A stretch of DNA of 64,000 nucleotides from Owenia fusiformis (lineage: Eukaryota > Annelida > Polychaeta > Sabellida > Oweniidae): the NCBI GenBank assembly GCA_903813345.2, contig CAIIXF020000004.1, forward strand, positions 19,564,477 to 19,628,476, in the 5' to 3' direction. The position numbers were made by a program, and so were the translations under genes. The notes beneath the pieces were generated by a model. It had not been told where the DNA came from. It ran no database searches and saw only the letters and a program-made list of their open reading frames with translations. This document shows, piece by piece, positions 1 through 64,000 of this stretch. Positions within the stretch are counted from its first letter, which is position 1; every line of letters begins with the position of its first letter.

Positions 1-1668
1 ACTTTGCCACTCTAATGTTCTGATCATACCTTGTAACAACATGCATATTCAGCTGTGCATATTATGAGTAATGCCACTGTCCTTATGTACATGTATGTTT
101 TGAAGCGGAAGGAGTGAAAGTCTCCAGTTCCTAAATATTATATTATATATTGGGTGATGCAGATCATGTCATCAAACCACAGGCAGAAATAGCTGCAAAT
201 TCAATTAGGAGAGGAGTGCATGTGTTAACTCTTTTAGAGGATTTATAAGCAAGTGAACATGTATTACATTTACATATGGAACAAAAAGGAATAGCATAAA
301 CAGAGAAAAGGCCTGAGTCATTCATGGAATAGACAATTCTGGAAAAACAGGTGCTTCCTATCATCATCCACATCTCCTCTTATGTTAGCAATCACAGAAT
401 AATGTGTGGAAATAAAATACATTGTTTATATCTGCTTCTTGTCATCTCAGACATTGGAATAGTAACAGATATTCCTGCACAAACTAGAGTCTTGGTCTTG
501 CATATTTCAATCTATTTCTCTGAGATAGAAATAGAAATACTAGATTTTCTTGTATTTTTATAAATTGGAGTATTATCTATGTTCCTGTTTGCTTTATTCC
601 TTGCTATTTATACCAAATTCCACTGTATTTTGCATGACCACCCATGACTTAATTTTTACATTAAGAGGAGTTAAGATACCTGTATGTTTACAAATAACAT
701 GTAAAAAGACAAGTATGACATGCATTGGAGCATTTTCATTAGTATTTTGAGGAAGTACCAGGGTCAGACAGTTGTTCAAGCTGTAGTTGCAAAAGTACAA
801 AGACATTCCAATTCTGAATGTCGCTTGCTTGCATAAATTATGTTGTCACCATTTGGAAATTTAAAACAGAAGGGGAAGCAATAAGTAAAACAAGCAAACA
901 TGATATTCATGATATCCCAAATAACAGATATGAAAAACACAAGCTTCTTTGATATGTTAGAATCAAACAAGAAAATTATGCTTTGAGAAATATTAAGCTT
1001 AGGCTCAGATTCTACAGGTCAGAGTGACTTTGAGATTTATCTCTGTTCAAGTGATAAAAATACTTTTAAGTTGTTTTCTCAGACATGTGAAGAAATCTCT
1101 AAATTCCTGCTCTAAATCTGCCACTTAAAAGCTCTATATAAACTTGCCAAAAATATTCTTACAAGTTTACACTTTTTGGGTCTTCATTTTTTATGACCAT
1201 TGCTCATTGTTAGTATATGTTAAAAAGGAATAAAACGTTTTCAAAATCAGTTCTCAATGTGCTAAATAAAAGTACTAAGGGTATGGTCGAAAATCCTATT
1301 TAGATTAAACTTCCTCAAAATAAAAGAATATTGACATGACCTTAACCAGCCTGGTATCTCTAGAGGTAGCATGTGGAAGACACTGATACCCTTTAGACTA
1401 CTTAGGCTTTTTCATTAACAATTTCACTAATTTTTCTAATTATTGATGACTCAATGAAACAAACTCACTTAAAGTCCTCACATTATATGACAATCACATA
1501 TAGCCTAATATATGTGTTCATGCACATTAGCGAAACAGAACAAATAGATATTTTCTAGGATCATTGAAAGGGTAGTTACAAGTTAGAGATCTAGGAAGCA
1601 GTGGTCAATTTACAGTGAGATATTTTGAAATTGAGATATTTCCTGAAGTGAGTTGTCTACAGGTGCCC

Positions 1669-1917
1669 AGGCTTCTCTGGATTTATGCAGAATAAAGAAG
1701 GCCATGTCCCAGGGTTCACTGGGTATATTTAGAATAAAGAGGACCATGTCCCAGGGTTCACTGGATTTATACAGAATAAAGGAGGCCATGTCCCAGGGTA
1801 ATCTAGGTTTATACTGAATAAAGGAGGCCATGTCCCAGGGTTCACTGGATATATGCAGAATAAAGAAGGCCATGTCCAAGTGTTATCTGGATTTATTCAG
1901 AATAAAGGAGGTCATGC
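1669..1917. repeat. 42-bp minisatellite, about 6 copies
   Basis: Units share the words AATAAAGGAGGCCATGTCCC and GGGTTCACTGGAT and repeat every 42 bp with scattered substitutions. Because 42 is a multiple of three, the minus strand carries an 89-codon open frame with a 14-residue period (motif PWDMASFIL). That frame is explained by the repeat and is not evidence of a gene. Confidence 0.9.
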
Positions 1918-4638
1918 CATTCAAAATAGTTGCAAAACCTATTTATAAAATGTATGATTGAACAGAAATAAAAAGTAAATAAAGAAAAGATGGTATTTGA
2001 TAAGATATTATATTAATTATGTAAAGTGAACTTACATTCAACAATCAAAACTAGCAACAAATAATATGCAAATATTTTCACCTTATGTGAAATAATCATT
2101 ATTGACAATTAGTATAAATCTTCTTGTTCTCTATTTCCCTCTCCAGTTTTTGAACTTGCACATACTTTTGCTGAAATAAGAATTTTTTAGATGTAATGAA
2201 TTTGCATTTCAGTTTCATGTTTTAAATGTTATGAAGATTTCATATACATTAACATGAAAACATGGACATGTTTAAAATTATTCAAATTCAATTCTACTCA
2301 AAATCAGATTTAATTTAATGTCTCTTTCTATTGAACCCTGGTTACTTGGCTAGTCAGTTTATTCATTAGTTTTGCTATAGAGTCCATAAGGTCATAACCC
2401 CTTGTCCCTCTCTTGTCATTTACTGTCATGTTTAATTTAGATTTTATCCTAATCATATAGAAAGAAACTTAAAATAGAAGATTTCTCAACACCTGTATAT
2501 AACCATCTCAGTATGATGTTTGTATCAATGTGAGAAAATAGATATATTTCAGACACTTTAAGATTAGATATAATAGTGGTCAGAAGATATTTTTGTCCAG
2601 GGTGAATATATTCAAGTCACTCCACATGCTTGCAAACTACTCCAAAAGCTAGACATATTCTGAAATAGCAGACAAAAGCCACAAAAAGTCGAACATAGCC
2701 ATGATATCATCAGGAAAAATGTGATGACATTGGTTGGAGCATCAGTAATTTGGATTTCGAAATAGAATCTTAGTTGATTAACTGCTTTTTTGTGTGAAAA
2801 TGCAATTTTTCTTGGATACAAAGACATGTCTTCTGAATATTGAGGCAGGATGGGTTGAAACTGAGGTCAGAAAAGGTTAGTATTTCTTCAATAGTTAAAT
2901 TTTACATATTGCTTGGCCAGTATGAATGCACTATATGTACAATAAACTATTCTGCTTCTAATGGGAAATAGTTCTTTACTATTAATTATGATTTCATTTC
3001 TTATATTATCTATGCAATACCTTTTCAGTTCTCAATAAAACTCAAAACCTTATGCAGTGAACTTTCTAGTGTTTAATGACTTTACTTTTTCTAATATAAG
3101 GACTTATAAAGTTTACAATTTTAAGATATTTAGTGTATGTATCAAACTGCAGCATTTAACTAAAAACTCATTTGAAACCATTTTTACCTTAAACCTTTGA
3201 CCTCAACTTGATCTTAAAATGACTTTCTGTTTATGCAATGTGTTCTATCTTCTCTAAGATTTGAGTGAAGTATCTGATTTTCTGTCAGTTGCAAATGAGA
3301 GAGATATAAATGTTATTGTTAGTCTAAATGCTTTAGTTTCTTTAATTCTCCTGGTTCCACTTTTTTCAATTTTCAATTAAATTTTACTCAAGATTTTATA
3401 TTCAGGGGTCTGTCATAAATTAGCCGTGCAAGTGATTAATGGGAGATATGGTGCTATACCTAGCAAATTATATACTTGATTTCTTTATTCAAAATGTAAA
3501 GTTCTTACGACCTGTGTGATATTCCTGAAATAATTGAATATATTTGTTTCTTCTCATTTCATGATATGCCGATTTCTCCATTTTGTTTATTTAATTCTTC
3601 TAAAGAAAGTTTGACTGCTATGGTATCTGGTAAGGACATTCATGTTCATTGTAGAAATGTGTTACAATAGATCAGACACAATAGGCACCCTTGCCTGAAG
3701 CCATTAGTGGAATTGAAACAATGAATTTATGATGACTATAAATATGCATTCTAAAAAGGTGGCATCAGTTACACATGTAAAACTGAAGAAACAATTGATG
3801 CTAGAGGGAATGTTTTCACCCTCCAACATAGGGAACAGTTTATAGAGTTGTGCTGATGGTATCATGAATTTTCACATTAAAATATGAATAGTACATGTAA
3901 ACTCTGAAAGCAAGTCATTGATAGTAAATTCTCTTAGCCAATATTCGATTTGGAAACAAAATATTCAATGCCACATGTATCATGCACATAAAACCATGAG
4001 TATTACATGTATTATGACTTAGGCCTTATATATCAGGTCTAAGATATAATGTAGACTCAGAACCTTTCATTGAAGGTTAAGCCTTGTATGTTAAATCTTG
4101 TCTAAAGGAGTGGAGGTCAAAGATGAATATTCCATTTATCTTGTCACTCTTATGCTCTGTGTTGGTATGGTAACTACACGTAAAACATATACTCTAAGGT
4201 GAATATGCCTTCCAGATGCTCTTCTGTCATAAATATATTTTTCAGTTATGTGTTAAATGTAAAAACCTAGTATGGAATCATCAGTGAAGGTGAATAAGAT
4301 TTGGAGTGAAATTATGATTTTACACTGAACTTGTCTATTTTTATTGGATTTTAGATGCCATGACACAATATATTTGTTAGTTCAAAAATAAATCTAACTG
4401 CACTATACTGTACTACACTAAACTACACTACACAACCATTATACATATCCAAAGAGTATATACAAAACATGTTATTTACATATATTACATAATACCATTG
4501 TGATGGATCCAGGTTGTTAATCTTCAGGCAAGATTGTGTTTTTGAATGCTTTGTTGATGAAACCCCAACATACATGAACATTACATACTTAATACATAAA
4601 GATTGAGAGAGGAACAAGCATGAATATAGTGATAAGTG

Positions 4639-4829
4639 GGCCTTTTTGGTTATTACTGGGCCTTGTAAGGTTTTATTTTTTAATTTCAGGCCATATTTTG
4701 AAGAAAATGGGCCTCAAAATTCTAAAATTTGGGTTAAGGGGCCCAAAATCTTTTTCCGCACAAGCACGGAAAATTTTTTCTCTGACCTGAAATTTGGGCC
4801 CCCCATTGTTGGTTCCCAGATCCGCCCCT
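4639..4829 (-). mobile_element. Truncated hAT-like repeat end
   Basis: The right boundary ends in CAGATCCGCCCCTG, whose complement CAGGGGCGGATCTG resembles the terminal repeat of a widespread group of hAT-type non-autonomous elements in marine invertebrates. The body is unusually rich in GGCC and GGGCC words for this neighbourhood. No matching left terminal repeat is present, so the copy looks 5'-truncated. The family assignment rests on terminal resemblance only. Confidence 0.45.
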
Positions 4830-5663
4830 GTTAATAGTCCAATTATCAGGCAAAAAACTACTCTATGAAAGAAAACTGAAACATTTCATATTGGTGAGTC
4901 ATCCCTTTATACATGCATGTCTTCCTGGGAGTCTTGATAAGAGTGTACATGTGAATGTAATGACAGAACGAACTGTGATTTGATGGCATTTCTATATGTT
5001 TTACCAACATGTTTGCTCACTTTGCATCTTATCCATTCTAGCTGTTCCCGTCTTTCATTTTTTTTAACCATAAACATTAACTTGCGAGACAGGTCACCTT
5101 CAAAATCTCACATCTTCATATGAAATATTTCCAGGTGAATTCAAAACTGACATTACAATTATACATCTTTTTGAACCTTTTTAGATATGTGTTAATGAAT
5201 GGTAAGACGTTTAAAATGTGTTTACCGCAGTTTTCAATAGAACTTAATATGTATTTCAATATAAAATTTTAAAATCTTGAAACTTAATAGAATGCTGTCT
5301 CATGACTACCTTGTGATGTGAGGATGATGTTACTTGAATATAACATGACATGTATAACATGGTAGCTAGGTTTTCTATTATTGCTAGGTCTTTGTTTTTC
5401 TTTTTTTCCATTCTCAAAATGCAATTTTCAACAGGTTAATCTGCCTTTAGAGCAGCATGTATCAATGTCCTTTATTTTGTTTGCCAATTCTCAACCGAGC
5501 GGCTTTATTATAATTGATCATTTCATTGGCATAAAAAGTCATGTGATCACTGTTCGTCGACTGATGGGTTATTCGTAATTACAACCTCGAAATGACAAGT
5601 TAATTTATGAAAATAAATAGGTTAATCCGGTAGCCGCTATTTGCATTTGCGAATGCAAGCTTA

Positions 5664-6762
5664 GTACCCCGGACAGGTTGTATGATGCAGTCGTTTTTTT
5701 ACTCTATATTTGCAATAGACCAACCATTCTTATTAAAATTTTCATATTTTATTCTGGAGACAATTTCCAACATGGAAAAAAAATATTTTAACGAAATTCC
5801 CAATTTTACGATTTTGACGGGCTTTTTTCAAAAACACTACACAGTTAATAAAATACAGGTTTTTGCTTGAACAATTGAACTTTTAACGTCATTTCAAAGA
5901 TCGTCTAGTTATTGAATTTTTGGCCACCTAAAGTCTTTCCAGATGTATTTGATTCCATATTAATTATTGTTATTCATTTTTGTCATATTCAATAGGCCTA
6001 ATATTATTACAGTGCATTAGGCCAATGAAAAACTTGTCACTCTGGGTCACGTTTCCTCTGAAAACGCACCTTTTTCTCCACTGGTTTTTTCCGCCACCGT
6101 CACTCAGCATGCAAGCCCGTGGCATGTAAATTGTACCATGCTTTTAAAATGTCAGGTCTCCCTGACAATTTCATGATAAAATTTGACACAGCTATATTAA
6201 CATCTCTGAAGGATCTAATGCCAAGAATACTTCAAATTGGAGATTCATAATGTTTTACTTCATTTTGGACAGTATTGAACAGTTCGATCGGGTTGAACTC
6301 ATGTCCGTGGACAAGAAGATTGACCTCCTCTATCTGGGCTCAATCTGGGGAACGCTTCACAAAACGAGACCCAGAGCAACAAGTTTTTATTGGCCTAATG
6401 CACTGTAATAATATTGAATATGACTCAAGTGGATAACAATTAACAATAATCAGCCATAATTATTAATATGGCAACAAATATATCTGGAAAGACTTTAGGC
6501 GGTCGAAAATTCAATAGCCAGACAATATTTGAAATGACGTTAAAAGTTCAATTGTTCAAGCAAAAACCTGTATTTTATTGACAGTGTAGTGTTTTTGAAA
6601 AAAGCCCGTCAAAATCATAAAATTGGGAATTTCGTTAAAATATTTTTTTTCCATGTTGGAAATTGGCTCCAGAATAAAATATGAAAATTTTAATGAGAAT
6701 AGTTGTTCTATTGCAAATATAGAGTAAAAAAACGACTGCATCATACAACCTGTCCGGGGTAC
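5664..6762. mobile_element. Foldback DNA element with ~400-bp terminal inverted repeats
   Basis: The left end GTACCCCGGACAGGTTGTAT and the right end (complement of the same word) are inverted copies flanked by TA on both sides, at 5662-5663 and 6763-6764. Inverted similarity continues inward for roughly 400 bp per arm, including the word ATTAGGCCAATGAAAAACTTG-like near 6015 (first 20 bases shared approximately) and its complement near 6395. A ~290-bp unpaired centre (about 6065-6350) has no recognisable transposase. The mirror-image 62-codon open frames at 5682-5870 and 6556-6744 are the same arm read from either side. It is probably a non-autonomous, TA-targeting cut-and-paste element; the family is unknown. 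Confidence 0.8.
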
Positions 6763-6789
6763 TAATTTAAGCCAACATCACCCTTACTG

Positions 6790-7368
6790 TAGGGACGTCA
6801 TGGGACAAAAATATTTCGGACGGGACGAGAATTATCCATTTCGAGACGGGACATTCGGGACAGGACGGGACATAACCAATAAAATAGTTAATAAGTTTAA
6901 AACATTTCAACAACTCACATTTTCCGTCTACTTCCGGTTATGCTTATGCAGTGCGGATCTTTTGAACGTCATAAGAGGGCTGCGCATGTTGCACAAAAAC
7001 TTGTAATCTGAGATTAATTTTAAGTTGTTACCTTTCTCGCCGATGAAGTTTGTTATTGTTTAAATTGAAGCATATTTCAAAGGGAAACACTGTTATCAAT
7101 AAAACTGCATGTTCTTTCTTGACTTTTCGTTTATTATAATCACTTATAGTAATTGCCACTAGATGACATTTACGCGTAAAAAGTTGAAAATTCAAGTTTA
7201 GATCATATTTATCGTGCATTTGGGAAGTTTTAGGGTCATATACAGGAGAAATAGTATATCCTGAACATGGACTGAAATCTTCGGTACACGAGGGTTGTTC
7301 TGTCCTGTCCCGTCCCGAGACCAAAGTCCCAAGGGACAGGACAATATTGGGAAAGCATGACATCCCTA
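6790..7368. mobile_element. Non-autonomous hAT-type transposon with 8-bp target duplication
   Basis: Ends are TAGGGACGTCATG on the left and the complement of TAGGGATGTCATG on the right. The flanking octamers are CCTTACTG (6782-6789) and CCATACTG (7369-7376), matching at 7 of 8 positions, as expected for an aged hAT target duplication. Subterminal GGGACGGGAC/GGGACAGGAC words recur near both ends (about 6823-6880 and 7300-7340), as transposase-binding repeats often do. No transposase is recognisable. It starts 27 bp after the preceding foldback, so two mobile elements landed almost side by side. Confidence 0.8.
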
Positions 7369-9745
7369 CCATACTGTCAAGAATGGGGTGTCTATCACCC
7401 TAACAGTACAAATGTCATTGTTACTTCCAAGTTTGATTGTTTCACCTTAGTTTGGACTGCAGCCATGATACAGTATACTTATGGCTAGATATTACAAATA
7501 TGTTACTCTATGAAATATAACTAGTTGTAATATTTGGTAATATAGCTATTTCATGGGGAAATTGAGGTAAGGTTGAGGAGATCACACTGATGGAAACATG
7601 AGAGAAGGTTTGTGATCCATAAAGTCCATTTCATTAACTGTAATCATGTGAGTTAAACATCAACAAAGAAAATACCCCTGATGTCAAAGATATCTGAAGT
7701 TAAATTACTCTTTAAGTCAAACACCTCTTAAATAAACCCACAAAACAATATATATGAAATTTATATCATATTCATAATGCACACAAATAGAAAACTATAA
7801 GTTACTACTATAATGCTCGTGCTAGAAAAATATATCATGGTAGAAATGAACATATATGTCTAATCTAAAAAGTCTCAGGTCCAAAGTCTATACATATCCC
7901 TTCTGCATAATCTTAATGGATATCTATGTATTCAAAAGTTCTTCTTTGTTTTTATTTTTTTCTGAATTGCGTATGATCACACTTAGTCATATTGAGATGA
8001 ATTCTCACATCTGGTTCATGTATTCCATCTAGGTCATTTATACATTATTTGGATGACAATGCAATGTTACTCAGTCATAGATTTTTTGTAAGGCAAAAGA
8101 GTCTCTCCAATTTGAAATGTTTATTTGACCTTAAATATGTTTGCTGTTGGTGTACATGTCATTCTAAAAAGAGTAATATACCCTTTTCAAAAACCTGACA
8201 AGTCTACAAAAGTACCATAGAATTTATATTTAGATGGTAAATTGTAATATTATATGGACCTGTATAATACGAGTTTTGATTTTCTTGCATTCTAATGTAA
8301 GATAGGGTCTTAACGGTATGGCTTTTTATTCACTCCTTGCATATTCCTCCCGATTAAACATGAAAAAAAGATTCCCTTAGTGACAGTGGAGGTAGGTTGG
8401 ACCGTTCTAAACGCTTATAATGGTTCCTTTTCATCATATTTTCTCTATTGACCTTAGGTAAAAAAAGGTCAATGCACATTGAAGTCTTTAGAAGGATGTA
8501 TTACAATGGCGTTATTGTTGAACGTTCAATAGGCGGCCATTTTGCTGCAAAGCACCATGGGTAATATAATATTACAGTCTAGAGCAAGAGAAATAGCGGA
8601 GGTTAGGTTACTATGAGCAGATTTTAAGGAGATAACACATAAAAGCAACTTTTGTAAGTAGTTTTAAAGTTGTCACACGTATTTAATCAAATTTGAAAAC
8701 AATTAATAAATATTTTAGCAGGTAGAAAACAGTTTATTATATCTTTAAGTGGAGTGCACAAATTACAGAAAAAATCCATAAAACACTAGTCTATATTTTT
8801 CATGAGTCACTTTCAGTTAGAGAATTATCCATTTTATGCTTTAGTTATTTGAGTTTTGTCTATGATTATCACCAATAAAGGTTCATCATCTGATCAGGGG
8901 ATTGTTCGGGTCAGTATTCTTCAGTCTTTGCCTCAAATTATTCTGATCAGGTTTATATTGCATGTTCAAATTTCTTTTAAATATGAACAGACCATCTGAT
9001 TTTCTGATTTTGCTTTACAGTTTAGAACTTGTTAGTTTCATGTCTGTTTACCATATTTCTTGCTTTTTCACTGTTTTCACTATTTTCAGTTTTAACATGA
9101 ATACATTGATGTTTTATTGTTAGGTATCTGGGGTATGTGTCCTTAGAATACATGACATTAATTTTACTTCCCAGTGATCAATGATAGTAATAACATATTC
9201 AGTTAAGTTTTGACCCCACTTCTTGTCATCACTACTCCACAAGAACAGGCAAAATATACGAGTCCACATTGAAATGGAATGTACAATTAATCGGATAATT
9301 TTTAACTTGAATTTTGAAGCAGTAAGTATGATCATAGTTTATAGTTATTTTAACATTATATGTTAGCTTGAATTGGCACCATCTTGAGTCGAATCTTCCT
9401 AATATTTGAGAATTTCCTGAGGAAGCAATCGATTTATATGCCATTTATCATAAAAACTTTCTTCTCTATAATGTACAAATGTACATATCTATCAAATCAT
9501 AGATCAGCTTACTTGACTGTTTGTATGCGTGCATATTTGTTTTGTGGCTAACATTGAAAGTGTGAATAGTCCAGTGACTTATACTAGTCTTGCCCCTCCC
9601 TTCCTACTTCATTTCTGACATGCTCAGGTTTTACTTCACCTTTCCTCACTAATTGTCATATATATTTAGCAGTTATGTTCCTATCATTGAATATATGCCT
9701 GAGGTCTGTCATCAATATAGCCTGAGATTGCTTGCTCACCTCTCA

Positions 9746-10275
9746 GATCTCTATCAATCATGGAGCAGTATGCTGCTCTCTGATCTCTATCATGGATCTC
9801 TATCATGGAGCAGTATGCTGCTTTCTGATCTCTATCATGGGGCTCTATCATGGAGCAGTATGCTGCTCTCTGATCTCTATCATGGAGCTCTATCATGGAT
9901 CAGTATGCTGCTCTCTGATCTCTATCATGGAGCTCTATCATGGATCAGTATGCTGCTCTCTGATCTCTATCATGGAGCTCTATCATGGATCAGTATGCTG
10001 CTCTCTGATCTCTATCATGGAGCTCTATCATGGAGCAGTATGCTGCTCTCTGATCTCTATCATGGAGCTCTATCATGGATCAGTTTGCTGCTCTCTGATC
10101 TCTATCATGGATCTCTATCATGGAGCAGTATGCTGCTTTCTGATCTCTATCATGGAGCAGTATGCTGCTCTCTGATCTCTATCATGGAGCTCTATCATGG
10201 AGCAGTATGCTGCTCTCTGATCTCTATCATGGAGTAGTATGCTGCTTTCTGATCTCTATTATGGAGCAGTATGGG
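9746..10275. repeat. 45-bp minisatellite rich in TGCTGCT
   Basis: The unit contains ATCATGGAGCAGTATGCTGCT, here cited in part as GGAGCAGTATGCTGC, followed by CTCTGATCTCTATC. There are about 12 copies; most are 45 bp and a few are shortened to about 33 bp. I count twelve TGCTGCT words, which in RNA of the + strand are UGCU/YGCY motifs typical of muscleblind binding. Long open frames on both strands (194 and 147 codons on +, 70 on -) are 15-residue-period products of the 45-bp unit and not genes. Confidence 0.92.
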
Positions 10276-11163
10276 GTGTCTCATCTATTTAATCAGATTG
10301 ACTGTTAATGGCATTGAGATGAGACAATGAGAATTGAATTATGGATTTTGTCATGGCAGACAGACAGAGGAATATGTGAGTCACCACTGAATCAAGGAAT
10401 ATATCCAATTGGAATGATAAATGGGCAGGAAATCCTTTATATTAGCATAAATCATTGAAAAGATGAGTTAAATGAAAAAAAAACACAAATAAGGTCCATT
10501 GTCTAAATTAGTGTTAGAAACTTTGGAACTTGTTAATAATGTTTAGATGAAATGGTGATATATGCAGTGCATGCATGAGTAATGTTTTGTTAGTTAGGGA
10601 TATTGCCTAAGGTCACCTTCACCTTGAGTCAGCCAATGCCAGTTAGCAGATTTAGCAGTTGAAGAACAGCTATTTCAAAGCAATGAGTGATTATATTGTT
10701 ATTTGATCTCTAGTATCAGCAAGCATGTTTTTTTAGTTCCCTTTTTTGAAATGATGATTTTGGTTTCTTTTAAAAACCATGTTCATTATGTGAAGTAATG
10801 AATTGAAATAACTGAGCTACTAAAAATGAATCATTGAAATACTAGAAAATTACATGTAAATGTCTGACTAGAAAGACTATGTTGAGATGTATGTTTACAT
10901 CCATTGTGCTCAGTCTGAATATACGTTTTATCATCATTCAACTACATGTATTTCTACTTTTTCTACTTTATATTGCGAATAAAGGAGTCAAACAAAAGAG
11001 GAACAAAAGTGTTGTTTCATATTATATTATATTACTTATGTATCAAATAAATGCTATTTAAATGGTAAAAACTCACCTTTGTCTGGAATATGAATGGGTT
11101 GAGGCGGATTCGCTTATATTTCAATACATGTCAGTTTGTGTCAGGAGCTTTTTCATGAGGAAA

Positions 11164-11775
11164 AGTAGTGACATCATTTGATATGATATTCTAGTGATGG
11201 TTGTAGTGACATCATTTGACATGATATTCTAGTGATCATTGTAGTGACATCATTTGACATGATATTCTTGTGATGGTTGTAGTGACATCATTTGACATGA
11301 TATTCTAGTGATCATTGTAGTGACACCATTTGACATGATATTCTAGTGATCATTGTAGTGACATCATTTGACATGATATTCTAGTGATGGTTGTAGTGAC
11401 ATCATTTGACATGATATTCTAGTGATCATTGTAGTGACATCATTTGACATGATATTCTAGTGATCATTGTAGTGACATCATTTGACATGATATTCTAGTG
11501 ATGGTTGTAGTGACATCATTTGACATGATATTCTAGTGATCATTGTAGTGACATCATTTGACATGATATTCTAGTGATCATTGTAGTGACATCATTTGAC
11601 ATGATATTCTAGTGATCATTGTAGTGACATCATTTGACGCTATATTTTAGTGTTGATTGTAGTAACATCATTTGTCATGATATTCTAGTGTTGGTTGTGG
11701 TGACATCATTTGACATGATATTCTAGTGTTGGTTGTAGAGACATCATTTGACATGATATTCTTGTCTTGGTTGTC
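11164..11775. repeat. 38-bp minisatellite, ~16 copies, with higher-order pattern
   Basis: The unit contains AGTGACATCATTTGACATGA followed by TATTCTAGTGAT. Units alternate between a GATGGTTG and a GATCATTG ending, and in the middle of the array the order GG, CA, CA recurs three times, suggesting expansion in three-unit blocks. Each unit carries TGACATCA, one base from the CRE/ATF consensus TGACGTCA. Units near the right edge (from about 11638) are more diverged. Confidence 0.9.
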
Positions 11776-12289
11776 TGGTGCTTAGTAACTGCATGCATTA
11801 TGCATGATCATATTGTTCCCCATTCCTAATATTCTCTCTACATATTTATTCTCTTATTTCATCTCTTAATATTTTAATGAAATATCAGATTTTTGATTTC
11901 TTTTTAAAAATAGTGTTGACTTCATACTTATTTCTTTTATTTCTATTTTCTGTTTCATTTTCTATTTTAAATATGACCATAATTTTTCATTTCTTGACTC
12001 ATGCCTATTTTACTTATTATTCTTCATTAGCCTATTAAATTTGAATAAAACCAGATTCTAGTTATTTTCACAGATATTTTGGCATATAAGGAAATGTATG
12101 AAAATTGTGAGACCGCATATGAGTACTGATGGATCGAAATGGTGAAAGTTTACATAGACTGAGGCTCTGTTGAAGTATTGACTTTTTCTCTTTTTACATG
12201 AAAAGATCAGAAAGCAAACACATGTTGTTAACTCATTAAACAGTGACCTGTTCACTTCCAATTTGAGTTTCAACATATCACTATTTTGC

Positions 12290-12370
12290 CTCATCATGAT
12301 AAACCATGACATCTCATTTCTTCCCAGCCCTAAAGTGAAACAGAAAGATGCTATGAGTATCAGAATGATT
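12290..12370. repeat. Short dispersed repeat, copy 1 of 3
   Basis: The words ATCATGATAAACCATGACAT, CTTCCCAGCCCT and AGAAAGATGCTATGAGTATC also occur, diverged, near 45425-45480 (left part) and 56940-57025 (both parts). The family is unrecognised. It lies in non-coding sequence each time. Confidence 0.6.
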
Positions 12371-13399
12371 TTGCCTTGGTTTTGGACATATATGCTTACA
12401 ATTATGTTTTAAAATAATACTAAGTGTTTGCCGTTTGGTTTTGACCTGTTTTATCACGGGCTTTCAATCTAATTGAAACCCATGGTCTTATCAACCAATA
12501 AAAGAGAAGTATTTACAAATGATTTTTTTTTAAATTTTCAAGAGTTTCCCGTCTGAAAGATATTATCACATATGAAATGTTAATTAGATTTGAGACTATT
12601 ACTTGCAAAAACTGAAATGAAAAGTATGTAAAAGAATAATATGTATTATATTAAATCATTTAGTTAACATATAAAGTCATAAAATCACAGAATTCTTCAG
12701 AGAGAAAACCATAAATGTTTGAGGATGATCATTTACAGCCTTGGGGTAGATCAACATGTTTCATGCAATATTAAGCACATATTTTGCTTTACATAGCAAT
12801 TTATGTAGAATCATGCTTAGCAGGGACTTGAGATATTTTTTGTTTGAAGTTGTCAGACATGTAAAACATATTTGATCAACATGGGAAAATATATATACGT
12901 ACTAAAGTATGAAGTCACCAATTATTTTTACAAAATCGTTTCCTACAACAAATATTGCATGTGAAAAACCAACATAGTAAATAAACATGGGTTAATGTTT
13001 CTTTCATACCTTACATCATTTAGTTTTAAATTATAGCACATCCAATATATATGTATCTTGGAAACATAGTGTCATTTTCTACTGGTAGAGCAAGTTAATT
13101 TCTACAAAATGAATATTTTCATCTAAGTTCACCTAGTTCTCAGATTTCAGTCAACAAGCAACTGAGAGCAAGCAAAGAATCCAGGTGACGACCAAGGACA
13201 GTTAACATTCACCTTAGATAGCCATATCATCACCTCTTTCACTAAGAATATGATAAGAGATAATGCAATTTCCCAGTCTTCTTCATAACTATACATTAAT
13301 TTATGGTTAATATATTTGTTGTTGTGAAAATTCAAATCCTGCAGTCTAAGGCAACCCATTAGGTCTTAATTCATATTTTTGTAATTGTTCTAGATTATC

Positions 13400-13434
13400 C
13401 CGTGCCAGGACTATAGTCTATAGTCCTGGCACGG
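13400..13434. repeat. Perfect 35-bp palindrome
   Basis: CCGTGCCAGGACTATAG is followed by a single T and then its exact complement CTATAGTCCTGGCACGG. The 17-bp arms are perfect, with no spacer beyond one base. GC content is much higher than the surroundings. It may be a collapsed foldback element reduced to its termini, or a cruciform/hairpin site; nothing nearby distinguishes these. Confidence 0.9.
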
Positions 13435-16400
13435 CATAAGTTCTAAATACTTATACATATTATTGATAACTAGTATTGAATGTATGTCATTTTGATCTAT
13501 TAAAGTCATGGACAGACCTTTCCTTCAGTGAATTAATGTCTGGATGTTCATATTATTGTTATTATTTTAATTAATGTTTATACATGTATGTCACTGTAGA
13601 TACACAGTCTTGACCAACCTTTCTTTATTCTAAATTAATAATTCATGTTAGTCCTGCTGTTGAATATTATATACTTTATCAAGGGTTAAATTGGGTGTGA
13701 GGCAAGGTAGTACTTTATCAGTGCTCCTAGTATAGCAATAATAGCCAGATAAGACCCTTGACTTTATTTGAAAAGTATAGAATATTAACAAATCTATCTT
13801 GGACACACATTTTTCCCTTTCCTAAAACTAACCCATGTCTACCTTTTTTAAATAAATGGGAAATATCATTAAGAATTGGGAAATATCATGTAGACTTTTG
13901 ATTTTGAAATATGAAATAAAATCAAACTCCCCTTAACTTAGAATATAAAATCTGCTCTGATTTAAAGTCAGTTTAAAAATTTGTTGTAGGGCAAAGGTGT
14001 TTGAACTATCTTAGTCTATCACATACATATATAGCTGTATATGTATAGAAATCACTATGTATATCTAGGTTCAAGTCATGACCTCAGGATTTGGAATTAT
14101 GTATAAATAAAAATGTATATTCCATAGATATTATATTACTAACAGATATTGGATATACTGTGTATACATAGAACATTTATAAGGAACTTGGAGTTTTGAA
14201 AGGCCTCTCTGGAGTGGGGATTCTTACTAGGATAAAGATGCTTAACAAAAGTTGGCATTATTTTGAAAGACATGTTAGATAGAAATTTAAGCTCATACAA
14301 TATGTATACTTCAAAGAATTATCACTGTACATATACTTGTGCATCATTTGAAATTAGTGTTTGAAATATAACAATGAATGTTTCAGATTGTTTCATCTTC
14401 AAATATTATGAACACATGTGAGTAATAGCAGATACCAAAGAGGTTAGTTGAATAAGGTTTTATAGTTTGTGGCAGTCCAATATTCAGGACCAACACAAAA
14501 TTTATGATAGAAGCACGATGTCAAATAATAAATTAGACACATCTAAATAGTTCATACTGCTCCAGAATTCCAAGCTCATTTTTCAATGTCAATTCTCTAG
14601 CATTTCTATTTAAGAGATTTCTTAAGGAATCTTAATATTTCTAGGATTATCAAGTGCCTGTGGTGAAAACTTTAATCAGAGCTGAGAACATGCTTCATTC
14701 TATAAGATCACTTTTTCTAATATTTGAACAAACTGCCTGATTTATTCTTAGTTTGCAATATAAAGTTATATAACAGAATGCTTTGCCTGTGCAAACTACA
14801 AGCAACATTTCAGCCTAGTTATATATTGCTCTGTTATACAGTATATTAAAGAATGAGAAATTGATTTAAGATGATGAGGCAAGATGAAATATTTGTGTTC
14901 TGTTGCTGTACATCCCAGCTGAAAATAGGTTGACTGCTTTCAACATGTGTTCCAGCAGGCATCTTCTGAAAGAATCCACTTTCAAAGTATAAATGAAATT
15001 TTTGGAAAATATCATTTTAATGTATGTTGGTACAGTTTTTTACAATGAAAGACAGTTAGAATATGAACATAGGACGGATGAACATTAAAAGGTACATTGG
15101 CTTGGTTAAATAAGAAATTCAGTGCAAAGTGTAAAGACTATATGAACACCCTGTATATAATATCATGGTTCAGTCTTAGATATTTGCCTGCAGTGACTTG
15201 AAATGTAAATATTGAAAGAAATGGATATATCTTCAGGAATTTCTGGAGGTACATCTAGCAACTATAGTTTCCACAGAAACTGACTCCCCCTTAGCAACCG
15301 TAGAATAAGGCATCAAAAATGAGAGAATTAATGTGATGCTATACAGGCAGGCATGAATCTGGCCTATGAATTAGCTCCCTAAGTTATATTGGTTCAAAAA
15401 CAAAAATACTGAATTTCTTTAAACATTTAAAATCCAACCCCTTCTACAGTTAGGTACATGTATATTTGAATTGGGAAATGACTTGTTAAAGTGCAGGTGT
15501 TTTATTATTTGGCTTAATATAATGAAATCAACTTGAGTATATTGTTTTAGGTACCCTTGAATTTGATTTACAATATGTCCCTTTTTCTTGATTACATATT
15601 CGTTCTAAGCCCCAGCTTGATTAGAATTTGATAAGAACTATATCCAATCAAAGAAGAGGATACTACAAAGTATCATGGGATTAAAAAACCTACATTGCTT
15701 GTGCATGTTTTTAAGTTTTTAGTCTATTGATAGAATAACAAAAGAAACGTGATGGATTTAAATAAATGATTATGGTAATCCATATATCTGTCTACCATGA
15801 TTAAAACTAGAAGCAGTTGAATTGAAGTATTAAAATGACACCTGTTTTCATGAAATCTTTATATTGAACAATAGATGTTTTTGCTCATATTGAAATAATT
15901 TGATCGATTGCAAAAATATGATTGAAAGAAGATGTTTTATCTGAACTGCATAATTCTTGATTGTCATCTAGGCTATTTTATGTACAAATATTAAAAAATT
16001 ATATTCATAAAAGACATAAAATATTCATTCCTGTATGCTTTCAACTTGGGCATATAGACATGTGTGTGTGTTTGATCATCTCTAATACTATAAGGGGGTG
16101 GGTTACCCTTGACTGTTGGAGTGTACAAGGCCAATCTTTAATAGAAAGTAAACCATTAAGTAATGAGATACAATGGAGAGTTGTGTTACAGGAAAAAGAA
16201 ACCAGAATTAATGTGATTTTAATTAAAAGAGAAGTAAAAACATATGTTGGTACTTGAAAAACAGTTTCGTCTCTTATTAATGTTTTTTGCAAAGTAAGCA
16301 AATGTAAAAGTGAAAGAAGGATAGCTTTGTTAGTGAACCTAAACAAACTTAACAGCTCATAATGACATTGAGTTAGAGTAGAGCTCATGTTTTACTATAG

Positions 16401-16556
16401 TCTCTATTCTCATGTTATAATATATTATATGTTAAAACACAGGGATGATTAGCTGGGCCCTGAAGTTTCTCCTTTAGGAGATAGAGGGAGAAAGCTTCAT
16501 ATATCTTTTAATTTCCATCAAGTATTTAATGTAGTTCATAATTCTTGTTTTTCCAG

Positions 16557-16792
16557 ATTATCTCATAGACTGCTGCTGTTAGGACATATGGAAGGAGAGA
16601 AATGATAGACAACTGTATAACAACTGGAGAATAAGCTCAAAACCACGACGTGCAAGCGTGAATGTCACATGATTATCGTGTGCACCATCTATAGGAGAAC
16701 AACATCACCTTGACGACCTTTGACGTCAACAATATTATCCATCCACCAACTACACTTGTTGGTCACCACATAAACTAAACAATTGAAACAAA
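16557..16792 (+). promoter_or_regulatory. mbl: 5' UTR part of muscleblind start-codon exon, with three uORFs
   Basis: A strong acceptor (TTCTTGTTTTTCCAG, AG at 16555-16556) precedes this segment, so it is an internal exon joined to an unseen leader exon. It contains uORFs at 16588-16605 (MEGEK), 16602-16634 (overlapping, another frame) and 16662-16694, all ending before the main start. An in-frame TGA nine bases before the main ATG fixes the start. TGCTGCTG lies about 15 bp into the exon; vertebrate MBNL1 autoregulates the homologous exon through such UGCU motifs, and the same could apply here (inference). Confidence 0.7.
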
Positions 16793-17002
16793 ATGGCTGC
16801 AATTCCTCAACAAGTGGCAGTGCCTACAGTGCTGAGTTTAGGTAGTAACGTCAAAGATTCAAGATGGCTGACATTAGAAGTCTGCCGGGAATTTCAGAGG
16901 ACAAAATGTAGTCGTAGCTCTGAAGAATGTAAATTTGCCCACCCACCCCCACATGTAGAGGTTACCCAAGGACGTGTAACTTGCTGTTTTGATGCCATAA
17001 AG
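16793..17002 (+). CDS. mbl: Muscleblind coding exon 1: ZnF1 and first half of ZnF2
   Basis: The exon encodes the N-terminal 70 residues of a muscleblind-like protein, a nuclear and cytoplasmic RNA-binding regulator of alternative splicing. ZnF1 is CX7CX6CX3H (C31, C39, C46, H50) in the context [13 protein letters not shown]...CKFAHP, diagnostic of the family. ZnF2 begins at C65 in CFDAIK and is completed by exon 2a or 2b. The start ATG has a good context (AAAATGG) and an in-frame stop nine bases upstream. The exon ends AAAG followed by GTACAT at 17003, phase 0, exactly where vertebrate MBNL coding exon 1 ends (after FDSLK). This is the homologue of the Drosophila mbl exon that forms abundant circular RNA. 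Confidence 0.95.
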
Positions 17003-17149
17003 GTACATTTTCATTTTACTGCTTAAATTTCACCTTTTGAACTTTTTCCCAAGGTCAGTTTCAAATTACAACTTTCAGTCATCCAATTTCACTGGATCCA
17101 ACTTCACTGGAAATCCAAAAGCCAGAGCACTTTGAATTGTGCCACTTAG

Positions 17150-18390
17150 TACTCCCAGGTGAAGTAGTAACTTCTAACAAGTAGTATACTCTCAGATACA
17201 TTACTTAGTACTCCCAGGTGAAGTACTGATAACTAACAGGTAGTGTACTCTCAGGTACATTACTTAGTACTCCCTGGTAAAGTACTGAGTTTTAACAGGT
17301 ACTGTACTCTCAGGTACTTTACTTAGTACTCCTAGGTGAAGTACTGAATACCAACAGGTACTGTACTCTCAGGTACATTACTTAGTACTCCTAGGTGAAG
17401 TACTGAATACCAACAGGTACTGTACTCTCAGGTACATTACTTAGTACTCCTAGGTGAAGTACTGAATACCAACATGTAGTGTACTCTCAGGTACATTACT
17501 TAGTACTCCCAGGTGAAGTGCTGAATACCAACAGGTACTGTACTCTCAGGTACATTACTTAGTACTCCCTGGTGAAGTGCTGAATACCAACAGGTACTGT
17601 ACTCTCAGGTACATTACTTAGTACTCCCAGGTGAAGTACTGAATACCAACAGGTACTGTACTCTCAGGTATATTAATGAGTAGTTTCACAGGTAGACTAC
17701 TTTTTTGTATATTATTGAGAGTAGTTCCAGGTGCATTACTGAGTATTAATAAGTACTCTATTAATAATACACTGAAATACATTACTGAGTACTTTCAAGT
17801 ACATTACTGAGTACTCCCAATTATATTACCGAGTACTTCCAAGTGGAGTACTGAGTACTAACAGGTTTTTGGTACATTACTGAGTACTTCCAGGTGCAGT
17901 TCTGAGTACTTACAGGTATAGTAGTCTGTGGTACATTATTGAGAACTCCCAAGTATATTACCGAGCACTTCCAAGTGGAGTACTGAGTACTAACAGGTCT
18001 GTGGTACATGACTGAGTACTTCCAGATGCAGTTCTGAGTACTAACAGGTATAGTAGTCTGTGGTACATGACTGAGTACTTCCAGATGCAGTTCTGAGTAC
18101 TGACAGGTATAGTAGTCTGTGGTACATGACTGAGTACTTCCAGATACAGTTCTGAGTACTAACAGGTATAGTAGTCTGTGGTACATGACTGAGTACTTCC
18201 AGATGCAGTTCTGAGTACTAACAGGTATAGTAGTCTGTGGTACATGACTGAGTACTTCCAGATGCACTTCTGAGTACTAACAGGTATAGTAGTCTGTGGT
18301 ACATTACTGAGTACTTACAGGTATAGTAGTCTGTGGTACATGACTGAGTACTTCCAGATGCAGTTCTGAGTACTAACAGGCTTTCAAATG
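17150..18390. repeat. 59-bp minisatellite with two subfamilies
   Basis: Left half (to about 17690): units contain CTCCCAGGTGAAGTACTGA, CCAACAGGTACTGTACTC and TCAGGTACATTACTTAG. Right half: units contain TACTTCCAGATGCAGTTCTG, CTAACAGGTATAGTAG and GTGGTACATGACTGAG. Both have a 59-bp period and share AGTACT-type landmarks, so they are diverged versions of one array (about 20 copies in total). The left units carry three CAG|GT words each, resembling 5' splice sites. A 148-codon minus-strand frame (17821-18267) is a by-product. Confidence 0.9.
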
Positions 18391-20374
18391 GCTGTGGTTT
18401 ATGAAGTTTCTGGTGAAGTTTGGTTTTTCAGATGGTCCAGGCTGAGAGTTAATGATAACTACTTTAGGCTTTGTTAATATGGAATATCAGTTTATAATGA
18501 TGATTTACAATTCATTTCCAAATTCTAATATGATTATTCATCATAATTATTTAAAAACATCATAATTTACAAGCATGTTACATTTGCTGCATATGCTTAG
18601 ACAAAATATGATCTAGATTACTAATTGTAAATTGAATGAATTAATGTATCTAGTTATTCAGTTAATGTCATAGTTAAAAGCATGTTATGATTTTAATCTT
18701 TTCATGCAAACCCAGCTACTATTTTGTGTAGAATGGCATGGAATATGTAGGTCCAAGAACAATTCCTATGTAAGATGTGTCCTCACATATAAACATATTT
18801 ATGGTTCAGTGAACTGATATGCTCATGCAGCTTCCCCGGCTAGCTCTTACTAAGGAATGATTCTAGCGAAATGCATGGAAATCAAGATTGCTTTTTGTAC
18901 AGATAATTGCATTTATTTGAATAATACACTTGAAATGTGAAAGAAAACAGACCCACATTGCTTTAATACTTCTATATGGGAAATGTCTTGTTATGTCTGC
19001 ACATTTCAAGTTTATGTATTTTTAATTGGCTTCTTTCTATCTCAGTCTTATGCACTTTCAAACTGAAATTTTGATGTGATATATAATACTTGAAAGAATT
19101 TAATTTTGTTGTTTTTTACAAAATGCAAATATTTATATGATTTGTAAAACCCTGAATTGCAGCATGGGTTAGAAAGTAGCCTATATGATTAGCAGGCAAG
19201 CTTGTTCAACTATACAGTACAAAACTTACATCTCCCTTTGTGGCTGAATACAAGTTTTGCCAAGTGTTGTACTGTACACAGGTTTAGTTGGATGTGCTTT
19301 CTCATGTTTTGCATATATTTTTTGCAATATCCTTTAGGTTTTCATATATATATGAAAATCAGAGAGGAATTTAATTGAAGAAAAGCCAGCATTTTCTGAT
19401 TATTTTGCAACGCTCAAATCTTAAATCTCACTTGTAAGCTGCAAATTATGTAAAAGTAAATTATGTTGACAAAAAATAAATTTTTGCATACTATTCTATT
19501 TTATTTATTGCAGCTAGAGGTTTTATTTGGTAGCAGCCTCTATGTAAAAATATATACATAGCTAGATTTATGCTCCATTTTATAATAAATGCCAATGTAA
19601 GTGCCATTTATCTTGATGAAAATATGACGGGTGTTTATAGGTAGAGGTCACCTTTCGCTATGAATCACATGTCAAAATTATAAAAAGTGTTTGAACATTC
19701 AGTTTATTTTAAAGTGTTTGAGTATCAGAGCCTCACTGCCATTTCGTATCCAAGATTATGCAATAAGATATAGTAACTATTAAAATTTTAAATCTATATT
19801 TGTAAGATATGATTTCATGACATCAACATGACAAATTCTACATTTAAGTAGATATCTAAAAACATGATCTTTTCAAGACAACTTTCAGAAGACTGCCCAT
19901 GGTATTGCAAGTTAATCTAAATATAATTTAGAATCGGAAGTGAAAATGCTATCGAAAAATTCCAGGTAATAAGGATGAAAACTGTTTTTAATTCACTCAA
20001 CATAATGTGGTCACCTTGTTCTTGCATTTCTGAGAATTATGTTATGAGTGCTTTATTTAACATGCATTGATATCATGTCATATATAGAAAGGCAATGCGG
20101 GATAACAACATCCATTTATTGGTTGTATATTAGGTCAACCTGGCTTTATTATATGATTCATATGTGCAGTCAATGAACCCTTAAGATATGGCAGATTTCA
20201 TAAAGAGCAATGTGGGCTTTATGGGCCATCATGGTCATGGTGTATCATGCAAAATAGGAATCAAAAACCAAGAGTCTACTGTAATGAGCAATAATGCAAA
20301 GGAATAAGCAGGCGGCAAGCATTTTTGTTGACTGGATTGAATATATAAGGTCAGATAGAGAGAAATGTAGGTGA

Positions 20375-21095
20375 AGCTTGGATGATGTAGGCATGGCCAT
20401 ATGACAAGGAATGAACTCATACATTGGATTGGATGATGTAGGCATGGCCATATGACAAGGAATGAACTCATACATTGGATTGGATGATGTAGGCATGGCC
20501 ATATGACAAGGAATGAACTCATACATTGGATTGGATGATGTAGGCATTGCCATATGACAAGGAATGAACTCATACATTGGATTGGATGATGTAGGCATGG
20601 CTATATGACAAGGAATGAACTCATACATTGGATTGGATGATGTAGACATGGCTATATGACAAGGAATGAACTCATGCATTGGATTTGATGATGTAGGCAT
20701 GGCCATATGACAAGGAATGAACTCATACATTGGATTGGATGACGTAGGCATGGCCATATGACAAGGAATGAACTCATACATTGGATTGGATGATGTAGGC
20801 ATGGCCATATGACAAGGAATGAACTCATACATTGGATTGGATGATGTAGGCATGGCCATATGACAAGGAATGAACTCATACATTGGATTGGATGATGTAG
20901 GCATTGCCATATGACAAGGAATGAACTCATACATTGGATTGGATGATGTAGGCATTGCCATATGACAAGGAATGAACTCATACATTGGATTGGATGATGT
21001 AGGCATGGCCATATGACAAGGAATGAACTCATACATTGGATTGGATGATGTAGGCATGGCCATATGCCAAGGAATGAACTCATACATTGGATTTG
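20375..21095. repeat. 51-bp minisatellite, ~14 highly similar copies
   Basis: The unit contains GGATGATGTAGGCATGGCCA and ATGACAAGGAATGAACTCAT. Copies differ at only a few positions, so the array is young or homogenised. A period of 51 leaves long minus-strand open frames in two registers at once (321 codons with 17-residue period PMYEFIPCHMAMPTSSN; 153 and 112 codons in another register), which is expected of a repeat and argues against a gene. Confidence 0.93.
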
Positions 21096-22546
21096 GAACC
21101 CAAATGGATTCAAATTGCAATCCTGCCATCTTAAAACTATTAACTGTACTTTTATCAGATACTAACATTGATCTGTTTTGAAAATAACATAAGATGTTAA
21201 CTTTTTCCAAGTTATCCCCTGTATTCTATATATGTATGCATTGAAACTGACTCCACTCATAGCATTTCCCAGATATTTTTCAATGAAGTACCTGATTTTC
21301 ATTTCCCTTGTTCAGAATGTAAAGTTTGTATTATTTTTTAAGCAACATAGAATATCTCTCTTCTGAGCTATATAGAGATGAATAACATGACAACATGCTT
21401 TTTTAACACAGACATTTCCAAATTCCTGCAAACTGGCAAATTCCTGGTATATTTGTAAACAGAAAAGTGATTACCTCCCTTACATAGAATTCTTCAATTA
21501 CATGTTTAAACTTAGACTAATGGGAGGAAATAATCAGAAATTATATAACAAATATGGAGGTATAAGTCTGTGTTATTACGAAATGACAAAATTATTATTA
21601 CTGTAAAGATCCAAGTTTGGGCCATAGGTAGGAAAGACATGATATGTTAGAAATAGGCTGAATTTGGGAAAGAACAGAAATGTTCAACAGACACAGAAAG
21701 ATGAAATATTTCCAACTTTATATTTGGAAACATGAACGCATCCATCAATCCCATGCTGCAATGCTGCTCAACATGTCATATTATGAGGCAGTTGGACTCC
21801 TTTGTGGTAAAAAAGTGTGAGGAATTATCACCACAGTATGCAGGTTCCACATGGTGGCAAATATGTTTTCCTGACATAAATAATGCCTGGAACTGGTAGA
21901 ACACACAACTTTTTTGTTTCTAATTTAGGAATCTGTTTATTTCTCATAACCCCAGTTTTTATCCTTGGTTTATTTTTGATGTTGACTTTATCTTTCTGTT
22001 ATCTAGTTCTTCACCTTTGCTTGTTGCACCATTTCTCAATTATCAGTTGTTGTGTATCTCTTTGGCTCTAAAATATGAATAGACTTGGCTCTAGCTGCTG
22101 TGTGTGAATTCTTTCCCATTTTGGTTTGTTCCCCGATTGTATTGACACCATTCCTCTCCTGTTTCTTTCTTTACACTATGTTCTCTTCATGAAAATGTGT
22201 CTTGTCTGTTATCTTTTTTGTTGAGGGATTTTAGGTTCCAGTTCTTGCAGAAGAATGTTTTCAGAGATATAACTGCTTGCTATGAGATATCACAGTCCAG
22301 GATATAGCAGTGCAAGAATGTTGTGTTTTAAATCAGATTGAGCAGAGCAGACGGCTTCATTACATTTGCCGCCATGCTTGTTTGGTTCTCATGCTCAATT
22401 GGAATTACTTCAAAAGTGTGCACTTTTGCCAATGGGTGTATTTCTAATCATTGTCAACTTGTCACAGAAAAGTCTTCAGATTTGCATTACTGTTCTGGCT
22501 CTGTTAATGCGGTCAGTTTCCATATTGATAATTCTTACATGTGTAG

Positions 22547-23013
22547 TAGGAGTCCCATGATTCATCGATACATTGATGCATCGGCTCGTTTGGTTACTAT
22601 ACAAGCGTATCGATACACACTGTCGAATATCGATACACAAAAATATTGTCAACATACCTGTAATACTCAGCTTTTTGAAAGTTGAATTTTACATTTTTTG
22701 TGTGGGTTACAGTGACGTGTCCCTTATTGAGTATTAATACGAACAGACAACAAACTGTATCCTCAGTCAATGCTAACAAATTACTTCTGTCCACTATTTC
22801 TTTGGGTCTTTTATCCGACAAAATTTGGAAATGTTAGTTCATCTCAATATATTGAATAAAAAGCGAACAATTTTTTTTTGTAATTATAGACGACGTAATG
22901 TTTATCTGAATGTTTGAAAATTTTGAATGACATTAAATGTATCGAATCGTTGCTTGTATCGTTAGGTAAGTATCGATAAATGTATCGTTTCATAATGTAT
23001 CATGGGACCCCTA
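22547..23013. mobile_element. hAT-like MITE, 467 bp
   Basis: The left end TAGGAGTCCCATGATTCATC mirrors the right end, whose complement begins TAGGGGTCCCATGATACAT. The flanking octamers ATGTGTAG (22539-22546) and ATGTGTTA (23014-23021) match at 6 of 8 positions, consistent with a decayed 8-bp target duplication. ATCGATAC/GTATCGAT words cluster inside both ends as subterminal repeats. No transposase is recognisable. Confidence 0.8.
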
Positions 23014-23766
23014 ATGTGTTAATCATTGTTAGATATGTAAAAACATTAGACTGTGGGTGGATATGTGAAAACATATTTTGTTTGGTTCTCAGTGTTTGGA
23101 ATTAATCATTTGTTTATGTATTGTGTTTATCTGGCAGCAGGTTCAAGTGATATGACTGCTTAGTTTCACATCTCATATGTTCTTTGCTGTTTTATCAAAT
23201 GCTATTAATGTTAGTTCAATGAAGGTATTAAAGTGGCTGTATATCTCTCTTCACTAACCAATTCTCCTAGAATTCTCTGATGCTAGTTTCTCCTCCAGGA
23301 GATCATGGGATGTCTGGGATGGGATCATAGGATGGAATATGGCTGTTTTATGACAAACACGTGACAAAAAGATGACAGACAATAAAAACAACATCTTTTG
23401 TTTTTATTGTTTGTGTGGAACTACTAATCTAGTATATGTAGGTTCTCAAAACTTAAGATTCCTGATCTAATGCACATTGGGCGTATATATACGTATAAAG
23501 TAAAATGGGAGTCAGTGACCAAATTTGGAGGGTTCTTTTCTATACTGTATATGAGGTTCAAAGGTGTGGATTTGGAGGAAGTGGGAAAGGAAGTGAGGTA
23601 AATGTTATGATAACCCCAATATATTTATTTTGGTAAAAACATGATTTACTAATCAAGAATATATTTAATACTGTTATCTCAAGAGAACACTCTCGAGATT
23701 AACAATTGGAGTTTCATAGAATGTTTCACTGTCTCTTTCAGACTAAAATTAAGGAAATTGATTTAA

Positions 23767-24450
23767 CCTTTACCATGCTGCCTTATTTCAGCAAATATAT
23801 CCCACGCAACTGGCTTATTTTTCAAAGAGTGCAAAAAATGATATACCTGGACTAAATAATTAATATCTCAATAACTACTGAATGAATCTGGATAAAATTT
23901 TCACAAAGGGAAGATACAGTGGCCTGGCTCATGAAAAAAATGTTCTCATGAATTTTTTCGTACATTAACACGACTGGGCATAAATATACCATGAATACTC
24001 CTCCGGAATCCGCCGCTCCGCCTCTTCGTCTGGTCAGAATCCAAATCTGAATTTGCAGCGATCGAATGTTCAATTTTTCAATTCAGAAAATATTCTAGTT
24101 TCTATTTTCGATGACCGTTATCGGCTTCCAAGAGCCTAAAGAGCTCGAAATCGTAATCTATTTCCTCCACATTTTCGTTGTGATCGTATTTGTCCACCAT
24201 TTTGTACGATCCGTTCACTAAAAACGACTAAAACACTGTTTAAATTGATGAATTGAGAATTATTTTTCGAAATATCGCCATTTCTAGGTCAACAGGAAGT
24301 CATGTTAGGCACTGAATAAATCGGGCAATCTAATTGGACAATACGAATGGCGCGAAAAAGTAAAGTTTGAAATCGGGCGTACGGGTCCGCCGGCAGTTGT
24401 GAGAGACATTTTAGTCTCGGCGGACGAGTCCGCCGGCAGCACGCTAAAGG
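23767..24450. mobile_element. piggyBac-like MITE, 684 bp, between TTAA sites
   Basis: TTAA flanks both ends (23763-23766 and 24451-24454). The left terminus CCTTTACCATGCTGCC and the complement of the right terminus, CCTTTAGCGTGCTGCC, match at 14 of 16 positions and fit the CCTTT...TGCC style of piggyBac terminal repeats. The interior is richer in CpG than the host DNA, especially 24000-24440, with GTCCGCCGGCAG repeated near the right end. The 73-codon minus frame inside is not a recognisable transposase. Confidence 0.8.
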
Positions 24451-26109
24451 TTAAGATTAACATACTGCAATGTTAACATATTTCACTTTTAATTGCCAAT
24501 AACGCCATTATTCTTTTCATATCAATCATTAAGGAAAACATGGTTTGATAGCTCTGTATTGAGAATAATCAAGGAGAATCTTGTGACCTAGTAAATGATT
24601 TAAACACTTCATTTTATTTTAAAGATTGCCAGCCACAAGGATGTAAAAATGGAATGCCTTCTATTGTGTATTTTAATATTGTGTCCATTTCATTTTTTGT
24701 CTGAGAAATGATTGTTCTAATATGCAGTATATATTCCAGTGTTATATCATCACATTGACTTCTGAAGAAGAAGCCTTTCTGATATCTAAGCTCCTTCTCA
24801 CTCTACTTTTGCAGGCATCTGACTTTTCTGGTGCATATCTGCAAATATTCCTGATCTTGATTTATCCTTGGTATGTGTACATATATTTCCAGAGAGAGAA
24901 AAAGAGAAAGGAGCTAGCACCTCAATTACATGTATCAATGTACTAATATTTTGTTCATCAATAATATTATATTATATATTCCAATAGCAATAGCATATTA
25001 ATGGGGGGGGGGGGTGTATAGAGGGTCTTGGAAAAGCATATACAATATTTTTCAGCTCTCTTATACCATATACAATATTTTTTCACCATATACAATATTT
25101 TTCACAGCTCTTATACCATATACGATATTTTAGGTGAAATACAATATACGATAATTTTGAAACTGCTTTTGATTAAAGTTTGGATATTTTTAAGGAAATA
25201 ATATTAGGAGAGAATCCATGTACTAAAGTAAATGTATTATTATAAGGGAAATAGACTCCACATACATACCACAATGATTTCATTTATTACATTATGAATA
25301 AGACACCATTCGGGTACATCCGCATTTTCAGGTAAACAAGTTGATTTAAAACACATTTATGATATAAGATTCATGACTTATCTTTAGTGATTTCACAACC
25401 TACTTTGACCAAAAAACTAACTTTAACATTTCTGCAATTTGCTAAAGCCATTAGCCCATTACCTGTAAAAGTACCATAAAGATATTCAAAATTAGCACAA
25501 AACCTGCATCATTAGAATGGGTGGAACTCAGTGTTCCTCTTTCTTATGACCTACTTTCCCATGACATATTTTAATGTCAATGGAATCCTTCATAGTGAGC
25601 CAGGGAAAAAAATCCTTGAAACATAATTGATGCAAAATTGAGAATGTGGAATAAAAGATTCATCATGTGTTCTATGAAAATAAAGTTTGCTGAGGAAAAT
25701 ATGTATCAGATAGGTAATGAAGATTCACAATGCACAATGATTTTGTAAAGCAGTTACCTGAAAATATTAAGTATTGAAAACAGTTTCAGAAATAAAGGAC
25801 TTCACAAACTTCCATGTAGATAATTCATTTTTGATTGGACTCGAGTCTGGAAATTAGAGTTTGAAATAAAGGCAAGACGAGACTTGATTGTTTAAACATT
25901 TGAAACAAGAGACACTTCGGGGTTTCAGATAAGGCAGCCTTAAAGACAGTATAAGTTAAATAAAGGTGTGTCAAAATAAAGCAAATTTCCATAAAGTTCA
26001 AACCACATGTTTCACGAATGATTTCAAGGCAAAGATGTATTGATGAGAATGAAAACTACTCCATGCAACTAGAAATAACTTTCTTTTAAAGGACCACAGA
26101 CGGTATTGC

Positions 26110-27645
26110 AACAGATTTCAGTCATATATTGGATTTTGGCTATTTTCTGAGGATTTGAACAGGTGCATACACTCCCCTCCATAAGTTTGGCAACCCTTTT
26201 TCCCCCATTGAACTACGTGTTAAAGCCTCTTTACCTTTGAATTTTTATTTACTTAACCTGCGTTGAAAATACTTATACTATTGATGGAAACGTAATTTTA
26301 CTTTAATTCCAATACCTCCAAATTTTCTCAATTTTTTTCCTCAATTACACTAGGTCGGAAATTGATGATGAATTTGATGAATTTTTGAAAATCGACATTC
26401 CCATGTTAACCAATGGGAAATGGAAGGTTTGCCGCAAGTCATATGACAGAATATCCATCCATCCGAGTCCTTGCAAAAAATATGAGTTAGGCAGGTAATT
26501 GAATTTGCTAACTTTATTTAACAAAAAATTAATATGTTTCTTCAGGTTCAACAAAGTTATAGGGCTTTAAAGTCAAAATTGTTTTTCAAAAAACCTCTCC
26601 CATTGAAATAACACAGGAGGCGAAAAATTCTTTTCAAAAATGACTTTGAAGTGCTGTAACTTTAATATTCATCAAATAAACTAAACACTTAGTGTTCAAA
26701 AAGGTTAGACAATTCAATTTTCTATATAAACATATTTTTTGCTGAATCTTTTACTGAAAAGATATCCTGATTTCTGATTTGCCCTGAACCCTCCATTTCC
26801 CATTGGATTACATGGGAATGACGATTTTCAAAAATTCATCAAATTTATCATCAATTTTCGACCTATTGTAAATGAGCAAAAAAATTGAGAAAATTTGGAG
26901 GTATTGGAAAAAAAGTCAAGTTACGTTTCCATCAATATTATAAGTTATTTCATCGCCGGTTAAGTAAATAAAAATTCAAACGTAAAGAGGCTTTAACACG
27001 TAGTTCAATGGAGAAAAAAGGTTGCCAAACTTATGGAGGGGAGTGTATGTTAGGCCAATGCATTAACTCCAGGACAAGCAATCATAGAGATTATAAAATA
27101 ATTTGGACTTTAAGTCAGGGAAGGTGCAAATTTGCACCCCATCAACATGTTTTTTCTGTAATGTTGTCCTGATTTCCAGCCCTTTCCACACCTGTTTTTC
27201 AATGTTTGTTGCATCGATCACTCTGTTGCGTTTTAAATGAAAATATGATTCATGCAGGGGTTTAAAAGATATCAATTTTGAATGACCAAAATTTAGCTGA
27301 AAACAATGGATCACATGAGTTTTCCCTATGGGAAAATAACATGGGAAATACATGTACAGTTTTCCACTTTATCCCAAATAAATCATATTTTAGAGGTTAA
27401 CTGTGTCTCAAAACTGTGTCTCAAAGTGCAACATATTGGTGCATCAAACATTGAAAAAACATATGTGGAAAGGGCTAAAAATCAGAACAAAATTTCAGAA
27501 AAACCTTCCCTGTCTCAAAGTCCAAATTATCATCAATTGCTCAATCAAATTGCTTGATCTGGAGTTAATGCATTGGCCTAACATATGCACCTGTTTAAAT
27601 CCCCAATAAATAGCCGAAATCCAACATATGACAGTTTGAAGACCA
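26110..27645. mobile_element. Foldback element interrupted by a Tc1/mariner-type MITE
   Basis: The left arm (about 26110-26169 plus 27046-27240) pairs with the right arm (about 27430-27645). Shared landmarks are GATTTGAACAGGTGCATA on the left with TATGCACCTGTTTAAATC on the right, and GGCCAATGCATTAACTCC on the left with GGAGTTAATGCATTGGCC on the right. If 26170-27047 is left out, the left arm reads continuously as the complement of the right arm. The 75-100 codon open frames in both arms are not recognised proteins. Confidence 0.8.
26170..27045. mobile_element. Tc1/mariner-type foldback MITE, 876 bp, TA target site
   Basis: The left end CACTCCCCTCCATAAGTTTG and its right-end complement are flanked by TA (26168-26169 and 27046-27047). 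Arms of about 260 bp are inverted copies (landmarks ACGTGTTAAAGCCTCTTTAC on the left, GTAAAGAGGCTTTAACACGT on the right). The opening CACTCCCCTCCA resembles ends of Tc1-like elements. The TA duplication is confirmed by the uninterrupted opposite arm of the host foldback. Confidence 0.85.
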
Positions 27646-27807
27646 AATAAAAACCTTTTGCTATATAATGCTATATTAGCATTGTGATGCGTGTATTAAA
27701 ACATGCGCTGTATGAACACTTTATACTCAAATATTTTAATGATTTATCCCACATACCCCGAAACACGAGTAGCCATAGTGACCATATTTTTCATCAAAAT
27801 TAAGATG

Positions 27808-28335
27808 AGTCAAAGTCGCCAACGTGCAAATGCCAATGTTTTTGCTATAAATCAAGCAACAATGGTCTGTACGACCTGTAATAAATATATAAGCAACATT
27901 TTTATCACAAAATTCTTTGCCGGTTTTTTTAAATAATTTTCCAAATGATAGATAAAAATAATCGAATAATTGAACGGAGGGGGGGGAGGGAAAGGAGGGG
28001 GGAGGGTGGAGTAATATGTCTTTAAGGTGGAAGAGATTTCCACAAATTCGTGTACTTGAAAAATGAACTCACTTACTCAGTAACTTGATGTTACAACTCT
28101 GAGAAATGAAAAATGTCTTATAGACATATTACTCCCCCCTCCGTTCAATTTTAACGTTAGATTTTAACGTTAGATTACTTTTTATATAACGTATGGTAAC
28201 GTGTTTTACAAAACCAATGATGACAATAGTTTTGTGATAATTACTTCACTTACAAGTATTTATTACAGGTCGTGTAGACCCCTGTTGTTGATTTATAACA
28301 AAAAATTGGCATTTGCACATTGTCGACCCTGCACT
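27808..28335. mobile_element. Foldback element with ~220-bp arms and G/C-run tips
   Basis: The left arm (27808-28030) includes TGCAAATGCCAATG, ACGACCTGTAATAAATA and TTGAACGGAGGGGG; the right arm (28115-28335) carries the complements in reverse order. The loop spans about 28035-28110. A third GAACGGAGGGGG-type word, in minus orientation, lies at about 29594-29613, outside this unit, so this word belongs to more than one element in the cluster. No protein is recognised. Confidence 0.75.
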
Positions 28336-28398
28336 TTTTTAATAGATATTTTATTTTAAAACTCCACAGTTCAAAAAAATCCAAGAAGACCTAACATA

Positions 28399-29487
28399 CG
28401 AGGGGTGATCCAAAAGGCTTGGATGCCCCGCTTTAACTTTGCTATTTTCTAATATAATTACATGAAACTTTCAGATAATAAAGATAAACATCTGAACAAC
28501 TTTGTGTATAAGTTTCAATAGAAAATTATATATTTTACTTATTTTTCTAAATATTTTTTGATACCGGGTCCTTGCTACCCGGAACGGTATTTAATTATAA
28601 GAAATCTCGTCACAACTGTTATAGTATGGCAAATACTTTAGGTGCAGGTGCACAACCTAACACCAGTCATGATATGAGAGATTTTCCGATTTTCAATCTG
28701 AGTGTCATCTGCCATCATCCTCACATATTAAGACCTACTTTTCAACATATTTTCCACGAATTTGAACACATTTTTCATACCGCTTTACCAATGAATGAAA
28801 GATATTTATGAAACCGCCATTGTTTATGTGATACAAATGCTGCTGGAGTGCCACTCTTAACCTCATCCAATGAGTAAAAACATTTTCTTTCAACCCTCCT
28901 TTCAACTTGGAGAAAAGAAAGAAAATCACACGGAGCCATATCTAGACTGTAACGTGCCTATGGTAGTTGCTCAAGGTCAATAATAGTGAAAATATATTGT
29001 AGTATTCTTTGTTTCACTTTGATTTCTTTCATGTTCTGCATTTCAGCAGCCATCTTGGAGCAAAAATGATACCAGAATGTGGGTTGATTGTCTGATGTCA
29101 TTTTCTTAGAACTTGACATATATGGCCATTGTCATATGTGACATTATGATTAAAACACAATTAATTGGTTGCCGAGTAACAAAGGAAGTAAACTAACATG
29201 GTTTAACATTCAAAATTTAAGAAAAGATAGTGGTCAAGACTTGCAAAACAAGTCAAATAGCGGCAACATTTAAGGCTGAAAGTTGTCATGTGCGAATACC
29301 ATTCCGGGTGGCAGGGTCGCTAAATTAATAACTATCGAGAAAACTACATAAAATATATCATCTCACCATGAAATTAATACACAAAGTAGTTAGGTTGTTG
29401 GTCTTTATTATTGGAAAGTTCAAAGTAATTTTATCAAAAACCAACAAAATTAGAGCAGGGCTTTCAAGAGTTTTGGATCACCACTCG
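28399..29487 (-). mobile_element. Degenerate mariner transposon with long inverted repeats
   Basis: The ends CGAGGGGTGATCCAAAAG (left) and the complement of CGAGTGGTGATCCAAAAC (right) are flanked by TA (28397-28398 and 29488-29489), the mariner signature. Inverted similarity extends about 190-200 bp inward; landmarks are ACCCGGAACGGTATT near 28577 and AATACCATTCCGGGT near 29297. The total length of 1,089 bp is slightly below the usual ~1.3 kb for the family. It contains remains of a minus-strand transposase. Confidence 0.85.
28735..28960 (-). pseudogene. Mariner transposase C-terminal remnant
   Basis: On the minus strand, YSLDMAPCDF (about 28951-28922) matches the mariner motif YSPDLAPCDF, which holds the third catalytic aspartate, retained here. 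A one-base frame slip in the T-rich stretch that follows moves the reading into FLFSKLKGGLKENVFTHW and, near the end, LVKRYEKCVQIRGKYVEK, a close match to the family's C-terminal LVKRYEKCI...GDYVEK, then a stop at about 28735. A stop lies immediately upstream of the first motif. I could not recognise the N-terminal helix-turn-helix region. This copy cannot make an active enzyme. Confidence 0.85.
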
Positions 29488-30904
29488 TATTCCCCCGTCC
29501 ACTGCGTCTATTCATTTAGCCATTCAATTGTAAACTTTCTCTTGAAAAAATAAATCTTCAAGATTTGTTGAATTTTCTACCAAAAATCAGCTGGATCTAC
29601 CCCCCCCCCCCTCCGTTCATTTCTTCTGATCATCCGGCGTGATTCTTATTTGAGACTATATTTAACACCTCCTGTGAAAATTTGAATGAAAAGGGCACAA
29701 AACTCTTAGTTTGAGAAGGATTTTTTCTAAACTTACAGTATTGATTGACCTGGAATGTGGAACCAATTAGAGAGACTACTTTTCCATGTTTTTCCAACAC
29801 GGTTACAGTAAGAGAGTTGGCACAATGGGGAACTTTAGGGTGCACTTTCTTCATAATTAGCCTTTTTTAATTCTAGATACCATATACCATATATTTTCTA
29901 TTATACCATATACCATATTTTTTACAGCTCTTATACCATATACGATAAATTTTTCCCCCTCTTATACAATATACAATAAATTTTCAGCCTCTTATACGAT
30001 ATACAATATCTCTATACACCCCCCCCATTAATACATGTAGACAGTATCATGTTTTAATATAGAATTCACTTGAAAGTGATATTTATGTATATGCTCCGTG
30101 ATATACATTTCAATGATGTTTTTTAATATCATCTAGGATAAGTGATTTGAATTTTTATATGCTTGGCAATAAATATAAATGAAAGTGCACAATAACTGAC
30201 ACCATGGTTACACACCCTCATGATCAACTCATACTAGTTATTATTGGCTCATTTTATGTGTTGAATTAAACAAGTTTTAGAAAAATAGTTGTCCTGCCAT
30301 GAAATTAAAGTCTAGTGTTGCTAAAACTGGAAGGTGTCCTGGAAAGGACATGGACTTTGGCAGGGAATAATTTCACTTAGACCTTATAAATAGGGCGGAT
30401 ATAGAGTAAAATCTTTGTAACAACAGCTAGAGATGCAAGAGGAGAAAACAAAGCTGGTAAAAGCTGAAAACCTGCCTCTTTTTATCAGTTATCATGACAC
30501 ACCAGATATGTAATGACAGACCACAAAGAGCTTGTATTACAGAATATAACAAATTGCTAACACATTTGAGATATGTTACTCTTTTCTCTTTCTTTCTAAA
30601 TGAATTCTCACATTCTGCAATAAAAAGATTGGGCCATAAGAAGTAACTGTAGATACTTTGTTTACTGGCAAAATCCAAATAAATGTATTGTAAACTAAAC
30701 AAAAATGCACTTTTGCAATGATATACATGTATAGTATGTATATAGAATTACATGTATGTCAGTCTATACATATATGTTAATGTAGCAGGCATTATTTCAA
30801 ACATGCACGGCGCACAAAATGAAATGCTTTGTGCACATGTGTCTAAAGTTCCAACTAGGGATTATATAGTCTCCTTCTACCCCTCCTCAGTGTACTTCTC
30901 ACAA

Positions 30905-31140
30905 CAATGCAGCTTATATTGAACAAAGTTTGGGGATACAGAGAACGACTCTGTCCATCTGTCCATCCACTTTGAATATGTTTGTCTGGGCAGTAACTCA
31001 TATACCGTTGGCCCAATATCATTTATATTTTAGATGTAATATGTCTTTTAATATTTACATGGTAAATATACTCTGTGACATACATGTATACAGATTCATG
31101 AGTATTTTGTTCATTGTTATTGGCTCGTGCTGAGGCAAGA
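30905..31140. repeat. Interspersed repeat with CTGTCCATCTGTCCATCC core, copy 1
   Basis: GGGGATACAGAGAACGACTC, then TCCATCTGTCCATCC, then GGCAGTAACTCATATACCGT corresponds in order and spacing to GGGGAATATAGAGAATGGCT, CCATCCATCCATC and CAATAACTCAAATACTGT near 58918-58980. The SINE-like unit at 46.1 kb has a related TCCG-rich core, so these may be parts of one large repeat superfamily. No coding content. Confidence 0.6.
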
Positions 31141-32844
31141 GCCATATCTCACTTGGATATAGTAGTAAGTGATAACGACAATGGACTGAGGTTTTAACGT
31201 TAGTTTACTAGTAGAAAACCTGATGGGTTAATATTTGTTGATGAAAATGAGTTAATTCCTCGAGCAAAAGTTTAACCCTAAGGTGTTAGTTTATAATAAA
31301 ATTGCGTTAGAGAGGGTTTCAAACGACAATATGCACATTTTACAACAACACCATGGATTCTGCGCACTGATTTTCGGCAACATGATACGACAGAAATACG
31401 AGCGACTCCTTGATTTAGAATTGTGAACAATTTACAGCATTAAAAAAACTCCGAACATTTAACTATTTTATTAATATCTTCGGAGAACGAGAATCAAATT
31501 GACCCATCTTCACTTTTAGATATGTTCGGATGTTTTCTAAGAGGTCCAGGTACTCAGACCTTCACAATTTAAAGATCTTAATCAGTTCAAAATGTTCGGA
31601 TTTTTTCTACTTTTGCCGTTCGGTAAATTACAACCGCGTTAAAGGTAAGCATCCCTATTTATCAATACAATTCATTACAACACTGCACACATCTCCTTCA
31701 CACAAGCCTTCATTTTTTTAAATGATCTCTTGTTTGCTACTCTGTGGAGTTGCTGTTTCCTAGGTTTTCATGCCCATGGCATATCAAAAGTTATTTTAGA
31801 AAGGAAAGTATGTCTTTGTTCAAATGGACTTATTGATATTTCTGGCAATGCTATATAATTTATAATTTATTTAGTGTGCTTCTTGCATTCTTGCTAATTT
31901 CTCTCTGTTCCACTCTCCTATGTGACTGTCCAATGTGCCATTTTTTGCATGGGATTCATTGAGGTTTCATTTATGTATTCCGGCTGTGAATCTGTTATGT
32001 CTAGCTAGGACTATTTTCTTTGCTTAAGAATCCAAACTAATTTTAGATAATGTCACCTTGACTGTAATATTCTTGCTTGTCTTGTTTTAGCTTAACTGAT
32101 AAAAGCTCATAATAGAAATACTAGACATTTTCATGTCTTTCTTAAAATTGTTGTTACTGTTTAAGTATATGAACAGCAAAATTAGAATCAGTCATAATCA
32201 TTACAATGCTTAATAAGCACCACTATTGTATTAAAGTTATTTTGAAATTGTCTTATCACATTCCTTGTTAGATTCTCTTTTTCATCCTATATGTGTTTAT
32301 AATAGGGTTACCATGGTGTCCAATTCACAAAGATGATAATTTGGTATTTCTCTATGAAACAAAGGATTGTACAAAGTACATGATACAATAATAGTTATTG
32401 GAGCCAAATTAATTTGATGCTTTTTTTATTATTATTTATGTTGTCACAATGACGCCATATCAATTAAATTGATAATATCTCATATAATCGTTTCGTAAAG
32501 TATGATATGATATCTGTTGATATAGTGAGTGAAGAATGTGGAATGAAAAATTCAACTAAGTGGCTTGAATGAAGTCTATTGGAGAAGCCATAGTTAATAT
32601 ATTCAGGCAAGCATGACCATTCTAGCAGACATGTCTGTATATGGAGTGTCATGATAACTTCATATTAAAACACAGAAATGAGCATTTGCAGAGCTATAAA
32701 ACAAACAGGCATGAAGTATATAATATGAAATATATGGAACTGCTTCAAGTATAGAAACTTTAGTGACTTTGAGGACAAAATCTAGTGAACAAAGGAACTA
32801 CTGGAATCATTTTATATATTGGATTTTAGTCCTTCATTTGCCAG

Positions 32845-33150
32845 CATTTACCCCATTCATTGTTTTATCAGCATTTACCTCATTCATTGTTTTATTAGCA
32901 TTTATCTCATTCATTGTTTTATCAGCATTTACCTCATTCATTGCTTTATTAGCATTTACCTCATTCATTGTTTTATCAGCATTTACCTCATTCACTGTTT
33001 AATCAGCAATTACCTCATTCATTGCTTTATTAGCATTTACCTCATTCATTGTTTTATCAGCAATTCCCTCATTCATTGTTTTATCAGCATTTACCTCATT
33101 CATTGTTTTATCAGCATTTACCTCATTCATTGTTTCATCAGCATTCTGCA
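32845..33150. repeat. 27-bp minisatellite, ~11 copies
   Basis: The unit contains TTTTATCAGCATTTACCTCA followed by TTCATTG, with alternating TATCAGC and TATTAGC variants in the left half. A period of 27 keeps two + strand frames open (79 and 138 codons, 9-residue period such as ISIYLIHCF); these are repeat by-products. Confidence 0.92.
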
Positions 33151-33429
33151 GAGCGACACATCAATATTTATTTCTTGCTTCAGAGAAATCTCAATTTCTA
33201 ATGTTTCAACAACAAATCAATTTTGTGTAAACTGATTGTAGGATTTTGGGTGATTTCTCTAGAATTGAATGTTGACTCTACACTTTATTCTTTTCTGATT
33301 TCATGCGTCTCTATGGAATTAACATTTTGAAATATAGTAACCCTATGTAATACAAGCATAGGAAATGTAGCATGATCTACTCTACTGATCTTAATAATGC
33401 TATATGTTTATAAGATATATGTGACAAGA

Positions 33430-33622
33430 CAGGCCCGTAGCCAGGATTTGCCAAGGGGGGGTTCAATTTTCAAAAATTTCTAGAGGGGTTCACATTTGAC
33501 AATTTTGCCCCAAATATGGCTAAAATCGCTTGAAAAGTGCTCAAAATGGTGAAAAACTGCATGATTTTGAAAGAATTTTTGGCCAGGGGGGGGGTTCGCG
33601 AACCCCCCTGGCTACGGGCCTG
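33430..33622. mobile_element. 193-bp MITE with 16-bp perfect terminal inverted repeats
   Basis: The ends are CAGGCCCGTAGCCAGG and its exact complement. Near the right end the internal word GGGGGTTCGCGAACCCCC is itself a perfect palindrome, and a G-run near the left end pairs with the C-run on the right. The CAGGCCCGTAGCCAGG type of end is seen in many marine invertebrate repeats (general knowledge). A clear target duplication is not visible, so the superfamily is undecided. Confidence 0.85.
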
Positions 33623-36600
33623 CAAGCTCATGATGTAAGGATGGTAGTATAAGTGATTTATGACCAACAGCATGACATTTTCAGTATTCACTCTTGCATA
33701 AACATATTCAAATTGTCATATATAACATGATAATAACTTGATGATACAACGGATGCATATATTTTCTCTCGTGAGAAAAAAAGATGTTAAGATGCTGGGG
33801 CGAGGATATAAGTTATCCTGGGTGAGATAAAGGTTATCCTTGGTAAAGTGCAGACAAAATAATAATCTTTCTGTCTAAAACACTAAAAGTTAATTTGCTA
33901 ACACTTTTGGAAATCATAATTGAGCTGCAATAACATTTTTAAGATACTAAGATCTCCTTATTCAGTAGGTAGGATTTACCGCTTTGTTCTTGTTTGGAAA
34001 TTAAGCTATTATGATAAAACAATTGCATTTAAACCTTCAGAGAAAATCTCCATATGCTTGTGCTTTTTTCATGTCTTTATTGCTTGAATGTGAACATATT
34101 TCTGAAGAACAACTTAATGTTTGTTTTCCATATTTCCTACCTTTTCTCTCATATTGACTCCATGCAGTGTGGAGAGTAGTCTGGTTTGTTCAGCACATTC
34201 ATGGCAATTTCTCTTTTTGAGTGGAAGTATTTTCAAAGTGGAGGTTGTTGTGATTGCCGCCCTGCAGTAGGAGATGTCTGCTTTACCCCTCTACTGCAAA
34301 TTGATTAAGAGGTCATTATGGGGATATGTTTAGCAAAATAATATCAAAAAGAGGAATCAGGTTATGGTTTTGATGAAGATATTAATGTAGACAATTTCAT
34401 TAGGCTAGATTGAAGAATATTCAGTAGATTGTTCTAAAGGAGTGGTATCGATATGGTGAACTTTTTGAACACACGTTTTTCTTAAACCAGTCATCAAAAC
34501 ATTCTGAAAATTTTACACTTCGTCAATTTAATGGTCATCTTTTGGATGGTAATATTATAATTTGAAATATATATAAATATACTTTTCTCTACATTGTTTT
34601 AGAAAACACATCAGACACTTCTTTTGTTCTTGGTATCATATGTACGGATCGAAATGAAACATCTATCCGAACCTCATTTGAACAAAACGTCATAAACACA
34701 ACATGTTTAGGTCTCTCAATATTGTAATTGTACAAAGGAAAGTTTGGTTGATTTTAAAAAAGTATCTTGTAAATGAAATAAAAGGTTTATCTTCATTTTT
34801 ATCTATTTGGGGGGTTTGTTTTAAGCTTTTGCATACTTTTTGTAAAATCAACCAAAATCTCCTTTGTATATTTCCTATAATATTGAGAGGTCTAAGAAAA
34901 TGTTGTATATGCTATTTTGTTCCAACAAGGTTCGGAAAGACATTTTATTTCATTCTCAAAGAATTGGTAGAAAGGAACAAAAAACAATTGCACTAAAAAA
35001 ACCCCAAAAAATGTTAACAAAAACAGTTATAAAAAATATATATAAACAATTTTTGCATTAAATCAGTCAATATTACATAAAGGACCATGTTTTTTTACAG
35101 AATGTTTTCAATAATTGGTTTAAGAGAAAAACATTGTGAAATTCAGTTCACCATATACCTATCGTTTGTTCACAGGAGCAGAGATTTGAAGATATTTTTA
35201 TTGACTACAGATTTTGAGGCATTCCCTGGCCTAATGATACCAAGAAAAATTCTAACATTTTTTCCAATCAGTAAGTCTACAAATGTTGTGGCGCTGAATC
35301 ATTGTTTTACATGTTTTTTCTAACAACTTCATATTCATAAGCACCAGGCATATTTTCCTGTTAAGCAATATACTTGAATATTCCAACTGTGTCTGCTTCT
35401 CCAAGCAAGTTGTTTAAAACTGAAGCCTGTCTGAAACAGAATTTTCCGAACCTTTTCTACTAAATGAAATCAAAATGGCAATAGTGTTTTCTTTACAAAA
35501 TTCCAGAGAGTGTTCAAATCCTACATGTAGGTCTAAATCTGAACAGGGACATTCTGTGTACCAGTTGATGAAACATTTGAATTAGTTTTGAATATGGCAA
35601 TTTGGGAAAGAGTGAACTCTAATTTTGTGTTTGGTAAGAGAACAGACAACTGCTATTCATTTCCTTTTTATGTTTCATTACTTCTTGTTACCCCTTTTCA
35701 CCCAATTCACCTAAACTAAAACATCAGATTGTTGTTTTCTGTATACTACATGAGATCTATTTTTCAATGTTTGTGTATTTTTAGTTGTTCCTGCTCACAA
35801 TTTGTTATGTAGTTTCACATTGTCAGGTCATCATTGCTGGTTGTTATGGAAACAAACTGAAAAGTAGATTCAATTGTTTGTTTTTATTAGATAAGATGAT
35901 GATGATTGTCTATGTTGGTGCTCTCTTATCTTAGGAAATGTGTTTTCTGTTCTTTAAGTTACCAGGTTAGTCTTGTTTAATTTGATCAGTTGAGTAAGAA
36001 GTACATACACTGTTTCTCTCTTCACTTGAATAACAAAACTTTAGTTTTTTAAATCTCTGTCTATAAGGTAGAACTTCAGTGATAACCATCTTTTTTCTAC
36101 AATGCAGATTTTCTTGAAAAAATCTAGGTGAAAGATATACTGATATATAACAAAATATGTGAAAAATAGAAAGATTGACTGATTGGCTATTTCTAAAAAA
36201 AAATTGTTTTAATTTTACATTTCAAGAGGAAAATTCTTTTCATGAAAAAAATTGCAAAATTCAGATTTTCTTCCAAAAATTGTGATTATTCTGTGGGAAT
36301 ACAAAGTATTTATGGTAATATTTATGAAAATTCACCATCCTGATCTTGAGCAAAAAAGAAATAACTTTGAATATTATGAATTAGTAGGAAAATATTGTTA
36401 TTCCATTGTATATAATGACTCATATTGGCAAAAATGACTTGATAGATCAACACGAGTGTGTCATATAAAAAGAGATCAAGAAAATGTATTGTGAATGGTT
36501 AAAAATGAAAAAATAGATTCTGCTGGGTTTCTTGGAGTTTAAAACCTGTCACTCAATCGATTGCACCTCGAGGCATTTAAACAATCAAAGGAAATTTTTC

Positions 36601-37316
36601 AAATTAACAAATATCTATGTTTTATTCAGTTTTCATTTTCGGCATTAGAGATGTGTGAACTGACTGCGCAATGGACACTGAAGTTCTCCCTCAATGAAGT
36701 GTTTCTACAACTTAATATATATTCTATCATCTAAATAGAATGGAATTGTAACGCTTCAGTAAGCTACTGTCTGATGTTTTTCAGGTTTTATTATCTTTCC
36801 TAAAAGAACAAGTGCATGTTCCTCACCTCTCATCTCGCCTGTATTCATTACATGGTAATAGCTAGCAGGGGAAAATCAATAGTGATTACTGTGGTCTAGA
36901 CATTACTTAGACATTACATAGAGTTGCAGCAAGCATTAACCAATGTGCTCATTCACTTAGAACATCAGTATACATAGGCTTGAATATTTTCATTACAGAA
37001 CACAAAAACAAAGATTTGTAAGAAATGATTCATATAATATGAAAGTAATCATCATCAGACATTAGACACAGCACAATAATATGGTCCATCTAAGCCCACT
37101 TGTATGTAATAATATACCAGATTAGATATAAGGGAGACTCTTGTAGAAATTATTATGAAATATAAATGTGATACTGCACAGTACTATTATTAGAAAATTA
37201 GTTGGATAGGATGAAATAATGAAGGTTTTTTTATATAAAGATTGTTTCTATTATTGCATATATTGTTTCAGCAGTGTTACTGCAGGAGAACATCATGTAT
37301 ATAAGGTGAATTATTA

Positions 37317-37680
37317 CCATGCGCGGTGCTCGCAGTCTAGTTACAAACTACCCTCTGCCTAGTATAGACTATATGACATTTTATATTAGCAGTACCGCCA
37401 CCACGACCGATGCCTGTTACAGCTCGGGTCATAAATCATTTCACACCTACCGCGCTGATCTGTTCTCAACCAATCGGCGAGCTGGAAGGAGCAAGTGCTA
37501 AATGCGTTCATAATAATTATGCAAGTATGTCAGAGAAAAGGACCCTACAGAGAAAGTCGTCCATATTTCGGCGACGAATTCTGATTTGCTCGATGAGTTC
37601 AGTGATTTATTGAAAACTGAAAGAGTGAAGACGAAGCGCTCTTTTGGGAAGCGAAGTCGAATGCATGCAAATTAAAGAGT
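37317..37680. other. CpG-richer patch inside the large intron
   Basis: This ~360-bp stretch has many CpG (GCGCGG, ACCGCGC, TCGGCGAGC, TCGGCGACG, GAAGCG) against a strongly CpG-poor background, with an abrupt onset at about 37320. It contains a CCAAT box in TCAACCAATCGGCG (about 37469) and an octamer ATGCAAAT (about 37665). Open frames of 60 and 67 codons are unrecognised. It could be an alternative promoter or enhancer of muscleblind, or a young transposon fragment; no terminal repeats were found. Confidence 0.4.
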
Positions 37681-38977
37681 AGTGAATTATATGAGTGTCC
37701 TTAGCAGAGTAATGCTGTAATTATGCAATCTGGTATAACATGCTTGTCTTGTGATGTAATGCAGTGAAACATAATTAGGGTGTGAAAATGTAACATGCTG
37801 CAATATCATATTTACAGGTTAGCAATGTGATATAATCAAGTAAGATTGATGTAGTTATTAATTATTGGTTGATTAATTAATGATTATGGTCTATCTATAG
37901 TGCAAATTCCAATATTGTACATATGCAATATATGAAAGCCTCGAAAGATGTCACAATGGTCTCAATACAAACATAGAGAAGAGAGTATAAGCTTGTGAAC
38001 TAGCAAGGAATGAAAGTGAAGCATATAAAAATACTGGTCAGTTCATGATATATATCAATGAATGTCCTGATGTTATTTTAATATATTGTTGATACAGAGA
38101 GGACAACATGTCAAATACGTACAAGTTTAGAACTTATGTTCAATGTCATTATGTTACATTCAAAACATAGGGCTTTGTTCTCGACCTTTTTAAAGTAAAC
38201 ATAAGTTATTCATATTGGAAACTATTTCTGCTTATACAAGCTGTCATCTTGTCCTGCCTTAATTAAGCAGTAGAGAAACATGATTAGATGAGGGAAGAGA
38301 CATATTTTGACCTCTGTACAGTTTAGTACACACTGGCAATCAATAATGTAAAATATGGGCATTATCATTGCATGGTATTCAATTGTTTTTTTCCTTGTCT
38401 AGGTTTCCATTGTGATAGTATAATTTCATAAAAACAAACAAGTATTTTCCCAGGATGCATTGTTTTTAATGATATCATATTTCCTCATAAACAGTTCATT
38501 TTGAAAATATATCGCTGATTTATGATGTTTGCATTGTTCTTGAATGTGACTCTGTAATCAATACTGAGGACTAGAATAGATTGAGATAATTTTATTCATA
38601 CTGGTCAGTTGTGCATTGAAGTAGTAATAGAAAACATTAAAAAAACATTTACTAATCAATGTAAAAATATTCCTTACATTTTTTTTTATCTTCATGTGAA
38701 ATAAGAATCTATAATATTAATTATTACCACCTTGCCGGGCCAGTTCTAGTGGTTTTAGTTCTAGTTTATAAACATTCATTTCATCGACCTGAGCAATATG
38801 TGATGTCATAGTGGTGGTCCATAATGGCAGTCAGTAATGCAATTAATGACCGGCAATGATGAGAGAAGAGCATTTTTCCCCGGGAAATTAGATATCGTTC
38901 AGTGCGTACGATTTTCTCACTATTTCAGCCCTGGTCATTAATGGGCCTTCGATTTGGGCCTTCGACTCTCGGTCCAA

Positions 38978-39167
38978 TATTATACAAATAGTGACTGCCA
39001 TTGAGGGCAATAGTGTAAATTATTTCCCCGAGGGAATATCCTCTACAATGTACTATTCCCGAAGCCGCAGGCTGAGGGAATAGTACATTGTAGAGTATAT
39101 TCCCAAGGGGAAATCATTTACACTATTGCTCGAAATTAGGCAGTCACTATTTGTTTTATTATATACC
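38978..39167. repeat. Long hairpin with ~90-bp arms
   Basis: Landmarks of the left arm (CAAATAGTGACTGCC, GCAATAGTGTAAAT, CTCTACAATGTACTATTCCC) recur as complements in the right arm in reverse order, around a short centre GAAGCCGCAGGC near 39060-39071. It is probably the folded end of a mobile element that continues to the right. Confidence 0.85.
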
Positions 39168-40303
39168 CTATACTGACTCTTGTCCCGTTTCCTCTGCGAA
39201 GGCCAAAAACACAGATATTGGCCAGATCGTTTTGTAGTAGGATCATAGGCTCAAAGAATAATACAGAAGATACGACACTAAATTGGAAAATTTCGAAAAA
39301 AAAGTGACCACCTTTCAAAACATTCCTTATACAAAATGGTACCTGTTTCCCCGTGACAGATTTTGCACTTATTTTATAGCTGAGATCTTCATCTTTCTAT
39401 TTCTACTTGTTTGGTTCGAGTAAATAACCTATGGATGCAGTTATTCGGCTTTCAATACGGCGAATATTTTTCACGAAATCCGGACTCTTGTGTGTCCAAA
39501 TATCATTGTAATGATGACGTCACATTTCTGGAACCACTGGAGCAACATTCAGATTTGGACAGACAAGAGTCCGGCGATAAAATATCACTGTTTTGGCCTC
39601 TTATCAACGCAGTATTGCTTGAATAACGGCCATTGGTGATAAAAAAGGTAAAGAATAACAAGACCCTTCGAATGAGGTATGATTTGTCTCATATTTTTCA
39701 GAAATGGCTCCAGAATCGTCATTTTAAAATTTGAAATTTTCTGAGGTGTCTCATCTTGAGGAAATATTATTGAGCTACTGATTCTACTACAAAAGAATCT
39801 GGCCGGGATCTATGGCCAAAAAGGCTTAGAAAGCCCCCTCCCCGGGTCCATTGTTAGCATTATAAGCTGTGCCGTCATCAGATGCTCAACAGAAAATTTT
39901 GCCTCTGAGACTCTCACTTGACAAATTCAATCGCGTTTAACACGCGGAATAGATTATCATAACACTTGAAATTACACAGACGTTTTGAGCTTAGGGAACT
40001 TTATACACGTTGCTTATATTGTATCGTTCACGCACGTCTGTCATGGTGAACGGAGTTGATTTGTGTTTGTGCTCATCCTCCATTTTTCTGTTTTTCGTCT
40101 GCGCAGTGATGATGCGCAGACGTTTCCAAGGGTAATAGAACTTGCAATTGTGACGTCAGCGGGCAATAGTTCAAATGTATATTCCCCCTGACGTCACATT
40201 TGAGGGAATATAACTTTCCGAGGGAAATAGTAAATCTATTTCGGAACACGTGACTAGGTATTGACCAATCAGGATTAGTGTTACATATTGGGTATATAAT
40301 AAT
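39150..40303. mobile_element. Probable non-autonomous element with internal hairpins and CRE-like sites
   Basis: The left edge TATTATATACCC (about 39157) and the right edge GGGTATATAATA (about 40290) are inverted. Inside are a hairpin at 39480-39575, a 10-bp perfect stem CGTCTGCGCA...TGCGCAGACG near 40098-40124, and TATATTCCCC...GGGAATATA near 40180-40210. Perfect TGACGTCA palindromes lie near 39516, 40152 and 40190. CpG content exceeds the surroundings. No transposase is visible; the open frames (60-71 codons) are unrecognised. Confidence 0.55.
39480..39575. repeat. Inverted repeat with 22-bp arms around a CRE palindrome
   Basis: CCGGACTCTTGTGTGTCCAA on the left pairs with TTGGACAGACAAGAGTCCGG on the right, with a single mismatch around the middle. 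The ~50-bp loop contains TGACGTCA. Confidence 0.8.
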
Positions 40304-40449
40304 TCACTATATTGCCCGCAGAAATGACGTTGTTATACTATTAATATGCCGGAAATCAACAGAATATTACTTGGAGAGTTTTGAAAAATTTTGAATTCAA
40401 ACGAAGTTGTTTGTATTACTTCCTGTCACTTCCTGCCAATCAGCGACGA

Positions 40450-40530
40450 TGGGTCATCTCTATATGACGTTCCATTGAAGATATGGCTCTTCTCTATATG
40501 TCGTTCCATTGAAGATATGGCTCTTCTCTG
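40450..40530. repeat. Direct duplication, ~34 bp, two copies
   Basis: CTCTATATGACGTTCCATTG and CTCTATATGTCGTTCCATTG are each followed by AAGATATGGCTCTTCTCT. This is a simple tandem duplication beside the right edge of the 39-40 kb element. Confidence 0.8.
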
Positions 40531-43500
40531 AACCCTGGAGTATTCCCCTCTTTATATTAGTTAAAGGATTTATTTCATCAAAACACATAACTTACCGCAA
40601 TGTATGATTGAATGGAGAGGTTAAGCTTTGCATATATAATCGAAACTGAACCTGTACGTATCACTCGACCATATACAAATTCATGTAGCCTTCTCATATA
40701 AATAGCCGTTCAAATCCAGTGTTTGTTTAGACTACACCATAGCGTGTAATGATTCTATAGTATGTCATTGATGCGGTTTGATAGCTGGTTTTCTAATACA
40801 TATTTTAAACGAGCTCGTTTCGTAAGATTTTTGGCGCTAAATCATGCATGACATACATCATCGTGTTCAGCAAGAATTCAACTGTGCATCGAAATCAAAA
40901 TTGACAGCATAGTGTTCAATAGACACGAGTAAAATGGTTCCCGTTGACCCAACGTCAAATATTCAAATCTCCCGTTCTAAACCCGAAACTCTGAAGCTGA
41001 AAGAGTATCTGAAGTAGACTAAGCGCGCATAAAACTATGAGCGCTCGATACATTCCTTTGTTAATTTTTGTACTTTGCGTTCACGGTTACGTTGTGAAAA
41101 ACATCGTTAGCTTAACCTCTCCAATATTGTGTATTCTGGACTTTGCCCTCTCTGGGGATGGAGAGTTATACAGAAGGGGCTCAGTGTAACAGTATTTAAT
41201 TTAACCCTTGCAAAATATCTAATATATAGCCAAAATGTTCTTGTTGTTGTTTAAGCTTACAATGATTGTGATGTTTTGGGCAACATTTCACATTATGTTA
41301 TATATCTATAGACAATGCTGATTGATTTTACTTTGCTGAATATTGTAAATAACTTAAAAATGTAGAATGTTTTGGTAATACTCCAAAGGGGTTCTCATTT
41401 TCCCAATAAGGAAATTGTCCACATTTGCATTCAGTGGCATTGCTTTAGTCATTTTAGTCTATCTCGTTAGAAGGTTTGTCCAAATTCTAATTTCCTGCTT
41501 CATTATGTTTGTTCTTCAATGTTCCTAAATGAAGCAAAAATAGATTGCTGAAGTTTTTCCTATTTAATGCACCCAAGGAAACTATCATTCTAATCATTCT
41601 TACCTTTTTAAATGAAAGGTGAAAACAGCTCATTAAATGACACCATCTAAAATTGACACTAGGGGTGTTATGAGTGACCAAAAATCAGAAAATGAAAATT
41701 CAAAAATGTACATAAATTTATTTGAAAGTAAAACACAATCAATATTCATTAAAAAGCTTTAAGGTGAATTTTGGATTAAACTTGTATAAATGTACGTTTT
41801 TTGAAGGTGCCAAAGTTAAAATTTCCCTCCATTTTCCACAATTTGAAAATCCGCAGTGTCTTTTGGAGGTATATCTTCAAATTAGACATCCTAATATTGG
41901 ACATTTTTTTCAAGGAGGTACTTTGTACTCTGAGGAATTATGGTTTTGATTCAACCATTTATGGATTCTGCATTTTGACTAATTGATTCACATAGGATGA
42001 ATCATTTATCATTCATGCATAAAAGTAAATAAATAAAAGTAATAAGTAAATGTGTCTTACACAACATTGATGAAGACTGAGCTCAAGATGTTAGCAATAA
42101 AGGTACAGCATATGTCACTTGTAGCAATCAACCAAATGAGTTCCAAATTAATGCATTTAAAACCACAAGCACTCAAAAGCAGAGTTCAACTTTATTGTCT
42201 ACACTAGATACAAACTTAAGAATTCTACTAAAAATGTAGCTTCTTGTGAACATTATGTTATTAATTTGCATAATTGATGAGTTATCAGGGTTTCCTGTTT
42301 TACTGTCCATGTTTGGATGAATTGTTATAGCATTATAGTTTTCATAAGTCTTTCATGCATTTTCTGTTTTGTAATAACATTAACTAAGTATTTTATAAAT
42401 TGAGATTTTTGCATTTTCGTCATTAAAGGATGGAAGAAAAACTTCTGTTGGTATTCACTCTTGCAGCCGATCTTCTGACCCAAAATGCATGTTTGTATGT
42501 TGCAATTTTCTCTATGGGCCTATCCAAAGCAGAACATTGCTCATATGGGAAATGTAATTAGGGATCTGTCATTGTAATTGGCAGTGTTTCGATGACATTC
42601 CACAGGTCCAGCTCTCTACCCTTGCATCAATCATTCTTTCACATGAAAGATTAGATTTTTATTGAATTAAACTTCTTGAATAGCCTGTGACATTCTCCCA
42701 TTGGAAAAAGAGGAATTTTTAGGGCCTTTTTATGTCCAATGTGACTAACTATTATTAAACACTTCACATTAATTTTCCTTAAGTATGTGCATATTAATTA
42801 GATTACCAGACATGATTAATGAATCCATGCATGGGTGGAATATTGAGCAGACAGAGGTGTGACTAAGCGATCAACAGATGACCTGCTGAGGACATTGGAT
42901 TCCCCATGAATCAGAAGATTGCTATCCATAAATAAGAATTACGCATGCATGATTTTCTTGGTTGTCATGGAAATAATGTTTCCCTAGAAAATTGGAATTA
43001 CAAAGTGATTTATGTTTTACTCTCTCCTTTCAGTTTTCTTGATAAAGCATCACTTTTGCATTTTGTACATTTTTGTATTTTATAAGTGTCATATTCATGT
43101 CATATAATTTATGAAGTAAATGTGCAAAGAATTTGATTTGATATGATCCATAGTGAGTTAAGATACGAAGAAAGATTGTTATTTTATATGTAACAATAAT
43201 TACCTGCTCCATTTCCCATGCATATCTCTAGAGGTTCGAATCAACAATTAGCAATAGTGACCACCTGATCCTTCCTAACCTGCTGAAAAACTCACAATAT
43301 TCAAGTTTTAAAGTGCAACATAATAGTAGAAAAGGGGTAGGCTGGGCAAGCAAAGAAGAAATCAACATGGCCTTGACATATAGGTTATATTGTAATATAA
43401 GAAAATCAGAAACCGGGTTGAGATTTTAGAGAAACTTAAGAATAAAACATAAGGAGCCATGCACTTCATCTCTCTCTGCCTTTATTTCTTCTTCCATGTA

Positions 43501-43652
43501 ATAAGGCCAGAACATGTTGGTTGTAGAGAATTGATCTCTTGAAAGAAGACCTGAATGCCAATGTTTAAGACCCCATCTGGCACTATGTACATTTTTATAA
43601 TTAGTAGTTCCAAGCTAGAGCGTAAGGATGCCCTGATATTCCCTTGTTTCAA

Positions 43653-43683
43653 TTTCACTGTCATACTTTGTTTGACAGTGAAA
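43653..43683. repeat. Small perfect hairpin, 11-bp stem, 9-nt loop
   Basis: TTTCACTGTCA, then TACTTTGTT, then TGACAGTGAAA. The stem is too short for a microRNA precursor. No function is proposed. Confidence 0.6.
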
Positions 43684-44799
43684 CTAAGAATAAAAGAAAT
43701 ATCCTGTCTATTATATTGACTTGTTTGTGATTATTGAAACTCAAATGAAATATAATCTTGTAAACACATAGGCCTCAGCGCAGCATCAGTTCATACATAT
43801 ACTGTAGGCTTCATTTGTGACACAAAGTACTATAAAATATTATGATATGCTATTGTTGTTTGCTGTTTACCATCTTAACTTATTTATGATATTTTCAAGT
43901 GGAAGATCTTAAAGAATATGATAAGATGTTCAGCCATTTCTAATGACATCAGGTGTATTTTAATAGAAACCTGGTTATGCATAATAGCTATTAATGTCGC
44001 CTACATGCCTGTCACTAAATATTACTTGCTGATTCCTCTCTTTTTCTCATATACATAACGTATTTCGAACATGTCACCATTGGTTACTTTTTATAAGGGC
44101 TTCTTACTTCTTAATGTAAGCTTCTTCTCTGTTAAGATCTTTTTCTGTCATGTGAAATAATAAGTGGCAATAGTGTTATGAGTCCATTGGGTATCATGTT
44201 AGAATTGTGTTGAATGTTGCCCTTAGATGTTGTTGAAACACATGTACCCATATCGGGAACATAGGGGCACATACTCATTTTAAAACCAAGGGATATACGT
44301 TTTTGAAATATATAAATGAGAATGTTTGATATATTTTATACAGATAAAATTATTGTATATCTTATGGTTGACTTTTGCCCCTATTACATTTTACAAAACA
44401 TCTTGTGATGGGGGTTGTAGACATGTATGTCTTTCAAAGATAATTGTCTTTGTATTGCGTTTTGAATTGTTTAATTTCATTTCTAATACCTTGTTCATTG
44501 CTTTCTCCTTTCAAACTGTATTGCATCATGGAGATCTTCACATTATTAGCATCTTATGGTTCATTTGGGAAATCAGACATAGAACAAACATTTATTACAT
44601 TATAACCAACAATGTCAGCAATGCTTTCAGCACAATGAACGGAGTTGCTACACCCAAAATGATCTTCTCCATCATTTGTCTTTGTCTACTTTGTCTCATT
44701 TTTTGTCTATTAAGATGGACATTACATGAATGTCACTTGGCTAATTAATTTATAATTTGCCAATTGGCTAGTTTCTTTTACAATTTGCCAATCACCAAA

Positions 44800-45185
44800 C
44801 TCATTCATGATATGCCAGTTGACTGATTTACAATATGCAAGTTGACTGATTTACAATATACCAGTTGACTGATTTACAATATGCCAGTTGACGGATTTAC
44901 AATATGCCAGTTGACTGATTTACAATATGCCAGTTGACTGATTTACAATATACCAGTTGACTGATTTACAATATGCCTTACAATATGCCAGTTGACTGAT
45001 TTACAATATGCCAGTTGACTGATTTACAATATGCCAATTGACTGATTTACAATATGCAAGTTGACTGATTTACAATATTACAGTTGACTGTTTTATAATA
45101 TGCCAGTTGACTGATTTACAATATGCCAGTTGTCTGAATTACAATATGCCAATTGACTGATTTACAAAATGCCTGTTGACTGATA
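44800..45185. repeat. 23-bp minisatellite, ~16 copies
   Basis: The unit is close to GATTTACAATATGCCAGTTG plus ACT. One partial unit (CTTACAATATGCCAG near 44978) breaks the register, and units at both edges are more diverged. Confidence 0.92.
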
Positions 45186-45424
45186 AATTTATAATGAAAT
45201 ACTAGAGATGCTCACATGCATTGGCTCATCAAGGCATAGTGCTAGGCTAGTGCAACAAGTGACATCAAATTTCAATACCATTATCACATAGCCTCGATTT
45301 TTCCTTTGTGGTACTTCCATTAATATGGGGATTAAGCACACTTAAGGGTAGTGAAATGTCCATGCATAACATTGTAAAGTATGGAAATAAAAGAACTGGG
45401 TTGATAGCTTGAATTGTGGCTGCT

Positions 45425-45480
45425 CTAGTAAACCCATCATGATAAACCATGACATCTCAAATCTTCTCAGCCCTGAGACA
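45425..45480. repeat. Short dispersed repeat, copy 2 of 3
   Basis: ATCATGATAAACCATGACAT followed by TCTTCTCAGCCCT matches the left part of the copy at 12290. The AGAAAGATG...GAGTATC half is absent here. Confidence 0.6.
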
Positions 45481-46146
45481 CCCAGGAACATCAAGTATCT
45501 CGCTAGATTTATTCATATTGAGAAATTCTACATAAAGAAACAATTCATGGAAATACTAGAAGGTGAAAGAAATAGCCCCGATTCTTCATAAATGTGTCAG
45601 CCAGCAGTAAACTGACTTAGTATCATCTTGAAGCATTCTGTCATTGTATAAGATTACATGAATAAAAGTTTTAAGTTTGAGACTACCTAAAGATTTATGG
45701 TATTTTTATTGGGTATTTTTCAGTGATCGATACCAGACTGAATGGGCTTTGAGTAATCGAGCAAACTTGATTTATTTTGAGTTTGTCAGAGATTTGGGTT
45801 GTTGATTATTAAGAAACCAGTCATGATCCTCCTGTTTTGATCCAATAGACAGGAGAGCTTTCTGTTCAAAGCTGCCTTTTTAAAAAAACGCAATCTTGGG
45901 TTGTTCCCGGGGTCCCGAGTGATATTTTGAGCTATAATGAGAGAATAAACAATAATAAACAATTGGGCAAAATGCTATGCAAAAATACACACGATAAAGG
46001 TGTTATTATGATGATTGGTCCTTTGATTGCTCGGATGATTGGCCGGCGATTTAATTTTCGAAGATTTCTAAATTTAGAATGTCACGTGACTAGCTGATTA
46101 GAAGTTTAGATAAGATCAGTTAAATTAATCCCGCTAATAAGTGATG

Positions 46147-46890
46147 TCGGGTAGTACACTGGGAGAACGCTCGCCTAGAACGCGGATGTCCCGGGTTCGA
46201 ATCCCTGCCTGATTTTAGAGCCTATGGGATCGACCAGGCGTCCGTCCGTTGGTCCGTCCGTTGGTCCGTCCGTCCGTCCGTTGGTCCGTCCGTCCGTCCG
46301 TCCGTCCGTCAACATTGGCCGCACAAATTAAAACTGCTATTCGGATTGAGTCATATCCACATTCATTTTATGCATATCCATAATGCCTATTTGACCTATC
46401 ATCGCCATTTCCCAAGTTGGCCCGGTTTCCGAGAAATTGCGGATTTTGACGTCATTTTCAAGAAACTTTCTCATGTATAAAGTCAATGGCAGGTTTTGTG
46501 ATTTACAAGTTTCTCAAAGTTTGCATTATACTTGATCATTTCTTGCAATGAATTACATCATTACTAGATTTAAGCATTCCCTACATATTGCTCAATATAT
46601 GTCAGCATCAAATTTTTACCGTTTTTGAGATATTTGACGTCAAAAAAACAGTAAAAATAAGTTATTTTTCAACTTGCTTCAATTTGACCAAATTTTTTTA
46701 AATTAGTAAAATTTTCAAGGTCAAAGGTCATCAAACTAGGTCACACAACTGTGCTTTCTAAGTTTCTCAAAGTTCGAGACTACAAATCCAAATCAATATT
46801 TTAGTTTGAAAGTCAGTACATTTATATACATTCCTCTGAAGGTTCCAAACTGTGTGAGCACAGGACCATGGGTCCTTCATTTTCTAATTA
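46147..46890 (+). mobile_element. SINE-like repeat with tRNA-derived head
   Basis: The head (46147-46212) has a perfect Pol III B box GGTTCGAATCC, an A-box-like TAGTACACTGGGAG, and termini TCGGG/CCTGA that can pair as a partial acceptor stem. The anticodon region (CGCTCGCCTAGAACGCGG) resembles heads of tRNA-derived SINEs. It is followed by GATCGACCAGGC, a (TCCG)n run and a body with AAGGTCAAAGGTCATCAAAC and GAGCACAGGACCATGGGTCC. The right limit is approximate. A functional tRNA is unlikely because the anticodon stem is imperfect and the body is attached. Confidence 0.65.
46235..46311. repeat. (GTCC)n microsatellite interrupted by GTTG
   Basis: Tetranucleotide TCCG/GTCC units with four TTGG interruptions, directly after the tRNA-like head. 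Confidence 0.95.
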
Positions 46891-48029
46891 TATAGTTGGC
46901 TTTGATTTTACGCTTAAAAAACATTTATAACTACGTCAACTTTATATTAAAACATTTATTATCTTGTCAGTTGTATGAAAATGTAAAAAAAAAAAAAATA
47001 TCAGCTTATTGCCTTTTCGAGAACAGTCAAGGTTTTTTTCATGAAATTATTGTTGCTTCATGCCAATCATTGTTATTGTTTGAACCATCCACTGTCTTCT
47101 ACTTTTAGACTATTTTCGTATAAATCATATATTTTGTTATTCTTACATGTCATTCATTGGCCTAGACTCCTAGAGCTAAACCTTGAAGTTAAATAAAAGC
47201 ATTTGTGGTGAGGATATCAGGATAACTCTCACCCGGGAACTCTCACAAGACTGCTAAAGAAGATATGACACAAACACAGTTTATCACTATGTCTGTCTAG
47301 TTATAGCCATGTACTTTACTGGAAGAAGAAATGAACCAATTTGTTCTGGAAAAAACATGAATTTGTCTGGTTCAAATCTCAAAGGAATTCGAAAATATGA
47401 GTCAACTATGATTAATTTAATGACAGAAATGGTTGGATAGATTTGTTTAGTTAAACTGATTTTATTTCATTATTTATATTGACAATTCGAATATACCTTC
47501 GAATTTTAAATATTGATGTAATGAAGAAGTGTCTCTAACACTTGCCTAACTGCTTTATGAGAACCACTCCCTGCTCATTTATGCTAAAGTACATTCTATA
47601 ACACATTGCAGACTTAAAGATTATAAACCTCATCTCTCTATAGGTGATTTGGATTAAAATTGTTAATGCTCATTTTGATTTTATTAATTCATTTTATGTT
47701 AAATAAAAATGTAAAAAACTAGGATATATTATATCTTTTATTGACTATAACATTTGAATTTTTGAAAATAAACTTAAAAAGTCTCCATGATCCCCACAAA
47801 TAACATTTGACAGAATATTGATTGGCTGTCTGTACTTGACAGTATGTGATTAGCCTTACAAGGATGTGCTCATGTAGTGGGATGTCACTTTGTTATCAAC
47901 TTCTTTGCTGAATAGAATGAAATCATAGTGAAATGTCTTTGATTGGTATTTAATGACTTGACAGGAGAGGCGAATTTTGCATTATGTGTGATTACTGATT
48001 GACCTTCTAGTTTTCTTCAGATATTTATA

Positions 48030-48205
48030 AAGATATATATTTTCATATACATATACTGTATTAGCAAGAGGCAGACCATAAAATATATATTTCCATATAC
48101 ATATACTGTATTAGCAAGATGCAGACCATAAGATATATATTTCCATATACATGTACTGTATTAGCAAGAGGCAGGCCATAAGATATATATTTCCATATAC
48201 ACGGG
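48030..48205. repeat. 50-bp minisatellite, ~3.5 copies
   Basis: The unit contains TTTCCATATACATATACTGT and ATTAGCAAGAGGCAGACCAT. It lies about 740 bp before exon 2a. The 63-codon minus frame is a repeat by-product. Confidence 0.9.
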
Positions 48206-48945
48206 AGTACTAATCTTAAACTAGGATGTTGACTTAATATTGCAAAGAGCATGGCTGTAATCTTGTTGGCTTGATTGAGTTATTTTGAAATCTGCACAGT
48301 TCCAGGTATATATTATGCATTTGTTTATTGTCTATTGAAATATACAACTACTGGAATAGATGTGTTCAGTTAGGGGTTTTCCCGACATTGTGTCTTCTTC
48401 AGGGGACAGAAGTTCTATATATAATTAACAATGAATCTGTTGAAATGTTTAATATTCCGAAAATATGGCACTTACAATTTCATGGTCCAAAATTTTCTTT
48501 CCATTTTGCATGCGCTGCAACATTTATAAAAATGCAAGCTAGTATAATGTAAATCCAGGCTGCTTTTAATATGTGTCCAATTATTGTGCGGAAATGAAAA
48601 AAATGCTGGATTTTTATTTTGTTGATTGCCTTGCATGCATGCTGCTCTCCTTTTTGAAACCACATGAAAGTTACTGTCAGATATCAATATTAAATGTGAA
48701 ATTATACATCCATGTTTCCATATCAAAATATATGCTCAACTCTGATTGAATCTGACATAAATCATGAGGTCTCTGTAAGGAATTAATTTTTTGTTTGCAG
48801 TTTAATTGTAGGCTATTGCGCAATCATTATAATTCATATAGTTGCTGCCTGCTCTTAGTCTAGTTGCTGCCACGTAAGCGAGACCTGACAAAATGGCCGA
48901 TCTTTCCATGGTTACCAACATGTTTTGTTTGTTTGTCTCTTATAG

Positions 48946-49113
48946 GGCAAGTGCCAAAGAAAGGAACCCCCGTGTAAATACCTTCACCCCCCTCAACATC
49001 TACGAGAACAGATTCTACAAAATGGCCGAAACAATCTGATACTAAAAAACCTCCAAATGAACGCCATGCCTGTCCCAGGTTTTTCACCTCTCCTCCCCGG
49101 CTCAGTCCCACTG
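48946..49113 (+). CDS. mbl: Muscleblind exon 2a: second half of ZnF2 plus linker (variant a)
   Basis: Acceptor TTTGTCTCTTATAG (AG 48944-48945), donor CTG|GTAGGTACC; 168 nt, phase 0 to 0, 56 residues. It opens GKCQRKEPPCKYLHPPQHLR, which completes ZnF2 (C73, C80, H84 in protein numbering with exon 1) as CX7CX6CX3H; this CX6C spacing is as in Drosophila mbl, whereas vertebrates have CX4C. After the shared region LQNGRNNLILKNLQ the tail is proline-rich (MNAMPVPGFSPLLPGSVPL). The zinc finger pair ZnF1/2 binds YGCU-type RNA. It is followed after only 66 bp by homologous exon 2b, so the two are probably alternatives. Confidence 0.93.
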
Positions 49114-49179
49114 GTAGGTACCCAGCATGCTTTGCTCTTATGACATGCCGTTGAATGTCACATTGTTTTATTTTGCTAG
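49114..49179 (+). promoter_or_regulatory. mbl: 66-bp spacer between tandem exons 2a and 2b
   Basis: Bounded by GTAGGTACCC and TTTATTTTGCTAG. At 66 bp, the 2a donor and a 2b branch point would be very close, which can sterically block splicing of 2a to 2b and enforce a choice. It contains four YGCY words on the + strand (GCATGCTTTGCTC, CATGCC, TTTGCTAG), a dense set for its length and possible muscleblind autoregulatory sites. Confidence 0.6.
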
Positions 49180-49350
49180 GGAAAATGCCAGCGTAAAGAA
49201 CCACCATGTAAATATCTTCACCCTCCGCAACATTTACGCGAACAAGTTTTACAAAGTGGCAAGAATAATCTGATTATGAAGAACCTTCAACAACAAAGCG
49301 TAATGGCATCGTATCTTCAACCGCAGATCGGCCTACAGGGTGCCACAGTG
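49180..49350 (+). CDS. mbl: Muscleblind exon 2b: second half of ZnF2 plus linker (variant b)
   Basis: Acceptor TTTTATTTTGCTAG (AG 49178-49179), donor GTG|GTAGGTATA; 171 nt, phase 0 to 0, 57 residues. The first 22 residues are identical to exon 2a, yet I count 14 synonymous and no amino-acid-changing differences over those 66 nt: an old duplication under strong protein-level constraint. The next segment differs conservatively (VLQSGKNNLIMKNLQ), then the tail is unrelated (QQSVMASYLQPQIGLQGATV). Spliced after 2a it would give a half-finger without its first cysteine; spliced directly to exon 1 it restores ZnF2. That structure supports mutually exclusive use. Confidence 0.92.
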
Positions 49351-52300
49351 GTAGGTATATTACCCATAATGCCACACATTCCTCCTTCCATCTTGGATGT
49401 GGGATATCTCTACCATCAATGTTTGTGTCATCTTTCTTAGACTAATGCTCCATTTTCAGCATTTCTCAGTTGACATCTTCCACAAGCCACAAGTCACACA
49501 TCCATTTATTTTTCATTTTTTCTGTTGTTTAGTTTATACTCGTATATATTAACACATAAAATAATGAGATGTTAGCATACATAGATGATGTTTTTATGCA
49601 TGTTGTAATGAATAAGATCTACAATGTTATAGTTGTTATAATTTTTCATTAATCTGAAGTTTAAAATGTCATATTTTGGTCATACATTTAAACTTTTTAA
49701 AACATTTTTTCAACTCTATTTGTTCTCAAGAAGTTCCTGAAGTGGATTTTTCTATATTGAAGTGAATATCATTTTGCAGTCATATCCAAGTTTACTAAAG
49801 TTCTCTCTATTCTACTCTGATATATTTATCATTTTTAAAATGATGACCTTTTGTGGCATTTTATTATTGGATCACCATATATCTTGATAAGCTCTTGTTT
49901 GATACTAATGCCACCTAATGAGATGAGAAATGTATTAGCTGCAAGATAAATCATTGAGTGGTTCACTGACCAAATGGGATCTCATCACATGAGAAACATC
50001 TGATCAATGTGAATTAAGTTCCTTTTTCAATTCCAAGTTGTTTCTGACCCCAAACTCCCTCTGCACTTCAGTATATCCCCTTCTCCCCATGCTCAGTTTA
50101 CAATTTCATTACTTTAATACGTCTGTCCCTACATGTACACTATTCATGTTGTGAATTATCCCCCTGCTCATACAACTCAGTTATTATATTCTCGCCAAAG
50201 ACGCCAGATTGCACTCCTTAATATCATAAAAACTAGAGGAATATTGAGAAATTACACATATAAAAATCAGAAAAATATGTCACAGATAATAGGTGAGGTC
50301 TAATATAAAATGTATCACATTTCAACTTATTATTAGTCATGAGCTCAACTTTAGGATTACTCTACTGCTCTGGTATTACTTTATTCTGCACTAGATTATC
50401 ATAAATCAAGGTGTTGTCTTGTAAATTATGGGAAATATAGCAAAATGTTTGTGCACTACCCCAGGCACTACCTCTGTACAGGGATAAAATGTGACAATCA
50501 GGTAGATTTCAAAGTTTAATGTTCATAAAGATCTAGAGAGTTAGAACCATAACTGGTGAAATGACTCAATTATAAAGGAGTGAGATTCTATTGTCAGTTT
50601 GATTTATAAAAAAGCTAAAAAGCCTGTTAAAATGGAGTAAAAAGTTTGCATGAACTTGTTCATTAGATACAGTACCAAGTTGAATTGTGCTCTTTGGCGA
50701 GAATATGGTATTTTATTTTCCTTTCTGTCTTGGAACTTCATCCTCAATAGAACTTTAAATAACACGACCCAATCATTTCCCTGATTTACATATGTACATT
50801 GTTACTATCTGGCCCCATTGTTTACTTCATATGGAATTACTTGTGAAATCTGTTGGAGCTCTTATATGTTGGTGCTATAGTTTTATTTTATATTTTATTT
50901 AGTTCTAGGTAATAGCTCAATCAGTTATGAAGTAAAATTATCACTTCCCAAATCATCCATGATTCCAAATTTCTAAAATAACGATGTAAAACAACTTTTC
51001 AACTTAGCCATATTATCTAGTAACCTTCATTTTCTTATCCCAGAACATTTTCAACATTTTCCATAGAACACAAAACATATTTTACTTCATAGCTGGTGTA
51101 TATACATGTATATTGTCATTGTTGTGTGTGCACTCCTTCATTTAGTGTTACAAAATATATATTACATACTATTATGTATTGTATATAAACTGTATATGTG
51201 TTATATATAGTTGTGAACTTAATCAGGGGTCCTTAACAGACACTTTGGAAAGGTTGAGAGTCCTTTAGTATGACATTATTATATCAATGGTTATAACAAT
51301 TGATTTCTGAATTCGTAACTTTATGAGATTCTGTTAATGGCCTGATGATTGTATCTCAATGAAGGACTGCACTACTGTACTGTAAATGTGTGCTTCACTG
51401 CAGGGGCATAGATGTCTACTTGTGTTCTCTTCATATACTGGGCCTGCAGGTGCTCCAATGGGATTAATGGTTCATCTATTATTTGCAAATTATATAGCTT
51501 CATGAACATAACATTGAATCTTTACAGAAAAAGACATGTTCATGAATTTTCATTTTGCACAAAAATGGGATGTCAATTGTCAATATTGTATCAGAATAAT
51601 CCATCATTGTAAAAACAAATTCTATTCCTTGCAAAAATTATGAAGTCAACTATTTTATATCTGTGTCTGCAAAGTATGAAGAAATCTTATTTGCCTGGCA
51701 TACATGCTGAATATATAAGATCAAGTCCAATCCAAGTCAAAGTATATCTGACCTTATGAGGTCAGGGACCAATGCAAAAGTTCAACGTAGGAGAGCTAAC
51801 TAAATTCTGATAGTTAATTGCCAGATACCCTCCCCCTCCCCTTGTTAACTAAATATGAGAAATGTTGATCTTCTCGGCATTTTCAAAAGTGCATCCAAAT
51901 GCACTTGAGTTCATCATATTGGTCTGTTCAGGTAACTTGAAGGGTATTTCTTGCACTTTCATATATTCTTTGAGTTTTGAGCTTTTTTTAAACCCCAGTC
52001 CTGCTGTGTTGACAGTCTTACATGTGAATGAAACAGCTGACTGTCCCCAGGTGACTGTCCCATATGGCTGTCTGAGGACTGTCCACTGCTTGTGCCTGAG
52101 GTTGAGGATTGATAATTGACCTTAAAATCGTGGTTATTAGAACCACACCACCATGGACTGAACGTGGTTTTAGATTAACAATATTTCATTAATTTTGTTC
52201 AATCATATTTTATTGATTTCCAAATTTCAGTTGCTTTGTGAGACGGTTTTACCTTTCTTACCCACTCCAAACGAGTCACTCCATAAATTGTTCACTAGTC

Positions 52301-55131
52301 TTTCATAGTCTGTTGTAGAATTACCATAAATTGGCTTCATATTCCTCTTTAATCAAGTTTTATGTGATGTTTTATGATAAAATTTCAAGTTTTTTCTTTT
52401 TCATGGGGAATGGGGAATCCTTCAAAGAATCTACACTGAATGAAATGACCATGACGAATATTCCTGGAATTCAAAATTGGATGTTGGCAGAGCTTAACTA
52501 TTTGGCACAATAACACCCTTCCCCTAACTATCAAAATTTAGTTAATTATCGGACATTGATCTGTTGCATTGGTCCCTTAGTTTGTACCAGTGATCAGTGT
52601 CATTACGATTTATCATTGAGAGCTTGGACATAATGTAGAAATATACAAGGCTTAATTCAATAAAACCTGACCAATTCAAATGACTGATTTTGCTTAATCC
52701 ACATTCTCTTGATATATTGTATATACATATATATTGTATATACATATAATCTGAACAATAAAAATTATCTTTGCAATAACTCAGATGCGAGTAGTTTCAC
52801 CACCAGGTAGCTCATTCGGGTCATATACGTAGTATGGCGGTTATAGAAGAAAGTTCCCTTTAACTTTAATATTATTAGTTTTAGTGGTTCAATTTTCACA
52901 CCACCCTCATGTGTTTAATAGTTATGCTAATTAAAATATGTCCAGTAAAAGAAAATATTATCTGTTCAATAGAGAAAATATATTTCACTTTTTGCGATTT
53001 TATAACGTTTGGTCTATGGGGAATCTCCCCGAACTAGAAGTCACATTTCCTAAAAAATTAAATTTTCAAAGTTAATTAACATATTTCTAGATGTACCTTT
53101 ACATGTAGATTTCAAATATGACATCACTTTGACTGAATTTTGAATATTTAATGACGTAAATCAACTCATCTACTCATTCCTCACAAGTGAGATGATTCTT
53201 AAAACTATATACATTGTTTTCACCATAGCCGCTCATCTTGATGCTCATATACCTGCTTTATTCCTGGCTATAGAGAGAGATCTTAGATACCACAGTTATT
53301 TTATGTGCCGTGAGATAACAGTATTAGTGTCTTGTCTAATTAAATATTTATATATTTATCCAATTAATCAACTCCCAAAGTATAGCTTATGCCATATTTC
53401 TTGCAATTTTATCCTGGGAGATAAACTAAACCTTAGTATGCTTCTTTTGTGCCATTTTTTCTCAAATTTGAATAAAGTTTTGATTTTTTGGCATTTTTAC
53501 TCAATTGATTACATTAACTGCATGTTGATGTATTTTATTATTTCATTATGTATCTGTATTGTACTGAAATTTGGATGAAAAGTTATATCACTATAGCATT
53601 TAATTTCATGGTTTTTCCCAATGGAGATGATCATTTTAATGTTGGTTCTGCTTTCACGCCATTTTGTCGACTTTTCGTCACCATTTACCATATCATTTTA
53701 TTAATTAATTAACTTATCACACTTTTGAGTCAATACTTTGTTACTTTTCGTTGCTATGAATATTTTCAATAAACAGCAACACAAAGAAAACATAGATTAC
53801 TTTTGTGTAGCATCAAACAATAACAAGTTCAAACAATTTTCACTCAATGGAATAAGCCACAATAGTTCAAGTATTGTTTCAGCATTGCATTTATGACAAC
53901 TAAGTTTGCAAACTCTACAAGGAGTAGAGATGTATAAATAAGTTAGGTGCCAAGTATCTCACCTACAGATATTTGTGGACACAACATAATGTAACAATCA
54001 AGGTATCACTTTAATTAAGCAAAACATTGTTAATTGGTTCAGAGTTAAACTAATCATGCAAATATTCTATGAACTCATGGCACTTTTGCTCATCCCAGGT
54101 TGAAAATTGGTTGAAAGAATCCCATTCATTAAATCTCTAAATTAAACTAGAAGATGCCTATCACATGATATATACATGTACTAAGACATCTATGTAGCAG
54201 TGATCCACATTACAGTTAATGTTTTCAGGGTTTTACTTTTAAAGGTTTTTGTCCAATGTGATTGATTTGAGATTGTTGTATATAGCAGCACTGCGAGCAT
54301 GTGCTTGACATTAGATGACTTTAACACACAGGGCACACAAAAGAGGGCAGCACCACACCAGTTATAGTGCTGCTGCTTATTGTAGCCCTTGAAAGGCTCA
54401 ATAGTTGTTATTCTCATTTTAAACAACATTAATTCATAATGGTATGTATTCTACACAATCAGTTTTAAAAGGCAATTAATTCACATTTTTCATTAACATT
54501 TTCAATAATCACAGAAAAGAAGGTATATATATTGATTGTGTAAGTTTTATATCATCATGAATTATAAATATTTTAAGGTTATTTAGGATGAGAATTATAG
54601 CTATATTAGCCCTTTGAGCTAAATTAAGCAAATTGTTTTGCCAATTCAATTTTATAATTGTTTTACTAGTGTTAGTCTGTCTAATTGATGCATGCTTGTA
54701 TGTAAATTCAATGTTGTTCTTGATATTCAGGTTACCATAGCAATTTGTCTCAACAGCATATGTTTTGAATGACCTCTTACATGGTTGCTATGGTGACTTC
54801 ACATAGCATAAAAGAGAATCCTGCATGAGACAGCTGTCACACTAATCTGGGGTCTGTTGCTCAAAAATAAAAATTATAAGCTATAAATTGTTACTGCAAT
54901 GAAATATGTTTTTTAAAAGTACAGTCAGTATGCAGGTCATAATGACTTTGGGTAAATGGTAGAGAAGGGTAAATGAGGCCATTAAGATCAGAGAAGGTAT
55001 GCTGAATATTTCTACTGTCTGTTCATTGAAATTACAAATTTTGTTGAGCAATGGCCCCTATACAAATGAGGAACCACTTCCTGTTTCACTTTAAAGAAGT
55101 AGATAAAGAACAAACATCTATTGGTTCTCAG
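49351..55131 (+). other. mbl: Muscleblind intron after exon 2b
   Basis: AT-rich intronic sequence with no recognisable gene, transposon end or tandem array. Open frames such as 53192-53578 (128 codons) and 51862-52119 (85 codons) match nothing I know and lack repeat or family features. An additional short exon could be hidden here. Confidence 0.6.
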
Positions 55132-55242
55132 GAGCTTTATTGTTTATTTCTATGGGTCTATGATGCTAATACTGGAAAACCCATGGCTTACCCATCGGCT
55201 GCAACTGCTGGTACCATGCTCCCAAGTCAAATGCCAGTCATG
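55132..55242 (+). CDS. mbl: Tentative muscleblind linker exon
   Basis: The segment reads in phase 0 and ends GCCAGTCATG|GTCAGT, a usable but not ideal donor. The second half, VYDANTGKPMAYPS followed by AATAGTMLPSQMPVM, has the alanine/proline/methionine bias of muscleblind linkers and unusually protein-like codon content for this intron. The weak point is the start: the only nearby acceptors are a CAGGAG pair (exon from 55132 or 55135, both phase 0), with a poor pyrimidine tract before them and a good one (CTTTATTGTTTATTTC) after them, just upstream of VYDAN where no AG exists. It could be a real cassette exon, a relic, or chance. Confidence 0.45.
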
Positions 55243-57547
55243 GTCAGTAGATTTTTATAAGCCAATCAGCTTAGACCAAGGATTAACTGCTTTTTCACAC
55301 TGGCTGTCGCTTAAAATTGCTTATTTTTGAAGGGCATTGGTGCTTAGTGCAAAATATGAACTGACCAACTGACCATTGTTTCTTAATATATATCTGAAAC
55401 AAACATAATTTCAATTGTTTATAAATTGGTCAATTCACCCAAACAGAGGGAAGGTGTTATGTTTCTAATGAAAGCATTGAATGACCTAGTTGTATTACTG
55501 TATTTGGGCATTTACCATATATGGAAAATAGAAAAAACATTTGCTTATAGAGGCTTGGATATAGCTTTATGATGTAGATGGGCTTTTTTGCATTGTATGA
55601 AATATATCTAATAGCATCATAAAACGCACTAACAAAATTAGAGTGGTTGATATACATGTACATATAGGCTACGAACCTTGTCAGTATGATAATTTATTTT
55701 TAATTATAAGGTCTACTGGGCTCTTTTGATATAACAAAATCATATGGGTCAACTATGGGCTGTTTGTTTTGGTGGCATTGGTGTGCCCAGCTTGGAGAGG
55801 ACATGATTTTCAAGATTCTAATTTCAACCATCTTCTGCCAGCAGGGTACATCTATGCAGTGAAAACAAAGTACTGTGTTTGTCAAATCTACCAAGAGTAG
55901 GGTATATTTGTTTCCAGTGCAGCAAATTAAAGAAACACTTATATGGTGTGAAACTTGCAGGCCTTGATCTGGAAGCATCTACTTATTTCAACTTGCACCA
56001 CAGTTGACCTTTGTGATAATATAGGCATGGCATTATAAATAATATTGCTATGTGTGATGTTGTGGGGAGCATTGGTATTCACAGCTTTCATTGTTATGCA
56101 ATTTGATATGCTTCATTGCTTTATTTTATTTTCATTTATAGTTTAGATTTTATTAGTTTTGTTTGGTGAATTAACATTGTACGGGACTGTATATATAATA
56201 TGTGCTTAATGTAACATATTCTTACAATTAAGGATTTGGGAACTTTATAACTAATATGTATTGTTTTTGATTTGGAATTCTATCTCTTTGTTCATTTTTC
56301 TTGCATATCTCTTAAATGTTTTTTTATTGCCCCAAGTTAATTTTCAGATTCGTAGAAGGTTTCAGGTTATCAGCATAACAGTCCTTTACATATTGGATGA
56401 ATTTCATGGTCTAATGTTTAGAATTGAAAATTTAAAGTGAACAGCTATATACTTGTAGTGAACACTGTAAATCATATGAATGGAAACACATTGTGGCATT
56501 TCATCCAGGTTGATGAGACATGTTAGATAGGTAGAGATTGATTATTCTTTCTAAATGTCAATTCTCTTTCCCTGCATGTTGTATTTTTACTAATTTCAAA
56601 CCAGAAATGTTCTAGCAGGAGAGAGCACTTGAGGCTTATCTGAATGAACTACTGTAGATGAGATCAGAGATATTATAAATTGGTCTAGAGCTAAAACACA
56701 TTGCCATCATGGTAGATAAATGGAAATACATGTAGAATGAATAAGAGTGGCATCAACCAAGTTTATATACATATAACCAATACTTAAAATTAACAATAAA
56801 GAGTACAGACATTTAGCCAACAATCTCAATTAACAAGGAATGAAGAATACAGATATTTAGCCAATACTTTAATTTAACAAGAAATAAAGAATACAGACAT
56901 TCAGCCAATACTTTCAATTAACAAGGAATGAAGAATACCATCATGAGAAATCATGGCCTCCTATTAGCTTCACAGTAGTATTTCTGGTTGAAGACAGAAA
57001 GATGTGATGAGTATCAGAATGAAAGAATACAGACATTTAGCCAACACTCTCAATTAACAAGGAATAAAATATAAAGACATTTAGCCAATACTCTAATTTA
57101 AGGAGGAATGAAGAATACAGACATTTAGACAACAATCTTAATTAACAAGGTATAAAGAATACAGACATTCAGCCAATACATTCAATTAACAAGACATAAA
57201 GAATACAGACATTTAGCCAACAATCTCAATTAACAAGGAATGAAGAATACAGACATTTAGACAACAATTTCAATTAACAAGGAATGAAGAATACAGACAT
57301 TTAGACAACAATTTCAATTAACAAGGAATGAAGAATACAGACATTTAGACAACAATTTCAATTAACAAGGAATGAAGAATACAGACATTTAGACAACAAT
57401 TTCAATTAACAAGGAATGAAGAATACAGACATTCAGCCAATACTTTCAATTAACAAGGAATAAAGAATACAGACATTTATCCAATACTTTAAGTTAACAA
57501 GGAATGAAAAATACAGACATTTAGTCAACACTCTAAATTAACAAGGA

Positions 57548-57673
57548 TTCTAATATGATATGTGACGTCACAATAGCTAGAACAATTGATTTACTGGTCT
57601 ATATTGGAGTATGTATGACCTCTAAAATTCATAAATGCAGAGCTGTGTTTCTTGTTTGTTTATCATATTAGAA
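57548..57673. mobile_element. 126-bp MITE-like element with 13-bp perfect inverted ends
   Basis: TTCTAATATGATA at the left and TATCATATTAGAA at the right are exact complements. TGACGTCA occurs close to the left end. It sits inside the 44-bp minisatellite. Confidence 0.7.
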
Positions 57674-57680
57674 TCGTAAC

Positions 57681-57832
57681 AAAGACCTTGATTTTATGAT
57701 TTATGTCAAATACATGACCTAAAATTTTATTATGGCTATTGCCAAAGACCTCAATTGCTACGCGATCTCGGTCTTTTAACAATAAATTTTTCAGTCATAT
57801 ATTACGCCATAAATCATAAAATCTTGGTCTTT
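57681..57832. mobile_element. 152-bp foldback MITE inside a minisatellite
   Basis: AAAGACCTTGATTTTATGAT on the left mirrors ATCATAAAATCTTGGTCTTT on the right, and an inner pair (TTGCCAAAGACC / GGTCTTTTAACAA) folds again. It lies eight bases after the neighbouring MITE; the minisatellite resumes immediately to the right. Confidence 0.75.
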
Positions 57833-58914
57833 ATTCCTTAAATTAAGTATACAGACATTATGCTAATACTCTAAATTAACAAGGAATAAAAAATACAGAC
57901 ATTATGCCGATACACGTACTCTAAATCAAGAAAACGAATTAAGTATACAGATATAATGCTAGAACTCTAAATCAACAAGGAATAAAAGATACAGACATCA
58001 AGCCAATTTTTGTATTTTGGAGTATGTGAATATGAACGTTTCTCAGAGAGCAATATTACGCATAATTCTCTAACATCTGACCAGTTGAAAGTTGAAAAAG
58101 TGGTGTGTCTAATCCCATGCTAGGCAACTATCAAATATTATATAGTGTGATAACCATCAATCCTCTCTGGTCTACAGTTCGCCAATATCCATATATTATT
58201 CATAGATTTTCTAATAAAACAAGATTTTACTTCCTTATATGCCACTGCAAAGTCAAAAATGATTGATTCCTATAAACTTTGATTAATCATTTAGGCTTGA
58301 ATTCTGCCAGAGACCATCAGTCATACTAGCACCATCGAATTATTTGAAATCAAAAAAAGTTTTAGGTTTTAAATGATGATACACCTAGATCTACATATAC
58401 ATGTATAGATATAAGAAAATGCTTGAATGGTACTTTCATGCACACAATTACAAATTGTATGTGGAGAATCAAATTTCAATATGAGCTGAAATATGTCAGG
58501 TCTAGACTGTCTGTTGACTATCATGTATACCAAGCCAGGGATAGCAAGCTACATGTATACCCAGATATCTTTTTTTAGAAATTATACATCAATGGACCAT
58601 AGCAAAATTAGCTTCATGTTGATGAAAGATGGGCACCTAGAACATAATTGTATTATTTATTGTTGTAAATATATTAGAAAGATTGTTTGTTCTAAATAAT
58701 AAAATAGCTGTACTGCATACATGTACATGTATATCCCATTGTCTCCTGCTGAATAAGCACATCCCCAAAAGAACAGATATCAGGATGTATATCACTCAAT
58801 TATATGGATGTTCTTGGTGAATGGGAAATATACAAAATAAACAATATACATTTGCTTTCACTATCAAAGTATGTTGAATGCATTGTGATCTATTATTATC
58901 TAATCGTATGAAGT

Positions 58915-59260
58915 TCAGGGGAATATAGAGAATGGCTCCATCCATCCATCCATTTGTCAAATCAATAACTCAAATACTGTTATATTTTATAAGTATATGC
59001 CCAATGTGAGTACAAGTTCTGCTCAAATTTTCAAAATGGATGTCTATTTCAAAATTACAGCCATTTTTTGTGTCTATTTTACAGCACTTTGGCTAGTAAG
59101 AGGTCATTTAAAAAAATGTGGCCATTTATATGTTATTTGTGAAGGGATTTTGTTGAAATTTCATATGTGAATGCTAAGAAAAATATGACACCGTCTACTT
59201 GACAATTTGGCGGCCATTTCTAAAAATAGCAGCCATGAACATACAATGGGATTTGCTACA
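58915..59260. repeat. Interspersed repeat with CCATCCATCC core, copy 2
   Basis: The left part aligns by landmarks with 30930-31030. The following stretch carries GCCATTT-type words (GTGGCCATTTATATG, GGCGGCCATTTCTAAAA, CAGCCATG), which may be the diverged body of the same repeat. Confidence 0.5.
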
Positions 59261-59372
59261 CCTTGGCATTGCTGTTATCTAGGATCTGTTTTATTGATTC
59301 TGTATTTATTTTTGGATTATTTTGGTGATAATTAGTATATGCTATAGTATTTTTCTTTTCCTTTTTTTGCAG

Positions 59373-59405
59373 TCTTCCATTCCTTCAGCCTATACTTCAT
59401 ACAGT
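59373..59405 (+). CDS. mbl: Candidate 33-nt muscleblind microexon
   Basis: A very strong acceptor (TTTTTCTTTTCCTTTTTTTGCAG, cited in part as CCTTTTTTTGCAG, AG 59371-59372) and donor ACAGT|GTAAGC bracket 33 nt encoding SSIPSAYTSYS. The length is a multiple of three and it reads open in phase 0, like all other muscleblind exons here. The Ser/Tyr/Pro content suits the linker between zinc finger pairs. Its donor is the first unit of a 55-bp minisatellite, so splice-site-like copies follow in series. Tissue-restricted inclusion would be typical for a microexon (inference). Confidence 0.65.
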
Positions 59406-59825
59406 GTAAGCATGGTTCATTCTGTAAACCCCTTCTTCCAGCTTATATTATGTGTATAGTATAAGCATGGTTCATTCTATAAACCCCCTCTTCCAGCTTA
59501 TATTATGCATATAGTATAAGCATGGTTCATTCTCTAGATCCTCTCCAGCTTATTTTATACATTCAATGTAAGCATGGCTCATTCTGTAACCCCCCTCTTC
59601 CAGCTTATATTATGCGTATAGTATAAGCATGGTTCATTCTATAAACCCCCTCTTCCAGCTTATATTATGCGTAAAGTATAAGCATGGTTCATTCTATAAA
59701 CCCCCTCTTCCAGCTTATATTATGCATATAGTATAAGCATGGTTCATTCTCTAAACCCCCTCTTCCAGCTTATTTTTACATACAATGTAAGCATGGTTCA
59801 TTCTCTGCACCCTCCCAAATTATCC
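59400..59825. repeat. 55-bp minisatellite carrying acceptor- and donor-like motifs
   Basis: The unit contains TAAGCATGGTTCATTCT, TAAACCCCCTCTTCCAG and CTTATATTATGCATATA. There are about eight GTATAAGC/GTAAGC donor-like words and about seven CCCTCTTCCAG acceptor-like words. Each acceptor-like word is separated from the next donor-like word by 17 nt. The array starts within the 5' splice site of the microexon candidate. Confidence 0.9.
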
Positions 59826-61133
59826 AGCATATGCTACATATGTAGGCTCATCTACACCCCCTCCCAAACAACCAGAATATCATGGCCAGTCTAGTACACA
59901 GTCCCCTGATGCCTTCCCTTGAGATAAATAATCCATTTTATGATTTGGACTGGGAGCTAGACTGTGTATTAGCAGTTGAAAATTATTTTTGGATGAGCAG
60001 ATTACAAATTTAAAACTAAATCATAATAGAATACTATTGTAATGTTTGATTTTATTCAGATAATCAAAATCTTAATATTGAGATAATCAATTTCAAAGGT
60101 CATCCTGACTTTTCGATCATTATGATCATTTCTTTTTCATGTTTTCATCTTGTTTCACCTATTCAGTAGGAATAAAGAAATGATATTGATTGTTATCTTC
60201 ATACTTTATGTTTATTTAATGGAACTTAACTTCATGATGAAGTGTTTTTCAGTTATTCAGATTTATTGACAATGCTTATTATTTTAAAAATCTATATCTG
60301 GAGAAAATGAGAAACATGAAAAACTGTCAACATTATTTACATCTAAGACCTAATCTGCTTTCAAGTAAACAATCAGCTGCTTTTGGGTTATAATTTCTAA
60401 TTTTACATGATGATGACAATTTGAAGAGGTGGTCAGTGACCCATGATCTTATCTGACCAATTATAGCAGCTAGCAATGGTCATGTGACTTTATCTAGCCA
60501 ATGGTATAAGCTAGGTTTGGTCAAGTGACCTTAGACATGTCCTCTCCTCTTGAATTGAAATTTTCTAATGTTTCACTGAGATATGTAAAACCTACTGTAG
60601 TACAGATCAGGTAAAGAGGCATTGTTTTTGCAATTTCATAATTTCTAATAGGAATCTAATTGAATTGATTGCCAATGCACTATCAGGTTATTCCCCAGAC
60701 AGTATATATTATATAAAATGGAGATTCTATTTCATTTTTATACACCACAATATTTGTACTGCTTGCCATGGTGGTACAATGAAAACAGATCAATCATTAG
60801 GCTTTGGTGACGTCTCTAGAATAAATTATAACATAACAAAAATATTAATGTCACTTTTGCTTTTGGCGTCACAACTGCTTTTTATAAATGAAAGCTTTCT
60901 GCACATCGTATATATTTACTAATAACTGTATATTTCATAATTGCCATGTGACAGTTCTACATGTATATATCATGAATTAACTGTAAAAATGAGAAAAAAT
61001 GTTTTTGTTTGTTATTGCATTATAAGTCTGACATTTAATTTTCTCTTAAATTAACCTGGTTTAAAACAATCTTAATTTGGATTGATTATTTGTTGATATC
61101 TGAAATTAAGGATGATTTTTCCTGTCATTACAG
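59826..61133 (+). other. mbl: Muscleblind intron segment, nothing recognised
   Basis: AT-rich sequence up to the acceptor TTCCTGTCATTACAG. I see no gene, array or transposon ends. Confidence 0.6.
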
Positions 61134-61331
61134 GCACACCATCCGTCTTTCATCCAGGCAGCAGCTGTACACCCTTACATGCAACAGACTTTACAACAAA
61201 TGACATCACTACCACCAGCCAATGAGGCTCCAGTACTACACACCCAAGCCGCCAATATTATCCCCACATCACAAGCTGCTGTTGCTGCCGCTGCGCATGC
61301 CACTAAAGTTACACGGGCAGATCGGCTTGAG
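61134..61331 (+). CDS. mbl: Muscleblind linker exon ending at the second zinc finger boundary
   Basis: Acceptor CCTGTCATTACAG (AG 61132-61133), donor GAG|GTAGGT; 198 nt, phase 0 to 0, 66 residues. It begins AHHPSFIQAAAVHPYM, is rich in Ala, Pro and Gln (QQTLQQM, SQAAVAAAAHA) and ends KVTRADRLE, equivalent to the vertebrate MBNL sequence ...AAAAQKLMRTDRLE that immediately precedes ZnF3 (VCREYQRG). It therefore corresponds to vertebrate coding exon 3. Splicing onward either to ZnF3/4 exons outside the window or to the terminal exon at 63548 keeps frame. Confidence 0.93.
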
Positions 61332-63547
61332 GTAGGTCTGCGAGAAATCATGATTTTATGCATTTTTATGCAGCACCTAAAATTGTAACATATTTTTTAT
61401 ATTCACTTTATAGTGAAGGGATTCAGTCTTGCTCTCAACTTGAGAACTTAGAAATACTGAATCTTTTTATTATAGAGTAACTTTATGAGATCACAATTAT
61501 AATGCATTATGGTGTCTCAATAAAATTCAATAAAATCATGGTAGTTTTCGCTGTTGTTTGACTCTAACTTGAGTATACTGCAGCTATATGTACAGTACAA
61601 GTCAAAATAAAGCAGCTTTGGGGAGCAGTGTAGATTGCTTTATGGCCCTTCATTCTCTCCTTTAACGTAAAATATTATGTTGGTCATGTTGTGAAAGACA
61701 AACTACAGTGAAAAACAGAGGAAATATGAAGGAAACATGCTGTAAGTTAACTTCAGGAATTATTATTATTTAGAAATGCCAGAAAATCAGGCATCACTTT
61801 AAAAATGTTTAAGAGAAATCATATTCTAGTAAAACATGACTTATGGTATTTTATAAGCATGGGTCTTCATAAATGTTTATGTATAGTTTATTTTGAGCTG
61901 TACTGTAGCTTGTTTTACCTTGTATCTGAGGCATTTCAAAGCAACCTATTTTTCCCATAATGCAGCATTGTATTCTATTGCATCATGGGTATATTCCTTC
62001 TTTTTATTGTAAAGTAAATATTATAAGTGGATCCTGTATGTTTTCATGTTCTTTGAAAAATGCCTTGTTTACTGCTTGAACATTTCAACTCAAGCCATGT
62101 AAAGTGACTCATTCCCAATATGCTTTGTTTGCAATTTTATATATCATGGATTGAGTTTATCATATACAGTATTATTAATATATGTTGACACTTTCATATC
62201 CATTTTTAGTTCATTTTGAATTAAGTTATTTTGGAATAGGATTCACTTTGATATTTCATTCTTTGAAAAATATTATCAAGTGAGACTTTTTTCTGAAGGC
62301 ACCATTGTGAGACGTGAATATCTATTTTGTGGTACCATGTTTGGTATTCTTTTACATAAAATGAAAATGTCAATTAATATTTCATATTGAAGATGTAGAG
62401 TTCTGCACATAATGGGAGTTTGGGATCAGAGCACTGGCCATTTTGAGCCTCAAGCTTGGATTGAAAAATCAGTTAATTATTTTCATAGTTCTTGAAAAGA
62501 ATATTATTTCAGTATTTCTGTGTGGGAACATTTCAGCCATCAGTCTTCTTTCAATCCTTGCTATAAACAGGCTTGTCGGCTGTTTCGCTATGTACCTGTT
62601 ACAGAGCAGCCATTTCATTTTACCTAGCTTTATCACTAGAGGGCATGTCGACACAATTAGCTTTGGGAAGCATTTAAGAAGCATATTTTCTCCTATTTTA
62701 AGGATATCTATTCTGTAGTACTGTTCTGTACTGTGTGAATGCCTTGTAGAGCTTGTCACTTGTTCCTTACTACTTCATATGGGCAATTCATTGTGACATG
62801 TTACAATTAAGAAATATCTCTTTCAAAATGTTACTTATTCATAAACAAAATGCATACAGGATTATGTGGGTGTGATATCTCTTGTCATATGACTTTGAAT
62901 GGTGTAAATCATCCATCATAGTTTAAAACCCCAATAGTAGCTTCCCCAAGGAGAAAGCTGTGAGATGAGCTTCATTTATTCAATTCTAGGTTGTGTAATT
63001 ATCAATAAGCTAAAATTTGCACATGATTGGATATGAATTTTCAGGTGCATAAAAAGTTCCTCAATGTCTTCCTTCGTGTGAATGCTTCCCTTAGCTATGA
63101 ATTATTTTATAAGAAAAATAACAATGAAATGTCTCTCTATTTCATTCTAAATATCCAACAAAGCACCATTAGTGTTTTTTGCAAATATAACAATATTCAC
63201 TTTGAGTTCTGTAAATTTAAGCTGTTTATTTTAAGTTAAATACCACCATTGTAATAATTATGAAAGCAGCCCATTGAAAGAATCTCACTGACACACAAGC
63301 ATTTCACCATTTTCTCAAAAATCTTTCATCAGTTAGTTGAAATGTATGATTTTCAAATTTCTCCCTTATGTTTCTATAACATGCTTTTACTTCACTTTTT
63401 AATGTATTCAATGAGGGGGGAAGTGAGGTTGTTTCTGGGTTGGTTGTATATGTTGCTATAACGACTGTAATGGAGGCTACATTGCTGAGGTCATGTGCTA
63501 CTGTCCCAAGCTTCTCATTGGTTAAATGCTTTTGCTTCTTTTTCTAG
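61332..63547 (+). other. mbl: Muscleblind intron before the alternative terminal exon
   Basis: No gene, array or transposon ends recognised. The opposed 91- and 96-codon frames at 62443-62759 overlap on the two strands and match nothing known. Confidence 0.6.
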
Positions 63548-63619
63548 ATGACCCTGTTTGCTGTAGGAGAAGCTAAAGAACTGTATCAACTACGCCTTCA
63601 TTCACACACGTCATTTTGA
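63548..63619 (+). CDS. mbl: Probable alternative terminal exon (short-isoform C-terminus)
   Basis: A strong acceptor (CTTTTGCTTCTTTTTCTAG, AG 63546-63547) opens a phase-0 frame of 23 codons beginning MTLFAVGEAKELYQ and ending in TGA at 63617-63619. Joined to the preceding exon it gives ...RADRLE-MTLFAVGEAK..., a protein with only ZnF1/2 and a unique tail. Drosophila mbl likewise makes isoforms that end after this same RSDRLE junction with unrelated tails, so the arrangement has family precedent. Downstream ATTAAA signals support a 3' end. It could instead be a cassette exon introducing a premature stop. The methionine here is internal and not a start. Confidence 0.6.
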   Translation: MTLFAVGEAKELYQLRLHSHTSF

Positions 63620-64000
63620 ATTCCAATGAAAGAATACTTGAAATATACATATAATTAAACATGCATACCATCACATATACCCTTTTAAAGCAGTACATAC
63701 TTGTATTGACTATACTTATAGATGTTGTGGTCCTTAAAGTGCACTAAATCATTTTGTATACTCTATCTTACCTTTGTATAGCCTACTTTTAGCACAGATT
63801 TTTTTTATTAAATCCTTCCCTTATTTTGATTCTGTTTACTCTAACCCTTTAGTTTATTTATTTGTTTCCAACTATCACTTGACTAAGAGTACTTCTGCAC
63901 AACTTTTGTTTGGGAAGTAAACTTCGTCCTGACCCTTTATTGAAAGAACTTTCCCAGCCAGCACTATAGTATATGCTAGATATGCATCACTTAAAGGGAT
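63620..64000 (+). terminator. mbl: Putative 3' UTR with ATTAAA poly(A) signals
   Basis: ATTAAA occurs at 63654-63659, 35 bases after the stop, and again at 63807-63812, followed by pyrimidine/T-rich sequence. Which, if either, is used cannot be told from sequence. Nothing else is recognised to the window edge. Confidence 0.4.

Follow-up and report, generated by a model that had tools for sequence, protein, structure and literature searches.

The muscleblind gene in the window analysed here (a stretch of 64,000 nt from Owenia fusiformis) carries two adjacent exons, 2a and 2b, which represent an ancient tandem exon duplicate and are most likely spliced as mutually exclusive exons. The positions of the exons and related features are given in Table 1.

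The gene is muscleblind, with an MBNL-type N-terminal tandem CCCH pair and, downstream, a second tandem pair and KR-motif exons. When exons 1 and 2a were joined, phmmer gave 1.9e-32 against MBNL1 (5u6h) and 5.5e-31 against MBNL2 (2rpp), and the Pfam family zf-CCCH_10 (PF22628) scored 93.9 bits with 2a and 92.2 bits with 2b. The coding part of exon 1 ends with ...CFDAIK at the donor AAG/gtacat in phase 0, and the intron after it is 31,943 nt long. The frame was open through exon 1, exon 2a, the linker exon, and the ZnF3-4 exon (274 residues), as well as through the same series with 2b in place of 2a (275 residues). The linker exon was the next one recognised after 2b, and a short intervening exon could have been overlooked. 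KR-motif stretches (PKKRPLEAT, LYKRPA) were located at about 71.4 and 74.4 kb in the extended window numbering. Based on strand, order, and phase (the last up to the ZnF3-4 exon), we infer that the ZnF3-4, KR-motif, and other exons are spliced into one transcript. An Rfam scan of the window at gathering thresholds gave a single match, a tRNA, which lies in the large intron (46145-46215, plus strand; 31.3 bits against a threshold of 29).

Table 1 Positions of the muscleblind exons and related features (window numbering unless otherwise indicated).
Feature	Position	Strand	Remarks
Muscleblind exon 1, coding part	16793-17002	+	ATG, ZnF1, first ZnF2 cysteine
Five YGCY motifs, possible regulatory element	48843-48871	+	75-103 nt before the 2a acceptor
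Exon 2a, 56 aa	48946-49113	+	C, C, H of ZnF2; post-finger stretch; first linker variant
66-nt intron between 2a and 2b	49114-49179	+	Four YGCY; candidate branch points A27, A30, A57 (motif scan) and A47 in GTCAC (by eye)
Exon 2b, 57 aa	49180-49350	+	Same half-finger as 2a; second linker variant
Linker exon, 66 aa, AHHPSF...ADRLE	61134-61331	+	Phase 0-0; accepts 2a or 2b in frame
ZnF3-4 exon	L001:895-1140 (outside the window)		Linker exon runs into it in frame
Exon 5a, 79 nt	81940-82018, extended window numbering (L002:7940-8018)	same as muscleblind	CCCH, phase 0-1
Exon 5b, 85 nt	82364-82448, extended window numbering (L002:8364-8448)	same as muscleblind	CCCH, phase 0-1
Exon 6, with stop	85541-85662, extended window numbering (L003:1541-1662)	same as muscleblind	CCCH

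Exon 2a (168 nt) is bordered by the acceptor ...tcttatag/GGC and the donor CTG/gtaggt, and exon 2b (171 nt) by ...ttttgctag/GGA and GTG/gtaggt. Both exons are in phase 0-0, the two donors (gtaggta) are near-identical, both acceptors are normal, and GT-AG is kept throughout; the borders and lengths thus agreed with the original prediction. The deduced peptides were GKCQRKEPPCKYLHPPQHLREQILQNGRNNLILKNLQMNAMPVPGFSPLLPGSVPL for 2a and GKCQRKEPPCKYLHPPQHLREQVLQSGKNNLIMKNLQQQSVMASYLQPQIGLQGATV for 2b. The first zinc-binding cysteine of ZnF2 comes from exon 1 and the remaining C, C, and H from either exon 2 copy, and the spliced frames confirmed the expectation that both exons complete the same half of the finger. 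Recounting gave the values previously claimed for residues 1-22, which are all identical with 14 of the 66 nucleotides different, each synonymously. The further claim that the tails diverge completely after residue 22 proved to be wrong: residues 23-37 are also alike, so that 33 of the first 37 residues are identical and only I/V, N/S, R/K, and L/M are exchanged, whereas the likeness is lost from residue 38 on, in the linker (64% over the alignment).

No third copy of exon 2 was detected by tblastn of the window, and protein searches placed 2a and 2b each at one site in the 498-Mb genome of the species, in which N stretches could hide copies. The same genome has an intronless 444-residue open frame with three CCCH fingers (G000:C7:13314401-13316800, L009), which we take to resemble ZC3H10. 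Three above-cut-off matches to Eryth_link_C (haemoglobin linker domain), an annelid family, were observed within 15 kb (G000:C6:27033687-27048438) and support an annelid source of the DNA.

In the proposed splicing scheme, the donor of exon 1 at 17002 would be spliced to the acceptor at 48946 or to that at 49180, and whichever copy is used would then be joined to the linker exon at 61134. The resulting isoforms would possess a nearly identical finger pair and would exchange the linker between this pair and ZnF3-4. The use of one copy at a time is favoured by the same phase, similar length, and intact splice sites of the two exons, by the short intron between them, and by the three-ligand half-finger formed if they are joined. 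Indeed, the frame of the 2a-2b join was open, with no frameshift, and contained a half-finger of three ligands; as foreseen by the original prediction, the half-finger of 2b was deprived of its first cysteine. Such a product would bear an extra incomplete CCH half-finger. Because 168 and 171 are both multiples of 3, joint inclusion would escape nonsense-mediated decay.

A length of about 66 nt is no bar to intron splicing in many animals. When the 66-nt intron was compared with 65 gaps between consecutive exons of Myosin_head and Cpn60_TCP1 genes in the same genome, none of the gaps was as short (smallest raw gap, 94 nt; smallest overlap-adjusted gap, 126 nt; median, 318 nt). The pairs were neighbours consecutive in the profile, contig and strand being disregarded when they were matched by position; one or two gaps may be breaks inside a single open frame instead of introns. 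The sample consisted of 152 exon matches, 92 from Myosin_head (65 of the 210 candidates scored) and 60 from Cpn60_TCP1. An insertion of about 22 codons was bridged by none of the 152 matches, the largest excesses being 95, 57, and then 12 codons. Among the candidate branch points in the 66-nt intron, A57 is located 9 nt from the acceptor, and the plausible predicted ones (A27, A30, and A47) are all less than 50 nt from the donor. In the available part of a human survey, a distance from donor to branch point below 50 bp was the criterion of steric interference, and the potential for such interference was described in just 57 clusters (9%) (PMC5740500). With no plausible branch point at least 50 nt from the donor, the 2a-2b join would be sterically hindered. 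The original prediction had stated that the intron is short enough to hinder joining and that the two exons are probably mutually exclusive. The intron proved unusually short relative to the 65 gaps and the sequence tests favoured one copy at a time, whereas hindrance itself is suggested by predicted branch points and exclusivity itself by the sequence.

Docking and selector RNA pairing was also considered and rejected. Complementarity of the 66-nt intron to 48346-48945 or 49351-50000 extended over at most 8 nt in a single run, and the duplex energies (-25.0 and -22.8) were close to the average for 200 random segments (-22.3, sd 6.0).

The two exons might be alternative without being strictly exclusive, that is, used with a tissue bias and with minor double-skip or double-include forms, perhaps as an off switch. 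We consider this unlikely: although many highly similar neighbouring exons are not spliced exclusively according to the part of the human survey at hand (PMC5740500), and although a double skip stays in frame (all phases are 0) and would destroy ZnF2, the 66-nt intron is short and the double skip loses three zinc ligands. Routine inclusion of both exons, which would place a second copy of the half-finger and a longer linker after ZnF2, is quite improbable. The open 2a-2b frame and the exon lengths, both multiples of 3, would permit it, but the second half-finger would be without its first cysteine, none of the 65 gauged gaps is so short, and the strict conservation of a partnerless half-finger would be left unexplained.

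Next to the identity of the peptides, the codons of the two copies have been randomised. Over the 22 identical residues, 13 of 22 codons differ, where independent draws would give 13.6 with uniform codon choice and 12.8 with the codon usage of the gene; over 37 codons, 18 of the 33 same-residue codons differ, against 20.5 and 19.6, respectively (the usage was computed from the five exons of this muscleblind gene). The dN/dS between 2a and 2b, which had been proposed together with the original prediction, was determined in part. The dN by NG86 was 0.019 over 22 codons, a value owed to the two-step path of a single arginine codon, all residues being identical, and 0.071 over 37 codons, whereas pS was 0.975 and 0.87, respectively, which is too high for dS to be estimated. 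Randomised synonymous codons beneath 22 unchanged residues show that the duplication is old and that selection has acted on the protein of each copy, in agreement with the earlier claim. This combination is the strongest argument for the use of both copies, and it argues against a duplicate of recent origin and against an echo of the assembly. That one copy is dying or unused is accordingly very improbable; none of the 22 finger residues has changed despite the randomised codons, and neither a stop nor a lost splice site is present. An assembly artefact or haplotype duplication, of which near-identical adjoining segments are a usual pattern, is scarcely conceivable, as 14 of 66 bases differ under an identical peptide and the intron flanks of 2a and 2b are no more alike than background (an equal match to the intron is given by 25.5% of random segments). 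Taken together, these findings indicate that 2a and 2b are a real, old, and constrained exon pair, most likely in mutually exclusive use.

An assignment of the ancestral copy from the tails was tried and rejected. PVPxFS in 2a and a looser Q-rich stretch in 2b resembled what we take to be the letters of the human linker, and shuffled sequences matched as well (P 0.43 and 0.07, respectively).

MBNL is described as a splicing regulator with YGCY as its target in the accessible portion of PMC3880588, and that of PMC10773944 likewise gives YGCY as an MBNL-bound motif and reports that muscleblind acts on its own transcript in vertebrates and worms. Muscleblind itself may set the choice between 2a and 2b through the YGCY motifs upstream of 2a and in the 66-nt intron. 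Five YGCY lie within 150 nt upstream of 2a, a count attained or exceeded in 2.9% of 150-nt windows, and the four in the 66-nt intron are a number reached by 0.76% of 66-nt windows. When the three flanks were pooled, ten YGCY were counted in 266 nt, and 38 of 9056 shifted placements reached that number. The enrichment fades over 300 nt upstream of 2a (7.7%), and no excess was observed downstream of 2b, with two motifs in 100 nt (17% of windows) and two in 200 nt (41%). Six other coding exons had 0-2 YGCY per 100-nt flank; among these flanks, the one before exon 1 and the one after exon 6 are not introns. Because the place was picked before the YGCY test, we put self-regulation forward as a tentative proposal. 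An RBFOX-type element was rejected as a candidate; TGCATG occurs three times within 500 nt upstream of 2a (reached by 0.65% of windows), yet three copies lie upstream of the ZnF3-4 exon as well.

When the sequence was extended 30 kb past the window, three further CCCH exons were found (5a, 5b, and 6). The best match of 5a joined to 6 was ZnF3-4 of MBNL1 (3.6e-14). Exons 5a and 5b have VCRDFKAGQC, R, and CKYVH in common, and the 25 codons compared contained six synonymous differences and seven residue changes. Either 5a or 5b joins exon 6 in frame, whereas joining 5a to 5b shifts the frame into stops. A third muscleblind-type finger pair thus apparently lies in the same muscleblind gene, as judged from strand, order, and likeness; alternatively, 5a, 5b, and 6 may constitute a separate neighbouring gene. 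If they belong to muscleblind, the gene would have two duplicated exon pairs, and in the second, 5a and 5b, the frame itself would enforce the choice. It is conceivable, though doubtful, that the product is a six-finger muscleblind with two independent exon switches, 2a/2b for the linker and 5a/5b for the fifth-finger core, at least the first of which would be self-set via YGCY. One gene could then give at least four RNA-binding architectures; vertebrates use three genes.

Muscleblind proteins rank among the main switches of splicing during development, and in myotonic dystrophy they become sequestered. The 2a/2b choice would tune a protein that itself controls splicing. If both isoforms occur, they would have the same first finger pair with different linkers and would provide a ready-made test of the inter-tandem linker, the loss of which strongly lowers RNA affinity according to the part of a review at hand (PMC13044900). 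The duplication itself could be dated as old independently of RNA data.

To our knowledge, fly and vertebrate muscleblind have a single exon at the place of exon 2. The available part of PMC3315501 describes muscleblind intron positions as highly conserved between insects and vertebrates. By the same partial account, the first finger pair of Drosophila muscleblind is likewise split by a huge intron (75 kb, against 31.9 kb here), and the ZnF2 spacing found here is two residues longer than that of vertebrates, as in insects (PMC3315501). No duplication of exon 2 and no third pair of fingers is mentioned in the accounts of insect and vertebrate muscleblind in the portions at hand of PMC3315501, PMC5041496, and PMC13044900, and the main text of the fly paper (PMC3315501) contains no word beginning with 'duplicat-'. 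Among the literature matches listed, which comprised titles and the starts of abstracts with subscription journals largely outside, no report of the 2a/2b pair or of a third finger pair in muscleblind was found, and neither 'muscleblind' nor 'splicing' occurs in the main text of the Owenia genome paper (PMC9977687). Likewise, when a prokaryote genome collection was scanned twice for stray animal contigs, no relative was encoded by the 13 and 85 pattern-matching stretches.

Regulation of muscleblind by its own product has a precedent in the localisation exon of vertebrate MBNL and exon 7 of C. elegans, where muscleblind acts on its own pre-mRNA through YGCY sites and where, for the worm exon, FOX-1 and GCAUG are involved in co-regulation, as far as the excerpted text goes (PMC10773944). 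Those self-regulated exons are described there as cassette exons for nuclear localisation (PMC10773944), whereas 2a and 2b are duplicates of each other and encode parts of the finger and linker. Tandem mutually exclusive exons are also present in the muscle myosin heavy chain of annelids, with seven clusters in Capitella in the part of PMC3912159 at hand; in this case the product is a motor protein and the clusters are more numerous than in muscleblind. In the present genome, one Myosin_head stretch (about positions 27-81) is matched 12 times in tandem on the minus strand at G000:C9:37986009-37994334, two of the matches having an internal stop, and this array is a large candidate set of mutually exclusive myosin heavy chain exons.

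The closest parallel found is the pair of exons 3 and Ab in U2AF1 (U2AF35) of vertebrates. U2AF1 is a CCCH zinc-finger protein. Like 2a and 2b, its exons are a splicing factor's own conserved, tandem-duplicated exclusive pair, of 67 nt each, and the available portion of the report states that having both in or both out leads to stop codons and decay (PMC5224494); in contrast, muscleblind with 2a and 2b together stays in frame, and the protein families differ. Since joint inclusion is in frame, the exclusion of one copy by the other must be steric or regulated. If the present reading is true, muscleblind would join U2AF1 as a splicing factor in whose own gene a duplicated exon is exchanged.
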